Positions 1 through 64,000 of a stretch of DNA of 64,000 nucleotides are shown one piece after another; the first letter of the stretch is position 1, and each line of letters starts with the position of its first letter. Both the position numbers and the translations under genes were made by a program. The notes beneath the pieces are model-generated. The model did no database searches, was not told the DNA's origin, and was given only the letters and a program-made list of their open reading frames with translations. Source of the DNA: Methanothermococcus okinawensis IH1 (GTDB lineage: Archaea > AGJL01 > Methanococci > Methanococcales > Methanococcaceae). Where the stretch lies: positions 1,031,495-1,095,494 of the forward strand of contig NC_015636.1 in NCBI RefSeq assembly GCF_000179575.2, in the 5' to 3' direction.

Positions 1-496
1 AATATGGTCAGAAAAGTTAAATGATTGTGTTTTAAAACCATTATTTGGAAATCAAGGGAAGGGCATTGTTAGATTAAATAATAAAAATCTAATTTCTAAG
101 ATAAATATATTAAACGAATTTAAAAAGAAATATGGTGTATTTTATATCCAAGAATTTATAAATAATCCAAATAATATTTATAGGGATATTAGGGCTTTTG
201 TTATTGGAGATGAAGTAGTATCTGCAATGTATAGAGTTTCTGACAATTGGATAACAAATATTCACCAAAATGGAAAGGCAGAAAAATGTGAGCTCACCGA
301 TGAAATAATAGAGCTCGCAGTTAAAGCAAAAAATGCAACTGGATTGGTATATGGTGGAGTGGATTTAATGGAAAGTAGTGATGGTTTGAAGGTAATTGAA
401 GTTAATGGAGCTCCTTCATGGGAAGGACTTTCAAGGGTTTCAGATGTAAATATAACTGAGAAATTAATAGATTATGTTTTAAATAATTTAATTTAA
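1..496 (+). CDS. RimK-like ATP-grasp alpha-L-glutamate ligase, 3' part
   Basis: The reading frame is open from base 2 to the stop at 494-496, so the gene starts outside the window and only about 164 C-terminal residues are seen. These hold ATP-grasp features of the RimK family: a K-P-L-x-G-x-Q-G-K-G-I nucleotide-binding loop near the 5' edge, a YIQEFI strand, a YRDIRAFVIG segment, and the metal-binding end VIEVNGAPSWEGL. In methanogens this family adds L-glutamate to tetrahydromethanopterin (MptN) or to coenzyme F420 (CofF). The visible part does not let me choose between them, so I give no symbol. The internal ATG at 227 is not the start, since conserved sequence precedes it. Confidence 0.8.
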   Translation, partial: IWSEKLNDCVLKPLFGNQGKGIVRLNNKNLISKINILNEFKKKYGVFYIQEFINNPNNIYRDIRAFVIGDEVVSAMYRVSDNWITNIHQNGKAEKCELTDEIIELAVKAKNATGLVYGGVDLMESSDGLKVIEVNGAPSWEGLSRVSDVNITEKLIDYVLNNLI

Positions 497-522
497 TTTT
501 TAATTTTTTAATATAATACTTT

Positions 523-1611
523 TTAGTTTTTTAATTCTTCTTTCATCTTCTTTATTATTTCTGAGGAATTTAAATCAAGTTTTTGAATATTTAGAAATTT
601 TTCGTCTATTTTGCCAAGTTTTACCTTTTTTGTAGAATAGTATTTATTTATTTTAGATAATTCTTCTTTTAATTTTTTCCTCTCATTTTCCCTATTTATT
701 ACTATTGCATCATGGTCTAAATTTAAGTTATCATCTCTATAAGGAACACCAACAGTTGATAAAGCTATTAATCTCTCATCAACCTCAGAAATTCTTTTTA
801 AATCCCTATCTAATGAAGGATTTTTATATGCAAGTGTTATACCTCTTTTTCTTCCAATAGGAGCTCCTTCTGATAACACAAAGCCAACTTCCACCAAAGC
901 ACTTCTAAATGGAATAGAAGAAGAGTAGGAAATTAAAACAGAGTTATTGTCCATTTTTTTATAAATTTCCTTCAAAAAATCCACAGTGTATAAAACGGCG
1001 TCTCTCTGCGGTGAAAATGCATCATGAAATACGATATTATATGTTTTATTTAGATTTTTAACGATTTTTCTAGCATCTCCCAAATATAGTGTTATTTTAT
1101 CGTTTTTACTGCATGCACCCACATTATTTGTCCTGTTTAAATTATTTTTATTATTGTTATAATTATTATTTTTTAAAAAATAATCTTTTATTAATTCTTT
1201 TATTAATTCATGCTCTTTATAAGGTATATTTAAACATAATGATAGAAAAAGCGTTTCTTCGCTGTATTCTACCATGTCAATATTGCAATTTTTATTAAAA
1301 TGGAGTGCCGCTATTGTGTTATACCCCATTCCACTACATAAATCAAGTATTTTTGGATTATCCATGTCTTTTAAATTTGAAGGTATTACAAATTTCTCTA
1401 CACTTTCAGTCAGAGCTCCGATTCGTGAGTGCATGAGCTCATCTTTTTCTTCTGATACCAAAGTATAGGTTCCATCGTCAGTTTTAACAAGCATTCTATT
1501 ATTTATAAGATTATTTATTAATTCTTCTTTAAATTCTTCAATATCTCTCTGTTCCTTAAATATGGTTATATATTTTCTAATTAATTTCAGTGCAGTTTTG
1601 TTTGGAAGCAT
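523..1611 (-). CDS. MnmC-like SAM-dependent methyltransferase
   Basis: 362 residues. The start is supported by an AGGTG ribosome binding site 5 nt before the ATG. The central part has a class I methyltransferase fold: motif I KILDLCSGMGYNTIAAL (about residue 88), an acidic strand DMVEYSE, and later FHDAFSPQRD, which resembles the FxDAFxP motif of the MnmC methyltransferase domain (tRNA wobble uridine modification). The family assignment comes from these motifs; the RNA substrate is inference. An asparagine-rich insert (around 1130-1180) lies between the SAM-binding strands and looks dispensable. The gene converges on the ligase gene to its left, with only 26 bp between the stops. Confidence 0.7.
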   Translation of the reverse strand: MLPNKTALKLIRKYITIFKEQRDIEEFKEELINNLINNRMLVKTDDGTYTLVSEEKDELMHSRIGALTESVEKFVIPSNLKDMDNPKILDLCSGMGYNTIAALHFNKNCNIDMVEYSEETLFLSLCLNIPYKEHELIKELIKDYFLKNNNYNNNKNNLNRTNNVGACSKNDKITLYLGDARKIVKNLNKTYNIVFHDAFSPQRDAVLYTVDFLKEIYKKMDNNSVLISYSSSIPFRSALVEVGFVLSEGAPIGRKRGITLAYKNPSLDRDLKRISEVDERLIALSTVGVPYRDDNLNLDHDAIVINRENERKKLKEELSKINKYYSTKKVKLGKIDEKFLNIQKLDLNSSEIIKKMKEELKN

Positions 1612-1741
1612 AATTACACCTGTATGTAAATTAATAAAATTAATAAAAAAATAAAACTAAATTACACCTATAAAAATAAAACTAAAAAAGATATATTTAT
1701 TTAAAAAATAAAATTAAAATAAAAATAAATGATAGAAATAA

Positions 1742-2608
1742 TTATTTATTTTCGATTTTTTCAACGATTTTCTCAACAACCTTTTTAAATTCTTTCGTTG
1801 CTGTGCAGTCAAGAGATACCATAGGAATTCCTTTGTCAGAAGCCTCTCTAGCCTTTACATCAAGTGGTATTCTACCTAAGAACTCAACACCAAGTTCCTT
1901 AGCAGCTTTTTCACCGCCACCTTTTCCAAATATATCAACAACCTTATTACAGTGCGGACATACAAAACCGCCCATATTTTCAATTATGCCTATAATTGGA
2001 ATGTTTGTGGTTTTTGCCATTGCTACGGATTTTCTTGCATCAAGAACAGCCACATCCTCAGGTGTTGTAACAATAACTACCCCATCTATATCTGGAATTG
2101 CCTGCATAATTGTGATTTGAATATCCCCTGTTCCTGGTGGGGTATCTATTAATAAGTAGTCAAGGTCTCCCCAAATAACATCACTTAAAAACTGTCTAAC
2201 TGCACCGCTTATCCTTGGACCTCTCCAAATTACAGGGGTATCTTTATTTGGTAAAAAATAACCAATAGACATGGTTTTTATTCCATCTTTTGTAGTAATA
2301 GGATATATCCCATTTTCATCACCCATAGGCTGCACATTTTCTACACCAAGCATTTTTGGGATATTTGGACCGTGGATATCACCATCCAATACACCAACCT
2401 TTTTGCCCATGGCATTCAATGTTGCTGCTAAATTTACTGTGACGGTTGATTTACCTACACCACCTTTACCACTTAATATAGCTATTTTATGCTTTATTTT
2501 TCCCATATTTTCTCTTATTTTTGCGTTCTGCATCTCCATAGCTTTTTTAGCATCCGAACATGAGCTACTTGAAGAGCAGGATTCGCATTTTCCATCACAT
2601 TCTGCCAT
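1742..2608 (-). CDS. apbC: Mrp/Nbp35-type iron-sulfur cluster carrier ATPase
   Basis: 288 residues from the ATG at 2608; the alternative GTG one codon upstream fits the GGTGAT spacing less well. The deviant Walker A of the ParA/MinD/Mrp class, SGKGGVGKST, is at about residues 46-55. The N-terminus is cysteine-rich (CDGKCESC...C), as in Nbp35, and a C-terminal CPHC pair is where Mrp/ApbC dimers bind a bridging [4Fe-4S] cluster. The expected role is assembly and transfer of Fe-S clusters to cytosolic proteins, a heavy demand in a methanogen. It is the last gene of a probable operon with the zinc-ribbon and DUF5320 genes upstream. Confidence 0.93.
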   Translation of the reverse strand: MAECDGKCESCSSSSSCSDAKKAMEMQNAKIRENMGKIKHKIAILSGKGGVGKSTVTVNLAATLNAMGKKVGVLDGDIHGPNIPKMLGVENVQPMGDENGIYPITTKDGIKTMSIGYFLPNKDTPVIWRGPRISGAVRQFLSDVIWGDLDYLLIDTPPGTGDIQITIMQAIPDIDGVVIVTTPEDVAVLDARKSVAMAKTTNIPIIGIIENMGGFVCPHCNKVVDIFGKGGGEKAAKELGVEFLGRIPLDVKAREASDKGIPMVSLDCTATKEFKKVVEKIVEKIENK

Positions 2609-2689
2609 CACATCACCAAAAATAATTTTTGTTTAATATTATTGTTCATTATATAAATATATTTCATTAGCTTTAAAATACCCTAAAAT

Positions 2690-2730
2690 AAAAAATAATA
2701 AAAAATAATAAAAAATAATAAAAAAATTAT
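2690..2730. repeat. short A-rich tandem repeat
   Basis: Within the 169-bp spacer upstream of the Mrp gene, a 10-bp unit of the form TAATAAAAAA is repeated about three to four times. This looks like slippage in very AT-rich intergenic DNA; no function can be read from it. Confidence 0.5.
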
Positions 2731-2777
2731 ATAAATTAAAAAAATATAAAAATAAAAGAATTACGGTTATTTAACTC

Positions 2778-2972
2778 TTACATTCTCCTCATCATTCCTG
2801 CTCCACATCTTCTACCTCTTCCAGGACCACAACCTCTTCCCCCCTCATCTATTCTGTGGATATAGGTGCATGGAGCTCCGCAATATGGGCATACCTCAGG
2901 TTTTGGAACACCATAAGGAACTTCAATAATTTTGCCACATTTTGCACATTTAAATCTTTTCATATCTGTCAT
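2778..2972 (-). CDS. small zinc-ribbon protein
   Basis: 64 residues. The start ATG follows GGCGAT at the usual spacing. Two cysteine pairs, CAKC (about residues 9-12) and CPYC (about 28-31), form a rubredoxin-like zinc ribbon. The tail is rich in Gly and Arg, with two more cysteines and a methionine-rich end, and could also bind metal. It lies 31 bp downstream of the DUF5320 gene and upstream of the Mrp ATPase, so a role linked to metal or Fe-S handling is plausible but inferred. Function is not known from sequence. Confidence 0.8.
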   Translation of the reverse strand: MTDMKRFKCAKCGKIIEVPYGVPKPEVCPYCGAPCTYIHRIDEGGRGCGPGRGRRCGAGMMRRM

Positions 2973-3003
2973 AATATCGCCTTTTAATAATTAATATAAT
3001 TAT

Positions 3004-3345
3004 TTATTCTTTTTTTAGAGATTTTTTTAAGTTGGCTATTTCTTCTTCTAAATATTTTTTCTCTTCTTCTAAGTATTTCAATCTATCTGATAAATCAGTT
3101 TCAGGAACTGTTGCAGGTTCATTATAGCCATATACCATTGCCGCAGCAGGAACTACTCTACCAGTTTCTCTATCCCTGTAATATGCATGTGGTCCAAGTC
3201 CGCATCTGCATGTTCCAACATATTCATATTTATCGTTTGATAAAGGAGCTCTTGCAACATAGCTATCTTCTGCATAACATCCTCTACCAAAAAATCTTCT
3301 ACCAAAGAATCCTCTGCATCCAAATCCTCTTCCAAATCCAAACAT
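3004..3345 (-). CDS. DUF5320-like protein with Gly/Phe/Arg-rich head and coiled-coil tail
   Basis: 113 residues from the ATG at 3345, which follows GGTGAT; the in-frame GTG at 3354 overlaps that site and is unlikely. The first 25 residues are repeats of Gly, Phe, Arg and Cys. A middle stretch carries a TCRCG motif, and the last 35 residues form a short coiled coil rich in Leu, Glu and Lys. This layout is typical of DUF5320 proteins, which often accompany Mrp ATPases and NifX/NifB-like genes in anaerobes. It is the first gene of the operon that ends with the Mrp ATPase. Biochemical function is unknown. Confidence 0.75.
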   Translation of the reverse strand: MFGFGRGFGCRGFFGRRFFGRGCYAEDSYVARAPLSNDKYEYVGTCRCGLGPHAYYRDRETGRVVPAAAMVYGYNEPATVPETDLSDRLKYLEEEKKYLEEEIANLKKSLKKE

Positions 3346-3400
3346 TATTATCACCTTTTTAATTTTTTATATTTTTTAATTATAGTTATTATATTCAATA

Positions 3401-3416
3401 TAACACATATGTGTTA
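3401..3416. promoter_or_regulatory. 16-bp perfect palindrome, candidate operator of the DUF5320/Mrp operon
   Basis: TAACACATATGTGTTA is a perfect inverted repeat. Read on the minus strand it follows a TATA-like stretch (complement of about 3418-3428) by a few bases, so it would overlap or lie just after the transcription start, about 55 bp before the ribosome binding site. That placement suits a repressor. The palindrome is seen directly; the regulator is unknown. Confidence 0.5.
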
Positions 3417-3572
3417 AAATATATAAAGTTTTTGGATATATGTATTATATTGACACAACCATACATAATATTTTATATAATACATTCTTATATTTGTATA
3501 TACAATTATATTATTGGTATTGAGCATTTATATTGTGAATAAAATAATAAATAAAAATAACAAAAAATAATT

Positions 3573-4709
3573 TTATATTTGATTTACAAGTATTTTAACA
3601 ATAGTTTTGCCAGTTTTTCCATCACCAAATGGATTCTCCCAGTTTCCAGCGTTTTTTAACATTGATTCAATCCCATTTATAATTTTTTCCTTATTAGCAC
3701 CAACTAAAATATTGCATCCAACATTTATTGTTTCAGGTCGTTCTGTATTGTCCCTCAATGTAATACATGGAACTTTTAAAATACAAGCCTCTTCCTGAAC
3801 GCCCCCACTATCTGTTAAAATTAATTTTGCATTTTTTTCAAGCATTAAAAATTCTAAATATCCTACTGGTTTGATTATTTTTATGTTTTCATTTTTTAAT
3901 TTATCAAATAAATTATATTCTTTTAACCTCTTTTTAGTCCTTGGATGAATGGGAAATATAATTTTATTTTTATCGTATTTTGTTGATATTTCAACTATTG
4001 CCTCGACTATACTTTTTAATCTTTCCCTATTGTCGGTATTTTCTGCCCTGTGAAGTGTTAATAAAAAATATTCATCTCCATTGGATAATAGTTTTACGAA
4101 TTTTTTTATATCTTCCCTTCTCTCAGCAATTCCAATATTTTGGAGGGTGGCATCTACTATGGTATTACCCACAACAAAAATCTTTTCCTTAATACCCTCA
4201 TTCAATAAGTTCTCTTTTGCAATATCCGTTGGAGCAAATAGATAATCGGATAAATGGTCAGTAAGAACTCTATTTATTTCTTCAGGCATGTTTTTATCAA
4301 AACTTCTTAAACCTGCTTCAACATGGGCTACTTTTATTTTTAATTTTGATGCTGCAAGAGCTCCTGCAAGAACGGTATTTGTGTCCCCCTGAACAATTAC
4401 CACATCAGGCTTTTCTTTTATCAATACCTCTTCAATACCTTCAAGCATCTTTGCCGTTTGTTTCCCATGACTTCCAGAACCTACATTTAAATTATAATTT
4501 GGAATGGGGAGATTCAACTCTTTAAAAAAGATTTTATCCATATTTTCAGAATAATGCTGATTTGTATGGATGATAAAATAATTTATACTGCCAATGTCTT
4601 TGTAAATACTATTTAATTCTTTATAATTCTTCAATCTTTCCAATTCCCTTATGATGGAAGATAATTTTATTATTTCTGGACGAGTTCCAAGTATTACCCC
4701 AATTTTCAT
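3573..4709 (-). CDS. wecB: UDP-N-acetylglucosamine 2-epimerase
   Basis: 378 residues, the normal family length. It converts UDP-GlcNAc to UDP-ManNAc. Family features include the N-terminal GTRPEIIKLS, the HVEAGLRS motif (about residue 130), PEEINR, HRAENTDN, and TDSGGVQEEA near the C-terminus. The start follows GGTGCTAAT. The stop of wecC is 12 bp upstream, so the two genes form an operon that makes UDP-ManNAc and then UDP-ManNAcA. In Methanococcus these sugars go into the N-linked glycans of S-layer proteins and archaella. That use is established for relatives and inferred here. Confidence 0.95.
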   Translation of the reverse strand: MKIGVILGTRPEIIKLSSIIRELERLKNYKELNSIYKDIGSINYFIIHTNQHYSENMDKIFFKELNLPIPNYNLNVGSGSHGKQTAKMLEGIEEVLIKEKPDVVIVQGDTNTVLAGALAASKLKIKVAHVEAGLRSFDKNMPEEINRVLTDHLSDYLFAPTDIAKENLLNEGIKEKIFVVGNTIVDATLQNIGIAERREDIKKFVKLLSNGDEYFLLTLHRAENTDNRERLKSIVEAIVEISTKYDKNKIIFPIHPRTKKRLKEYNLFDKLKNENIKIIKPVGYLEFLMLEKNAKLILTDSGGVQEEACILKVPCITLRDNTERPETINVGCNILVGANKEKIINGIESMLKNAGNWENPFGDGKTGKTIVKILVNQI

Positions 4710-4721
4710 ATTAGCACCAAA

Positions 4722-6074
4722 TTATTTAACGTTCCATGTGGTTCCATCGCCTAATAACTTAACCTCAAATTTAGACTCTTTCCAAAGATTATGATTTAAA
4801 ATATTTTTGGTATCTATTACAATTTTGTGTTTCATTAATTTGGATATTTCGTATATGTCCTCTTTTTCAAAATTTTTAAATTCGTCATGGTCTGTTAAGA
4901 CTATAATACAGTCTGAACCCTTAATACAATCCTCTAATTTATTCAATGGATATTCAAATACCTTTGCATGGGGGTCATATATTGAAACATTAAAATCATT
5001 TGACAAAAGACATTCTATTATTTTTTTTGCAGGACTTTCTCTTGTATCATCCACATTTCCCTTATAGGTAACTCCAAAAATACTTACTTTTGGATTATTG
5101 ATATTTAATTTTTTAAATTCCTTTACTATTAAATTGCAAACATATTTTGGCATATTGTCATTTAATTCCCTAGCCTTCTTTATGAGCTCGGCATTTTTAG
5201 ATTTTTCCACTATAAACCATGGGTCTATACTTATACAGTGCCCTCCAACTCCAGGTCCAGGATTTAGTATATTTACCCTTGGATGCTTGTTGGCAAGATT
5301 TATGGCATCCCAAACATTAACTTTCATTTCAGTACATACCTTTGCAAATTCATTTGCAAGTGCTATATTTACATCTCTAAATGTATTTTCCATTAATTTT
5401 ACCATTTCTGCTGTGGTTGAATTTGTTAAATATATATCTCCATCCACAAAAGATTTATATACCTCTTTTGCTAACTCCGATGACTCTTCATCTATACCCC
5501 CAACTATTCTGTCATTTTCCACGAGCTCCTTTAATATCTTTCCAGGTAGCACTCTCTCTGGACAGTATGCCATATGTATATTTTTATCAATTAATTTATA
5601 AATCATTTCTGTTGTTTTGGGAGGGATTGTGCTCTCTATTACCACAAGATTTCCGTCTTTTAAGTAGGGTTTTATACCATTAACAGCACTTAGAACATAG
5701 GTCAAATCGCACTTTGGGGTTTCATTATTATTATCTTTATTATTATTTTTATTATTATCTTTATTATTTTTATCATGGATTACAGGAGTTGGAACACAAA
5801 TTATAAAGGCATCAGCCTCTTCAGGCTCTGTTTTAACATTTAAATTTCCAGAGTTTATAGCACCCTTTACAAGTGTCATTAAGCCCGGTTCATCAATTAT
5901 TAATTCTCCGTTTTTTATTAATTCTACCCTTTTTTCATCAATATCTACCCCTACAACATAATAGCCATGATTTGCAAGCATTGAAGCTGTTGGTAATCCA
6001 ATATAGCCTAACCCAATAACACAAATTTTGTTAATATTTTTCTGTTTAGTTCCAATATTCTCCAATTGTTTCAT
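4722..6074 (-). CDS. wecC: UDP-N-acetyl-D-mannosamine dehydrogenase
   Basis: 450 residues. A UDP-glucose/GDP-mannose dehydrogenase-family enzyme that oxidises UDP-ManNAc twice, using NAD+, to UDP-ManNAcA. It shows a Rossmann motif [10 protein letters not shown] (about residue 21), VIESTIPP, the catalytic cysteine in [14 protein letters not shown], and a C-terminal UDP-binding domain containing [15 protein letters not shown]. An asparagine/lysine/aspartate-rich insert (around 5725-5785) interrupts the NAD domain after IICVPTPV, a position where homologues have a short loop. It is first in the operon with wecB. Confidence 0.95.
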
Positions 6075-6249
6075 TTAATCACCAATATTATTAAAAATAA
6101 TTTTACTATAATTTTACTAAATAATTTATTAAACGATATATTATGAAATTATGCGTATTATTATTATCATTATTGATTATATCAAAATTAAAGGGTATTG
6201 AAAAAATAAATAGATATGCATTAGATATATTAGCGTTATTCTTTGAACC

Positions 6250-7506
6250 TTATTCTTTGAAAAGTTTTTTAGCTAAGGTCTCTGCCCATGAAGCCTCCGT
6301 AACAACGCTTAATAATATTGTCATAAATGTTGCCACAAGTATAGAACCTGCAATCTCTTGTGCTGGCATGTATTTTAGGATTTCTTGTGGAATTATATGA
6401 GGATTTTTCATAATTTCAGCAGATACTGTTGCGGATAATGCAGCAGGAACTACTCCTCTTGGACCTTCCAATGCAAAATATAATCTCTCTTTTAATGGAT
6501 TACTGGGCGGTAATGATGTTGCAATAAGCACACCCAATGGTCTGGCAATAAATATAGAACCTAATGCACATACAAGTCCAACAAACCAGTAGTTTGTAAG
6601 AATAGAAAGACTAATACTTGCCCCTAAAAATACAAAAATCAATATTCTTATTAATGTGGATAAATCCCCACAGAATCCAACTATATTCTCTACATTTTTA
6701 GATTGTTCAGGATATTTAGTGAGAGTATTACCAAGATAAAGACCCATTATTGCTACCGCCATAAATCCGCTTATCTCATAGCCTGCAATATATGGAAATA
6801 TCACATCTCCAAAATACCACAATGCCATAGCCATACCAATAATAAGCGGTGCCACATATTCTTTAAAATCCCACTTTAAAATGGTCTTTTCAAATATTTT
6901 TCCACCAATAAAACCGAGTATTATCCCCCCAACTGCAAGACTTAAAAAATTGAGTATTGGATTAACAGCCTTGGCCAACCCCATCATTGCCAAAATTATA
7001 GTTGTAGCTACGATACCAAGTGGGTCATTAAATACACTTTCAGCTTCGAGAGTTATTGCTACCTCTGGATTAATGTCTGATTTAGAAAATATAGGCATTA
7101 ATGTTGCAGGGTCAGTAGCACATGTTATAGCACCATATAAATACCCTATTGGATTAAAATACGGAATTTTAAATATCATATTGAATATAAGTCCTGAAAC
7201 ACCCAATGTACCAATCAACGCAATAGTATCCAATTTTAAAACGGTTTTTAAAACTTTTTTTAATACAATCCACCTCATTTCAAAGGCTCCTCCCAACAAA
7301 ATAATTATCAACCCCATAGTGGCAACATATCCAAAAATGTCTTGGGCATAACCTGTGGAAATAATCCCTAAAAAAGGACCCACAATCAAACCATATATTA
7401 AAAGCAATGGAATATCAGGAATGTTTAATTTTTCCCCTATTTTTGCAATTATTGACCCGGATATTAGCAATAAGGAGATATATCCAATTATAATGGCTAA
7501 TTCCAT
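6250..7506 (-). CDS. Na+/H+ antiporter, CPA family
   Basis: 418 residues, almost wholly hydrophobic, with about 12 membrane segments. It contains the paired transport motif region AITCATDPATLMP and the FNDPLGIVAT segment typical of CPA1/NhaP-type exchangers. A glycine- and proline-rich stretch, ALEGPRGVVPAALSATV, lies near the C-terminus, as in methanococcal NhaP homologues. It would exchange sodium for protons at the cytoplasmic membrane, which matters for a methanogen that couples methyl transfer to sodium export. The start follows AAGGTGTT. Confidence 0.88.
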   Translation of the reverse strand: MELAIIIGYISLLLISGSIIAKIGEKLNIPDIPLLLIYGLIVGPFLGIISTGYAQDIFGYVATMGLIIILLGGAFEMRWIVLKKVLKTVLKLDTIALIGTLGVSGLIFNMIFKIPYFNPIGYLYGAITCATDPATLMPIFSKSDINPEVAITLEAESVFNDPLGIVATTIILAMMGLAKAVNPILNFLSLAVGGIILGFIGGKIFEKTILKWDFKEYVAPLIIGMAMALWYFGDVIFPYIAGYEISGFMAVAIMGLYLGNTLTKYPEQSKNVENIVGFCGDLSTLIRILIFVFLGASISLSILTNYWFVGLVCALGSIFIARPLGVLIATSLPPSNPLKERLYFALEGPRGVVPAALSATVSAEIMKNPHIIPQEILKYMPAQEIAGSILVATFMTILLSVVTEASWAETLAKKLFKE

Positions 7507-8025
7507 CTAAAACACCTTTTCTTATCATGTTTCCTTAAATATAGTTAAACAATAATATGGTAACATCTATTAAAATATATCTAAAACCTAATACTTATCG
7601 TGTTTTATCCTTCATATTGTAATTATATATGATATATATTTTTTAACATACATAACTTTCATAACTTCCATTTAAGTATTATGTGATAACGATAATAATA
7701 TTTATTATAATAAATTATTTATTAATGATACATAATGATTAAAAACATAAAAAATAAGTAATAAAATAATAATATTATTTTATTAATCTTTTACTATAAT
7801 AATAAGTATATTATAATCGATAGGATGAAATATAAATTAACCAATGTTAAAATGTTTTTAGATTTCTATATATAAATAACTATTAATAGTTATCAATATT
7901 CTGATTATATTAAATCGTTAAATATATATACACTAAATCCTTTTGGAATTATGATTTATCAATTATTATTAAATCTTGTAGGGTAAAAAATAATAAAATA
8001 ATTAATAAAATAATAATATATAAAA
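7507..8025. other. AT-rich intergenic region without a recognisable gene
   Basis: About 520 bp between the divergent antiporter and mfnB genes. It is almost entirely A and T, has no open frame of note, and presumably holds the two divergent promoters. A TATA-like stretch at about 8016-8024 suits mfnB. I see no RNA gene or mobile element. Confidence 0.6.
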
Positions 8026-8042
8026 ATATGATGATATCATAT
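8026..8042. promoter_or_regulatory. inverted repeat at the mfnB promoter
   Basis: ATATGAT-GAT-ATCATAT is a 7-bp inverted repeat with a 3-nt centre, directly after a TATA-like stretch and about 20 bp before the mfnB start. It could be an operator or a chance palindrome in AT-rich DNA. Confidence 0.25.
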
Positions 8043-8066
8043 AAATTATAATTAAAAGGTGAGCTC

Positions 8067-8774
8067 ATGATATTACTCGTTAGTCCAAAAGATGTAAATG
8101 AAGCTATTGAAACAATAAAAGGTGGAGCTGATATTGTAGATGTTAAAAACCCACCAGAAGGTTCATTGGGTGCGAACTTCCCATGGATAATAAAAGAAAT
8201 AAGAGAAATTACACCAAAAAACCTATTTGTTAGTGCGGCTATTGGGGATGTTCCTTATAAACCAGGAACCGTTGCACTTGCTGCACTTGGAGCTGCCATG
8301 AGTGGTGCAGACTATATAAAAGTAGGATTATACGGAACAAAATCCTATAATGAAGCTGTGGATTTGATGGAAAAAGTTGTTAAGGCTGTTAAAGGAGTAG
8401 ATGAAAATAAAATCGTTGTAGCTGCTGGATATGCCGATGCTCATAGGGTTGGAGCAGTTGAGCCACTTATAGTCCCTAAAATTGCAAGGGATGCTGGATG
8501 CGATGTTGCTATGTTGGATACTGCTGTTAAAGATGGTAAAACATTATTTGACCATTTAAATGAAAAAATACTCGCTGAATTTGTTGAGGAAACCCACTCT
8601 TATGGTTTAAAATGTGCATTAGCAGGCTCCATAAAAAAAGAAGAGATACCTATATTAAAAGACATAAATTGCGATATTGTGGGAGTTAGAGGAGCAGCAT
8701 GCACAAAAGGGGATAGAAATAATGGCACTATAAAAAGTGAGCTCGTAAAAGAATTATCAAAATTGTGTAAATAA
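8067..8774 (+). CDS. mfnB: (5-formylfuran-3-yl)methyl phosphate synthase
   Basis: 235 residues, the usual length. MfnB condenses two molecules of glyceraldehyde-3-phosphate into the furan precursor of methanofuran, the C1 carrier of the first step of methanogenesis. The two catalytic lysines described for the M. jannaschii enzyme are present at the same numbers: Lys27 in [16 protein letters not shown] and Lys155 in DTAVKDGKT. The start codon lies right after GGTGAGCTC, so the ribosome binding site is fused to one of the many GAGCTC palindromes. The gene stands alone, followed by a tRNA gene. Confidence 0.96.
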
Positions 8775-8825
8775 TATTATTTTTAATTTTTTAAGAGAAA
8801 AATAAGGTAATAAATATAAAATAAT

Positions 8826-8835
8826 AAAATATAAG
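8826..8835 (+). promoter_or_regulatory. TATA box of the tRNA-Arg gene
   Basis: AAAATATAAG is centred about 26 bp before the first base of the tRNA, the normal distance for an archaeal TATA box. Confidence 0.45.
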
Positions 8836-8855
8836 ATAATAATATAATAGAATAT

Positions 8856-8929
8856 GCCCCTGTGGGTTAGTCAGGACATGCTTGCGAACTGCGGATTCGC
8901 CGACCCGGGTTCAAATCCCGGCAGGGGCG
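8856..8929 (+). tRNA. tRNA-Arg (anticodon GCG)
   Basis: A complete cloverleaf can be folded by hand. The acceptor stem GCCCCTG pairs with CAGGGGC. The anticodon stem GCGAA/TTCGC encloses loop CTGCGGA with anticodon GCG at 8891-8893. The T stem CCGGG/CCCGG encloses loop TTCAAAT. The D arm is weak but has the GG pair in its loop. The discriminator base is G and CCA is not encoded. It reads the rare CGC arginine codon (and CGU by wobble). No intron is seen. Confidence 0.93.
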
Positions 8930-9086
8930 TTATATATTTTTATTTTAAAAATATCCTAAATTTTTTATAATATTAAGGGGAATTATTAATTAAGTTAATT
9001 AAAATAAATATTATTAAATGTTAATTAAATAATATATACCCTAAAAATAATAAAGATAATTGACAGAATATAATTCTGGTGATATT

Positions 9087-9749
9087 ATGATAGTATGGTA
9101 TGGTCACTCCTGCTTTAAAGTAGATAATGTTTTAATAGACCCTTATGTTCCAAATCCAATGTGCAACATTTCCTATGATAAAATTATGAAAGATGTGGAA
9201 GTTATAGCAGTAACCCATGGACATTCTGACCATTTGGGAAATGCAGAATATTTGGCAAAAAAATATGATGTCCCAGTAGTCTCAAACCATGAAATATCCA
9301 TATATTTATCTAACAAAGGCGTAAATGCAGAAGGTATGAATATTGGGGGAACTATATTTATAAATAATTCAAAATTAACAATGGTTAACGCAGAACATTC
9401 CTCAGATATTGATTTGAATACCTCTGGGGGTGTGGCATCGGGCTATATTGTAAATGATAGGGTATATCATGCAGGGGATACAGGGTTATTCGGCGATATG
9501 AAACTCATAGCTGAGTTATACAGTCCAGATATAGCATTGCTTCCAGTGGGTGGAAGATATACCATGGGTCCAGAAGAAGCTATAAATGCAGTTGAATATT
9601 TAAAACCAAAAATATTTATTCCAATGCATTACAATACATTTCCTGCAATTGAACAGGATGAACAAACTATTTTGAATTTAGTAAAAAAGGTAGAAGATAT
9701 TGGAGTCGAAGTAATCATTCCTGAGATAGGAGCTCCTATTGAATTATAA
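9087..9749 (+). CDS. UPF0173-type metal-dependent hydrolase (beta-lactamase fold)
   Basis: 220 residues from the ATG at 9087, chosen because GGTGAT sits 4 nt before it; an in-frame TTG further upstream has no such site. The metal-binding motif THGHSDHLG (about residues 43-51), a second histidine in NAEHSSD, AGDTGLFGDM and the late histidine in IPMHYNTFP define a metallo-beta-lactamase-fold hydrolase of the YtkL/UPF0173 group. The substrate is unknown. It lies between the tRNA and a convergent secreted-protein gene and has no informative partners. Confidence 0.85.
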   Translation: MIVWYGHSCFKVDNVLIDPYVPNPMCNISYDKIMKDVEVIAVTHGHSDHLGNAEYLAKKYDVPVVSNHEISIYLSNKGVNAEGMNIGGTIFINNSKLTMVNAEHSSDIDLNTSGGVASGYIVNDRVYHAGDTGLFGDMKLIAELYSPDIALLPVGGRYTMGPEEAINAVEYLKPKIFIPMHYNTFPAIEQDEQTILNLVKKVEDIGVEVIIPEIGAPIEL

Positions 9750-9782
9750 TATATATACTTTTACATTTATTTCTATCTTTTT

Positions 9783-11093
9783 TTATTTTACAATTTTAAC
9801 ATTGCCATTATCCAATTCAAAAGTCATTGCTTTTTCATTGCTACTATTATATATACCATTTAATAATGCCAATATACAAGCCTTAGTTCCATTTCTATCA
9901 GAACCTGCTATAACCATTATTTTGTAATTTGGATTATATGGATTTTTTATAACTTGAATAACCCCCCTATTTTTTCCAGGATTACTATTTGTTATAGGAA
10001 TTTTTAAATTATTTTCTATCTTCTTTGTTATATTGTTAGATACAGGACCGCCTATTAATATAAAATTACTGTCCGTATTTAATATATTATTGCCTAAAAC
10101 AACATTTGAAGCATAATAATGTGTTATATTGTTATATTCTTTTCCATTTTTATACAGGTGAAGGTTATCCCCATTTTTAACTACACATATATTGTTTCCA
10201 AGGCATTCTGTTCCATCAATATCCTCTTTTTTTATTTCATAATTATGTTTATAATCTACATCAAAATAGGTTAATCCATTTTTATTATTATTCGTCAATT
10301 TTATACTGTAATTAAATATATTAAAGTCTTTAAGATTTTCTGGATTTTTATATTTTAAGATGATTTCATTATTGTCAATTTTGACTTTAAAATTGTTATT
10401 CAACTCAAAATCTTTATTATTAATTAATTCAATCGTGTTATATATCTTGAATAAAAAGATATTGGTCTTCCCCTGTTTGCTCATATTTTTATAACATATC
10501 GCTATATTTGAATTTTTAATATTTACTAAATCTCCCTTAGTTATTCTTAAATCATTACATACTGGTTTTCCATTTTTAGATATATCCAATATTAATGCAT
10601 TACCGTCAAAAGATATTGCCTTTAAAACAATCTTATAATTTTTATATTCAAATGATTTATTTGTGGATATATTTTTAACATCGTTGTAAAGGACAATCTT
10701 ATCATCTGTACGATTTAATATCTTGTAGGTTTTGCCTAAAAACATTATATTATCATTACCAAAATTTTCACGATATTCAATATTTTTGTATTTAATATCG
10801 CCACTGGAATCTTTTTCAAATTTTATATATAACTCTCCCCTATTGTTATCTATTTTAAAACTGTTATTTGCAGGAATATTGTAATGTATATTTTCGCTTA
10901 CCTTTATTGTGTTATTAACTATCTGAATTTTTTTGTAAGGATAAAATTCGTCCATAATCATTTTGGCATAAGGTGCATCTGGACTATCCTTATTTACAAC
11001 AATCAACGGACTATTACTCAGGTCTATGGCAGAGCTCGACATTATTATTATAAAAAAACCTATCAATATTAATAATCCCATTTTCATTCTCAT
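9783..11093 (-). CDS. secreted S-layer-like protein of unknown function
   Basis: 436 residues. The N-terminus is a signal peptide: MRMKMG, a hydrophobic core, then SSSAIDL. The rest is rich in Asn, Lys, Ile and Tyr with many N-x-S/T sequons, as in cell-surface proteins of methanococci. The C-terminal part (ILIGGPVSN, then VIAGSDRNGTKACILAL) resembles the end domain of methanococcal S-layer proteins, where similar LVGGP and GxDRxGT strings occur. That resemblance is from memory of the family and is moderate. Length and the lack of a classic N-terminal S-layer domain suggest a smaller S-layer-related protein. Confidence 0.55.
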   Translation of the reverse strand: MRMKMGLLILIGFFIIIMSSSAIDLSNSPLIVVNKDSPDAPYAKMIMDEFYPYKKIQIVNNTIKVSENIHYNIPANNSFKIDNNRGELYIKFEKDSSGDIKYKNIEYRENFGNDNIMFLGKTYKILNRTDDKIVLYNDVKNISTNKSFEYKNYKIVLKAISFDGNALILDISKNGKPVCNDLRITKGDLVNIKNSNIAICYKNMSKQGKTNIFLFKIYNTIELINNKDFELNNNFKVKIDNNEIILKYKNPENLKDFNIFNYSIKLTNNNKNGLTYFDVDYKHNYEIKKEDIDGTECLGNNICVVKNGDNLHLYKNGKEYNNITHYYASNVVLGNNILNTDSNFILIGGPVSNNITKKIENNLKIPITNSNPGKNRGVIQVIKNPYNPNYKIMVIAGSDRNGTKACILALLNGIYNSSNEKAMTFELDNGNVKIVK

Positions 11094-11218
11094 ACAATCA
11101 CCAAAATATTTATAACATTAACTTATACTTATGATTAATATTATATCATGATAATACATAATTATTATTTATAATTAATATAATTAACTTTAAAAGATTT
11201 AATATATATGGTGATATA

Positions 11219-11815
11219 TTGAATAGTAAAAGCCATTTAAATAGGAGCTCCGATATTACTACAAAATCTGACTCCAAAACTTCTCAATTAAAGGAAAGGT
11301 TGATTTCTCTTTTAAAAGAAGTCCAGTGCGTAAAATTTGGTGAATTTGTTCTGGCTTCTGGAAAAACAAGTAATTATTATGTGGATATTAAAAAAGCCAC
11401 CACAAATCCAAAGGTTTTAAAAACTGCTGCACAATTGATAAAATCTTATTTAAAAGATGAATTGAATGAAAATATAAAAATTGCTGGTGTTGAATTGGGT
11501 TCGGTTCCAATAGCCACAGCAGTATCTATCGAAACAGAAAAAGATTTGATTATTATAAGAAAAAAGGCAAAAGATTATGGTACTAAAAATAAAATCGAAG
11601 GAACATTGAATAAAAACGATAAAGTTGTTGTTGTGGAGGATGTCACAACCACAGGCGGAAGTGTTGCAAAGGCGGTAAATGAAATAAGAAAAAATGGAGG
11701 AATTGTTAAAAAGGTATTTGTAATAGTAGATAGAATGGAAGGTGCTGAGGAATATTTAAAGGATATGGGTGTTGAATTAATACCTCTTGTAAAGGTAGAT
11801 GAATTAAAAAATTAA
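11219..11815 (+). CDS. pyrE: orotate phosphoribosyltransferase
   Basis: 198 residues. It joins orotate and PRPP to OMP in pyrimidine synthesis. The PRPP motif VVVVEDVTTTGGSV (about residue 137) and ASGKTSNYYVDIKK near the N-terminus are diagnostic. The start is a TTG at 11219 after a well-spaced GGTGAT. This gives a Ser/Lys/Asp-rich N-terminal extension of about 25 residues that the family does not need and that holds a GAGCTC site. Its stop overlaps the stop of the convergent NAD kinase gene by 4 bp. Confidence 0.94.
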   Translation: MNSKSHLNRSSDITTKSDSKTSQLKERLISLLKEVQCVKFGEFVLASGKTSNYYVDIKKATTNPKVLKTAAQLIKSYLKDELNENIKIAGVELGSVPIATAVSIETEKDLIIIRKKAKDYGTKNKIEGTLNKNDKVVVVEDVTTTGGSVAKAVNEIRKNGGIVKKVFVIVDRMEGAEEYLKDMGVELIPLVKVDELKN

Positions 11816-13782
11816 CATTCATCCCTTTTTCCAATAATACTAAGTTTTCTCAATTTGTTGTAGAAATTGCATCCTTTAACAAAATAGGAGTAGGAATTGG
11901 ATTTTCTTAAAATTATTTCATCTCCTTTTTTAGCCTCATCCTCAATATTTCCATCCACTACAACAAGTGTGGATTTTTTTAATACTTTTATTTTAATTTC
12001 TGAGTTTCCATCAATAACTATTGGGCGAGAAAACAATTTAAATGGGCATATTGGAACAATTACAAATGCATCAACCGAAGGCTCTAAAATTGGACCGCCT
12101 GCACTCAATGAATATGCCGTTGAACCTGTTGGTGTGGATACAATAAGACCATCTGCCCTAACATCCTCTACAAAGTTTCCATTTACATACACCTCAAAGT
12201 GAAGCATCTTTGCAGGACTTTTTGTTATTATAACCACTTCATTTAAGGCATCAGGAAGTATTTTTTGGAAATTATTATAATTATGTGAGTTATTAAAATT
12301 ATTTTTATTATCTTTATCTTCACAACCGCTACTTAAAGAGTAATCTGCATGTTTAATCAATCCTGCACATTTTGTTCTCTTTTCAATTTCATAGTTTCCA
12401 TTTACAATCTTATCTATTGCTTCAAATACTTTATTTTTATTAAATTCCGTTAAAAAACCTACTGTACCCATATTTATTGGAATTATTGGTATCTCATTAC
12501 CATTTATAACTCGTGAAGCCCTTAAAACTGTTCCATCTCCACCAATAGATATTATATGGGATATATCATTTAAATCAGTCATAGGTTCGTATTCAATGGG
12601 TTTGTTATTATTACTAGTAATATTATTTTTATTATCCATATTATCATTATCTATATTATTATTACCTATATCCTTGCTCATGTTGTTCTGGTTATTGTTA
12701 TTGCTGTTAATATCTTTGTTATCGCAGTTATTGTTGAAATTATTGATAATCTCGCATAGTGAAGGTTCCAGTGCATACTTAATATGTTTTGAATCCAAAT
12801 ATTTTATAACATCTAGGACTAAATTAAGGGCATCTCTTCTGTCAATCCTTGAAATAATGCCAAATTTTGTTGGTTTAAGCATCCATTTATTTCCAAATAT
12901 TCCAACAAATTTTTTATGAAGGGCATTATTTGAGCATATAAGCGATGTTTTTTCATATACATTTAATCCCATATCGATTATTTTTCCATCTTTATCTGTG
13001 ATTATACCCCCAGATTCCCTAAGAATCACATAACCTCCTGCAATATCGCATAATCTCGTAGTTTTATTTACATTTATGAATGCGTCTAAAGCCCCCCTTG
13101 CTACATAGCACATTTCCAATGCTGCGGAACCAAAAATTCTTATCCTTTTTACCATTCTATCCTTTATAAAATCAAGCGTATTTGTTGTTAAACCATAGGC
13201 AAAAACTCCAACAGAGGCATCTTTCAGATTTTTTATATTTGAAACATTTATTTTCCTTTTTTCTCTATTGGGACTTTCTATGATATATGCTCCTTCATTA
13301 ACTTTTGCACAATAAATATCCCCCGTTGCTATATTATTTACTACTCCTACTTCTAAATCATTAATAGTCATACCACTTAACAGATTTTCATAAAAATCAT
13401 CATTCTTATCATTTTCATCATAATCATTTTTGATATTATTGCAAGCTGATTTTTTCAAATGCCCCATGGCTATTGAAACTGAATATATCGGTATATCGTT
13501 TAAGGCATTGAATGTTCCATCGATGGGGTCTAAGACAATGACATATTCTGGAATGCCCTTTCCTATCTTTTTAAAACCTATTTCTTCACTTACAAGCAGT
13601 GCACTGCAATATTTTTCAATAGATTTTATAGCTATGTTTTCTGCTATTAAGTCTATTTTTTTAGTTGGAGTCCCATCTGCCCCAATCTTTACAATCTCAT
13701 CGGATTTCTCCCATCCAATTAATGGTTTTACCCCTTTTTCAATATTTTCAGCCACTTTTATAACTATATCAAGCATATCCAT
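11812..13782 (-). CDS. bifunctional NADP phosphatase / NAD kinase
   Basis: 656 residues. The N-terminal half (about 1-300) is an inositol monophosphatase/fructose-bisphosphatase-type domain with the metal motif DPIDGTFN and the second motif CDIAGGYVILRESGG. The C-terminal half is NAD kinase, with GGDGTVLR, the NMGTVGFLTEF strand and TPTGSTAYSLSAGGP. The same fusion is known from M. jannaschii, where it both makes and removes NADP. Two asparagine-rich inserts (about 12590-12740 and 12270-12320) split the kinase domain, making the protein clearly longer than its M. jannaschii relative. The TrmB-like gene lies 15 bp upstream, so the pair is probably cotranscribed. Confidence 0.93.
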   Translation of the reverse strand: MDMLDIVIKVAENIEKGVKPLIGWEKSDEIVKIGADGTPTKKIDLIAENIAIKSIEKYCSALLVSEEIGFKKIGKGIPEYVIVLDPIDGTFNALNDIPIYSVSIAMGHLKKSACNNIKNDYDENDKNDDFYENLLSGMTINDLEVGVVNNIATGDIYCAKVNEGAYIIESPNREKRKINVSNIKNLKDASVGVFAYGLTTNTLDFIKDRMVKRIRIFGSAALEMCYVARGALDAFINVNKTTRLCDIAGGYVILRESGGIITDKDGKIIDMGLNVYEKTSLICSNNALHKKFVGIFGNKWMLKPTKFGIISRIDRRDALNLVLDVIKYLDSKHIKYALEPSLCEIINNFNNNCDNKDINSNNNNQNNMSKDIGNNNIDNDNMDNKNNITSNNNKPIEYEPMTDLNDISHIISIGGDGTVLRASRVINGNEIPIIPINMGTVGFLTEFNKNKVFEAIDKIVNGNYEIEKRTKCAGLIKHADYSLSSGCEDKDNKNNFNNSHNYNNFQKILPDALNEVVIITKSPAKMLHFEVYVNGNFVEDVRADGLIVSTPTGSTAYSLSAGGPILEPSVDAFVIVPICPFKLFSRPIVIDGNSEIKIKVLKKSTLVVVDGNIEDEAKKGDEIILRKSNSYSYFVKGCNFYNKLRKLSIIGKRDEC

Positions 13783-13797
13783 CCTTTCACCAAAAAA

Positions 13798-14145
13798 TTA
13801 GTTCTTACTTAACCACTCCTTCACACCAATATACCATTCATCCAAAAGTTTTTCCATGAGCTCCTTTACCTTTTCAAATTCAACAGTTCTATACATATAC
13901 TTATAACCCACGGTTTCTGTAACTTTTTCTCTTTTAACCAATCCACAATTTACTAAACTTCTAAGTGCTTTTTGGACGGTTGTTCTGTCTTTACCAATTT
14001 TATCTGCTATATCATATACGGAAGCCTCATTTAACTCCATAAGTTCTAAATACACCCTAATTTCTATTTCTTGGAGCCCTAATATGCACCTCATTAAATC
14101 TTCAACAGTGAATTTTTGCATTCTCGTAATCATCAATTTATCCAA
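13798..14145 (-). CDS. TrmB/MarR-like winged-helix regulator
   Basis: 115 residues. Residues about 20-80 form a winged helix: LQEIEIRVYLELMELNEAS, then DIADKIGKDRTTVQKALRSL as the recognition region, then GLVKREK as the wing. The start is TTG at 14145, with GGTGAT 3 nt before it and no better ATG nearby. There is no effector domain beyond a short C-terminal helix. It sits 15 bp upstream of the NAD kinase fusion and may regulate it, but that is inference. Confidence 0.75.
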   Translation of the reverse strand: MDKLMITRMQKFTVEDLMRCILGLQEIEIRVYLELMELNEASVYDIADKIGKDRTTVQKALRSLVNCGLVKREKVTETVGYKYMYRTVEFEKVKELMEKLLDEWYIGVKEWLSKN

Positions 14146-14368
14146 TTTATCACCTTAATTGCATATATGATAATATTTAATATTTTAAGTTATGTTATAT
14201 TAGATATTTTATAGATAAAATAAATAAAATAATTAATAGGAATAAACAATTTAATTTATAAATAAAATAATAGCATATTAAAATAATAAAAATATAAAGA
14301 TAAAATAATAATTGTAAAAAAAATGTAAATAAAAATATAAAAAATATAATAAAAAATAAAGTGTTATT

Positions 14369-15061
14369 ATGAACTGGAAAGGACATACAATATTGGGAAT
14401 AATAATGGGACTGCCTTTTTTGTCATCTCCTGAACAGATTTTTTTGGTTGTTGCCGGAGCTCTGTATCCAGACTTAGACCATAATGTAAAGTCTGAGATT
14501 GTGAAGAGAGGTATATATTTTTCAGGAGTTCTTATTCTTATAGATTTTCTGGTTTATATATTTAAACCTCAGTATTTTGATTTGGGTCTTTTTGTCGGAG
14601 CAGTTTCTATATTGTTGATTTATTTAATTCCTTATTTTGCAGAACATAGGGGTATTACCCACACATTTTTAAGTTTAGTAGTAATTTCTCCAATATTAGG
14701 ATTTTTAGCTTATAAACTATCTATAATATCTCCTATAATTGCAGGAATAATTGCCTTAATAATGGTTACAAATGATAAGCTTCTCGGTAAAGTAATAGCA
14801 ATATGTGTTTTTGTTTGGATAGGTGTGTATTTAATCATTTCGGAAGTAAATCCTCTTATAACTTTTCAGGGGATGTATCATTACATTATACCCATAGGAT
14901 TGGGATATTTATCCCACATAGTCGGAGATAGTCTAACCCCTGCTGGATGTAATGCATTATATCCTTTAAATTATAAATTTCATAAAAAAGAAGCAGTAAT
15001 AATTATGGTTTTATGGTTTTTAGTTGTAGCTTATTTTATATGGAAAAAAAATATATTTTAA
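14369..15061 (+). CDS. DUF457/YdjM-type membrane-bound metal-dependent hydrolase
   Basis: 230 residues. The N-terminus MNWKGHTILG and the motif YPDLDHNVKSE, followed by EHRGITHT and later LSHIVGDSLTPAG, are the conserved His/Asp residues of the DUF457 (YdjM, LexA-binding inner membrane) family. The rest is six to seven hydrophobic segments, so the protein is integral to the membrane with its putative metal site near the face. Substrate unknown. It is a single gene, transcribed away from the TrmB-like gene. Confidence 0.8.
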   Translation: MNWKGHTILGIIMGLPFLSSPEQIFLVVAGALYPDLDHNVKSEIVKRGIYFSGVLILIDFLVYIFKPQYFDLGLFVGAVSILLIYLIPYFAEHRGITHTFLSLVVISPILGFLAYKLSIISPIIAGIIALIMVTNDKLLGKVIAICVFVWIGVYLIISEVNPLITFQGMYHYIIPIGLGYLSHIVGDSLTPAGCNALYPLNYKFHKKEAVIIMVLWFLVVAYFIWKKNIF

Positions 15062-15121
15062 GAATATATTATTATTTAAATGTTTTGAGAGATGTTTCCC
15101 ATATTTAGTTTTATTATTATA

Positions 15122-16291
15122 TTATTTTATTTCAACGGCATGGGCACATTTTTTAGCGTTTTCTCTTGCAGTTTCAATATCATCAGCAGACGCCAATGCA
15201 ACTCCCATCCTTCTCCCAATCTTTGCCAATGGTTTTCCAAATATTCTTATCTTTGTATTTGGCACCATCATAGCGTCCGAAATATCGTATTGTGGAGCCC
15301 ATTTATAAATATCTGATTTTATTACATGACTTGCTCCGGGAGTTATTAATTTTATATCAACAGGAAGTCCCAATATACTTCTAAGATGTATCTCAAACTC
15401 ACTCATATTTTGGGTAATCATAGTAACCATCCCTGTATCATGGGGTCTTGGTGAAACTTCGCTGAATATTACTTCATCTCCTTTAACAAATAGTTCCACG
15501 CCAAATATACCGCGACCTCCAAGCATGCTTGTTATTTTGTATGCCATGTCCTGAGCTCTTATTAAAGTTTCCTCACTCATGGGATGGGGTTGCCAGCTCT
15601 CATGATAATCACCATCTATTTGAATATGTCCAATAGGGGGACAGAATTTAATTCCCTCTTCGGTTTTTGCAGTTAAAAGGGTAATTTCATAGTCAAATTC
15701 TATAAATTCCTCAACTATGACCTTTGTTCCGATACCTCTTGCGGAGCTCGTAGCATGATTCCAAGCTTTTTCAATATCTTTTTCTGATTTAACAATACTC
15801 TGACCTTTTCCAGAGGATGACATTATAGGCTTAACAACGCAGGGCATACCAATTTTACTTACTGCATCCTTTAATTCATCCAATGATTCTGCAAATTCAT
15901 ATTTGGCAGTTTTTAAATTAAGCTTTTCAGCTGCCAATCTTCTAATGGCTTCCCTATCCATTGTAATTTTTGTAGCACTAGCATTTGGAACTACAATATT
16001 TCCAAATTCTTCCATTTCTATGAGAGTTTCAGTATTTATTGCTTCTATCTCTGGGATAATATAATCAGGGACTTCTTTTTCAATGATTTCCCTTAGGGCG
16101 TCTCCGTCCTTCATATCAACGATATAACTCCTATGTGCAACTTGCATTGCAGGGGCATTTTGATAACTATCCACTGCAACACATTCTATACCTAATCTTT
16201 GAGCCTCCAAAATTAATTCTTTACCGAGCTCACCACTACCTAACAACAATATCTTAGTTGCATTTGAAAAAAGAGGGGTTCCAATTATCAT
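15122..16291 (-). CDS. purT: formate-dependent phosphoribosylglycinamide formyltransferase
   Basis: 389 residues, family length. PurT uses formate and ATP to formylate GAR in purine synthesis, which fits a methanogen where formyl-tetrahydrofolate is absent. Features include the N-terminal [19 protein letters not shown], the ATP-grasp core [32 protein letters not shown] and the metal-binding [13 protein letters not shown]. The start follows GGTGAAAT. No other purine genes lie beside it. Confidence 0.96.
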
Positions 16292-16585
16292 TATTTCACC
16301 AAATTATTATTTTATTATAATTATAAATATAATTTAAATATTATAAATATTATTAATTAATAACACCAGTATAATATAAAAATATATAAATATATAAAAC
16401 ATTGAAATTTAAAATTATTTTATTTTTATTTTTTTAATTTATTATTTATTTTATTTTTATTATTTTATATTTTATTATTTTAATTTTTAATTATTTATAA
16501 TAATATTTTATTATTTTTTAGTTTATTCTATATATTAAATGGATATTTCATATTTTTTATTTACTTAACCTATATGACCTTATTA
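16292..16585. other. AT-rich spacer
   Basis: About 290 bp of nearly pure A and T between two minus-strand genes. It has T-rich tracts after the phosphoesterase start and no open frame or stable hairpin. It probably contains the purT promoter and the leader of no recognisable RNA. Confidence 0.5.
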
Positions 16586-17092
16586 TTACTCCTTATTTAT
16601 TATTGGAATTAATTTTGGATTTATTGTGTTATTTTCGATTTCAATTTTCATGATGGTTTTAAGTGGAAACCTTGGAACTGTTGGACTTCCAGGATTTAAT
16701 AAAAGGATTTTTTTGTTTAATTCAGATATTTCTATTTCTTTTATAAGGGGAACATGGGTGTGTCCAGATATAAGAACATCCAAGCCTTTTTCTAAACTGT
16801 AATATTTCATCTTTAATAAATCCCCTCTTGGATGGATTATATCTCCATGAATTATGCCTATTTTAAAGTTATTAATATTTAAAATCTCTTCCCTTGGAAG
16901 TTCTAAATAATCCATATTTCCTTTAACTGCTATTGTATTTGCTATGTCATTTAATTCATTCAAAACAGATTTTGAAGTAATATCTCCACAATGAATAATT
17001 AAATCTACATTTGAAAATTTATCCTCTATCTCTTTTGGTAATTTGTCTGCCCTATCCCCTATATGTGTATCTGAAATAACTCCTATAATCAA
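16586..17092 (-). CDS. YfcE/MJ0936-type phosphodiesterase
   Basis: 168 residues. A small calcineurin-like metallophosphoesterase with all five metal motifs in order: SDTHIGD, HCGD, KGNMD, IHGD and SGHTHVP. Relatives cleave phosphodiesters such as bis-p-nitrophenyl phosphate in vitro; the natural substrate is uncertain. The start is TTG at 17092, about 7 nt after a strong GGAGG. The gene is followed by the AT-rich spacer and has no operon partner. Confidence 0.9.
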   Translation of the reverse strand: MIIGVISDTHIGDRADKLPKEIEDKFSNVDLIIHCGDITSKSVLNELNDIANTIAVKGNMDYLELPREEILNINNFKIGIIHGDIIHPRGDLLKMKYYSLEKGLDVLISGHTHVPLIKEIEISELNKKILLLNPGSPTVPRFPLKTIMKIEIENNTINPKLIPIINKE

Positions 17093-17346
17093 ATTATTCC
17101 CTCCTATTCTTTAAATATGGGCATGTTAAGTTAGAGATATGCTAAATAATAGGCTATATAATATTATCCATTAATATCTATGTATTGTATTGCTAATATA
17201 ATATAACTAATTTAATCGTAAAATAATAATTTCAATAAAATTTTTTATAAATAAAAATAAAATTAACCAGATATCCAAAAATAGTTAAATAAATTTGATA
17301 ATAATCCATATATCTCATATGAATTTATTTATATACCAATAAAAAG

Positions 17347-17653
17347 TGGCTTCCTTGGGGTGGGTATGAGCTCCCCCTGCTCATCTGCCCCAAGTTCTAC
17401 TCGATTCCGCTACCCTGTGAGCGTTAGCGTCCCACCTACCGCTGCTCCCTTCCGGGCCTGACGGGGTTCGGTGGATTAAGGAGGTTTGCCCACTCCTTAC
17501 AGAGTAGGTTCCTCCACCGCCTTACCCCACAGGACGAAATGTCAACGCAGAACTTGGGAATGAGCAGGAGGATGCCCATACCGCCCCCAAGTTTTCGGCT
17601 CCCGCATAAGGCGATTTCGGGTTACAGGGGACGCCTAACCCCCCAGCCTAGCC
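17347..17653 (-). ncRNA. ffs: archaeal 7S signal recognition particle RNA
   Basis: A GC-rich block of about 306 nt in otherwise AT-rich DNA. Read on the minus strand it contains the conserved SRP54-binding helix 8 sequence CAGGCCCGGAAGGGAGCAGC. The flanking long arms also pair: an ACTTGGGGGC-type strand pairs with its partners near the 3' end, and the 5' GGCTAGGC end pairs with the 3' AAGCC end to form the archaeal helix 1. A T-run (CTTTTT on the minus strand) follows the 3' end and would end transcription. Ends are placed to within a few bases by the promoter distance and the terminal pairing. The RNA holds one GAGCTC palindrome. Confidence 0.95.
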
Positions 17654-17674
17654 AAACTATTATTTATATTTAAT

Positions 17675-17690
17675 GTATATATACTTTACG
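17675..17690 (-). promoter_or_regulatory. promoter of the SRP RNA gene
   Basis: On the minus strand, CGTAAAGTATATATAC gives a BRE-like purine stretch and a TATA box centred about 27 bp before the predicted first base of the RNA, the standard archaeal spacing. Confidence 0.6.
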
Positions 17691-17858
17691 ATTTTTACAT
17701 TTTTCATTTTATTATTTAAATTTTCATTCTTATTTAATATCTTTAATATAATTAAAAAGGAAAATATAAATATGTGATAGTATAAAATTAAATGTATATT
17801 AATTTATATTATAATCATATTATAGTTATATTTTTTATACAGTAAGAAGGAGGATAGT

Positions 17859-18956
17859 ATGAGATTGGTCAATGAAGCATTGTCAAAAAATAACAACGAA
17901 TTATACAATAAACAAATGTCAAAAGATGATTTTGGAAATGCCAGTATTATTGTAGTAGGTTGCGGAGGTGCAGGAAATAACACAGTTCATAGACTTATGG
18001 AGATAGGTATTGAAGGTGCAGAAACTATCGCTTTAAACACCGATAAACAGCATTTAGAGCATATAAACGCTGATAAGAAAATTTTAATTGGTTCCACATT
18101 AACAAGAGGACTTGGAGCAGGAGGATATCCTGAGATTGGAAAAAAATCAGCTGAGCTCGCAAAAAATGTTTTGGAAGATGTTTTAAAAAATGCAGATTTA
18201 GTATTTGTCACTGCTGGAATGGGTGGTGGAACAGGTACTGGTTCTGCACCGATTGTAGCTGAAATAGCAAAAGAAAATGGTGCAGTAGTTATTGGAATGG
18301 TAACTTATCCTTTTAAGATAGAAAGGGCAAGATTAAAAAAGGCTGATGAAGGTCTTGCGAATTTAACAGAAAGATGTGATACAGTTATTGTAATTGACAA
18401 CAACAGACTTGTTGATTTTGTGCCAAATTTACCCATAAATGAAGCATTTAAAGTTGCAGATGAGATAATAGCTCAGGCAGTTAAAGGCATCACTGAAACT
18501 ATATCAAAGAAAAGCTTAATAAATATAGATTATGCTGATGTAAGGTCAATTATGACCGACGGTGGAGTGGCAATGATTGGCGTTGGTGAGGTAGATTATG
18601 AGACAAAAGGAGATAGGGTAGAAAAAGTTGTCAAGGATACATTAAGCTGTCCTCTTTTGGATGTTGATTATAAAGGTGCCACAGGAGCTCTGATACATAT
18701 TACAGGAGGTCCCGATTTAACACTTGGAGAAGCTAACAGAATAGGTGAAGGCATCACTGAAAATATGGAACCCAGTGCAAATGTAATTTGGGGTGCAAGA
18801 ATTGACCCAGCTATGGAAGGTTGCATTAGAGTTATGGCTATAATAACTGGTGTAAAATCTTCAAGTATATTTGGAAGTGGTGATATGCCGAGAAGAAGAA
18901 TAATTCCTAAATCTTCTCAAAAAAGTAAATCATTAGGCATTGACTATATTGTATAA
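17859..18956 (+). CDS. ftsZ: cell division GTPase FtsZ
   Basis: 365 residues. The tubulin signature [10 protein letters not shown] is at about residues 122-131, the [10 protein letters not shown] nucleotide loop at about 34-43, and the synergy loop follows [11 protein letters not shown]. It polymerises at the division site. The start has a strong ribosome binding site, AAGGAGG, unlike the GGTGAT of most neighbours, which suggests high translation. The first 25 residues form a low-complexity extension before the fold begins. The SRP RNA gene is divergent upstream. Confidence 0.98.
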
Positions 18957-19171
18957 TTTCCCACCTAATTTTTACATGTATATTATGCCTATCCCCTAAT
19001 TTTTTATCCTTTTAATTTATTATATTATCATTACCCCTTTATATTACTGAATGTATGTTTTATAATTTATCACTTATAGCCATTATTACCTATTATTAAC
19101 TTAATTATAAACTTAAACGATAATAATATTTATTTTAAGATTTATTACCATAAAACTTATTTTGTGAAACC

Positions 19172-19684
19172 ATGAAAGTGCATGAGAGGCTTTTATTAAG
19201 CTTGGATTCAAATAGATTTATAGATGAATTTAAAAAAATTCTACTGGAACTTAATATACCGTTAAAGGAATTTTCCGAAATATCAGGTATTCCATATAGC
19301 ACACTTTATAAAATAGTGCAAGGTAGGGATTTTAGGGTATCAACCCTCAAAAAAATTATAGATACTATAAAGGAATTTGAGAAAGGTAAGGATGAAATTG
19401 ACAAAATAGCTGTTATTGCTGCTAGACCTTCATTAAATAAAATAAAAACCAAAATATATTCTGTGAATGGTAAAGATTATCTATTAAAAGAATATCCTGC
19501 AAATTCCTTGGAGGAATGTATTACTGCGTCGATACAGGCAGAAAGGGAAGGAGTTAAGGCTATAATTTGTGCCCCTATTGTAAGTTCAAGCATTGAAAAG
19601 GTAGTAAGAGTCCCCGTTGCAGTTGTAATACCCGAGAAGGATGCTTTTATGAATGCTCTTGAAATTGTTGCAAATAAAATATAA
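19172..19684 (+). CDS. helix-turn-helix regulator with PrpR-N-like domain
   Basis: 170 residues. An XRE-type helix-turn-helix occupies about residues 15-65, with LNIPLKEFSEISGIPYSTLY and then the VSTLKKIIDTI helix. The C-terminal half, with AERE and GVKAIICAPIVSSSIEKVVRVPVAVV, resembles the ligand-binding PrpR N-terminal fold, in which an invariant site is followed by a parallel strand. The first part is clear; the second is my inference from pattern. Targets and ligand are unknown. It stands alone after ftsZ, with GTGAAACC before the ATG. Confidence 0.65.
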   Translation: MKVHERLLLSLDSNRFIDEFKKILLELNIPLKEFSEISGIPYSTLYKIVQGRDFRVSTLKKIIDTIKEFEKGKDEIDKIAVIAARPSLNKIKTKIYSVNGKDYLLKEYPANSLEECITASIQAEREGVKAIICAPIVSSSIEKVVRVPVAVVIPEKDAFMNALEIVANKI

Positions 19685-19736
19685 AAAAGTAGTATATTAT
19701 AAAAAATATAAATATAAAAATAAATATTACCGTGTA

Positions 19737-20024
19737 TTATAACTTTGAAAGTTTTAAATAATTTCCCATATCTTCAATAACAACCTGTCCATTTTTTCAT
19801 TCAATAGTTATTTTAGTTATGTTATTGTCGATATCTTCATTGCATTTATTTAATCTATCCATCATATTGTTTGAAGCACAGTATATTGTTAATGCTATAT
19901 TTCCTACATATTCTTCAACAGATGAACGAATAGGGACTATAATTAATCCCTCTTTATCCATTAACAGTAAATCTTCCCTATGTTCTTTTTTGTTTATTAT
20001 ATTATCTGATTTAACTTCGCACAT
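19737..20024 (-). pseudogene. roadblock/LC7-like gene interrupted by an in-frame TGA
   Basis: From the ATG at 20024 (after GAGGT) 75 codons run to a TGA at 19797-19799. The same frame then continues for 19 more sense codons (KNGQVVIEDMGNYLKLSKL) to TAA. The piece before the TGA (DKEGLIIVPIRSS ... ITKITIE) and the piece after it together look like the second half of a roadblock/LC7 domain, where a strand ending ITIE is followed by a turn and a VVIE strand. The first helix of the domain is short or missing. Either this is a decaying gene, or the TGA is read through; no selenocysteine-type hairpin is visible downstream. Roadblock proteins partner small GTPases of the Mgl/Rag type. Confidence 0.55.
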
Positions 20025-20211
20025 GTTCATACCTCTTTATTTATCTTTTTTTATTTTTTCCATCTTTTTTTTAAAGTGTTTTTTGATAATTGAAATATTT
20101 AAAAAAGATATATATGATTTATAGAACATTTTTAGACATATTGATAAAACAGAATATATTAATTAAAACTAAAAATAAATAAAATTAATGATATAAAAAT
20201 TAATAATATAT

Positions 20212-21399
20212 TTAAAATTTAATATTCTCATAAATGGTTTTCCATCTTACAAGTTGAAAGCCCATAAGAGCTCCGATTGCTGATGGTATTGCACAATCAA
20301 AACCAAATATCTCTGTGCATAATATTGCAGAAGCCAATGGCACATTTGCCATAGCAGATAAACTTGTTGCTATGCCAACAACAACAAAAGGCACGAGGGT
20401 ATGAGCTCCGATTAGTGTTCCATACAGAGCTCCTGCTGAGGATCCAATAACAATAGATGGTATTACCAACCCACCAGGCGTTCCAGAGCCAACGGTAAAT
20501 GAGGTTGTAAATATTTTTCCAAATAAAATCAAAAAAAGGGCTACTATACCATATTTCAATGTTAAAAATTGATGCACCAACTCAGCACCTAAGCCCAATG
20601 ACTGTGGAATAAAATATCCAATGGATGCAACAATACAGCCACCTATAAATGATTTTAAATATTGAGGATAGGGCAATTTATTAAAAAAGGTTCTTACAAT
20701 ATCAAAAGTATGAATGTATATATAGGACATAGCACCGCAGAAAATGGCACATAAGAATATATTTGGAAGATTCAATATGGTGATATGGTAAATAGGGGGA
20801 GTAAATAATCTCTCCTGTTTAAATATCCAAAAAAATGATAAATATCCAAAAATACTTGACATTATTGCTGGAAAGCACGATATATATTCAAATCCCTCTC
20901 TCTTTACAATCTCTGCTGCAAATATTGCAGAACCAAGTGGAGCACATAAATCACCGCTTATTCCACCTGCAATACCACTTATAAAAAGTGCCTTTCTGTT
21001 TTTTAATTTAAATTTCTTAAATATATAATCTGCAAAAGAGGCACTAGCCTGAATGGACGGACCAACCTTCCCCCCACTTCCTCCAACACCTATTACAATA
21101 CCTGATATAATTACCTTTAAAAATCCAATAAATGGATTTAATAATATTTTGTTATTGTATGCATTTAATGTTCTATCTACGCCAGGACCTTTTAAATAAG
21201 GATATCTATCTACAAGATACCCTGCAAATGCAAGGACAATTGGAATAAGATATATGTTATTATGAGATAAATGGGATAATAAAATAATAATTTTTGTAAT
21301 GATAATAGAACTTAGACTACCAACTACCCCAATAATTGCCGATATTATTGTCCATTTAAAAATATGTTTAAATACATTTAAACCCTGTTTTCTATCCAT
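20212..21399 (-). CDS. ClC-family chloride channel, gating glutamate replaced by valine
   Basis: 395 residues from the ATG at 21399, chosen because GGGG lies 6 nt before it. It is an all-membrane protein with the ClC motifs GPGVDRTL (usually GSGIP), GGKVGPSIQ (usually GREGP or GKEGP), and GTPGGLVIPS (the GxFxP loop). The conserved Tyr near the C-terminus is kept in WKTIYENI. The external gating glutamate is Val, and the internal proton glutamate position is Ile (FAAEIV). Known ClC exchangers need both glutamates, while human ClC-K channels have Val at the first. It therefore looks like a passive anion channel, not a Cl-/H+ exchanger; this is inference. No regulatory CBS domain is present. Confidence 0.88.
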   Translation of the reverse strand: MDRKQGLNVFKHIFKWTIISAIIGVVGSLSSIIITKIIILLSHLSHNNIYLIPIVLAFAGYLVDRYPYLKGPGVDRTLNAYNNKILLNPFIGFLKVIISGIVIGVGGSGGKVGPSIQASASFADYIFKKFKLKNRKALFISGIAGGISGDLCAPLGSAIFAAEIVKREGFEYISCFPAIMSSIFGYLSFFWIFKQERLFTPPIYHITILNLPNIFLCAIFCGAMSYIYIHTFDIVRTFFNKLPYPQYLKSFIGGCIVASIGYFIPQSLGLGAELVHQFLTLKYGIVALFLILFGKIFTTSFTVGSGTPGGLVIPSIVIGSSAGALYGTLIGAHTLVPFVVVGIATSLSAMANVPLASAILCTEIFGFDCAIPSAIGALMGFQLVRWKTIYENIKF

Positions 21400-21533
21400 G
21401 CCCATCCCCAAAAATTAAATAAAGCTAATAATTAAATATTTTTTATTTTTATAATATATTTTTTATTTATTTTTAATTTTTAGTATTCCTTTTTTATTAT
21501 AAATATTTTTAAATTATTATATTTTTTATATAT

Positions 21534-22622
21534 TTAATATTTATATTTATAATATACGCCCTGTTTTGTATTTCTTCTTTTTAATTCGTTGGAAACTTCA
21601 TTTAATATCTTTAATCTGTGTAAGTTCCATTCAGGAGATACTTTTATTTCATCGGGGGTTTTATCTTTTGATAACCTTTGAATAAGCACATAAGGGGATA
21701 AATGTTCTAAAAAATCACATACAAGTTTTACATATTGTTTTTCATCAAGGGTTTTATACTCTCCTCTCCAATAGAGCTCCTCCAATTCAGTATTTTGAAT
21801 TACAACTAAGGGGTATATTTTCAGTGCATCAATTTCCAAGTCGGATAATATTTGTGCAGTTTTTATCATATCGTCCCATGTTTCATTTGGAAGTCCTAAA
21901 ATCACATGACCACATACAAAAATATTTCTCTTTTTGCAATTATTTATTGCCTTAATAGTATCGGATACATTATGTCTTCTGTTCAGAAAATCCAAGGTTC
22001 TCTGATGCATGGATTGGATTCCCAAATCAATCCATATCTCATAACCTTCATTTACATAATCCTCCAAAATATCTAATTTTTCATCTTCAAGACAATCAGG
22101 TCGAGTTCCTATGGATAACCCAATTACATCGGGATAAGACAATGCAAAATCCCAGAGCTCCTTTAATCTTTCAGGAGTGCCATGGGTATTAGTTCCAGGA
22201 TAAAAATATATATAAAATTTCTCAATGCCTTTGTTTTTCTGTTTTTCTATCTGTTTTTCTATCTGTTCCTTTAATGTATATTTCACATTACAATATTTAA
22301 CGCTTATAGGCCTTCCCATCTTTGGGCAGAATATACAGCCCTTTGTATCGAGAGTGCCATCCTTATTTGGACATGAAAATCCTGCATCAACAGGTATTTT
22401 AAAGGTTTTATAGGGTTTTGCCTTTTTTAAATATAATCCATACTGTGCTATGGTAAATCCCTTCAAATAGATACTATCAATAATATTTTTATCGATAGGT
22501 TTAACAATATTATTATTTTTAGAAGATATCTTATTGCAATCTATACTTTTTATATTAGTATTAATTTTATTAATATCAATTTTAGCATCCTTTTCATACT
22601 TGGTTTTAGGTTTTATTGCCAT
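21534..22622 (-). CDS. YhcC-type (TIGR01212) radical SAM protein
   Basis: 362 residues. After a low-complexity, Asn/Lys/Ile-rich N-terminal stretch of about 60 residues, the core begins with YGLYLKKAKPYKTFKIPVD. It then carries the cysteine cluster CPNKDGTLDTKGCIFC of this radical SAM family. Further motifs are YFYPGTNTHGT, SIGTRPDC, WIDLGIQSMHQ and HVILGLPNET. The family is widespread but its substrate is unknown; an Elp3-like relation to tRNA modification has been suggested. The ribosome binding site, GGTGAGCTC before the ATG, merges with a GAGCTC palindrome. Confidence 0.88.
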   Translation of the reverse strand: MAIKPKTKYEKDAKIDINKINTNIKSIDCNKISSKNNNIVKPIDKNIIDSIYLKGFTIAQYGLYLKKAKPYKTFKIPVDAGFSCPNKDGTLDTKGCIFCPKMGRPISVKYCNVKYTLKEQIEKQIEKQKNKGIEKFYIYFYPGTNTHGTPERLKELWDFALSYPDVIGLSIGTRPDCLEDEKLDILEDYVNEGYEIWIDLGIQSMHQRTLDFLNRRHNVSDTIKAINNCKKRNIFVCGHVILGLPNETWDDMIKTAQILSDLEIDALKIYPLVVIQNTELEELYWRGEYKTLDEKQYVKLVCDFLEHLSPYVLIQRLSKDKTPDEIKVSPEWNLHRLKILNEVSNELKRRNTKQGVYYKYKY

Positions 22623-23001
22623 GAGCTCACCATTTAATATTAAATTATTTTATTGTTATACACTCATCGAATTATAAAATATTTTAAATAAATTAAATAA
22701 AATAGACTAATTAATTAAATTAATAAAATTAATAAACTAATTAATGAATTATAATGAATATAATGAATAATCATGATTATTATTTTATGGCATTATAATT
22801 ATATCTATTAGAATATAAATGTGAAGTATTGGTATTAATGATTAAGTATTAATTATTATTGATATTATATTATGTGGTTATGAAGAATATATGGTTAAAA
22901 TAGCTTGAAGTTAGCAATACCATTATAAAATATAAAGATATTCATAATTATAAATTATAATTATAATTCTTATAATTTTGAATACATTGGAGCGTGGAAT
23001 A
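22623..23001. other. intergenic region upstream of pheS
   Basis: About 380 bp, divergent between the radical SAM gene and pheS, very rich in A and T. It must hold two promoters. I see no tRNA-like leader, no attenuator hairpin and no open frame of note. Confidence 0.45.
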
Positions 23002-24522
23002 ATGGAATTACATATAGATGAAAAAAAACTCTTAAAAATATTTCAAGATAGTGGAAAAGAGGAATTTAATGTTAAAGAATTGGCAGAAAATGAATTGATG
23101 GGCTCAGAAACAAAGGTTATGAGAACTGCATTATGGCTGTCTGGAAAAGGATTGGTAGAAATTATTGAAAATAAGAAAGAATATATTAAATTAACAGAAA
23201 GAGGAGAAAAAGCCCTAAATGAAGGTTTTCCAGAACGAAAAATTGCAAATTATTTAAAAGAAAAAGGTATAAATTCAATACCCATTAAGGATTTAAATAA
23301 AATTTTGGATAAATCCGAAATAAGCCCCGCATTAGGTAATTTAAAGAAAAAAAAGATTGCAAGGATTGATAAAGGAAATATTGTTATAGATGATTTAGAC
23401 TATGTGGATGAAGAGGAGGAGCTCCTAAAAAAGATAAAAACAAACAATAATTTAAAAGAATATAATAATGTAGATAATAAAAAAGCCATTGATAATCTAA
23501 AAAAAAGAGGATTTATTGAGATTGAAGAAGATATCGATAGAATAATTAAATTGACAGAAAAAGGAAAAGAATTTATAAAAAATCCAATTGAAATAAAGGA
23601 GGAAATCTCACAATTAACAAGAGAACATATTATCAGTGGAAAATGGAAAGAATATCATATAAGACCTTATGATGTCAATATTCCAACAGAAGATATATAT
23701 CCCGCTAAATTACACCCTATGACAAGGGTGATACATGAAGTTAAGGATATTTTAATTGGAATGGGCTTTAAGGAAGTAAAAAATCCTATTGTTGAAACAG
23801 AATTTTGGAATTTTGATGTATTATTTGAACCACAAGACCATCCAGCAAGAGATATGCAAGATACATTCTTTTTAAGATATCCAAATAAGGGAGATGTCCC
23901 ATCTGAGCTCCTAAAAAAAGTTAAGGAGATGCATGAAAAAGGAATATTTAACGGTGAAAAGATTTCTAAGGGATGGAATTATAAATTTGATGAAAATATA
24001 TCAAAAAGAACGGTTTTAAGAACCCATACAACCGTTTCATCCATAAAATATTTGGCTTCACTATCTGATGAGGAAAAAAATGGAGCTCATAAAGTATTTT
24101 GCATAGATAGAGTATTTAGAAACGAGGCTATTGACTATAAGCATCTACCTGAATTCTACCAATGTGAAGGAATAATTATGGACGAAGATGTTAATTTTGA
24201 TAATCTAATGGGCATTTTGATAGAGTTTTTAAAAAGGTTAGGATTTGATAAGGTTAGAGTAAGACCTTCATACTTCCCATTCACAGAACCTTCATTGGAA
24301 GCAGAGGTTTATTTAGAAGGAAAAGGATGGCTTGAACTTTTAGGTGCTGGAATGTTTAGACCTGAGGTGCTTAAACCTATTGGAATAGAAAAACCCGTTT
24401 TAGCGTGGGGCATTGGATTGAGTAGGTTAGCTATGCTTAGATTGGGATTAAATGATATAAGGGAGCTCCATAGAAATGAACTAAACTGGCTTAAAAAAGT
24501 TAAATATAGGGCAAATATCTAA
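23002..24522 (+). CDS. pheS: phenylalanyl-tRNA synthetase alpha subunit
   Basis: 506 residues from the ATG at 23002; the TTG at 22978 lacks a ribosome binding site. The N-terminal third is a set of winged-helix domains of the archaeal/eukaryotic PheS type ([22 protein letters not shown] and others). The catalytic part shows class II motifs: motif 2 [20 protein letters not shown] and motif 3 [15 protein letters not shown], with the phenylalanine pocket around [16 protein letters not shown]. It pairs with PheT, which is not in the window. Several GAGCTC sites lie in the gene. Confidence 0.97.
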
Positions 24523-24674
24523 TAAATTAATAAAATAATAAAAAACTGATAAAATAATAAAATAGTAAATAAAATAGTAATAAATTAATAAAATAATTAA
24601 AAATATTTAATAAAAATAAATTAGAATAATTAATAAAAGAAGTAGTAAATAGTAAATACACATAAAGTGAAATT

Positions 24675-25163
24675 ATGAAAATTGAAGATTCGATAAAGCG
24701 CGCCTATGAAGAATCATGTCATGGAAATAGAATGGGGGACAAAAAAGAAGAGGTTGAATTAATCAGACAAACAATACTAAATGCTAAAAATATTGTTATT
24801 GCAACAAACAATCCAAAAAAATTTAAAGTAGTAAAGGATATTCTCTTAGAGATATTGGATAAAGAAAAAAACAACAATATATCTGTATCAAAAATAGACC
24901 TACACACAGAAGTTTCAGATTTAACAAGAATGCCTGTATTAAATAAGGGATTAATTGCCGTAGATATTTCAAACGCAGATATTGTTATTGCAAGAGGTAG
25001 GTTAGGAGTCCCGGGTTCTGGTTCAATGCTATTAATCATGGATAATAAAGGAAGAATATTAACTGGTTCATTATCTCCACCATCGGTTATCCATAAAAGA
25101 AATATTGAAGATACTGTAAAAAGTGAATTAATAGATGCACTAAAAAGGATAGGGATTAGATAG
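24675..25163 (+). CDS. hcgB: FeGP cofactor guanylyltransferase HcgB
   Basis: 162 residues of the DUF3236 family. HcgB joins GMP from GTP to the pyridinol precursor of the iron-guanylylpyridinol cofactor of the H2-forming methylenetetrahydromethanopterin dehydrogenase Hmd. Recognised by VIATNNPKKFKVVKDILLE, DLTRMPVLNKG and RGRLGVPGSGSMLLIMD. It is followed after 24 bp by hcgC, so the two are one operon. The gene for Hmd itself and other hcg genes are not in this window. Confidence 0.9.
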   Translation: MKIEDSIKRAYEESCHGNRMGDKKEEVELIRQTILNAKNIVIATNNPKKFKVVKDILLEILDKEKNNNISVSKIDLHTEVSDLTRMPVLNKGLIAVDISNADIVIARGRLGVPGSGSMLLIMDNKGRILTGSLSPPSVIHKRNIEDTVKSELIDALKRIGIR

Positions 25164-25187
25164 TAATAGATAGTAATTGGTGATATT

Positions 25188-25973
25188 ATGAAATATGGTA
25201 TAACAGAAACCGTAAAAACCATAAAATCAAAAATAAAAGTTAAAGATATTATTTACGATATAGTAGAAAAGAAGACAAACGCTATAAAATATTTCTTAGA
25301 AGGGCAGGAATTCAATCAAACAATTGTTTTTGGAGCTTATTTATGCGGAAATTATATGGCACATGCACTGTTAAAAGATTCTGATGAGGTAATTCTTGTA
25401 GATGTTTATCCGCATTTAAAAGACATGATAGTTAGTGAAAAAATAACCTTTATGGATTCAAACAAATTCAATTTAGCATTGAGAAATGGGAAACTAAATC
25501 CTGATTTAATTGTTGATATAACTGGAATTGGTGGTATAAGTCCTGAAATTTTATCAAAATTTAATCCCGAGGTTCTTATCGTAGAAAATCCAAAATGCAC
25601 ATACGATAAGGATATTTTTGAAATAGATAATTCTATGGATAGATTAAACACTGGCAAAAAAAGAGGTTTGTTGAATACTTTTAGGTCATCAAAGGTTTCA
25701 AAAACTTCTGGAACTATGACCTTAACTATCGACACTGTGCTTGATTCCTGTGCTGAAATAAAGGAGCTCGATGGTGTGCTTTATGCATTACCTAATTTAA
25801 AGTATTATGAGGGCATATTATTCCATGAAAAAGATGCTAAAAAGTTTATAGGTGAGGTAAATGCACCTGCAATAACTGTAAGTTGTTTGGATGAATACAT
25901 TATCCCAGAAATAGATAGGATATTATCAAAAAATATGGAGAAAATCAATTCATTTGTAGTAAAAGCAAAATAA
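25188..25973 (+). CDS. hcgC: FeGP cofactor pyridinol C3-methyltransferase HcgC
   Basis: 261 residues of the DUF1188 family. HcgC methylates C3 of the pyridinol ring using SAM during FeGP cofactor synthesis. The SAM-binding Rossmann part shows TIVFGAYLCGNYMAHALL, the acidic strand VILVDVYPH and LIVDITGIGGIS. The tail has EVNAPAITVSCLDEYI. The start follows a textbook GGTGATATT. Together with hcgB it shows that the organism makes the Hmd cofactor, which is used when nickel is limiting. Confidence 0.9.
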   Translation: MKYGITETVKTIKSKIKVKDIIYDIVEKKTNAIKYFLEGQEFNQTIVFGAYLCGNYMAHALLKDSDEVILVDVYPHLKDMIVSEKITFMDSNKFNLALRNGKLNPDLIVDITGIGGISPEILSKFNPEVLIVENPKCTYDKDIFEIDNSMDRLNTGKKRGLLNTFRSSKVSKTSGTMTLTIDTVLDSCAEIKELDGVLYALPNLKYYEGILFHEKDAKKFIGEVNAPAITVSCLDEYIIPEIDRILSKNMEKINSFVVKAK

Positions 25974-26031
25974 TAATATAATAATAAAAAATAAAATAAA
26001 AATAATAAAATATTTTTTAATATATGATTAT

Positions 26032-26067
26032 TTATTCCTTTTCAAATATATATTCAAATGCAACCTT
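26032..26067 (-). pseudogene. diverged duplicate of the last 12 codons of argF
   Basis: Read on the minus strand, these 36 bases encode KVAFEYIFEKE and a stop. The true end of argF is [11 protein letters not shown] and a stop. The two copies match at 32 of 36 bases by my alignment and lie about 250 bp apart in the same direction, with the hairpin array between them. It is a remnant, not a gene. It may come from recombination of a diverged argF allele or from insertion of the array with partial duplication of the target. Confidence 0.7.
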
Positions 26068-26079
26068 TAAAAATCTCAA

Positions 26080-26270
26080 AATTCACTTCGTGAATTCGAA
26101 GCGAATCCTTTGGATTCGCTGACTTACAAAACCTTGAAAAGGTTTTGTCAAGTTATACGATGCCGTAGGCAGTAAAAAAATCCGTAGGATTTTTTCTGAT
26201 TTCTCGCTATCGCTCGAAAGGTTGCTATCGAAAGTCCAATACTCACTATCGTTCGTATTAGAACCTAAAT
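26080..26270. repeat. array of small hairpins with three-base loops
   Basis: At least five inverted repeats follow each other closely: 26080-26096 (7-bp stem, loop TTC), 26100-26120 (9-bp stem, loop TTT), 26126-26148 (10-bp stem, loop GAA), 26161-26171 (4-bp stem, loop GTA) and 26175-26195 (9-bp stem, loop GTA). After them come looser units built on CTATCG (26207-26256). The block is much richer in G and C than normal spacers here. It lies between the argF stop and its diverged duplicate. Related pieces occur in and beside trpG. The structure resembles clustered palindromic elements such as REP or BIME; no transposase is nearby. Confidence 0.75.
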
Positions 26271-26280
26271 TAAACCATTT

Positions 26281-27198
26281 TTATTCCTTTTCAAATATAT
26301 ATTTAAACACAGCCTTTTGAGCATGTAATCGGTTTTCAGCTTCATCATAAACAACGGATTGTTTTCCATCGATTACATCATCGGTTATTTCCATCCCTCT
26401 ATTTGCAGGAAGACAGTGCATTACAATGGCATTATTTTTTGCATAACTTAACAGTTTTTCGTTTATTTGGTAAGGGGGGAATATCTTATTTACTTCATCC
26501 AAATCTTTATTTTTATCACTCATACTTATCCAAACATCTGTATATAGCACATCTGCATCTTCTGCTCCTTCTTTTGGGTCATTTGTTAGTGTTATGCTAC
26601 CTTCTCCATATTTATCCACTATTTCCAGTGCCTTTTTTACAAACATTGCATTTGGCTCATAACCTTTTGGTGTAGCAGCATATACATCCATTCCAAGTAG
26701 AGCTCCCCCAATCAATAATGAATTACATACATTATTTCCATCACCAAAGTATGATAATTTAAGACCTTTTAATTTGTTTTTATGCTCTTTTATTGTTAAT
26801 ATATCTGCCAATATCTGACAAGGATGTGCTAAATTACTTAATGCATTAATTACTGGAACATTACCGTATTTTGCCAGTTCTTCAAGTGTTTTATGGTTTT
26901 TAACTCTTGCAACAATTCCATCAACATACCTACTCATTACCCTTGCAGTATCTTTTATGCTCTCTTTTTTTCCCAAGTGGGTTTCCCCTGTATTTAGCAT
27001 TAAAGAATGTCCCCCTAACTCATTTACTGCAATATCAAAGCTTATTCTTGTTCTTGTTGAGGGGCTTTCAAATATCAATGCTATATTTTTGTCCTTCAAT
27101 ATATCCATGGTTTTCCTGTTCTGCTTAAAATAAATAGCATCTTTAATAATATTTTCAACATCGTTTCTTTCTAAATCTCCCAAAGTCAATAAATGCAT
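26281..27198 (-). CDS. argF: ornithine carbamoyltransferase
   Basis: 305 residues from the ATG at 27198, which follows GGTGATAAT; the longer frame to 27234 has no ribosome binding site. It makes citrulline from ornithine and carbamoyl phosphate in arginine synthesis. The carbamoyl phosphate motif STRTR, HPCQ, the SMSD loop and HCLPANRG (the ornithine-binding cysteine) are all present. The 3' end is flanked by the hairpin array and the duplicated tail. It is a single gene. Confidence 0.96.
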
Positions 27199-27392
27199 AT
27201 TATCACCAATATAACATAAATAAACATAAATCACATGAAATAAATTTTATAAAATTATTATATAAAGTCAAGAATATAAAATTAAAATATTTGAGATTAA
27301 ATTTTTAATTATATTATTATATTTAAAACTTGTTAATTATATAACCACATATCATTAATTAGGTATATTATTTTTAATTTTCAAAAATATAT

Positions 27393-29327
27393 TTAATTTA
27401 TTGGAATAATTATATGGAATACGCTTCCACTACCTAATTTACTCTCTACCCATATAGTTCCTCCATGGGTTTCTATAATGCTTTTGCATACTGCCAAACC
27501 CAATCCAGAACCTCCTTTTATTCGTTTTTCAGGGGAATCCACCTGATAAAATCTGTCAAATATTCTATCCAAATCTTTCTTAGGAATACCCGGGCCATTA
27601 TCTATAATTTTTATATGGACAGAATTACCCTCTTTTAATGCCTGAATTTCTACTTTTCCATTTACTGGCGAAAATTTTATGGCATTTTCAATTAGGTTGG
27701 TTAAAACCTGAGTTATTCTGTCTTTATCCCCTTTCATAATTATATCATTTATTTTATAGATTATATTAATATTTTTTTCATCCGCAAGTGGTTTTAAGGT
27801 ATCAACAACATTTTCTACGAGCTCCTTTAAATTTATTTCTTCCATATGCATTTCTAACTCTCCATGCTCTATTTTTGATAAATCAAGCATGTTATCTATC
27901 AATCTCTTTAATCTATCAATATTTTTATTTGCAATTTCAAGACATTTTTTCTGACTTTCAGTTATTGCCCCCATCGTTCCATCTAACACGAGCTCTACAT
28001 ATCCTTTTATTGATGTTAATGGTGTTCTTAACTCGTGGGATACTATTGCTACGATGTCTGATTTTAGTTTATCCAATTCTTTAAGTTCATTATATGATTT
28101 TTCTAATTCTTCTGCCTGTTTTTTCAACTTCTCGTTAGATTTTCTTATCTCATCAGCCATTTTATTAAATGCCTTAGCCAATTCTCCAAATTCATCGTTT
28201 GTATTTACATTAACTCTAAAATTATAATTTCCCTTACCTATTGTCCTTGCTCCTTTTTTTAACTCTTTTAGTGGTTTTGTAATCTTATCATTTATTACAA
28301 AAGATACCATTAAAGCTATTAATAACCCCAATATTCCGACTCCAAATATCGAGTTTTTAATACTATTTTGAAGAGCTATAAATGGTTTTTCAGGCATTCC
28401 CACATATAACATTCCAATAATTTTACCATCGCTATTTTTTATAGGCGTATATGCAGTTATATACCAGTTATTAACAACAAAAGCCTTTCCATAATAGGTT
28501 TCTCCTTTTTTTATAACTTTGTTATATACTTCCTCTGAAACAAAAGTTCCTATTGCCCGTTTGTTATCCTCTTTAACATTTGTGGATATTCTAAGACCAT
28601 CCAAAAATATTGTTGCAGTATCTTTTGTATCCCTCTTTATTTTATCGACAAGATAATTGTCTTTATTTAGAACCTTTGATACTATTAAAGCTCCAATAAT
28701 ATGTCCATTTTCATCTTTTATTGGGTTAATGGATACCAATGCAAGGGCTTTTTCCACAGATTTGTTTTTAACTGAATTATTTGTAATTAAGTTTCCTGAA
28801 CTTTTATAATTTTTCGATTCAATAATTTCTATTCTTGTTTTATTTTCAAGATTTTCTTTTTTTATGATATCTTCATTTAGTAGTTCAATAGAAGATATAC
28901 TTTTTCCGTTAAGTGCTTTTTTTACAAGTGGTAGGAGCTCGGTATCATTTGATATATTACTGTTTGACCTTACCACAACCTGTCCTTTACTGTTAAATAT
29001 TGTTGTGAAATCTGCATTTCCCGATTTTTTTGTTAGCAGAGCTATTTCCTTTAATTTTGAAATATTATCATTTTTAAGAGCGTTTATGGTATCTTTTGAA
29101 TTAGAGGCATATTTGCATACAGTAGATAATTTGTCGTTTTGGTCTTCCATAAAGCCCTCAGCAGTGGATAAATCAGAGTTTATTTTTTCCTGAGCCTGTT
29201 CATCCATGGTTTTTGTTATGGTATTTATGGATACAATACCTAAAATTAATATAGGTATTAATGCAACAACTATTGAATAAATCGTCAATTTAGTTCCAAA
29301 TTTTTTTATACTGGGTAATTTGCCCAT
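27393..29327 (-). CDS. membrane sensor histidine kinase
   Basis: 644 residues from the ATG at 29327 (AGGTGTAA before it). In order: a first membrane helix (about 15-35), an extracellular Cache-type sensor domain (about 40-320), a second helix, a HAMP domain with a following coiled coil, a HisKA domain with the phospho-acceptor in SHELRTPLTSIKG, and an ATPase domain with the N box LTNLIENAIKFSP and G boxes DNGPGIP and GGSGLGLAV. It would sense an external small molecule and pass phosphate to the response regulator encoded 124 bp upstream in the same direction. Full two-component systems are uncommon in Methanococcales. Confidence 0.93.
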   Translation of the reverse strand: MGKLPSIKKFGTKLTIYSIVVALIPILILGIVSINTITKTMDEQAQEKINSDLSTAEGFMEDQNDKLSTVCKYASNSKDTINALKNDNISKLKEIALLTKKSGNADFTTIFNSKGQVVVRSNSNISNDTELLPLVKKALNGKSISSIELLNEDIIKKENLENKTRIEIIESKNYKSSGNLITNNSVKNKSVEKALALVSINPIKDENGHIIGALIVSKVLNKDNYLVDKIKRDTKDTATIFLDGLRISTNVKEDNKRAIGTFVSEEVYNKVIKKGETYYGKAFVVNNWYITAYTPIKNSDGKIIGMLYVGMPEKPFIALQNSIKNSIFGVGILGLLIALMVSFVINDKITKPLKELKKGARTIGKGNYNFRVNVNTNDEFGELAKAFNKMADEIRKSNEKLKKQAEELEKSYNELKELDKLKSDIVAIVSHELRTPLTSIKGYVELVLDGTMGAITESQKKCLEIANKNIDRLKRLIDNMLDLSKIEHGELEMHMEEINLKELVENVVDTLKPLADEKNINIIYKINDIIMKGDKDRITQVLTNLIENAIKFSPVNGKVEIQALKEGNSVHIKIIDNGPGIPKKDLDRIFDRFYQVDSPEKRIKGGSGLGLAVCKSIIETHGGTIWVESKLGSGSVFHIIIPIN

Positions 29328-29450
29328 ATTTACACCTAATATCATATATTTGTATATTTAATACTACACATATTTATATGTTTTTAATGAGATTAATAAT
29401 ATTTTTTAATAAATATTTTTAATAATTAATAAATATTTTTCATGTTTATA

Positions 29451-29825
29451 TCATTTATTAGGGTGTTCTCCTAAAACTTTATTTATAATATTTAGTAGTT
29501 CCTTTTTTTCAAAGGGTTTTACGATATAACCATCTACATGTTTTTTTACTCCCGTTTCTATGTCTTTTTTCTGAGCAAGTGCGGTTAATGCTATTACTGG
29601 CGTGTTTTTCCACTTGTCTCTTGACCTTATAATATCTAAAACATCCCAACCACTCATTCCAGGCATCATTATGTCGAGTAATACTAAATCGGGTTTATTT
29701 TCCATCAATTTTATGGCTTCATGACCATCGGATGCTGTTAAAACATCGTGATTATTTACTTCCAATATTATTTTTACAAGATTTAATATATCCTCATTGT
29801 CTTCAACTACAAGAATTTTAGCCAT
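29451..29825 (-). CDS. single-domain response regulator
   Basis: 124 residues, a CheY-like receiver only. Acid pocket Glu8-Asp9, phospho-acceptor Asp51 in LVLLDIMMPG, Thr near 87 in IALTALA and the lysine in YIVKPF are all kept. No output domain follows, so it must act through a protein partner. It lies upstream of the histidine kinase gene and both are probably transcribed together. The FIST-winged-helix protein encoded divergently 416 bp away is a possible partner by location only. Confidence 0.92.
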   Translation of the reverse strand: MAKILVVEDNEDILNLVKIILEVNNHDVLTASDGHEAIKLMENKPDLVLLDIMMPGMSGWDVLDIIRSRDKWKNTPVIALTALAQKKDIETGVKKHVDGYIVKPFEKKELLNIINKVLGEHPNK

Positions 29826-30241
29826 ATTATCACAATTTTATTTTTTATTTTTTATTTTTCTTTTTTACTTTATTTTAATTTAATTTTTTATCATTATTTT
29901 TTATTTTTTATTTTTTAATAAAAGTATTAACGAAATTTTTTGAGAATATCCAATTATACATAGTAGGCTATGGTTAAAATTTATTATAAATATTCATAAA
30001 TATTATTATAATAGATATAATAAAATATAATCATATTATTAGGTATAAGTATAACTATGAGATTAATCAGTATCATAATATTGTTTAATTACATAATATT
30101 GTTAATTCTATAACTTACACTTAATTTTACTTAATTTTCTAAAATTTTACTTTATAATTATTTATTATAGGTCTGTATTAATTATACAATATATTTAAAA
30201 GATTAAATTTATTTATCTAAATACGATACGGCGGTGTTAAT
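29826..30241. other. divergent intergenic region with an 18-bp spaced direct repeat
   Basis: About 415 bp between the response regulator and the FIST gene. It is AT-rich with no open frame. A near-perfect direct repeat, CATAATATTGTTAATT (the first copy with one extra T), starts at 30074 and again at 30092. That spacing could fit a dimeric regulator of the FIST gene, or it may be chance. Confidence 0.4.
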
Positions 30242-31675
30242 GTGAGATTCATAGAGTTTGGACAGGGATTTTCCGATGATGACAACCCATTAAAAGCAGG
30301 AGCTCATGCTACATCGAATGCATTGAAACAGTTAAAATATTCAGAACGCCCAAATGTTATTTTTTTATTTTCTTCTCCTGATTATGATCCCGAAGAAATA
30401 TTAAACGGAGTAAAACTTATAACCAATACTAAAACACCGATTGTAGGAGGAAGTTCCAGATTTCAAATTGTAAATAATGAACTATTAAAAAATGGAGTAG
30501 GGGTAGGCATCCTATCTTCAAAATATATTAATGTTGGAGTTGGAGTAGGTTTGGGGGTCTCTATAAATCCCAAAGAGTCTGGGAAAAAAGCCATCAGCGA
30601 TGCGATGAAAAACCTTAGCATGGTTCCAAAATTCGTTATGGTATTTATAGATTATTGTAAATTTGAAGAAGAGGTTTTAAAAGGAATAACAGAGGTATTG
30701 GGCATTACAATTCCGATATTTGGTGGAACTACCACCGACAATTTTGAATTTAAAAAAACTTACCAATATTGCAATGATGTTTATTTTGATAGTGTAGTTT
30801 GTGTGGCATTTGGTGGAGATATTTTACCTAAAATGGCTTATGGAAATTATTCAGAGTCCAATAAACAATCCAAGCCATATAAACCATATATATATAATGA
30901 CATTGAAGAAACTAAAACTGTGATAACAGAAACAAATAAACGATATATATACAAGTTAAACAGTATAAATGCACTCGATTATTATAAAAACATTTCAAAA
31001 TTTAACGGTTCTTATGAGGAGCTCCAAAAAGATAGGCAATTTTATTTATCCCATGCATTCGGTCTTTTAAATGCAAATGGTGAAATAATTTTAAAGGGAC
31101 CCATATCTATAAAAAATGGAGTTTTAATATGCGGTTCTAATGTTATTGAAAGAAATGAATTAAAAATGGTCAATATAACCAACGAAAAAATTAAAGAATT
31201 GTTTAGGAGCTCTACAAATTTACTAATTAATACCACTCCAAAATATGAATCTCCATTAACATTCTGCTGTTCATCTACATATTTGCCTGAAATATCAGAA
31301 GAATCTGTAAAAGATAGTTTGAAATCTTGTCCCTTAAATCTTTTTGGATTTTCAACCTATGGTGAGATAACTTTAAGAGATTATATGAATTATACAGTAT
31401 CAATGTGTTCCATAGTCCCTGATTTAGCTTCTATTAGTGCAAAGGATGGAATTCACATGGTTACAAAGTATCCTGCTACAAAGGAAACTATATTAAAAAT
31501 AAACGAAATGGGTGGGGAAGTTAAAATAGAAGAGCTCGCAAGGGCTTTAAATATTCATAGAAGAACGGCTTATGATAGGATAGAACCCCTTCTTCAATAT
31601 GGATTTGTTGAAAAGGAACATGCACTTATAAAAATAACAGATTTTGGAAGATTATTATTAAAACTTTGGATATAA
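30242..31675 (+). CDS. FIST sensory-domain protein with C-terminal winged helix
   Basis: 477 residues from a GTG preceded by GGTGTT at the normal spacing. The N-terminal two thirds are FIST domains: VIFLFSSPDYDPEEIL and TPIVGGSSRFQI, a second repeat ending FGGTTTDN, then FIST-C with LFGFSTYGEI near residue 370. FIST domains are thought to bind small ligands such as amino acids. The last 60 residues are a winged helix (KIEELARALNIHRRTAYDRIEPLLQYGFVEK). The protein thus looks like a one-component transcription factor. It lies divergent from a two-component pair. Confidence 0.85.
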   Translation: MRFIEFGQGFSDDDNPLKAGAHATSNALKQLKYSERPNVIFLFSSPDYDPEEILNGVKLITNTKTPIVGGSSRFQIVNNELLKNGVGVGILSSKYINVGVGVGLGVSINPKESGKKAISDAMKNLSMVPKFVMVFIDYCKFEEEVLKGITEVLGITIPIFGGTTTDNFEFKKTYQYCNDVYFDSVVCVAFGGDILPKMAYGNYSESNKQSKPYKPYIYNDIEETKTVITETNKRYIYKLNSINALDYYKNISKFNGSYEELQKDRQFYLSHAFGLLNANGEIILKGPISIKNGVLICGSNVIERNELKMVNITNEKIKELFRSSTNLLINTTPKYESPLTFCCSSTYLPEISEESVKDSLKSCPLNLFGFSTYGEITLRDYMNYTVSMCSIVPDLASISAKDGIHMVTKYPATKETILKINEMGGEVKIEELARALNIHRRTAYDRIEPLLQYGFVEKEHALIKITDFGRLLLKLWI

Positions 31676-31720
31676 TTTTTTAAATTCTATTATGTTATAC
31701 TTCTTATTTTTCATTATATT

Positions 31721-32332
31721 TTATATAATTTTATTATTTTTATTACTTAATTCATTTTTATCCATAAATATAACATTAATACTGTTCAATAAATTGACTT
31801 CCTCTTCTGTTAGGGTTTCCTCTTTGACACCATCTCCAATTATAGCACTATGCCCAAGTGGGTCTTCAATTATGAGTGTTGCAGTTTCTTTACCATTTTT
31901 GATATCTTCAATTTTTTCCATTATTTCTTCTGCTTTTTTCTTTTCCTCATTAGTTTCTGTCCACTTAATCAGGGTTTTTAGGGAATCTTCAAGACGATTT
32001 AATACCCCTTCAACATTTGAAATATAGCCCTGTGAAGCAGGGCCTGGTTTAACCTCAAAACCCAATTCTGGTATTTTTATATAACCTGTGGAGCTTTTTA
32101 TAACCCTTTTATTTAGGTCTTCTTCCCCACATATTTTTAAAATAAACCTTTTTGGTTCTTTAACCTCCACAGGCAGTATATCACTTTTTCTATATTTACA
32201 TTTATCACATATCATAGTAGTTTCAATAACCTTGCCAAAATATGGAATATCCAATTCATTTGTTATAATTTTCAATGAATTTTTAGCACCACATATGGGA
32301 CAGTCTATGACATTTACAGATTTAGTTTCCAT
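31721..32332 (-). CDS. ZPR1-type zinc finger protein
   Basis: 203 residues from the ATG at 32332 (GGTGAAAAC before it). It has the CX2C-X~30-CX2C zinc finger of ZPR1: CPICGAKN and then CDKCKYRKSDI. The beta-sheet domain that follows includes IKSSTGYIKIPELGFEVKPG and ISNVEGVLNRL. Eukaryotic ZPR1 binds the elongation factor eEF1A; archaeal versions hold one of the two repeats and are likely to have a related chaperone role. No operon partners. Confidence 0.9.
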   Translation of the reverse strand: METKSVNVIDCPICGAKNSLKIITNELDIPYFGKVIETTMICDKCKYRKSDILPVEVKEPKRFILKICGEEDLNKRVIKSSTGYIKIPELGFEVKPGPASQGYISNVEGVLNRLEDSLKTLIKWTETNEEKKKAEEIMEKIEDIKNGKETATLIIEDPLGHSAIIGDGVKEETLTEEEVNLLNSINVIFMDKNELSNKNNKII

Positions 32333-32644
32333 GTTTTCACCAATATTCATTATAATATGTTATTTTTGTAAAAATTATTATCTATATTCTACTATATATT
32401 TTACCATATTATTTTACCATATTTTACTTAAATTATTTTATAACTTATTTATTAATTATAAACTGTTAATTATAATATATTATTATAATATATTATTTAG
32501 ATATTCTCATTAATTCCAAATAATTCTAATTAGCGTATTTTATTTTTTATACGGGCTTAGAAATTTAGAAGTTTTGGAAATTTTTTATAATATATATAAT
32601 TTTTGATTTGATTGTAGGGAAAAATTATATATATATCATCCGTC
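32333..32644. other. AT-rich intergenic region upstream of the eha regulator
   Basis: No gene is recognisable. A TATA-like run (AATTATATATATAT, about 32625-32638) stands just before the 18-bp palindrome and would serve the downstream helix-turn-helix gene. Confidence 0.45.
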
Positions 32645-32662
32645 AAGAATAATATTATTCTT
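32645..32662. promoter_or_regulatory. 18-bp perfect palindrome, candidate operator
   Basis: AAGAATAATATTATTCTT is a perfect inverted repeat, placed about 10-20 bp after a TATA-like run and therefore over the expected start of transcription of the regulator gene. Further down the leader are two copies of TATGTGAA (32711 and 32757) and a 10-bp tandem CTTGAATATT. The palindrome fits an autoregulatory site for the helix-turn-helix protein encoded 110 bp later; this is inference. Confidence 0.5.
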
Positions 32663-32772
32663 ATGAAATAGATAATTATTGAATATGATATATATCGGAA
32701 GTATAATTCCTATGTGAAATAACCTTGAATATTCTTGAATATATCTCTAAATTTCTTATGTGAAGGGACATT

Positions 32773-33393
32773 ATGTACAAAAAGCTTGATATTATAGAAC
32801 ATGCCATTTTACTGAACCCTAAATATATCAAAATATTCCGTAATAAATTAAAAATAACTCAGTCAAAACTTGCTGAGGAAAGTGGTGTTAGTCAGTCCCA
32901 TTTGAGCATGCTTGAAAAAGGAAAAAGAGAAGCTACGAAATCTCATGCTGCGGCAATAACTTTGGGGTTGTTAAAATGCAGTGATATATGGGATAAAGAG
33001 AATCCAATTCTATATCTATTGGATATCCTATCATTGACAAAACTTGAATCTACAATTGTTAAACTTGTTAAGGAGCTCCTATCTAAAAATAGCACACATA
33101 AAAGATACATTGAAGGATACCCAGTTTTCATTGTTGATAGGGATTCATTTACCGAGTATATTAAAAAAAATCTTAAAGTAATCACTATTGAAAATGTGGA
33201 ATTTTTTAGGGGAAGAATAAAGGTTAAAGGTATATATTCAGATAATAGGGATGTTTGCATATTCTTGGATTGTTCCGATATTAGACGATTGGAAACTAAA
33301 ATTTCCAAAGTCCTTGGAAAAAAACAATTATCCAGATATTTCCAAAAGAAGAGATGCCACCAATTTACTCCATTAAAAAAGATGGTATTGTAA
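32773..33393 (+). CDS. XRE-type helix-turn-helix regulator upstream of eha
   Basis: 206 residues. Residues about 17-70 form an XRE/HTH_3 domain: [20 protein letters not shown], then [11 protein letters not shown]. The C-terminal half has a mixed alpha/beta look ([33 protein letters not shown]) that I do not recognise. It stands 150 bp upstream of ehaA in the same direction and is a natural candidate for control of the hydrogenase genes. The long leader with a palindrome and short direct repeats suggests it is itself regulated. Confidence 0.72.
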
Positions 33394-33544
33394 TACACTG
33401 TTGGTAATAAGTAAAATAAAAAATAAATCCAATAAAAATAATAAATTAATAGTAATAAATTAATAATAAAATCAAAAAATTATAATAAATTAATAAGGTT
33501 AATAATATTTTGAATTTATAAATGGCTCTAATATTGGTGATATT

Positions 33545-33835
33545 ATGAATTCATTATTAATTTATTTGTATAGTAGCTCAGTGATTTCTTCACTAATCAT
33601 CGGAGCTCTGATAAGATTACCTTTAAAACCAGATATGGATTCTTTTGAAGGTAATGTTCTATTCCCAAATATATTTGTTGCTTTGGGATTAACGGCAATT
33701 ACCAACTTCTTATTCAATATAAATATGGATATTATTTCATACCTGATTGCAGGTATTGTAATTGGCATAATTTCTGCTTTATTTTCAAAATATGCAAATA
33801 GGATATTCCCAGGTGTTGATTATGCTACTCATTGA
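33545..33835 (+). CDS. ehaA: energy-converting hydrogenase A subunit EhaA
   Basis: 96 residues with about three membrane helices. The segment [18 protein letters not shown] and gene order identify it. It is the first gene of a same-strand cluster that runs in the order ehaA to ehaO. The start follows GGTGATATT. Eha is a membrane [NiFe] hydrogenase (group 4h) that spends an ion gradient to reduce ferredoxin with H2, replacing reduced ferredoxin lost from the methanogenic cycle. EhaA is a small membrane subunit without known cofactor. Confidence 0.85.
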
Positions 33836-34313
33836 GGTTGTGAAGTTGATTATTGCATCTGTAATATGTTGGATAAATTTTGTAATAGTGGATACATACT
33901 TTGGATTGCCAAAAAAACCCGGTGTATCTGGTGCTGATGTAATTGGAAAAAAGATAGACAAAATTGGAGGAAATATTAATGGAGGGTATTTCATGGGAAA
34001 TATAGTATGTTCGCCTGATGCCTCAGCTGGAACATTGATGGCCTCTATATTTTACTATGTAATGGGTTTTGAAGGCGGCCTTATAGCTGCACTTTTGGTA
34101 TTTATAGGTAATAGGTTATGTAATGACCCAGGTTATGCTGGAACCATTGGAACCATAACTGCAACAATCTTGATATACCTATGTAGTGGCTTTATAGAAC
34201 CCCAATATTTCATAGCTGGAATGGTAATTGCAATATTTACTATTCAAGGATTCTACCATACCTATGCCTCCAAAATATTGGGAAGTATAGCAAAAAAGAT
34301 GGGGAGGATATAA
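33822..34313 (+). CDS. ehaB: energy-converting hydrogenase A subunit EhaB
   Basis: 163 residues from the ATG at 33822, which follows AGGTG inside the end of ehaA; the two genes overlap by 14 bp. Four to five membrane helices, with the loop [17 protein letters not shown] and [17 protein letters not shown] typical of EhaB. Its role is in the membrane arm of the complex. Confidence 0.85.
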
Positions 34314-34571
34314 ATGGATATTGTAACATTGTCAATAGGTATTGTCGCCGTTATTGTAGGATTGAGGGTATTCCTAACAAGAAGTAGGGCTCTGAAACTA
34401 CCATACATATGTTGCCTAAACTTCTGCATAGCGGCATTAATTGTGCTATATGTAAAAAGCCCAATGGGTGCTATTGCAGCAATAGTGTATTTTATATTCT
34501 CCACGGTATCAAGTAATGCCATAGCCCACACAATTGGTGAAATGAAGAAAATTGAAAAGGTATCAAAATAA
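34314..34571 (+). CDS. ehaC: energy-converting hydrogenase A subunit EhaC
   Basis: 85 residues. It starts at the base after the ehaB stop, with GGAGG inside the end of ehaB as ribosome binding site. Two to three membrane helices; assigned by size and position between ehaB and ehaD, and by KLPYICCLNFCIAALIVL, a region of the MnhC/Mrp-like small subunits. No cofactor motif. Confidence 0.78.
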   Translation: MDIVTLSIGIVAVIVGLRVFLTRSRALKLPYICCLNFCIAALIVLYVKSPMGAIAAIVYFIFSTVSSNAIAHTIGEMKKIEKVSK

Positions 34572-34614
34572 AATAAAGAAAATAAAAAGAAATAAAGATA
34601 AAACAGGTGATTAA

Positions 34615-34893
34615 ATGGATATTTTACCATTAGTATCCATATTATGCTGTATCCTTGGTGGAATTGGTGTAATTTTGCACACCGATTATATAAATAAGAT
34701 TATCATGTTTGCATTCTTGGAAGCTGGATTAACGGGATTAATCGTTTCGTTTTATTATCTGGATGTAGCCATGATTTCGTCAATATTGGAACCCATAGGA
34801 ACAATCATATTATTATTGGGTGCTTTAAAATACTACCATACCCAAAAAACCAAGAAAAAATACAGTTCAGAAGTTCCAATACTTGCAAGATAA
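34615..34893 (+). CDS. ehaD: energy-converting hydrogenase A subunit EhaD
   Basis: 92 residues, three membrane helices. It contains DYINKIIMFAFLEAGLTGLIV, which resembles the NuoK/MnhC-like segment found in small subunits of energy-converting hydrogenases. The start follows GGTGATTAA. The gene fits the conserved order in Methanococcus. Confidence 0.8.
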   Translation: MDILPLVSILCCILGGIGVILHTDYINKIIMFAFLEAGLTGLIVSFYYLDVAMISSILEPIGTIILLLGALKYYHTQKTKKKYSSEVPILAR

Positions 34894-34915
34894 ATATGAG
34901 GCAATGGTGAATATT

Positions 34916-35170
34916 ATGAATCTAATCATATTGACAACATACATTGGTTATTTTCTACTAATAGTAGGAACAATTGGTGCAATATTTGGTCCAATGGTTG
35001 ATGACCCATTTAAAAGGCTATTAAACATGGAAGTGCCTTCAATGGGGGTATCATTAATCTTCTTGGCATACAATGAAACGCTTGCACTTATGACTTATCT
35101 CGCAGTAAATGCCATACTTATGCTTGTGTTAGTTAGGGCAATTATCAAAAATGAGGAAATGGAGGAGTAA
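34916..35170 (+). CDS. ehaE: energy-converting hydrogenase A subunit EhaE
   Basis: 84 residues from the ATG at 34916, preceded by GGTGAA; the earlier ATG at 34883 overlaps ehaD and lacks a site. Two to three membrane helices with [19 protein letters not shown] between them, the type of loop seen in EhaE. Position in the operon supports the name. Confidence 0.78.
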
Positions 35171-35171
35171 T

Positions 35172-35642
35172 ATGAGAAAACTCAGTAAAATATGGAATTA
35201 CATGTCAAAACCTGAGGTAGTTCCAAGGTTATTTGCAGGATTCCTATGTTTGGTATTATTTGTTGAGTTTTTTGCCCCTACAACATTTAATGGAAACCAA
35301 CTCTATCCAAAAGATGTTCCACAGGGTCAAATATTCAAAACTCCACTTGCTCCCTATGATAGAGGAGGAGCTCCCCTTAAAAAAGCCGCAGATATTAAAA
35401 CTCAATACCCACAATTTGAACCAATAAGAGGAAAAATAACGGCATATTTAACTCCAATATCAATATGGATTAGTGAAAAAACTCCCTACTTTGGAACAAC
35501 CATAGTTTCTACCCCTGGGGGCATATTGGATGAGATATTATACTATACGCGAGGATTTGACACGGTGCTTGAATCTACCACATTGTTAATTTCATTTATA
35601 ATATTTAGCTGGATATACCTCAATAGAGATGAGGTGAAATAA
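35172..35642 (+). CDS. ehaF: energy-converting hydrogenase A subunit EhaF
   Basis: 156 residues from the ATG at 35172, which follows GGAGG; the ATG at 35151 lies within ehaE and has no site. One helix near the N-terminus and one near the C-terminus flank an outside domain with a run of prolines ([20 protein letters not shown]). Its stop shares a base with the ehaG start. Membrane subunit of unknown detail. Confidence 0.8.
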
Positions 35643-36340
35643 TGGATATTGTAAGTTATTTATTCAATAAAACTGTTGTTTCAGGATTTATAATTGGGAT
35701 ATTGTCATTGTATGCAATATCTCGTCAAAAATCCGATATACACATGCTTTTATTAACAGACCTTGTGGAATGTGCCATGCTTGTGGTGATAGCTGCTGTT
35801 GGAACAGACCTTGCAGAGGCACTTGTACTTCCAGGGTTGGTTGTTAGTATGGCAGAGCTCTTGGCAGTTTCAGAGGTGCTTGTTCTTAGAAATGAAATGA
35901 GGGCTAATAATTATAACAAACATAAAAAATCAAAACTTCTTGAAGAATTTATTGTAAAGGAGATACCCCATTGTAAAGATATTAAATTTGGTAAAATGGA
36001 GGTGTTATCTAGTGCTCCAAGATTTATGGCATTTATATTGGTAATATACGGTGCATTATTAACTGGATTTACTGGGGGTGCAGTAATGGCAAGCGGTTTG
36101 CTGTTTTACCTCTTATCACTTGGAGCCACAGGGAATGGAATATCGTTGAATAATATAAAACATACATGGGAATCAATTTCTGGATTTTCAGGTATTATGT
36201 GGGCATTCTGGATATTATTTGGATTTATAGGATTCTTCCTATTTCCTCAAAAATACCTATATTTTCTATTGATAGCAGGATGTGCATTGGCATTGAAAGT
36301 TGGTTCTAAACTTGGATTGATTGGTGACATTCTGAAATAA
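35642..36340 (+). CDS. ehaG: energy-converting hydrogenase A subunit EhaG
   Basis: 232 residues. The start ATG overlaps the ehaF stop (TAATG), a sign of coupled translation. Seven or so membrane helices, with DLVECAMLVVIAAVGTDLAEA containing charged residues inside a helix, and a hydrophilic loop of about 40 residues (RANNYNKHKKSKLLEEF). Placed as EhaG by order and size. Confidence 0.82.
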   Translation: MDIVSYLFNKTVVSGFIIGILSLYAISRQKSDIHMLLLTDLVECAMLVVIAAVGTDLAEALVLPGLVVSMAELLAVSEVLVLRNEMRANNYNKHKKSKLLEEFIVKEIPHCKDIKFGKMEVLSSAPRFMAFILVIYGALLTGFTGGAVMASGLLFYLLSLGATGNGISLNNIKHTWESISGFSGIMWAFWILFGFIGFFLFPQKYLYFLLIAGCALALKVGSKLGLIGDILK

Positions 36341-36411
36341 AGTTAATAAAATAACTAAAATAACTGAAAATAAATAAAATATGGGCAAATAGGATAAAAT
36401 ATGGTGATGTT

Positions 36412-37074
36412 ATGTTAATAGACCCAATCACAGGGAATTTCTATGGGTATGTGCCTTTCGGGGATATTGTATTCTATTTAACGGATTTTTCAGTAATAGC
36501 ATTTCTTGTTGCATTGTTCTTTACATTGGTGGTGTATCTTACAAAACCCGAAAAGCAGTTGGAAGCTCAGATAAATGACTTTGGCGATAAGTTTAATACA
36601 GTATCTTTAAAAGAATTAAAGATAAGACGATTAATGGCTATTATTTGTGGGATAAGCACAGCATTTGCCATGCTAACGGGGGATATATTTGACTATGCCT
36701 TATTTCTTGCGGTAATAGGTATTGCCAACATAGGTATAGTTTCAGCAGTTAAGAAGGAATGGGTGCTAAATGCAGCATACCAATATGGAATAATTGCAAT
36801 GATTTCATCCCTTCCATTATTTGGAGCTGCGGGATTAATATTGGCAAAAACTGGGACTTTATCAATATTTGAACTATCCAAGACAGCCCATGATATATTC
36901 TATCAAAAAGTAATTTATGCCATGGGAATGGTTGGTGAAACAGGTATAGCTCCATTTTATGCTGCAAAGGCTGAGATGTTCAGAGCTCCGGGAGCTCCAT
37001 ATATATTAATGATACATCTTTCATCACTGCTTATAATTATAAGAACCGCTGAAATATTGCTATCTATCCATTAA
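36412..37074 (+). CDS. ehaH: energy-converting hydrogenase A subunit EhaH (antiporter-like)
   Basis: 220 residues, start after GGTGATGTT. EhaH is the subunit related to EchA and the antiporter-like subunits of complex I, though much shorter. It has about six membrane helices. YQKVIYAMGMVGETGIAPFYAAKAEMFRAPGA near the end matches the conserved antiporter region in which a Lys and a Glu sit in membrane helices. It is a candidate ion path. Confidence 0.83.
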   Translation: MLIDPITGNFYGYVPFGDIVFYLTDFSVIAFLVALFFTLVVYLTKPEKQLEAQINDFGDKFNTVSLKELKIRRLMAIICGISTAFAMLTGDIFDYALFLAVIGIANIGIVSAVKKEWVLNAAYQYGIIAMISSLPLFGAAGLILAKTGTLSIFELSKTAHDIFYQKVIYAMGMVGETGIAPFYAAKAEMFRAPGAPYILMIHLSSLLIIIRTAEILLSIH

Positions 37075-37182
37075 AGGCTTATAATCTTTAATTAATATAA
37101 ATTTATTATCAATTAAGATATATCAAATTATTAATTTATTGTTTAACCATTATTATATTCTAAAATAAAAGAGCGTGATTAT

Positions 37183-37386
37183 ATGACGCCAGAAAAAAAG
37201 AGTGGAGTAATTTCATTGATTATAGGATTAATTGGATATGTATATCTCATATTATGTTCAAATATATTTTTAATTTATATGGGAACTGCACTATTTACAC
37301 CATTTATAATTTATGGATTTGGGATATTACTAAATCCAAATACTCGAAGAAAAGATGAAGGACAACTACCATTTAGAGGGTGGTAA
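37183..37386 (+). CDS. ehaI: energy-converting hydrogenase A subunit EhaI
   Basis: 67 residues with two membrane helices and a short basic tail (NTRRKDEGQLPFRGW). Assigned by size and position between ehaH and ehaJ. The start is preceded by a weak GAGCGTGAT site. The stop lies 2 bp before the ehaJ start. Confidence 0.75.
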   Translation: MTPEKKSGVISLIIGLIGYVYLILCSNIFLIYMGTALFTPFIIYGFGILLNPNTRRKDEGQLPFRGW

Positions 37387-37388
37387 TT

Positions 37389-38276
37389 ATGGAGATAATA
37401 TCATCATTTGGACACATAACCGGAGCTCTCTCATATACATTATATGCTTTCTTAATTGGAGGATTGTTGCTTGGATTTCACAGAAAAATAACTGCAAGAG
37501 TGCAGGGAAGACCTGGACCTCCAATAATTCAGTATATAATAGACACATTTAAGTTCTACATTAAGGAAATTACATTTCCTATAACTGCTGGAAATCCGCT
37601 TTATTTATTTGTGGCATTGATGGATATCATGGTCTGGATGTCTGCATTATTTGTTGGAGTGGTATTTGAATACTCTTTATTGATATTAATTGGTTTATAT
37701 GTTCTTCAAAAAATTGTTGAACACGGATGCGGGCTTAGTAGTGGTTCTCCTTATGGAAAACTTGGAGGGGTTAGAAGTGTATTCTCAGCAGCTGCCGAAG
37801 TTCCATTATTTGCAGTAATTGGAATAATCTATATATTGACCCATTCATTGATGATAAGCGATATAATAAACTATCAGGCTATAAATGGTCCAATATTATT
37901 TAAATTACCATTTGCAGCATTTGCATTCTTTATATTAATTGTTTCTAAGGCACCACATAGCCCATTTGGTATAGTTAAGGACAAATGTATTGTCAGCGGA
38001 TATTCAACAGAACACTTTGGGACTCTTGAATCCATTATAATGATTGCAGAGGCAATAGCATGGTTTGTTCTACTTTGGCTATTTATAGCATTATTTATAG
38101 GTCCAGCATTGGTATCAAGTCCATTATTAACATTGGTTGGAATGGTGATTTTAACCTTTATCGTATCTATGATATGTGCTATAACACCACTATTAACACC
38201 AAACCACTCAGTTATGCTTCAAATACTGATTGCATCCCTAACTATGATAGATTTACTGTATAGGGTTATTCATTAG
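37389..38276 (+). CDS. ehaJ: energy-converting hydrogenase A subunit EhaJ (NuoH-like)
   Basis: 295 residues from the ATG at 37389; the ORF with GTG at 37380 overlaps the ehaI end and is not needed. It belongs to the HycD/EchB/NuoH family: an N-terminal GFHRKITARVQGRPGPP segment, which in complex I contacts the quinone or hydrogenase module, then EHGCGLSSGSPYGKLGGVRS, SAAAEVPLF and SKAPHSPFG. About eight membrane helices. It is the anchor that joins the hydrogenase subunits EhaN/EhaO to the membrane. Confidence 0.93.
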   Translation: MEIISSFGHITGALSYTLYAFLIGGLLLGFHRKITARVQGRPGPPIIQYIIDTFKFYIKEITFPITAGNPLYLFVALMDIMVWMSALFVGVVFEYSLLILIGLYVLQKIVEHGCGLSSGSPYGKLGGVRSVFSAAAEVPLFAVIGIIYILTHSLMISDIINYQAINGPILFKLPFAAFAFFILIVSKAPHSPFGIVKDKCIVSGYSTEHFGTLESIIMIAEAIAWFVLLWLFIALFIGPALVSSPLLTLVGMVILTFIVSMICAITPLLTPNHSVMLQILIASLTMIDLLYRVIH

Positions 38277-38284
38277 GTGATATT

Positions 38285-38557
38285 ATGAGAAATTACATTT
38301 ATCTATTGGCTATATCGTGCCTTACCATAGTGGGCGTCTTGATTTCAATAAATATATTTCAAATTAATATTATATCAGTAATTGGGCTTTTTATTGCAAT
38401 ATTTCTTGTAATAATAGCATTAGCCCTTAAACCAAAAAGTGCTGCTACTGCACATATTATGGAAAATTTAGAGTTAATATTTATGTTTTTGGTATTTGTA
38501 GGATTACTTTATTTAGGTTATTCAATGTATTCTGCAAATACCAACTTGTTATTATAA
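38285..38557 (+). CDS. ehaK: energy-converting hydrogenase A subunit EhaK
   Basis: 90 residues with three membrane helices, start after GGTGATATT, 8 bp after ehaJ. KPKSAATAHIMENLELIFMF is the only polar region. Assigned by place and size in the eha order. Confidence 0.75.
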   Translation: MRNYIYLLAISCLTIVGVLISINIFQINIISVIGLFIAIFLVIIALALKPKSAATAHIMENLELIFMFLVFVGLLYLGYSMYSANTNLLL

Positions 38558-38571
38558 AATAAGGTGATTCT

Positions 38572-38889
38572 ATGAATGAAGTGCCCTACAATATACTTTA
38601 CAGTGTCATTTGCCTTGTAATTGGAGGATTTTTTGGGTTATCGTACAGTTATAAAAAATATCAAATGCCTTATGTGGAGAAAATTAGGGATAAATTTGCA
38701 TTAATTTGTTCAATAATTGGAGGAATAATCTTCCTAATCGATTTACCATACCATATAAATTATCCAATCTCATGCCTTTTAATTGGAATTCCATTTGGAA
38801 TGAGACCAGGATATGGAAATGCAGAGTTATATATTGGACTTATTATAGCATTTGCAGGATATTTAATTAAGATGTGTTTGTGGGGGTGA
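38572..38889 (+). CDS. ehaL: energy-converting hydrogenase A subunit EhaL
   Basis: 105 residues, three to four membrane helices, start after GGTGATTCT. Contains a short polar loop ([17 protein letters not shown]) and [15 protein letters not shown]. Assigned as EhaL by order. It is the last of the small membrane subunits. Confidence 0.77.
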
Positions 38890-38893
38890 TAAT

Positions 38894-39379
38894 ATGACGG
38901 ATAATAGTAATAATGAGTATAATAAGGGACATATCAATGGAAATATTAATACAGAGGTATGTAACTCAGATAATTTAAAAAAAATAGATGAAATCCAATG
39001 TGAAGGAACTTTGGAGCAAAAATACAATATCATAAAGGACAACAGATACATAATGGAGGAAGTTATTGTCCCAATTTCAAATGCCTTAAAACTTCCAATG
39101 GAAGAGGTTATTGAAATATTTATAAAAAAGTATGATGGAACTGCACTGTATGAAACCCATGCCTTCGCTGAACAGGCAAGAATGGCATGTTTAGGAAGAA
39201 AAGTAGATATAGACTTAGGACTTTGCTGGATTTCTGATTTTTTTGATTTAATTTCAAGGGAAGACGCCGATTTAATAAGAAAAAAAGTGGTTGAAGATAC
39301 ACTGATGCACCATAAACCCTATAAGGAAGCATTGGAGATTGGTAGAAAATTGGTTATAGGCCTGTTAAAAGAAGAATAG
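38894..39379 (+). CDS. ehaM: energy-converting hydrogenase A subunit EhaM (DUF1959)
   Basis: 161 residues, soluble. After an Asn-rich, low-complexity head of about 40 residues, the DUF1959 domain begins at [19 protein letters not shown] and ends with [18 protein letters not shown]. It is all-helical with no cofactor motif. Known as EhaM in other methanogens; its role in the complex is not established. The start lies 4 bp after the ehaL stop with GGGGTGATA before it. Confidence 0.88.
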
Positions 39380-39474
39380 TTAAAATAGGAGTTAAAATAG
39401 GCGTTAATTAATAATTATATAAATATTTAACAAGTATTTAATAATTATATATGGATAATGATTGGAGGAACATT

Positions 39475-39942
39475 ATGATAAAAGAATTTTTCAGAAAGAG
39501 GTCCATAAATGTTTGTATCGTAAATACAGGAGGGTGTAATGGATGTGATATCGAGCTCGTAGCTACCCTTGCTCCAAGGTATGATATTGAACAGTATGGA
39601 ATACATGTGCATAACAATCCAAGAGAAGCCGATATATTGGTTGTTACAGGACCTGTTACACTTCCTTGGAAAAATCGACTTAAAGAGATATATGAAAAAA
39701 CACCAGAACCAAAAATTGTTATAGCTGTTGGAGCATGTGCTTTAAGCTGTGGCATATTTAAAGAAGGTCATGTTTGCGGTCCAGTGGATAAGATTATCCC
39801 GGTTAATGCAAAAGTTCCTGGATGTCCTCCAAGACCTGCTGAGATAATTGAAGCAGTATTAAAAGTAGCACCAGATGCCATTGCAGCAAAAGAAAAACTT
39901 CTTAAAAAACAGGAAAAAGAAAAAGCAGTTAAATCAGCATAA
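39475..39942 (+). CDS. ehaN: energy-converting hydrogenase A small subunit EhaN
   Basis: 155 residues from the ATG at 39475, which follows GGAGG. It is the [NiFe] hydrogenase small subunit of group 4, holding only the proximal [4Fe-4S] cluster: GGCNGCDIE (about residues 20-28), [10 protein letters not shown] and GCPPRPAEI supply the cysteines. It carries electrons between the NiFe site in EhaO and the polyferredoxins. The tail of about 20 residues is rich in Lys and Glu. A GAGCTC site lies after the cysteine motif. Confidence 0.95.
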
Positions 39943-40063
39943 TATGTATAATTAATATGCATATGCTATGAGTATCAAATAATTAATGAATTACATGATG
40001 ATTTACTACTTAATATGATTAATAATATCTAAAATAAAATAAAAAATTGAAAATAGTGATATA

Positions 40064-41200
40064 ATGAATGTAGTGCCCATAGGACCCATAAATCCTGTGT
40101 TAAAAGAACCTGTACGAATAAAACTTGTGGTTGAAGGTGAAAGAGTTGTAGGCTCAGAGATAGAAATGGGTTATGTCCATAGAGGTATTGAAAAAATAAT
40201 GGAAGGAAAGCATTATTTAAAAGGCATATACCTTTCAGAGAGGGTATGCGGTATATGTTCATACATACATACTCAGACCTTTGCAGAATGTATTGAGTAT
40301 ATCTCAAATATAGAAGTTCCAGATAAGGCAAGATATTTAAGGGTAATTACAACAGAGTTGGAGAGAATACATAGCCATTTAATAGCAGCCGCAGTATATG
40401 ATATGTCTATTGAACATGAAACACTTGCAATGTGGTGTTTAAATGCAAGGGAACATGTGATGGATTTATTAGAAATGATATCAGGAAATAGGGTAAATAC
40501 GGGGTTTAATGTAATTGGTGGGGTTAGGTTGGATATTAATAAAGAGATAATAGATAAAATTTATAAAAAAGTAGATGAACTTGAAGAAGATGTAAAAAAC
40601 ATATTGGAAGTATTTAAAACTGGTCCTTTAATAAATCTAAGGGGTAAAGGTATTGGAGTTCTTGGGTATAAGGAAATAATGAAAACAAGAGCAGTAGGGC
40701 CAGTAGCTAGGGCATCGGCATTACCTGAAAGTGATTGGAGATTAAGGCACTCCACCTATAAAGAACTAAAATTCAAACCTGTCTGGGAAGATGGGGGAGA
40801 TAATTCCGCTAGGATGATGGTTAGACATGAGGAGGTTATGGCAAGTATAGGTCTTATAAGGAAAGCTTTGGAATTATATGAGGAGAGTTCAGGTGGCGTA
40901 AGAATAAAAGCCGATGTAAAAGGAGGTTATGGTGAGTGGAAAAATGAAGCTCATAGAGGTGAAGTTTATTATAAGATAGCCATTACAGATGGAGGATTGA
41001 TTAAAAGAATAATGATTAGAACTCCAACAGTTATGAATCTTGAAGCCTATAAATACATGCTAAAAACCTGTCCAACGGTTTCAGATGCAGTTACCACCTA
41101 TACTTCAATTGACCCATGTGTATCTTGCACTGAACGAACAATTGTATTAAAAGATAAAAAACGGGAAAAATTTCTCCTTATTCGTTTAAATAATGTTTAA
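40064..41200 (+). CDS. ehaO: energy-converting hydrogenase A large subunit EhaO
   Basis: 378 residues. The NiFe site is formed by the N-terminal RVCGIC (about residue 63) and the C-terminal DPCVSCTER (about residue 350), so all four cysteine ligands are kept. The protein is short for a large subunit, as usual in group 4. It splits H2 on the cytoplasmic side of the membrane. A tail of 18 residues follows the last cysteine pair, without the usual C-terminal cleavage peptide motif. The start follows a weak GTGAT site. Confidence 0.95.
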
Positions 41201-41311
41201 ACATTAAATAAAACTAAATAATAAATTAAAAAATAAATTAAAAACCAAATATACTGTGTAATTAAGAAAAATATCTAAAATATCTAAATAATAAAAATTG
41301 GGTGGGTATTT

Positions 41312-42592
41312 ATGTCATCATCGATATGGTATCTCTATGAATTTGTAAGAAAAAAATGGATTAAAAAGTTTTTAGACGCTAAAACAGAAGAAGAGATTGT
41401 TATAGCACCTAAACGATACCGAAAAGTTCCACCTACTGTGGTTTATCCTGAAAAATGTATAAGCTGTGGAGCCTGTAAAGGTTCATGTCCTTCATTTGCC
41501 ATTGAACTGGTTAATAATCCAAAATACAATAAAAAAATCCCCGAAATAGATGTAGGGAGTTGTATATCCTGTGGAAATTGTGTAGAATCATGTCCTACAA
41601 AAGTTTTAGAGATTGGAGTTTTAATGAAAGAAACAGAAGGTCTTCCTTGGAATGTTCCAAAATATACCAATTTGATAATTGATGAGGAGCTCTGTGTAAA
41701 TTGTAGTTCCTGTAAGTTGGTATGTCCTGTTGATGCAATTGATTATAATGGGGTATCTCATGTTATTGACAAAAATATATGTATCGGTTGTAATCGATGT
41801 ATTGATGCCTGCCCTGTAATTGATGCTATAAAAACCTATGACGAAAAGATATTAAAAGAAAAAATCGATAAAAGTCAATATTTAAAATTTGAAAGATTGC
41901 TAACACATGAGAATAAAGAATGTGTAAAAGATAATAATAAAAATTTAGATGCTAATTTAGCTATTAAAGAAGAAAACAGCAGTAATGGAGATAGTGTAGG
42001 CAATAATACAAATAATAACAGTAATGACAATAATAAAAATAATAAAATCTCAGAGATTCCAAGAATCGTAAAAAGTCTATGTATATCCTGTGGAAACTGT
42101 GTGGATGTGTGCCCCGGATATATTGATTTAAAAAACTACAATGTAGTGGAATGTATAAAATGCGGAGAATGTATTGAAGTATGTCCAACTAATGCCATGA
42201 GAATTGGAGAAATTCCAAGAATTCCAAAAATAAGGGATAAATGTTATATTATAGACGAAAATAAATGTATTGGATGTAGAATTTGTTATAAGGTCTGCAA
42301 TGTTGATAACGCCATATCAATATCAAGTGAAACACGATTACCATATATAAATCCAGAATACTGTGTAAGATGCGGTTTATGTTATAGGGAATGTCCTGTT
42401 GATGCAATAGGTTTAACAAAAACCGAAGAAGTTTTCGGAAGATACAAACTTAGAAAAATAAGAGATGAATTTGAGTCTATAATTAGGTCAGATTTAGAAG
42501 AATTCTCTAAGAACTATCTAATGTCAAAGAACGATATTTTGGAATTTGCAAAAGCTAAGGCTAATGAGGAATTGGTAAAACATAGAAAATAA
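41312..42592 (+). CDS. polyferredoxin with eight [4Fe-4S] motifs (eha operon)
   Basis: 426 residues. Eight CX2CX2CX3C(P) motifs are seen, from CISCGACKGSCP to CVRCGLCYRECP, enough for eight [4Fe-4S] clusters. The seventh ends in N in place of P (CIGCRICYKVCN). An Asn-rich spacer of about 35 residues lies between motifs four and five, so the protein could be two four-cluster halves joined by a linker. It is placed as an Eha polyferredoxin (EhaP or EhaQ type) that carries electrons to or from the hydrogenase. I leave the symbol open because the three ferredoxins here differ in motif count from the M. thermautotrophicus set. Confidence 0.88.
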   Translation: MSSSIWYLYEFVRKKWIKKFLDAKTEEEIVIAPKRYRKVPPTVVYPEKCISCGACKGSCPSFAIELVNNPKYNKKIPEIDVGSCISCGNCVESCPTKVLEIGVLMKETEGLPWNVPKYTNLIIDEELCVNCSSCKLVCPVDAIDYNGVSHVIDKNICIGCNRCIDACPVIDAIKTYDEKILKEKIDKSQYLKFERLLTHENKECVKDNNKNLDANLAIKEENSSNGDSVGNNTNNNSNDNNKNNKISEIPRIVKSLCISCGNCVDVCPGYIDLKNYNVVECIKCGECIEVCPTNAMRIGEIPRIPKIRDKCYIIDENKCIGCRICYKVCNVDNAISISSETRLPYINPEYCVRCGLCYRECPVDAIGLTKTEEVFGRYKLRKIRDEFESIIRSDLEEFSKNYLMSKNDILEFAKAKANEELVKHRK

Positions 42593-42637
42593 TGTGGAAG
42601 ATAGATACATATGAGAAAAATGTAAAAAAGTAAAAAA

Positions 42638-43156
42638 ATGATTGATATGTCATCGAAAGTTATACCTGCCAAGGAAGTAGTATCCAGACATTTTAGGGGT
42701 TTAGATGTTGAATTAAGCATAGATGACAAAATCGTTAGAAAGCGGATTGATATTGACTGTAAAAAATGCTTATCCTGTAATAAATGTGTTAATGCATGTC
42801 CAATTGGGATTATTGAGTCAGATACCCCCCTTCCGCCAAAAATAAAGCGTAAAAAGTGCATCTATTGCTCAACCTGTGTAAATGTCTGTCCAGTAAATGC
42901 CATAGAAATTACCCATATTGTAGCTAAAATATTCAAAGGTAAAATTATTATTGAAAATTGGGCTAAAAATGAAAAACTAATATACGATAATCTAAAATGT
43001 GTTTCATGTCTCGTATGTATGAAAAACTGCCCATTTTATGCCATATCTAAATCAAAAGAAGGTCTTAAATTTGATATGGAAAAATGCCGATTATGCGGAC
43101 ATTGTGGAAGCCTTTGCCCAGTGGATGCCATAGATTTTGAAGGAGCTCCTAAGTAA
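42638..43156 (+). CDS. ferredoxin with four [4Fe-4S] motifs (eha operon)
   Basis: 172 residues. Four motifs: CLSCNKCVNACP, CIYCSTCVNVCP, CVSCLVCMKNCP and CRLCGHCGSLCP. The N-terminus is DMSSKVIPAKEVVSRHFRGLDVELSI, an extra domain seen in Eha and Ehb ferredoxins. The start (42638) lacks a good ribosome binding site, so the second ATG three codons on is also possible. The gene is between the eight-cluster and six-cluster ferredoxins and is thus part of the electron path of the complex. Confidence 0.85.
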   Translation: MIDMSSKVIPAKEVVSRHFRGLDVELSIDDKIVRKRIDIDCKKCLSCNKCVNACPIGIIESDTPLPPKIKRKKCIYCSTCVNVCPVNAIEITHIVAKIFKGKIIIENWAKNEKLIYDNLKCVSCLVCMKNCPFYAISKSKEGLKFDMEKCRLCGHCGSLCPVDAIDFEGAPK

Positions 43157-43180
43157 TTTAAAATTTAAATGGTGGTTTTA

Positions 43181-43951
43181 ATGATAACCATAAAAAAACC
43201 TGTTAAAAAGGTAATATCAAATATTTCGGATGATTTAGGTTTTGATAAGGAAGAAATCCGTAAAATAGTTAAAGAAACACCGAATATCTCTGAAAGGTAT
43301 ATATATGTATTTCCAAAAAGATGCATAAGATGTGGATTGTGTTATGAGGAATGTCCTGTTGATGCAATAACAAAGCCCAGTATAAGAAAACCTGCTGAAA
43401 TAATACCTGAAAAATGTGTAAAATGTGAAATATGTGCTAAAACCTGTCCTGTTAATGCAATTGAGGTTTTAGAGGGAAAAGTATATTTGGAAAATGAGGG
43501 GGTAATATATAAACTAAAAGAAACCGAAATTCAGCATAGGACTGTTAGACTAGTAAAATACGATATAGATTTGGAAAATTGCATAAAATGCGGAGTTTGT
43601 CAAAGATACTGCCCAACTAATGCAATCCATGTTGTTAGAAGAAAAAGTTTCGATGTGAATTTGGACTTATGCGTAGGATGTAAAGCCTGCGAAAATGTTT
43701 GTCCAAAAAAAGTAATAAAAGTCCAAAATGAACTCGGAGAAATTCCATTTAATAAGGATATAACAGTAGATAACGATACCTGTATAAAATGTCTCTCCTG
43801 TGTTGATGAATGTCCTGTTAATGCAATAAAAGAGATTAAAGAAGGGGTGGAAATAAATAAGTCGTCATGTATATTCTGTGGAAGATGTGAAAAAGTCTGT
43901 CCTGTGCATGCCATTGAAATTAAAAAATTAAATAATAAAAATAAAGAATAA
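43181..43951 (+). CDS. polyferredoxin with six [4Fe-4S] motifs (eha operon)
   Basis: 256 residues from the ATG at 43181 (GGTGGTTTTA before it); the ATG at 43169 lies within that site. Six motifs: CIRCGLCYEECP, CVKCEICAKTCP, CIKCGVCQRYCP, CVGCKACENVCP, CIKCLSCVDECP and CIFCGRCEKVCP. This matches the six-cluster Eha polyferredoxin class. The start overlaps no other gene, and the 24-bp gap to the previous ferredoxin points to one transcript. Confidence 0.87.
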   Translation: MITIKKPVKKVISNISDDLGFDKEEIRKIVKETPNISERYIYVFPKRCIRCGLCYEECPVDAITKPSIRKPAEIIPEKCVKCEICAKTCPVNAIEVLEGKVYLENEGVIYKLKETEIQHRTVRLVKYDIDLENCIKCGVCQRYCPTNAIHVVRRKSFDVNLDLCVGCKACENVCPKKVIKVQNELGEIPFNKDITVDNDTCIKCLSCVDECPVNAIKEIKEGVEINKSSCIFCGRCEKVCPVHAIEIKKLNNKNKE

Positions 43952-44036
43952 TACAAAATAAAAATAAGAAGAATAATAAGCAATAAAAAAATAAAAAATA
44001 ATTAGTAGAATAAATCTAAAAATAGGGTAGGTTATT

Positions 44037-44666
44037 ATGAGAGTGAAGGATTTAATGGACACTAAATTTTTAAAAATATATCCAGATTACACTGCTAAAA
44101 AAACCATAGAGCTCATGTATAAAAAAAAGAGATATAGCACCGCAGTTCTTGATGAAGAGGATAAATTAGTTGGATGGGTTATGTCGATAGATTTGGCTTT
44201 AATTGATGATAAATCTAAAAAGATAAAGGAAATAATGCATCCCCTTAATGAAATAATTATATTGCATGAAAATGACCCTGCAAGAGATGCCGTTATAAAA
44301 ATTGTAGAGCATAAGGTAACGAGCATACCAGTTTTAAATAATGAAGGAAAAGTTGTGGGAATGGTTAGAAACTGCGATATAACAAAAACACTTGCTAAGT
44401 TATACGACATTCCTGTTTATAATTTATTCAAAATTTTTGAAAGGGAGTTAAAAGGTATAACATGGGATGAGCTCATGGAGGCAGCGGCGGTTGTAACAAA
44501 ACATACAACCGGTGAAGATATATCCGCCAAGGAATACGAAAAAAGGATAGAAAACACAACATTTGGTCAGGCATTATGGGCTTGTGGAGGTTTGGAGAAA
44601 TTCTTTGCAGGATTAATAAAAATTGGAGAAATTGCCATTGCCAGAAGAGTAGCTAAGGTAAGATAA
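44037..44666 (+). CDS. CBS-pair protein at the end of the eha cluster
   Basis: 209 residues. Two CBS domains fill about residues 1-125 (MRVKDLMDTKFLKIYP ... GWVMSIDLALI, then VTSIPVLNNEGKVVGMVRN). The C-terminal 75 residues are another domain (WDELMEAAAVVTKHTTGEDIS) that I do not recognise. CBS pairs bind adenine nucleotides and act as energy sensors. As the last same-strand gene after the ferredoxins it may tie hydrogenase function to energy state; this is inference from place. Confidence 0.8.
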   Translation: MRVKDLMDTKFLKIYPDYTAKKTIELMYKKKRYSTAVLDEEDKLVGWVMSIDLALIDDKSKKIKEIMHPLNEIIILHENDPARDAVIKIVEHKVTSIPVLNNEGKVVGMVRNCDITKTLAKLYDIPVYNLFKIFERELKGITWDELMEAAAVVTKHTTGEDISAKEYEKRIENTTFGQALWACGGLEKFFAGLIKIGEIAIARRVAKVR

Positions 44667-44738
44667 AAATATAAAATATAATAAAATAAAAATAAATTAA
44701 AATAATAAATCATATTACTTAAATATTAATATATTAAA

Positions 44739-45191
44739 TTATTGTAATTCTTTATTACACCATCTTTTAACTATTTCTTTAATAATATCGTAGGAACTAT
44801 GGAACGGACATTTTGTATAATTTTTGACCTTTATAACTTCTGTTTTTAAATTATGTTTTTTCAACTCATCCTTTAACTCCTGAATTTTAAATGTGGTCTG
44901 GTCAGGACCTAATACAATATAATCAGGTTTTATTTTTAATATTGGTTCCAATTTATCGGTTAAACTTCCGAGTATTGCTTTATCAACTGGTTTAATTGCT
45001 TCAACCATCATTCTCCTTTGTTCTTCTGGAATTACTGGTTTTCTACCTTTTATTTTTTTTACAGTTTCATCCCGTGCTATGATAACAATTAATTCATCCC
45101 CTAAACTTTTCGCATAACTTAGAGTATGATAATGTCCAGGATGCAATAAATCAAAAGTTCCAGCCGTCACTACTATTTTTTTCTTCATCAT
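44739..45191 (-). CDS. ribL: archaeal FAD synthase RibL
   Basis: 150 residues of the cytidylyltransferase fold: the [12 protein letters not shown] nucleotide motif at about residues 12-23, then [19 protein letters not shown] and LGPDQT. RibL adenylylates FMN to FAD in methanogens. The C-terminal cysteines (in TKCPFH and RWCNKE) are typical of the group and explain the redox sensitivity reported for the M. jannaschii enzyme. The DUF447 gene, probably an FMN-binding protein, starts divergently 207 bp away. Confidence 0.92.
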
Positions 45192-45398
45192 ACATCATCT
45201 TTTTAATTTATTAAGTATTAAAAATAATTAATCATTAAGCGGATATAAGGCACATATAATAATTATATTACATTAAATATATAATATTAAAATTAATAGA
45301 TTAACCTAAAAAATATTTTTTAATGTTTTTATTTATATATTATATATTATAAGAATAGAATAGGAGGATTTAAATTTTAATAATAAATAAGTGATTTT

Positions 45399-45974
45399 AT
45401 GAAATGTGAAGTGGTAATTACATCCAAAAATAATAAAGATAATAGTAACAACCGAGCTCCTATTGGAATATTTATAAAAGGAAATAAGGAAATTGTAATG
45501 CACCTATACGAAGGTTCTCACACCTATAACAATTTAAAAGATGAGGATTATTTTATAATAAATATATGCTCCCCCTATTTAATAGCCAAATCAGTCCTTG
45601 ACGATAACGGAAATTACGGATATTTAGAGTATAACAACTGTTCAATACCGTATTTAAAGGAATCCTATAAAATATATCTGGCAAAAATAACCAATAGAAA
45701 AATCATAGAATCAAAAAATGAGTATGGGAGCTCTAAGATTATGATTGTTAGGAGCTCTGTTGTATTGGATAAGGATATAAATATTCTACCTATTAAGCCA
45801 TATAACAGAGCAGAAGGTCTTATTGTGGAAATGGCAATACTATATTCACGATTAAATATTGTAAATGATGAGAAAAGAAAAAATATAAAAGATGAGATGG
45901 AACATTATTTTAAGACCATTAAAAAGGTAGGAACTAAAAGATATATTGAGTTAGGAAAGAAATTTTTAGAATAA
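45399..45974 (+). CDS. DUF447 family protein, probable flavin-binding split barrel
   Basis: 191 residues. The N-terminal CEVVITSKNNKDNSNNRAPIG, with an Asn-rich insert, leads into the barrel with EGSHTYNNLKDEDYFIINI and later KPYNRAEGLIVEMAILYSRL. Structures of DUF447 members show an FMN-binding split-barrel fold. Function is not known. Its nearness to ribL (FAD synthase), on the opposite strand across a shared promoter region, suggests a link to flavin metabolism. Confidence 0.78.
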   Translation: MKCEVVITSKNNKDNSNNRAPIGIFIKGNKEIVMHLYEGSHTYNNLKDEDYFIINICSPYLIAKSVLDDNGNYGYLEYNNCSIPYLKESYKIYLAKITNRKIIESKNEYGSSKIMIVRSSVVLDKDINILPIKPYNRAEGLIVEMAILYSRLNIVNDEKRKNIKDEMEHYFKTIKKVGTKRYIELGKKFLE

Positions 45975-46001
45975 TGTTAGTATATAGTTATTATATACAT
46001 A

Positions 46002-46571
46002 TTATTCTTCTTTATTTAATCCGCAAACTCTACAAAAATTTTTCAATATTTCAGAGCCATATTCTGTATGGGATACCTCAGGATGAAACTGCACACCATA
46101 TATTGGTTTTTCCTTATGTTTTATAGATTCTATATCACATATATCGGAATATGCAAGAATTTCGAAACATTCTGGGACTTTTTTAACCTCATCTTTATGA
46201 GAAGCCCATGCTGTGAATTCCTTTGGTATGTTTTTAAATAAATCGTTCTCATTTTTAACATATATTTTTGTGTGAGCGTATTCTTCTGATTCTGCCCTTC
46301 CAACTTCCCCACCATAAGCCCGAGCTATTAACTGATGACCTAAACATATACCCAATATAGGTAGTTTTGAATTTAAAGCAATATCTATACAGTTAGAAGC
46401 TTTTTCAATGTCTGGACCTCCACTTAATATTATGCCTTTTATTTTCTCATTCTCTTCAATTTCACTTAATGGTGTGTCATTTGGAATTATTTTTGAATCT
46501 ACATCTAAATATCTTAAACTTCTATGTATTCTATGGACATATTGACCGCCATTGTTTAATATTACAATCAC
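46002..46571 (-). CDS. guaAA: GMP synthase glutaminase subunit
   Basis: 189 residues. A class I glutamine amidotransferase: catalytic cysteine in LGICLGHQLIA (about residue 76), and the His-Glu pair in GVQFHPEVSHTEYG. It supplies ammonia to GuaAB in XMP to GMP conversion. The start is GTG after GGTGATTTT. No gene for the ATP pyrophosphatase subunit is nearby. An N-terminal NNGGQYVHRIHRSLRYL distinguishes it from the PabA/TrpG type at 62.5-63.1 kb. Confidence 0.95.
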   Translation of the reverse strand: MIVILNNGGQYVHRIHRSLRYLDVDSKIIPNDTPLSEIEENEKIKGIILSGGPDIEKASNCIDIALNSKLPILGICLGHQLIARAYGGEVGRAESEEYAHTKIYVKNENDLFKNIPKEFTAWASHKDEVKKVPECFEILAYSDICDIESIKHKEKPIYGVQFHPEVSHTEYGSEILKNFCRVCGLNKEE

Positions 46572-46621
46572 AAAATCACCATTTTATTACACTTATAATA
46601 ACATTTTATTTTATTTATTTT

Positions 46622-47557
46622 TTATCTTTTGGTTGTGATTTTTGCTCCATTTTCAGTAATTAAAACGGTATGTTCGGTTTGACTTACCATGCCGTGGTTT
46701 TTCTCAATTAATGTTGAATAGCCATAGAGACAACCTGAGCTCATTAAAGTTCTCAGGGCAATTTTATATTTTGAATCCTCAGTTGCAAGCCATCGCCCTG
46801 CAAATGGGAGGTAGGGGTATTTTTTCTCGATAATCTTTAATATCTTCCTTGCAGATGGCAATCTAACAGGTCTTGATTTTATATATTTAAATATATATTT
46901 CTCATTTCCATCCATAACCTCTCCATATCCATCTGTGGCAAAAGGTTCTATCGCTACAATATCCCCTACATCGATATAATCCTTTGATTTTTCTTTTACA
47001 TTAGGAATGCTTATGCCTGAATGAAGGACATATTGTTCCATAACATGTCCAGATAAATTTGACACTGGTTTATATCCATAACTTTCGATTACTTCCTGTA
47101 TAATTGCCCCCATATCTCCAATATTCATCGGTGGCACAATTTCTTTAATTACGGTATATAGTGCATCTTCCGATGCTTTTTTTAAATCGTTGTATGAACA
47201 GGATAAATCAATGGTTCTTGCTCCATCTGCTATATATCCATCAACATGAACTCCTATATCCAATTTTACAACATCATTTTCAGAGAATGTCTTTTCATCC
47301 TTATAAACGGGTGTGTAGTGAGCTGCAATATCATTTATAGAAATATTGCAAGGAAATGCAACTTCTCCTCCGAGCTCACGGGTTCTGTTTTCAACATATT
47401 CTGCCACATCGTAAAGTTTAGCACCCGGTTTTATAAGTTTTTCTGCTTCTTCTATTACCTCGGCATGAATTTCTCCAGCTTTCATTAGTTTTTTAACCAT
47501 TTCACTTTCTTCATTTAGACTATCTTCATCCGCATTATTATTGATATTTTTATCCAT
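46622..47557 (-). CDS. map: methionine aminopeptidase, type II
   Basis: 311 residues. It removes the first methionine from new proteins. The metal-binding residues of the family are seen in KLDIGVHVDGYIADGARTID (two aspartates), the later GHVMEQYVLHSG histidine, the glutamate in AIEPFATDGYG and the final glutamate in SQTEHTVLITE. The helical insert of the type II enzymes is present. An acidic and Asn-rich extension of about 20 residues precedes the conserved MKAGEIHAEVIEE. It starts about 50 bp upstream of guaAA in the same direction. Confidence 0.95.
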   Translation of the reverse strand: MDKNINNNADEDSLNEESEMVKKLMKAGEIHAEVIEEAEKLIKPGAKLYDVAEYVENRTRELGGEVAFPCNISINDIAAHYTPVYKDEKTFSENDVVKLDIGVHVDGYIADGARTIDLSCSYNDLKKASEDALYTVIKEIVPPMNIGDMGAIIQEVIESYGYKPVSNLSGHVMEQYVLHSGISIPNVKEKSKDYIDVGDIVAIEPFATDGYGEVMDGNEKYIFKYIKSRPVRLPSARKILKIIEKKYPYLPFAGRWLATEDSKYKIALRTLMSSGCLYGYSTLIEKNHGMVSQTEHTVLITENGAKITTKR

Positions 47558-47715
47558 TGTAATCCCTTCTATTTTTTATTAGTTTTTTATTAATTATGAA
47601 TATTTTTATATTTTTTTATTTCTTTATTTTTTATATATTTCTTTTAATTGTTAATTATTTTTATTTTTTTATTATTTAATTTTTAAAGTTATTTTATTAT
47701 TAATTAATTACTATA

Positions 47716-48816
47716 TCATGTTCTTTTGATTACAATAGTAAGAATATCCTCATCCTCCAATACATGATTAAGTCCTACCCTTTGACCAGGATGTTTTGCA
47801 GATTTTCCCCATACCAAAGCGTATCTAAAATTCTTTACAAAATCCCTGTGAAGCTTATTACATACATCTTCAACGGTAGAATTTCTTAAAATGATTAATG
47901 GTTCGTCAAGGTCTGGTTTTTTCCCCTGCGGTTTTAAATAAACTTTCATAAATCCAAGACTGTTGAAAATTTTCTCTTTCAATTCTTCAATATTTATATT
48001 TTTATAACCTGATACAAGTATATGAGCTCTGTCTTTTAAAACCTCCTCAATCTTTTGAATATGTTCTTTCTCAGCTAAGTCTATTTTATTCACAACTACA
48101 AGGGATGGTATATATACCCTATTTGCACTAATCACATCGATAAATTGGTCTGTTGTAATATCTTCCCTTATTACAATATCTGCGTTATGTATTCTATGCT
48201 CGTGTAGAATTGCGATAATGGTTTCTTCATCTATTTTTGTTAAAGGAAGGGTGGTATTTATGTGTATTCCCCCTCTATCCTTTTTTACAATCTTAACATC
48301 TGGTGGTCTTTGGTCTAATCTTATACCCACATTGTAGAGCTCCCTCTCGATAACTGGGATGTGTTCAGGTGAAAACACATCTACAACAAGCATCACCAAA
48401 TCCACATTTCTAATGGCTGCCAATACCTCACTACCTCTACCTTTTCCAAATGCTGCACCGCTAATAATTCCCGGAGCATCCAATACCTGTATCTTTGCCC
48501 CTCTATATTCTAAGATTCCAGGTATTATCGTTAATGTTGTAAAAGCATAAGCTCCAACTTCTGAATTGGCATTTGTAAGTTTATTTAATAATGTGGATTT
48601 ACCTACTGATGGAAACCCTACAAAAGCTACTGTGGCGTCCCCTGTTTTTTTAACTGCATAAGAATATCCTGTTCCCGTGCTTTTTGGTTTGTTTTGTAAG
48701 TCCCTTAATTTTGCAATTTTAGCTTTTAATATACCTATATGTTTTTGAGTGGCCTTATTATACTGCGTATTTTTTATTTCATCTTCTAATCTCTTAATTT
48801 CTTCCTGAATCCCCAT
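47716..48816 (-). CDS. drg: DRG-family GTP-binding protein
   Basis: 366 residues. A translation-associated GTPase of the Obg/DRG group: the helical N-terminus MGIQEEIKRLEDEIK, then G1 GFPSVGKST, G3 DAPGII, G4 NKID and an S5-like insert with HEHRIHNADIVI. A C-terminal TGS domain begins around IKVYLKP-type sequence and ends in LEDEDILTIV. It likely acts in ribosome function or stalled translation. The start follows GGTGAAATT. The map gene is 159 bp downstream on the same strand. Confidence 0.96.
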   Translation of the reverse strand: MGIQEEIKRLEDEIKNTQYNKATQKHIGILKAKIAKLRDLQNKPKSTGTGYSYAVKKTGDATVAFVGFPSVGKSTLLNKLTNANSEVGAYAFTTLTIIPGILEYRGAKIQVLDAPGIISGAAFGKGRGSEVLAAIRNVDLVMLVVDVFSPEHIPVIERELYNVGIRLDQRPPDVKIVKKDRGGIHINTTLPLTKIDEETIIAILHEHRIHNADIVIREDITTDQFIDVISANRVYIPSLVVVNKIDLAEKEHIQKIEEVLKDRAHILVSGYKNINIEELKEKIFNSLGFMKVYLKPQGKKPDLDEPLIILRNSTVEDVCNKLHRDFVKNFRYALVWGKSAKHPGQRVGLNHVLEDEDILTIVIKRT

Positions 48817-49056
48817 AATTTCACCAGATTAAAATAAGTTTTAATTTTATAAATTTTAAATTTCAAAATTTTAAATTATTTTAATTATTGCATATTATTA
48901 CTTTTAAATTATATTTTAGATTACTTTTAGGTCATTTTTAAATTATTTTTAAATTTCATTATGATTATGTTGAAAATATAAAATCTCTGTGATAATCAAT
49001 ATCAATTAAGAAGAAGGTCAAAAATGTTTAAATTTAAATAAAAAAGAAAAATAATA

Positions 49057-49347
49057 TTATTCATTAATCATCTCATCCATTGAAGATATTATATCTTTAA
49101 CTTTTGGATTTACAATATAATAATGATTCCATGTTCCCTCTTTTCTAGCTCTTATTATACCAGATTTTTTTAAAATATTCAAATGGTGGGATATAGTTGG
49201 TTGAGGCTTTTTTAATTTATCTATTATATTGCATACACACATACTATCGTTTTCACTTAACAACCTCAATATCATTAATCTCGTTGGGTCAGCAAATGCT
49301 TTGAAAATTTCTGCCATGTTTTCATATTTGCTTTCATCTACAACCAT
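49057..49347 (-). CDS. ArsR-family metal-sensing repressor
   Basis: 96 residues. The fold starts MAEIFKAFADPTRLMILRLL and continues with the recognition helix KPQPTISHHLNILKKSGI and wing RARKEGTWNHYYIV. The MCVCNIID segment carries the CxC metal-binding pair typical of alpha3-type sensors of As(III) or Cd(II). Target genes are not adjacent, and the flanks are intergenic on both sides (about 240 and 270 bp, AT-rich). It may therefore control itself and a distant regulon. Confidence 0.85.
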   Translation of the reverse strand: MVVDESKYENMAEIFKAFADPTRLMILRLLSENDSMCVCNIIDKLKKPQPTISHHLNILKKSGIIRARKEGTWNHYYIVNPKVKDIISSMDEMINE

Positions 49348-49617
49348 TTTATCACCAAAACTTTTATGATTTTATAAATTTTTTTAATTTTTTACATATA
49401 AAATTTTATTCTGTATTATTTAACAGCTTTATTAATATCTTTATAGTATTTATATATTTTTCAATATTTATATTTAATTATGTTTATCAATTATATTTAA
49501 TTATTGGTTTATATTAGTTTATATAACATATGTAATGAATTATTGTGGATAAATTATTATGGATAAATAGTATATAACGAATTTTAAAAATATATAAAAA
49601 AATAATATATGAAGGCT

Positions 49618-50313
49618 TTAGATATCCTTAATATTTATAGATATAGTTTTTGGGTTATCTGCACCTTTTAACGAGCCCACTATACCTTTTAGTGTATTTT
49701 TAATTATGTCTGAAACAAATGGATTCATTGGTATAGTTTTTCCATTAACAACCATTTCTACCCCTGAGGATGCTACACACTGGTTCCATTTCAATTCTCC
49801 ACTTACAACTTTTTCTACAAATATTTTACAGTTATATCCGCAATGACCACAGTTTAGATTGTAGGTTGGAACTATACTTTTTTCAAGCACTTTTTCCATA
49901 ACTTCATCAATGTTATAATTGTAATCTTTGATTACCATAACAGTTTGAGAATCCCAGAGCTCCGAACCTTCATCTTCCTTAACCATCAGTATCTTTGGAA
50001 TATTTAATTCCTTTAACTGCTCTTTAAATCCTTCCACTATAACAAAGTCGTTATTATTTAATTTAGGCAGTATATCACATAAGTCCATTTTGTCATAAAA
50101 AAACGCAGTTTTATTGTTATCTGCTATAACAGATACATTTGAACATTGTTTGAATTTGTAGGAATCTGTTCCTTCCCTATCCACTTTTACATCATGGGTG
50201 CTATGCTTTATAGTAGCGACATTGATGTTCATTTCTTTTAATCTTTTTAAAATATCGCATATAAGGGTAGTTTTCCCAGATTTTTTTGGACCAATTACTC
50301 CAATAACTCTCAT
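49618..50313 (-). CDS. mobB: MobB-like GTP-binding protein with cysteine cluster
   Basis: 231 residues. MobB P-loop near the N-terminus (GVIGPKKSGKTTLICDILKRL), ATIKHSTHDVKVDREGTDSYK and VIVEGFKE. It helps add GMP to molybdopterin (or the tungsten form), for enzymes such as formate or formylmethanofuran dehydrogenase. A C-terminal part with NCGHCGYNCK and a fourth cysteine (NQCVAS) could bind an Fe-S cluster; such an extension is common in methanogen MobB. The start follows GTGATATT. fdhD lies about 5 kb away and serves the same class of enzyme. Confidence 0.9.
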   Translation of the reverse strand: MRVIGVIGPKKSGKTTLICDILKRLKEMNINVATIKHSTHDVKVDREGTDSYKFKQCSNVSVIADNNKTAFFYDKMDLCDILPKLNNNDFVIVEGFKEQLKELNIPKILMVKEDEGSELWDSQTVMVIKDYNYNIDEVMEKVLEKSIVPTYNLNCGHCGYNCKIFVEKVVSGELKWNQCVASSGVEMVVNGKTIPMNPFVSDIIKNTLKGIVGSLKGADNPKTISINIKDI

Positions 50314-50630
50314 AATATCACATCATAGTATTGCAATATTTCATTTAATAATATTAATATATAAAGTTTTTTAATAATTTAATAAATTATCGGATTTAAC
50401 ATGTGTGCTATATATATCTATATTATATCGAATTATAATGTCCTGTTATTATAATATATCTAAAATATATCCAAAAAATTAAAATAACTTAAATAACCTT
50501 AAATATATAAAAATATAAATATATAAACTAATATAAAAGAATATAAAAAACAAATAAAAAGAAAATAATAATATAAAAAAGTAAATAGTAAAAAAAATAA
50601 AAAATATAAAAAATAAATTAAGGTTTAATT
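50314..50630. other. AT-rich divergent spacer, no feature seen
   Basis: About 317 bp between mobB and cbiE. It is nearly all A and T, with several A-runs typical of the spacers in this genome. It is expected to hold two promoters. I find no hairpin resembling a cobalamin riboswitch before cbiE. Confidence 0.5.
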
Positions 50631-51248
50631 ATGATATATATCGTGGGAATAGGTCCAGGAAATAAAAAATATCTTACATTAAATGCAATTGAAACTGTGG
50701 AGAGCTCCGATATTGTAGCAGGTAGCCGTAGAGCATTGGAGTTATTTGATATAAAAGAGGATAAAAAATATATATTAACAAAAAATTTAGTTGAAGAATT
50801 AAAAGATTTGGTTATAAACAATAAAAATAAAACTATTACTCTATTATCCACAGGAGACCCATGTTTTAGTGGATTGTTGAAAACAGTTTTAAAATATGAT
50901 ATTGCAAAAAAAGAAGATATAAAAGTAATTCCAGGTATATCCTCTATCCAAGTCGTAGCTTCAAGATTAAAAATTTCATGGGAGGATTACCATGTATTAA
51001 CGCTTCATGGAAAGGAGGAAAACAGAAAAATTCTTCTAAATTTAATAAAAAATAATAAAAAAGTAATATTCTTACCTAATAATTTGAAAGAGGATATTGA
51101 ATATTTGTTAAACAACGGCATAAACCCCAATAAAAAAATAACAGTTTGTGAAAACCTCACATATAAAAACGAAAGAATAATATATGAGGAATTAAATAAT
51201 ATTGCGCATATGAATTTTTCATATCTGTGTGTATGCGTAGTGGAATGA
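50631..51248 (+). CDS. cbiE: cobalt-precorrin-7 (C5)-methyltransferase
   Basis: 205 residues. Member of the SAM-dependent uroporphyrin/precorrin methyltransferase family: the N-terminal VGIGPGNKKYLTLNAI, then VAGSRRALELF, STGDPCFSG and VIPGISSIQVVASRL. CbiE methylates C5 of the corrin ring; in many genomes CbiT (C15) is fused or adjacent, but it is not seen here. Cobamides are needed for the methyltransferase Mtr in methanogenesis. The ribosome binding site is weak (AAGGTTT). Confidence 0.92.
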   Translation: MIYIVGIGPGNKKYLTLNAIETVESSDIVAGSRRALELFDIKEDKKYILTKNLVEELKDLVINNKNKTITLLSTGDPCFSGLLKTVLKYDIAKKEDIKVIPGISSIQVVASRLKISWEDYHVLTLHGKEENRKILLNLIKNNKKVIFLPNNLKEDIEYLLNNGINPNKKITVCENLTYKNERIIYEELNNIAHMNFSYLCVCVVE

Positions 51249-51265
51249 TATGTATGGGTGGTTAT

Positions 51266-52252
51266 ATGGGACATATGAAGAAAATCAAAAATGGCTTTTT
51301 AAATTTAACACATCTAAGTAAATTAAAAACAATATTGGCAATAGGGGTTTTATCCTTTATGTTATGTTCGGTAAATGCCGCAGATGTTGTTAAGATTGTG
51401 GATAACAGTCCATATCCTGAGTTTATATACGCCGATAATTCCATAGTGCCAAAGATTATAGCACATAATACTGGAAAAAATATACCTTCATTTTTATTTT
51501 ACTTTATAGACGGGGTATATTCCAACCTAAATAATCCAAATGAGGTAGCTATAAAAACTCCATTATGGTTCTTTGGAAAATTGTTTATGTCAGGCAATAA
51601 CCTCAATCCTGAAAATGGGTATATATTTATAAATTCTAAATATGTAGGAAAACCAAATGATAAATGGGTAAATTACCTCACTCCAAGTGATGTGATAATA
51701 TACTCCAACGAAAGTGCAATATGTGCAAGAGCTCATGATAAATACACCGACATAAATATAATAATGTATAACAATGAATCTATAAAGCAGTTGATAAGTG
51801 GATTAAAAAGTATTGATGGTATAAAGGTTATAAGTTCAAATGCTGAAACCAAAGATAATGTATTAATAGGAAAATTAAAATTGGATGCCAACATATATGA
51901 ACTTATGAATATGGGCAATTTTGATTTATATTATGTTCCAATTGATGTTAAAGTCAATGGTTGGAATAAAAAAGACCAAAATACATACAGTAAAGGAAAC
52001 GAAATAATTTCAATATATAAATTACCTGTAAATAAAGAAACTATAAAAAATATAATTGATGAACAGTTAAAAAATCAAAATTTGAAAAAAGTAAAAGAGA
52101 GTTCCTATAATGGATGGGATGTTGTGGAGTATTCTTACAAAAACATAGGAAGGCAATATGCATGCTATAAAGAATTGGAATATGGGTCAGTATGTGTAAT
52201 TACAGATAAAATAGAAAATCTTGATGATATAAGTATTTCAGAAAATAAATAA
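51266..52252 (+). CDS. secreted or membrane-anchored protein of unknown function
   Basis: 328 residues from the ATG at 51266, which follows GGTGG; frames to 51227 overlap cbiE without a site. A basic head and hydrophobic stretch (ILAIGVLSFMLCSVNAADV) form a signal peptide with an Ala-x-Ala cleavage site. The body is rich in Asn, Tyr, Ile and Lys, and contains repeats of sequences such as NPENGYIFINSKYV. I do not recognise a domain. It is followed after 69 bp by a FUN14-like gene, which might be in the same transcript. Confidence 0.6.
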   Translation: MGHMKKIKNGFLNLTHLSKLKTILAIGVLSFMLCSVNAADVVKIVDNSPYPEFIYADNSIVPKIIAHNTGKNIPSFLFYFIDGVYSNLNNPNEVAIKTPLWFFGKLFMSGNNLNPENGYIFINSKYVGKPNDKWVNYLTPSDVIIYSNESAICARAHDKYTDINIIMYNNESIKQLISGLKSIDGIKVISSNAETKDNVLIGKLKLDANIYELMNMGNFDLYYVPIDVKVNGWNKKDQNTYSKGNEIISIYKLPVNKETIKNIIDEQLKNQNLKKVKESSYNGWDVVEYSYKNIGRQYACYKELEYGSVCVITDKIENLDDISISENK

Positions 52253-52321
52253 AAAATATTACGACAAACAATAAAATAAAAAAAGTAATCATTCAATAAG
52301 TCAAATATTTTGGTGATTCAA

Positions 52322-52624
52322 ATGGATATATCTCAATTTTTACCAGATTTGGGAACAGGATTTATAGGTGGAGCAATTATAGGATGGGGCATAAAAAAGG
52401 CCATAAAAATAGTTGTTGCATTGGTGGGGCTTTATTTTTTAAGTCTTCTATATTTGGCAAAACTTGGTGTAATATCTATAAATAAAGAAGCATTTACGGG
52501 ATTAATGGGTAATGTTGAATCTTCCATTATTTCTTATGGTAGTCAGGCTGCGGGATTGATTCATTCCGCATCTTTGGGAACAGGATTTGTTGCTGGATTT
52601 GCATTGGGATTTAAAAAAGGATAA
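52322..52624 (+). CDS. FUN14-like small membrane protein
   Basis: 100 residues from the ATG at 52322 (GGTGATT before it). Two or three glycine-rich hydrophobic segments: [18 protein letters not shown] and [17 protein letters not shown] near the start, then [15 protein letters not shown] at the C-terminus. This matches the archaeal/bacterial FUN14 family, whose function is not settled; the eukaryotic relatives are mitochondrial outer membrane proteins. Linked to the secreted protein gene only by position. Confidence 0.7.
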
Positions 52625-52797
52625 TCTTATTTTATTCTTATTTTATTTTTTAAATTTTTAATCATCTTATAAATTATATTTTTAATTATACCAAATATAT
52701 TCTATTTATATCCTTCATATACTTATTAATTATAATAATATATATGCTCAGTATTATGCAATATCATAATTATATATTAAAAACATGAAGTGAAATC

Positions 52798-53928
52798 ATG
52801 ATAAAGGTAAGATTAAGAGATTTTGTAGAAACAGAAGTTGGGTTTTTTGCAGTAAATGCCTACGAACATCCGGAAGATAGAGTTTTTGCTTTTTTGAGAT
52901 ATTTAAACTTAGCATCAGTAGGAGAGGATGTAATAGATAGATATAATCTAAATAAAGATGACATAAGGGAGAAAAATGGAAAAAAATATATAAAAATAAC
53001 AGATACTGCAAAAACTTATGGAATTTTAGAAAATTATTTTCCAGAATATTTATATTACGATGAAACAAAGGACATTACATTACACGCAGTTCCAAATGAG
53101 TATATAATCAATGTTTTAAGACCAAATGATAGATTAAAGGAAATATTAAACGAAAATAAAAATAATGATAATAAAAATAGTAATAAGAATAATAATAGCA
53201 AATTTGAGGAAAAATGTAAATATTTAGCAGATAAACTTCATGATTATGGATTAAGTTATAACCATATGGGGGTTTCAGGTTCAACTGTGGTAAAATTAAA
53301 CAATGAGAGCTCCGATATTGACTTTGTAATATATGGAATGAAAAACCACAAAAAAGCGAGAAATATTTTAAAAACGATATTTGAGGAAGAAAAAAATAAA
53401 GATAAAGATGAAAAATTAAATATACATCCATTATCCGATGAGTTTTGGAAAAAGGCATACCATAAAAGAATAAAAGATGGTACCCTTTCCTACGATGAAT
53501 TTGTATGGCATGAGAAGAGGAAATATAATAGGGGCGTAATAAACAACACAATGTTTGATTTATTAGCCACGAGAGATTGGGAAGAAATAACTTCAAAATA
53601 TGGAGAATTCTATTATAAAAATTTAGGATTTATTAACATTGAATGCGATATAATTAATGACGATTATATCTTTGACAATCCTGCAATTTACAAGATAGAT
53701 AATGTTAAAATTCTTTCCAATATAGCGGAAAATAAATTGGAAGTTAATCCCAACGATATTAAAGAAATTGCCTCATTTACTCACACATATGCAGGACAGG
53801 CTTTTAATGGTGAAAAGGTAGTTGTTAGAGGAAAATTGGAAGGGGTGAGCTCACCTTATGGTGATTATAAAAGAGTTGTCGTAGGCACTTCAAGAGAGGC
53901 TTTTAATGAATATATAAAATTAAAATAA
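52798..53928 (+). CDS. nucleotidyltransferase-fold protein
   Basis: 376 residues. The middle part shows a Pol-beta-type nucleotidyltransferase motif, GVSGSTVVKLNNESSDIDFV, with the two aspartates that would bind metal. A conserved N-terminal domain (RLRDFVETEVGFFAVNAYEHPEDRV) and a C-terminal barrel-like part (HTYAGQAFNGEKVVVRGKLE) flank it. An Asn/Lys-rich insert (around 53150-53200) separates the N-terminal domain from the catalytic part. Whether it works on tRNA, another RNA or a small molecule is not clear; it is unlike the archaeal CCA enzyme in layout. Confidence 0.7.
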   Translation: MIKVRLRDFVETEVGFFAVNAYEHPEDRVFAFLRYLNLASVGEDVIDRYNLNKDDIREKNGKKYIKITDTAKTYGILENYFPEYLYYDETKDITLHAVPNEYIINVLRPNDRLKEILNENKNNDNKNSNKNNNSKFEEKCKYLADKLHDYGLSYNHMGVSGSTVVKLNNESSDIDFVIYGMKNHKKARNILKTIFEEEKNKDKDEKLNIHPLSDEFWKKAYHKRIKDGTLSYDEFVWHEKRKYNRGVINNTMFDLLATRDWEEITSKYGEFYYKNLGFINIECDIINDDYIFDNPAIYKIDNVKILSNIAENKLEVNPNDIKEIASFTHTYAGQAFNGEKVVVRGKLEGVSSPYGDYKRVVVGTSREAFNEYIKLK

Positions 53929-53930
53929 AA

Positions 53931-54098
53931 GTGGCTGATACCTTGGAGCTCCTAAACTTAAACCCCCTGGGAAAATTGGAAAAGGCAGAATTCATAAAAC
54001 GAGTAATAGGTTTTTGGGTAAAATAATAATAAATTTGAGGAAAAAGTTGTTATATTGCAGATACTGGTCGCCTTGGAGAAATACTAACAGAAAGTTAG
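53931..54098 (+). pseudogene. sfsA: decayed remnant of sfsA (N-terminal part)
   Basis: Pieces of the SfsA N-terminus can be read in turn in different frames: LEKAEFIKRV, then NRFLGKIIIN, then EEKVV, then IADTGRLGEILTES before a stop. Each step needs a shift of one or two bases, and there is an in-frame TAA after FWVK in the first frame. The rest of the gene (about 150 residues) is missing. The first fragment contains a GAGCTC site. SfsA is a nuclease-like protein once linked to sugar use; loss here looks recent because the remaining protein motifs are still clear. A membrane-protein gene lies directly after it on the other strand. Confidence 0.75.
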
Positions 54099-54116
54099 AT
54101 TTATTATCTATCCTTC

Positions 54117-54512
54117 TTATACACTATTTTTCTTTTCCCTTCCACTTCTGTATCCAAAATAGAATCCTATGATTGTTGACACCACTCCAAAGAAGAAATT
54201 AATAATATCTTTATTATCATTTATTAAATTATTTCCCGTTAAAACAAGTAATATAATGATTATAAAAACACTGAAAATAGCACCTGCAAGAGCTCTCCTC
54301 ATTTCACCTTTATCCAAATCTCCATTATTTGCCCAGCCTAATGATATTAACCAAAATAGAATCATCAATGGTATAAATAAAACCCATATGCAATATAAAT
54401 TATTATATGTGATTATTAAGATAATAATAGTAATGATAACCACAAAAAACATAAGCGTGGATATTATTGCAAAAATATATTTCATATCGTCATTTTGGTA
54501 TTTTTTATCCAT
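54117..54512 (-). CDS. small four-helix membrane protein, unknown
   Basis: 131 residues. Four hydrophobic helices are seen: about residues 11-34, 41-58, 72-93 and 103-121, ending in a basic tail (GYRSGREKKNSV). The helices are separated by short loops, one with GWANNGDLDKGEMRRALAG. I do not recognise the family. It is next to the sfsA remnant and 9 bp downstream of the PP-loop ATPase gene, in the same direction, so it may be the last gene of that transcript. Confidence 0.6.
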   Translation of the reverse strand: MDKKYQNDDMKYIFAIISTLMFFVVIITIIILIITYNNLYCIWVLFIPLMILFWLISLGWANNGDLDKGEMRRALAGAIFSVFIIIILLVLTGNNLINDNKDIINFFFGVVSTIIGFYFGYRSGREKKNSV

Positions 54513-54521
54513 AATATTCCC

Positions 54522-55400
54522 TTATATTTTATATAAATCATATAAATATTTCTTTACCATATTTACATATTCTTTTTTATTTGGAACAATCATTAATTCT
54601 TTTGAAGGAAGTTTTATGGATGCTCTAAACCTGTATTTTCTTGCCAATTCTGTGATTTTTTTATTGTAATGATATAGGTTATCTAAAAGTTCCTCAGTTA
54701 TTGTTGTATCATAATCGCAGTATTGCAATGGGCAACCTTCTCTCCAATATCCAAATTTATCCCCTACTTCGTGGATTCTTTCTATATTTAGTCCATAATA
54801 ATTTTTGAGCTTAATAACATCGTCATAACCGCACCTTATGAGGGGCCTAAAAAACATCTTATTATATCTTTTTGGAACTGGGGTGAGCTCCATCTTATCA
54901 AATTTTTCAGTGCCGTATGTTTCCCTCAAATGCTGAAATATGGGTCCTGAAATCTTTTCAAGTGCAGTATCTCCTGTTAGTATGATTTCTGCACCTTCAT
55001 CTTTGGCTATTTCTATAATTTTATCCTTCATTATGTCTTTGCAGATTCGACAGATGCTTCCCCCTTTTGCACCTTTTGTTCGTTTCTTTAAGTCTCCTGT
55101 TATGTCATAAAATATTATAGGAATATCCAATTTATCGGCTATTTTTTTAGCCTGTTCCTTAGCCAAATTCCAACTCCATTTATGAACAAAATGGACGCAC
55201 AAACAAACATCTAAACCTAAATCCTTTGCAATATGGAGTGCTGTTGAGCTGTCCTTTCCACCACTAAGCATAGAAACTATTTTTTTATCTTTTAAGTTAT
55301 TTTCTTCAAAATTCTTTATTATATCTTTTTTTAACTGATTTAAATCTTTTAGATTTCTTTTAATCTGTGTCCATTGAGTAAATATTACATTATTTTCCAT
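54522..55400 (-). CDS. PP-loop ATPase of the adenine nucleotide alpha-hydrolase fold
   Basis: 292 residues from the ATG at 55400. PP-loop SGGKDSSTAL (about residue 46). Cysteine motifs ICRICKD (about 115-121), and later GCPLQYCDYD. The layout resembles methanogen proteins related to PAPS reductase and tRNA thiolation enzymes (TtcA/TtuA-like), which activate a substrate with ATP and can bind Fe-S. The exact substrate is unknown. It is upstream of the small membrane protein and downstream of fdhD in the same direction, with 63 bp between. Confidence 0.75.
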   Translation of the reverse strand: MENNVIFTQWTQIKRNLKDLNQLKKDIIKNFEENNLKDKKIVSMLSGGKDSSTALHIAKDLGLDVCLCVHFVHKWSWNLAKEQAKKIADKLDIPIIFYDITGDLKKRTKGAKGGSICRICKDIMKDKIIEIAKDEGAEIILTGDTALEKISGPIFQHLRETYGTEKFDKMELTPVPKRYNKMFFRPLIRCGYDDVIKLKNYYGLNIERIHEVGDKFGYWREGCPLQYCDYDTTITEELLDNLYHYNKKITELARKYRFRASIKLPSKELMIVPNKKEYVNMVKKYLYDLYKI

Positions 55401-55463
55401 AATATCCATCAATATTTTTATTTTTTTACAATATTATTCTTTTTATTTTTTATATATCTTTTT

Positions 55464-56186
55464 TTATTCATTTTTATTTATCTTATCTTTATCGATAATT
55501 CTTTCAAAACCGTTATATACTACAAATCTGTTTTTTCTGGCAAAACCTATTAATATAATATCGTTATCCTTTGCGAGCTCTATACCTTTATCCGTTGATG
55601 GGGATTTTGATATTATTGCAGGTATTTTAGCGTTAATTACTTTTTTTACCATACCATAAGGCTGTCTTCCGCTTGAAACCAATATTTTGTCATCCAAATT
55701 TATATTATTTAATATTCCATAACCTATTACTTTATCAACTGCATTATGTCTTCCAATATCTTCAATAGTAATTATTTCATTCCCATTTAAATCAAACAAA
55801 CATGCCCAATGAGTCCCTCCTGTTATATTCCAAATCCCCCTGATATTTGACATATATTTCATGATTTTAAAAATGGTTTTTAACGGTATTTTTATATTAT
55901 TTCCTGATTTTGCATTATTTATTAATTTTATACCTAATTCATCAGTTATTACAGTTATTTTATTATTATCAATATGAATATCCTTAATGGATTCTGGTTT
56001 TAAATAGCCCTCTGAAATAACATGACCAACCCCAAGTTCCTTTAAATTATTTGGTGATGCCGTAATATTTCCTATAAATTTATTGTTAATATACAATTTA
56101 TAATGATTTTCAACACATACATAATCTTCACCATATCTTGAAGTGAGCTCATCCCAATTTATGATTTTTATCTTTTTTATCGTCAT
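55464..56186 (-). CDS. fdhD: FdhD-like protein lacking the usual CxxC loop
   Basis: 240 residues from the ATG at 56186 (GGGGTAATT before it); the frame extends to 56285 but overlaps yjbQ. FdhD/NarQ features: GHVISEGYL, WNITGGTHWACLFD, EDIGRHNAVDKVIG, LVSSGRQPYGMVKK and GFARKNRFVVYNGFERI. FdhD passes sulfur to the molybdenum or tungsten cofactor of formate dehydrogenase. The loop that carries the catalytic CxxC in E. coli FdhD reads NAKSGNN here, without cysteine. This may be a variant that does not transfer sulfur by the E. coli route. yjbQ ends 4 bp upstream. Confidence 0.85.
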   Translation of the reverse strand: MTIKKIKIINWDELTSRYGEDYVCVENHYKLYINNKFIGNITASPNNLKELGVGHVISEGYLKPESIKDIHIDNNKITVITDELGIKLINNAKSGNNIKIPLKTIFKIMKYMSNIRGIWNITGGTHWACLFDLNGNEIITIEDIGRHNAVDKVIGYGILNNINLDDKILVSSGRQPYGMVKKVINAKIPAIISKSPSTDKGIELAKDNDIILIGFARKNRFVVYNGFERIIDKDKINKNE

Positions 56187-56190
56187 ATAA

Positions 56191-56586
56191 TTACCCCATA
56201 ATTTTGACATAAAATGTTCTTTTTCTTGGTCCATCGAATTCACAGAAATAAATACCCTGCCAAGTGCCAAGTAGTGGTTTTCCATGTGATATTATTACAG
56301 TTAATGAACTTCCAAAAAGGGAGCTCTTAATATGAGCATCGGAGTTGCCTTCCAAATGCGTAAAATTATAATTTTTCGGTATCTTATCATTTAAAAATTT
56401 TAGAATGTCTTTTTTAACAGACGAGTCAGCATTTTCGTTAATTGTTATGCCAGCGGTGGTATGTGGAATATATATTATGGCAATTCCATCATTTAGTTTT
56501 GAGTTTTTTATGGAATCTACTATGTAATTTGTAATATCAATCATCTCCTCCCTTGAATTTGTTTTTATTTGGTATTTAAATAGCAT
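56191..56586 (-). CDS. YjbQ/UPF0047 family protein
   Basis: 131 residues, normal size. Family motifs: IIYIPHTTAGITINENAD (about residue 40), NSDAHIKSSLFGSS, and GTWQGIYFCEFDGPRKR at the C-terminus. YjbQ of E. coli shows weak thiamine phosphate synthase activity; the natural role is uncertain. The start follows GGTGATACC. It precedes fdhD by 4 bp in the same direction, so they are cotranscribed, but the link is not obvious. Confidence 0.9.
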   Translation of the reverse strand: MLFKYQIKTNSREEMIDITNYIVDSIKNSKLNDGIAIIYIPHTTAGITINENADSSVKKDILKFLNDKIPKNYNFTHLEGNSDAHIKSSLFGSSLTVIISHGKPLLGTWQGIYFCEFDGPRKRTFYVKIMG

Positions 56587-56789
56587 GGTATCACCTAAAT
56601 ATCCTATAAAAATAAATAATTAAGGTATATTGTAGCATTAATAAATTAAATAGTTTGAATGTATGAGATGGCATAATATATGTAGTAACTAAATAGAAAA
56701 TATATGGGATGCATTAAGATAATATAATAAAAATTAATTAATTATTATTGGATTAAAATTATTATAAATTAATTTTTGGTGGTGTTATT

Positions 56790-57470
56790 ATGATGGACGA
56801 AATTCCAATATATATTGCAATTTTAAGTTTTATCATCATGCTTATGGGGGAAATTTTAGCCAATTATTCTGTTTCTTTGAAATTTAAATATGAATTTGAA
56901 GCAGTTTCATTTGGATTTATATTTGGGGTTGCAACTCTGATACTAATTCCAAAGGCATATTCAAACATGTTTGTATTATTTGCATTGTATGTAATTTTAG
57001 GGATGATTACAGTTTATTTAATCGAGAGATATTTAGCTTACTGTCCATTGTCAAAAAAATATTGTGCAGAGTGTGGTAGTTTAGAAGATTTTAAAATTAA
57101 ATTTATTTATCCAATATCCTTTTTTATTCATACTTTTATAGATGGCTTGATAATTGCTATTTCTTATATAAGCGGTGTAGGACTTCCATTATATCTTGCC
57201 ATACTGCTTCATAAATTTCCAGCAGGATTTGTTTTAATTTCACCATTAAAAGGAGTTTATAAAAATCCCCTTTATCCCGGTATATTTGTATCATTGGGGA
57301 CTGTTATTGGAACTTTACTTGGATTAATAATATTAAAAAATATATCTACACATATATTATTGGCATTTTCGGGAGGGATATTTTTGGGAACATTTCTTAT
57401 GCTTGTTCCACATATTTATGAACATAAAAAAGAAAAACTTTCTTATATATATTACTTGGTTATATATTAG
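56790..57470 (+). CDS. ZIP-like metal permease
   Basis: 226 residues, about seven or eight membrane helices. Two helices carry the metal-site pattern of ZIP transporters: FFIHTFIDGLIIAISY (His and Asp) and AILLHKFPAGFVLI (His followed by Pro). Between helices there is a cysteine-rich loop (YCPLSKKYCAECGS) that could bind metal. Zinc or iron uptake is the likely role. The start follows GGTGTTATT. No partner genes. Confidence 0.75.
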   Translation: MMDEIPIYIAILSFIIMLMGEILANYSVSLKFKYEFEAVSFGFIFGVATLILIPKAYSNMFVLFALYVILGMITVYLIERYLAYCPLSKKYCAECGSLEDFKIKFIYPISFFIHTFIDGLIIAISYISGVGLPLYLAILLHKFPAGFVLISPLKGVYKNPLYPGIFVSLGTVIGTLLGLIILKNISTHILLAFSGGIFLGTFLMLVPHIYEHKKEKLSYIYYLVIY

Positions 57471-57613
57471 TTGGAATTATCACATGTATTAATTTACATT
57501 AGGTTAATTAATTTACATTATACAATATATAAATATATAATATAACAATATATTATAGTAATATATAAATATTAATAAATATTAATATATACTAATTTAT
57601 CATGAGGGAAATT

Positions 57614-59572
57614 ATGATGACGATTGATAGTGAGAATTTAAATTTACAGAATAAAAAAATTACAGTTGATACCTGTGTGGTTATTGATGGGAGAATATCT
57701 GAGCTCATAAAAAAGGGCAGTATGGAGAACAGCAAAATAATTATTCCAGAAGCCGTTGTATCAGAGTTGGAAGCTCAGGCAAATAAGGGCAGAGAAATAG
57801 GATATTTAGGAATAGAAGAATTAACAAAATTGGTGGATATTGCAAAGGAACATAACATTGAAATAGAATATTATGGAGAAAGACCGTCAGTAGATATTGT
57901 TTCACTTGCAAAATCTGGCGAAATAGATGCCATGATTAGAAAAGTAGCAAAAGAAACAAATTCGCTATTACTTACAAGTGATAGGATACAGTATAATCTT
58001 GCAAGAGCTCAGGGTATAGAATCTTATTATTTAGAGGTTAAAGATAAAGAAGAAAAAGTTGAATTATCTTTAAAGGATTATTTCGATGAAACAACATCTT
58101 CTGTTCATTTAAAAGAAAACTGTGTTCCTTATGCAAAAAAAGGAAAACCTGGTGAGGTTAAACTTGTTTCAATTGGAGATGAGGTATTAACAAGAGAGAA
58201 GATGGAATATTTAATAGATAATATATTAAAATATACTGAACAAAATAATGGATTTATCGAGATTCAAAAGAGGGGAGCCACAGTAATTCAGCTTGGAAAC
58301 ATAAGAATATCAATAGCAAGACCCCCATTTTCAGAAGGACTTGAAATTACCGCAGTTAGACCAATTGCAAAGGTTTCTCTTGATGATTATAAATTATCCG
58401 ATAAACTTTTGGAGAGATTAAAGGAAAAGGCAGAGGGAATTTTCGTTTCTGGAAGTCCTGGAAGCGGAAAATCGACATTTGTATCGGCATTGGCAGAATT
58501 TTACAATAATAACAACAAAATAGTAAAGACAATGGAGAGTCCAAGGGACCTTCAAGTTGGGAAGACCATTACGCAGTATGCACCACTTGAAGGTAACATG
58601 GAAAATACCTGCGATATATTATTGCTTGTTAGACCTGATTACACAATATATGACGAGGTAAGAAAAACAAAGGACTTTGAAATATTTGCCGATATGAGAA
58701 TGGCGGGTGTTGGAATGGTTGGGGTTGTTCATGCCTCAAAACCAATCGATGCTATCCAGCGTCTTATCAGTAGGGTAGAGCTCGGTATGATACCTCAGAT
58801 AGTAGATACTGTAATATATATAGAAAACGGTCAAATAAAAAAGGTCTATGAAGTGGATTTCACGGTTAAAGTTCCACACGGTATGAAAGAGGCAGATTTG
58901 GCAAGACCGGTAATTGAAGTTCGGGATTTTGAGACAAAAAAACCAGAATATGAGATATATACCTATGGTGAGCAGGTAGTGGTCATGCCCATAAATGAAG
59001 AAGGAGTGGCATCTAAACCTCCAATTTACAGATATGCGGAAGAAAAAATAAGGGAAATTTTAATGAAACATATCCCAAAAAAGGCAAGAAAAGATATGCA
59101 ATTAAATATTGTAGATGAGCATACCTTAAATTTATCAGTTCCAGAAAAATATATTCCTGCAATTATTGGAAAAGGTGGAAAGGAAATATCAAAACTGGAA
59201 AATATACTTGGTCTTAGAATAAATGTTGAAAGAAAAAACCATAATACAAATGAAAATAATAGAAATATTAATACTGATAATATCAATAACATAAATACAT
59301 CGGATTTTGGAGAATCTGAGGAATACGCAAGATATGAATTTGTAAATGATTATGAAACTACAAAATTAGTGGAGTCCAAATCTCATATCTTGGTTGAAGT
59401 TGGAGAAGAATTTGCAGGAGCAAATGTTAAGATATATGTGGATGGGGATTTCTTATGTAATGCAACAGTGGGTTCAAGCGGAATTGTCAAAATAACTAAA
59501 AAAACAAATATTGGAAAGGAGCTCCTAAATGCCATGAAACAGAACAAAGATATTTATGTGGAAATGGATTAA
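57614..59572 (+). CDS. PIN domain-ATPase-KH domain protein
   Basis: 652 residues from an ATG at 57614, preceded by GAGGG. In order: a PIN nuclease domain (about 15-130) starting [16 protein letters not shown] with aspartates for metal; a PilT/VirB11-like ATPase with Walker [13 protein letters not shown] at about residue 280 and [10 protein letters not shown] as the Walker B region; and a KH domain with [16 protein letters not shown] near residue 520. An Asn-rich insert (59225-59300) follows the KH GxxG. This three-part layout is known across archaea, with a likely role in RNA turnover or ribosome handling. Single gene. Confidence 0.9.
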
Positions 59573-59679
59573 TTGTAAAAAAATAATAGAAATAACTAAA
59601 ATAACTAAAAATAATTAAAAATAATAAAAATAAAACTAAAAAAGTATAATAAAAACTATAAAATAAAAAATAAAATAAT

Positions 59680-60444
59680 TTATTTAGAACCTTCAATTAC
59701 TCCTTCTTTTAATTCCTTAGCTTTTTCTTCAAGTTTTTTGACGGTTTCGTCGGAATCCCCATATTCTTCAATTATTTTCACATAGGCACTTCCAACTACA
59801 ACACCATCTGCACCGCTTTTTATGAATTCTTTTGCATGTTCCTTTTTTGATATTCCAAATCCAACATAGACTGGTTTTTTACATAAGTTTTTCGTTCTAT
59901 TAAGGAAATCCAATGCAAGATTTGAAACATCCTCCCGAGCTCCTGTTGTTCCATATACCGACACGAGATATACAAACATAGAGCTCGCCTCATCAATCTT
60001 CTTCAACCTGTCCTTTGATGTGTTTGGGGCAGCGAGAAATACTGTTCCAATATCGTATTTTTTGCAGATATTCAAATATTCCTCAGCATCCTCAACAGGC
60101 AAATCTACAACGATAAGTCCATTTCCACCAGCTTCTTTAAGTGTTTTAATAAAATTCTCTACACCCATAGTATATACTGGATTGTAGTAAGTCATTACGA
60201 CAACAGGAGTATTGGAAGTTTTTCTGAATTCTTTTATTATATCAAATACCTTAGAAACCTTCATGCCATTATTTAACGCCCTTACATCTGCCTTTTGGAT
60301 TGTTTTTCCATCTGCCATAGGGTCACTGAATGGAATTCCCAATTCTATAATATCCGAGTATTTGGAAAGTGCATTCATAAATTTTAATGTAGCATTTGGA
60401 GAAGGGTCTCCTGCAACAATAAACGATACGAGTTTTTTTTCCAT
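59680..60444 (-). CDS. trpA: tryptophan synthase alpha chain
   Basis: 254 residues from the ATG at 60444 (AGGTG 6 nt before it); the frame extends to GTG at 60453 inside that site. It cleaves indole-3-glycerol phosphate to indole. Motifs: [17 protein letters not shown] with the catalytic Asp, [24 protein letters not shown] and [13 protein letters not shown]. Last gene of the trp operon, 99 bp after trpB. Confidence 0.96.
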
Positions 60445-60543
60445 TAAGAACACCTCTTATATACCTTATATGCTATATAATTTTAATTTTAAAACTTTAA
60501 GATTTTATTCCAAGATGCTTACTTCAAGATTTTTAAAATCTAC

Positions 60544-61713
60544 TTAGAATTTAATATATTTCATAACAGTTCCTAAATCTTTATCTCCTCTTCCTGAGAG
60601 ATTTACTATTACAATTTCATCTTTATCCATTTCTTTTGCCATTTTCATACCCTGAGCTACTGCATGGGATGATTCAAGAGCTGGTATAATCCCTTCTGTT
60701 CTGGATAACTCTAAGAACGCATTTAATGCCTCTTCATCTGTAATTCCTGCATAATGCACTCTTCCTATATCTTTTAAGTAGGCATGTTCAGGACCTACAC
60801 CAGGATAATCCAATCCAGCGGATACACTGTATGTTTCCCTTATCTGTCCATCGTTATTCTGTAAGAAGTATGAGAACATACCATGCAATATTCCTTTTTT
60901 GCCCCTTAACAGTGAAGCAGCATGTCTTTCTGTATCAAGACCTTCACCAGCAGCCTCAACACCTACAAGTTGAACTTCTTTATCATTTCTAAACTCGTTG
61001 AATATACCTATTGAATTACTACCTCCACCTACGCAGGCAACAATACAATCAGGAAGTCTTCCCTCTGCTTCTAATATTTGCTTTTTAGCCTCTCTACCTA
61101 TTACAGACTGGAAATCCCTAACCATTGAAGGATATGGATATGGACCAACAGCAGAGCCTATTAGATAGTGCGTATTTTCAAATGTTTCTACCCAGTCCCT
61201 AAGTGCCTCATTTATGGCATCTTTTAAGGTTTTTGAACCAGATTCAACAGGTTCTACTTCTGCACCATGTAGTTTCATCTTATAAACATTTAACTTCTGC
61301 CTTTCTACATCTATTGCCCCCATGTAAATTTTTGTCTTCATGTTAAATAGAGCTCCTACCATTGCAGTTGATAAACCATGTTCCCCTGCACCAGTCTCAG
61401 CAATTAATCGTGTTTTACCCATTTTTTTAGCAAGAAGAGCCTGACCTAAACTGTTGTTTATTTTATGAGCTCCGCCTAAAAGTAAATCTTCTCTCTTTAA
61501 ATATATTTTTGCTCCGCCCATCTTTCTTGTAAGGTTTTCAGCAAAATATAAGGGGGTTTCCCTACCTGCGTAGGTTTTTAGGTAATAGTCGAGCTCAGCC
61601 TTAAATTCAGGGTCATCTTTGTATTCTTTATATGCTTTTTCGAGCTCCTTTAATGAGGGTATAAGCACCTCAGGAACATATTGACCGCCATATTCTCCAA
61701 ATTTAAATTCCAT
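60544..61713 (-). CDS. trpB: tryptophan synthase beta chain
   Basis: 389 residues. Standard TrpB1 type. PLP lysine in [14 protein letters not shown] (about residue 82), the indole-tunnel part [12 protein letters not shown], the serine-binding [10 protein letters not shown] and the end region [13 protein letters not shown]. Start after GGTGATAGA. Upstream on the same strand lie trpF and trpG; a spacer of 142 bp precedes it. Confidence 0.97.
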
Positions 61714-61855
61714 TCTATCACCAATTTTTTATTAAATACTAAATCTATATTAAATCTTATTATTTTTTATTTTATTATTAATCATATGTTATTTTTCTTA
61801 TTTCATTATAAATTATGATGTGTTATTTTTTATTTCCATTATTTATTTTTGCACA

Positions 61856-62482
61856 TTATGCTTCATTTAAGTTTTTAATAAATGATTTTATCAATGATTC
61901 ATCTTTTCTATTATCCTTTTCAACACCACTGGATAAATCTACACCATAAGGTTGCACATATTTAACGATTTCCTTAATATTATCGGGATTAAGACCTCCT
62001 GCAAGTATTATATTAAATTTTTTTGCTATTATTTTGCTTACCCTTAAATCGTGTGTAATTCCGCAACCTTTTCCAGTATCGAGAAGTATATTATCCACGA
62101 TATTAATATATTTTTTTATTTCATTTATTAGATTTTCAGCATCTTTTTCAGGATTTGAACTTAACGAGGGAACTTTAAACGCTTTTGTTATATTGATATT
62201 ATAACTATTTTTTAATTTAGCAATTTCATTTGCATCCATCTTTGAATGAATTTGTATATATTTTGTTCCAGTTTTTTCTATTATATCCTTCCACTCATTG
62301 TAATTATTTACAGTGGAAACAGCATAAACAGGGATATTTGCAATTTCCATTAATTCTTTCGCTTTTTCAAGAGAAATATTTCTTTTAGATTCGCTTTTAA
62401 CAATTACCCCCGTGGCATTGGCATATTTCTCAACTACTTTTAACTCCTCTTTTGATTTGATACCGCATATTTTGATAAACAT
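61856..62482 (-). CDS. trpF: phosphoribosylanthranilate isomerase
   Basis: 208 residues. A (beta/alpha)8 barrel with the N-terminal FIKICGIKSKEEL motif (catalytic Cys), YIQIHSKMD, LLDTGKGCGITHD and the phosphate loop ILAGGLNPDN with GVDLSSGVE. Third enzyme step of tryptophan synthesis. It starts 8 bp after the trpG stop, in the same operon. Confidence 0.95.
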   Translation of the reverse strand: MFIKICGIKSKEELKVVEKYANATGVIVKSESKRNISLEKAKELMEIANIPVYAVSTVNNYNEWKDIIEKTGTKYIQIHSKMDANEIAKLKNSYNINITKAFKVPSLSSNPEKDAENLINEIKKYINIVDNILLDTGKGCGITHDLRVSKIIAKKFNIILAGGLNPDNIKEIVKYVQPYGVDLSSGVEKDNRKDESLIKSFIKNLNEA

Positions 62483-62490
62483 ATAAATCC

Positions 62491-63126
62491 CTATTTATAA
62501 TTCAACGCTATATCTACAAAATTCTTTATAATTTTTAATCCTTCGGAGCTCCGAAGGAGTGAAGAGCTACAAAATCCTTTGGATTGTAAATCTTCATTTT
62601 CCCATTCAGTTAATACACTTTCAGGATGGAATTGAACGCCTTCAATAGGTTTTGTTTTATGCCTTATGCCCATAATAATTTCTTCATTCGTATCAATTGT
62701 AACAGCGGATACTTCGAAATCCTTAGGAACTTCAAGAACTGCGAGGGAATGGTATCTTCCAACTTTCAATGGGTTTTTAATGCCTTTAAATATGGTTTTT
62801 CCATCATGCCTGATTAAACTTGATTTACCATGAACAGGAGGTATTCTGCCTACCTTTCCCCCAAATACATGAGCTATAATTTGATGACCTAAACAAACGC
62901 CCAATATTGGAACATCTACATTTTTTATAATTTCTGGGCAGTTTTCAACATCCCTTTTATTATTCGGAGCTCCGGGTCCAGGTGATATAATAATCCCATT
63001 TGGATTTATTTTTTTAATCTCTTCAAGAGTTATGGTGTTTGGAACAACCTTTATCTTATCGTAAATAGAGGCATATTCTGCCAAATTCCATACAAACGAA
63101 TCCTTATTATCTATTATTAAAATCAT
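62491..63126 (-). CDS. trpG: anthranilate synthase glutaminase with a palindromic insertion
   Basis: 211 residues. Class I amidotransferase: IIDNKDSFVWNLAEY, PGPGAPNN, the catalytic cysteine in LGVCLGHQIIAH and the His-Glu pair in GVQFHPESVL. It gives ammonia to TrpE. Between the conserved ESVLTE and EGLKIIKNF about 20 unusual residues (WENEDLQSKGFCSSS...) are inserted in frame, from a stretch at about 62540-62605 that holds two palindromes. The insert is near the C-terminus, on the surface in known structures of this fold, so activity is probably kept. The start follows AAAGGTGAG; trpE ends 71 bp upstream. Confidence 0.93.
   Translation of the reverse strand: MILIIDNKDSFVWNLAEYASIYDKIKVVPNTITLEEIKKINPNGIIISPGPGAPNNKRDVENCPEIIKNVDVPILGVCLGHQIIAHVFGGKVGRIPPVHGKSSLIRHDGKTIFKGIKNPLKVGRYHSLAVLEVPKDFEVSAVTIDTNEEIIMGIRHKTKPIEGVQFHPESVLTEWENEDLQSKGFCSSSLLRSSEGLKIIKNFVDIALNYK
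62539..62605. repeat. palindromic mini-element inside trpG
   Basis: A perfect 20-bp palindrome (TCCTTCGGAGCTCCGAAGGA, 62539-62558) is followed 14 bp on by AATCC-TTT-GGATT (62573-62585). The core of the second unit matches 13 bases of the hairpin array behind argF (26103-26115). The segment codes for the extra residues of TrpG that homologues lack. Confidence 0.65.
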
Positions 63127-63144
63127 ATTCTCACCTTTTTAGGT

Positions 63145-63170
63145 TCCAACCGAAGCGAAGCGAAGTTGGA
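63145..63170. repeat. hairpin between trpE and trpG
   Basis: TCCAAC and GTTGGA (63145-63150 and 63165-63170) enclose a loop made of repeats of CGAAG. The loop shares CGAAGCGAA with the array behind argF. It lies in the 71-bp trpE-trpG spacer and could act in the transcript as an operon punctuation or be another mini-element. Confidence 0.5.
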
Positions 63171-63197
63171 TTTTGGAAATCATCATATCTTATAAAT

Positions 63198-64000
63198 TTA
63201 CTCATCAATATCATGCTCTACATCCAATGCACGCATAACAGCTGCCATTTTTCTCTCGGTTTCAATATATTCATTTTCTGGAACAGAATCTGCAACAATT
63301 CCAGCCCCTGCCCTTAATCTAATCTTATTATCTATTTCTGCCATTCTTATAGCTATTGCAGTATCTGCATGATTGCTAAGTGAGAAATACCCCACAGCTC
63401 CGCCATATACTTTTCTCCGTGATTTTTCAAGTTTATCTATTATTTCCATTGCCCTATATTTCGGAGCTCCGGTTAATGTTCCAGCAGGAAAAGCTGCCTC
63501 TAAGGCATCAAACATTGTAGCACTGTCTTTTAGTTCCCCTGTTACCTCACTTTCTATGTGCTGAACATGGCTGTATCTAACTATCTCAAAGAATCTGCTC
63601 AACTTAACAGTTCCAGATTTAGATACTTTTCTTACATCGTTTCTTGCTAAATCAACAAGCATCATATGTTCAGCCCGTTCCTTCTCATCATTAAGAAGTT
63701 TTTCTGCAAGTTCTTTTGTTTCTTCCTCGGTTTTTCCAACTTTTGTAGTGCCAGCAATTGGGTTTATTTTTAAAATATTGTTCTCAACTGATGCCATTGT
63801 TTCAGGGGAGGCACCTACAACATCCTTTCCAAATTCAAGTAAAAACATATATGGACTTGGGTTGAGCTCCCTTAAATTTCGATATATTTTAAATGCGGAA
63901 TAATCGCTTTTTAATTGATATTCCCTTGATACTACAACTTGGAAGGCATCTCCACTATAAATATATTCTTTTGTTCTCTTTACCATATCCATGAAATCCT
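63198..64000 (-). CDS. trpE: anthranilate synthase component I, C-terminal part
   Basis: 267 residues are visible; the frame stays open to the end of the window, so the true start is outside and the ATG at 63992 is internal. The chorismate-binding core is present: SGDAFQVVVSREY, GTTKVGKTEEE, the HMMLVDLARNDVRKVS region with its metal glutamate and aspartate neighbours, TGAPKYRAMEII, YGGAVGYFSLSN and the C-terminal RAGAGIVADSVPENEY. It makes anthranilate from chorismate with the TrpG ammonia. First visible gene of the trpE-G-F-B-A transcript. Confidence 0.95.
   Translation of the reverse strand, partial: DFMDMVKRTKEYIYSGDAFQVVVSREYQLKSDYSAFKIYRNLRELNPSPYMFLLEFGKDVVGASPETMASVENNILKINPIAGTTKVGKTEEETKELAEKLLNDEKERAEHMMLVDLARNDVRKVSKSGTVKLSRFFEIVRYSHVQHIESEVTGELKDSATMFDALEAAFPAGTLTGAPKYRAMEIIDKLEKSRRKVYGGAVGYFSLSNHADTAIAIRMAEIDNKIRLRAGAGIVADSVPENEYIETERKMAAVMRALDVEHDIDE

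Follow-up and report, generated by a model that had tools for sequence, protein, structure and literature searches.

What is the cluster of small hairpins behind argF in Methanothermococcus okinawensis, and how did it come to lie there? In the window (the whole 64,000-nt stretch of DNA analysed here, which sits at 1,031,495–1,095,494 on the 1,662,525-base contig of a two-contig genome of 1,677,455 bases), argF occupies 26281–27234 on the minus strand, an identity backed by Pfam, and hcgC and hcgB lie on the far side of the block from it. The original prediction described five inverted repeats with three-base loops at 26080–26270, and all five are present, listed here on the plus strand: AATTCAC-TTC-GTGAATT with a 7-bp stem (26080–26096), AGCGAATCC-TTT-GGATTCGCT (26100–26120), ACAAAACCTT-GAA-AAGGTTTTGT (26126–26148), the short TGCC-GTA-GGCA (26161–26171) and AAAAAATCC-GTA-GGATTTTTT with a 9-bp stem (26175–26195). 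The looser CTATCG units said to follow them are also there, as a loose stem TTTC...GAAA (26200–26219, plus strand) that is kept in copies at L002, L003 and L004 and in the related genome G010. The cluster is real and far beyond chance: within 116 bp there are four perfect stems, each of 7 bp or more and with a 3-nt loop, and none of 100 dinucleotide shuffles of the window as a whole matches this (the most in any of them is three). The folding energy of the block is -69.9 kcal/mol, whereas its shuffles average -42.1 (z = -7.5). The block had also been called rich in G and C against an AT-rich background; the direction is right (38.0% against 29.6% for the window) and the enrichment is only moderate. 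Gene order also differs here: across window 25188–26317, hcgC lies beyond argF in this genome and a different gene does so in G002, G003 and G010, and a rearrangement near the element is possible.

The hairpins are the inner part of something larger. The argF 3′ end is duplicated on the far side of the block, and for this reason the whole element is taken to span 26031–26307: the last 28 nt of argF recur as a truncated copy at 26031–26058 (minus strand), 27/28 identical to the intact stretch, which lies inside the argF 3′ end and includes the stop codon (26280–26307, minus strand). Between the two, all on the plus strand, come the left end of an outer element, GCAACCTTT (26060–26068), which forms the 5′ arm of a first outer hairpin and pairs at 9/9 positions with the 3′ arm AAAGGTTGC (26217–26225); the hairpin array enclosed in the loop of that hairpin (26069–26216); a second outer hairpin, CCAATAC...GTATTAG (26236–26261); and the right end, AGAACCTA (26260–26267), with a motif, GGAACCTA, common to other copies. 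From copy to copy, a change in one arm of the first hairpin is matched in the other; the two outer ends, GCAACCTTT and GGAACCTA, do not form an inverted pair. The earlier reading had missed the argF-end duplicate and the enclosing hairpin, as well as the copies at tRNA ends and inside genes described below. In its smallest form the outer element is about 62 bp of two hairpins (GCAACCTTTAAAAAAGGTTGC, a short joint, CCAAAACTCACTTCGTTCGTTTTGG and AACCTA); its length ranges from about 62 to 230 bp, and no gene lies within it. In the long copies, that of argF included, an array fills the loop of the first outer hairpin, and a site at a radical-SAM-like gene holds both forms: a bare 64-bp element in the closest relative (G003), where the array is missing, and a 210-bp form in G010. 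Inside the array is a further unit of about 57 bp and two hairpins, the TTT and GAA hairpins listed above.

Two covariance models, R1 for this double-hairpin unit and R2 for the right end, were built and searched for. The suggestion that the hairpins are units of one kind is supported, and further copies occur in the genome and its relatives. Behind argF, R1 matches 26096–26154 (plus strand; 86.3 bits, E 2e-19) and R2 matches 1057712–1057763, which is window 26218–26269 (70.8 bits). R1 finds 10 strong copies in M. okinawensis (G000), dozens in G012, which belongs to another genus of the same family and is the most copy-rich relative, and a few in G010, G014, G028 and G003. R2 matches number 18 in G000, 14 in G003, 4 in G010, 2 in G012 and 1 in G016; those with the lowest scores are uncertain. 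Outer elements sit at the 3′ ends of tRNA genes and at the 5′ or 3′ ends of protein genes, and this gene-end layer marks, in one orientation, some dozen tRNA isoacceptors along with several housekeeping genes. Near-full copies of the argF block adjoin tRNA-Arg (L002), tRNA-Leu-taa (L003) and tRNA-Leu-gag (L004), with partial copies elsewhere; the argF array recurs at the first two and in G010, and the array at the third is the same less the R1 unit. The second outer hairpin has TCACTTCGTTC as its loop, but in that third copy the loop is turned round to GAACGAAGTGA, as though the tips of hairpins were able to flip. Among protein genes (named from their translations, argF excepted), ksgA, an MTH1187-like gene, TFS, the radical-SAM-like gene, trpG and one G016 gene are hit at the start, and argF, atpD-like and hisF-like genes at the end. 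About 370 bp from a tRNA-Glu element (L196) is part of a tyrosine integrase, a C-terminal fragment at G003:C53 52838–53080. A separate family of hairpin clusters (GTAATGAAATCCGTAGGATTTCATCTGATAG with flanking stems) has four copies (L027, L039, L044, L048) in G024, a genome of the order's other family, and L028 in G032.

Some of these insertions appear to be old. The ksgA and TFS sites are common to G000 and G003, and the radical-SAM-like and trpG sites to G000, G003 and G010 (in the window, the trpG site is a weak remnant between trpE and trpG at 63138–63187, minus strand; R2 match G000:C2 1094632–1094681, E 0.006), and insertions shared among several species in this way are inherited. Behind argF a right-end scar remains in G003, and more distant members of the genus carry no trace of the element there, so that it is absent from this position in most of the genus; the argF insertion thus probably predates the split from G003. 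Neither motif has an exact match in viral contigs. Of 28 stretches that carry the unit motif, 27 belong to bacteria of scattered kinds outside the order, as a rule with a single one in each genome, a pattern that chance could produce. By the one copy of the motif that they have in common, G003 appears to be the MAG Methanothermococcus sp. S013_52_esom.

In most copies of the outer layer, a truncated stretch of the adjoining gene's end precedes the left end of the element; in every copy the whole gene lies beyond the right end. With left ends set by hand in 28 copies, the match between flanks exceeds the 99th percentile of mismatched flank pairs in 23 of them, and a clear duplicate is missing in the other 5. 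The duplicates are about 20–100 nt long and in places look fresh (36/36 identical at tRNA-Met, 49/50 at the hisF-like end and 40/40 at the radical-SAM-like gene). In all 16 tRNA-associated copies, by ARAGORN tRNA calls, the tRNA lies beyond the right end and points its 3′ end at the element, and in nearly all of them the breakpoint falls in the T-loop. The displaced tRNA copy mostly reads GATTCAAAC, the gene itself GATTTGAAC or GATTCGAAC; because the same substitution recurs in different tRNAs, it suggests that the GATTCAAAC change was brought by the element. The filler at the left end is often CAAAC. The right end faces the gene in every case, while the polarity relative to transcription is opposite at gene starts and at gene ends. 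At three loci the duplicate and element together form head-to-tail repeats: three units of 132 bp at tRNA-Ser (L171, G000:C2 about 693.7–694.0 kb), two of 147 bp at tRNA-Ile (L183, in G010) and two of 112 bp at ksgA (L005). One frame of the element reads KQPLKKVA in several copies at gene starts; that the upstream duplicates encode a selected leader peptide was also considered and set aside as unconvincing, at 4 of about 6 independent cases.

Duplicated gene ends of this kind are what a miniature integrative element would leave: the duplicates would be attL and attR, formed when a tyrosine integrase inserts a small circle at the end of a gene by recombination, the way in which larger archaeal elements enter tRNA genes at their 3′ ends. 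The constant T-loop breakpoint at tRNA 3′ ends, the 20–100 nt duplicates and the tandem arrays all speak for it, tyrosine recombinases are present in the genome (four matches), and a site-specific recombinase would be in keeping with the CAAAC filler and with a break in the tRNA T-loop. More than 20 unrelated target sequences, however, are ill-suited to one integrase, none is encoded within the element, the distribution of PF00589 does not track element copies, and the genomes of genus g3 have many integrases but no clear copies. This explanation is accordingly considered unlikely, though not negligible.

A functional RNA or terminator belonging to argF, retained because its hairpins stabilise the message or terminate it, fares less well and is improbable. 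The very stable fold agrees with such a role, as do stems preserved by paired changes and sites retained between species. In 55 distinct copies of the inner unit, 98.4% of cells are paired and 207 cells have changed on both sides, a level of pairing that no shuffle reached (fitting the 55 copies to the model biases their alignment towards pairing; a first hand-made set of ten agrees). But only about a dozen cells among the unit stems are G-U, so that the covariation is almost purely Watson-Crick, and this scarcity of G-U steps would fit repair or copying at the level of DNA. An argF RNA would also not account for copies at gene starts or inside genes, and the element is missing behind argF in most of the genus. 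Because polarity to transcription flips while the right end stays toward the gene, an RNA role for the right-end rule was dropped. Nor is the block part of a known RNA family: a covariance search against Rfam 15 gave sub-threshold chance matches only.

The inner unit, for its part, also enters coding sequence. It lies in frame, on one strand, in one frame and at exactly 19 codons in three unrelated genes, each with relatives that have the gene without it. The leucyl-tRNA synthetase of G003 bears it (LDKNSSSFCKSANSKNSLR), and that of M. okinawensis and eleven other relatives does not, a clean 19-residue gain in G003. A methyltransferase bears it in G028 (LDENSSSFRKSANPSDSLR) and G014, which represent two other genera, and ends LLGFKDNSPAKMIVAKKL without it in G003 and G012. 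A transposase-like gene found at seven places in M. okinawensis (L008–L014) bears it (LNKNPRGFCKSANLSDSLR) and lacks it in G014 and G023; in both of these genes, too, the unit amounts to a gain of 19 residues. The seven-copy protein has no Pfam match, and the gene multiplies its in-frame unit along with itself. Other in-frame copies lie in a helicase intein (G010, G012) and a Rad50-like protein (G012); at the intein (L047 in G010, L255 in G012) the same in-frame multi-hairpin stretch is found in both genomes, as if intein and units had travelled together. N-terminal copies in PolB and NadC of G012 are in frame by position only; the PDB comparison begins at the unit. In that genome, 35 of 43 strong copies examined fall outside ORFs of 100 codons. 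The net gain from the unit is 57–58 nt, and any flanking repeat is 1–2 nt at most.

A classical MITE, mobilised in trans by a DDE transposase, would likewise be short, multi-copy, geneless and palindromic at its ends. DDE transposases give short duplications of fixed size. The 20–100 nt duplications are neither, the two outer ends form no inverted repeat, and the inner unit adds its 57–58 nt with almost no repeat, all of which makes such an origin very improbable. Less probable still is a SINE-like retro-element copied from RNA by target-primed reverse transcription: long variable duplications and a fixed orientation would be expected of it, yet the near absence of G-U pairs argues against an RNA intermediate, and reverse transcriptase (RVT_1, PF00078) was absent from M. 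okinawensis, with one match, in G012, among the 36 genomes of the order. The REP/BIME array with a RAYT transposase to which the original prediction likened these arrayed palindromes is just as remote and was rejected, as the RAYT-type Y1 transposase (PF01797) is absent from both M. okinawensis and G012 (it was found in 5 of the 36 genomes, and positive controls matched), the palindromes are not confined to the spaces between genes but occur in frame within them, and gene ends are duplicated at length.

The reading that fits is another of those offered at the outset, a non-autonomous mobile element. That the argF block is a palindromic element of two layers, with an outer layer at gene ends, an array nested within it and a unit that also occurs in frame, can be stated with high confidence. 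The fuller statement, that this two-layer element is mobile and non-autonomous, with its mode of copying conditional, is probably correct. Evidence for mobility comes from the comparison of sites (copies, duplicates, orientation, filled and empty pairs), many of which may be old, being common to several species. What links the outer element with the inner unit is their nesting, and the two could be independent elements.

How such DNA might move is a more tentative matter; copying through DNA hairpins with template switching is a plausible route, to which somewhat less than an even chance is given. The DNA would carry no enzyme of its own and would spread by being copied: a nascent strand ending inside a gene end would switch onto a donor copy, aided by short homology (for example GATTYRAAC in tRNA T-arms), the hairpins would be copied from left end to right end, and the strand would rejoin in AT-rich sequence flanking the gene. 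With its end copied twice the gene would remain intact, which would account for both location and duplication, and the fixed orientation would come from the direction of copying. Tandem arrays of duplicate and element could then grow by unequal recombination, palindromy would be maintained at the DNA level, and the copies that last would be those that do no harm, lying past the end of a gene or adding 19 codons to it.

Several known systems share parts of this behaviour. Rickettsia palindromic elements (RPE) are short palindromic DNA that occupies intergenic sites and also unrelated protein genes, in which it stands in frame and gives a recurrent peptide (PMC10969869; PMC3733652). The inner unit is likewise intergenic and in frame in unrelated genes with a recurrent peptide, and by analogy it works like an RPE. 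It differs in being archaeal, in its length (about 57 bp against about 150 bp for RPE), in adding exactly 19 codons in the three genes tested and in being nested in a second, gene-end element. The likeness is one of behaviour; the exact unit motif had no Rickettsia match in genome contigs. Archaeal MITEs (Sulfolobus, haloarchaea) are also short non-autonomous archaeal repeats (PMC10969869); the argF-type element differs in lacking terminal inverted repeats and a short fixed duplication. REP/BIME arrays with RAYT share with it the short palindrome arrays behind genes, and not the in-gene copies, the gene-end duplications or the want of a Y1 enzyme. Integrative elements at tRNA 3′ ends (attL/attR) also duplicate the gene end, leave the gene whole and break in the T-arm, and the argF-type copies show such gene-end direct repeats (23 of 28 above the control); they are, however, only about 62–230 bp, without an integrase, and reach many unrelated targets including gene starts. 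Mitochondrial double-hairpin elements and GC clusters, and the repetitive hairpin elements of sponges, are mobile geneless hairpin pairs too, in organelle genomes. To our knowledge, long gene-end duplications in one orientation have not been described for them.

In the open literature (subscription papers lying mostly outside its scope) searches found neither an element of this kind described from Methanococcales nor palindromes in frame within archaeal genes, and the novelty of the archaeal element is therefore provisional. It is a rather doubtful, though conceivable, proposition that a mode of mobility not yet described is at work, in which hairpin DNA that brings no enzyme of its own enters gene ends in one orientation, duplicates 20–100 nt so that the gene survives, and carries a nested 57-nt palindromic unit that passes through coding sequence in frame. 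Protein-coding palindromes have been called a unique but recurrent feature of Rickettsia (Ogata et al., 2002, going by the title as cited in PMC3733652). The Methanococcales provide an independent, archaeal case with clean pairs of filled and empty genes, such as a leucyl-tRNA synthetase with and without 19 codons; such pairs, in genomes without Y1, make both the movement of the DNA and its effect on proteins testable, and the one-orientation layer at the ends of tRNA and housekeeping genes points to an undescribed route of insertion.
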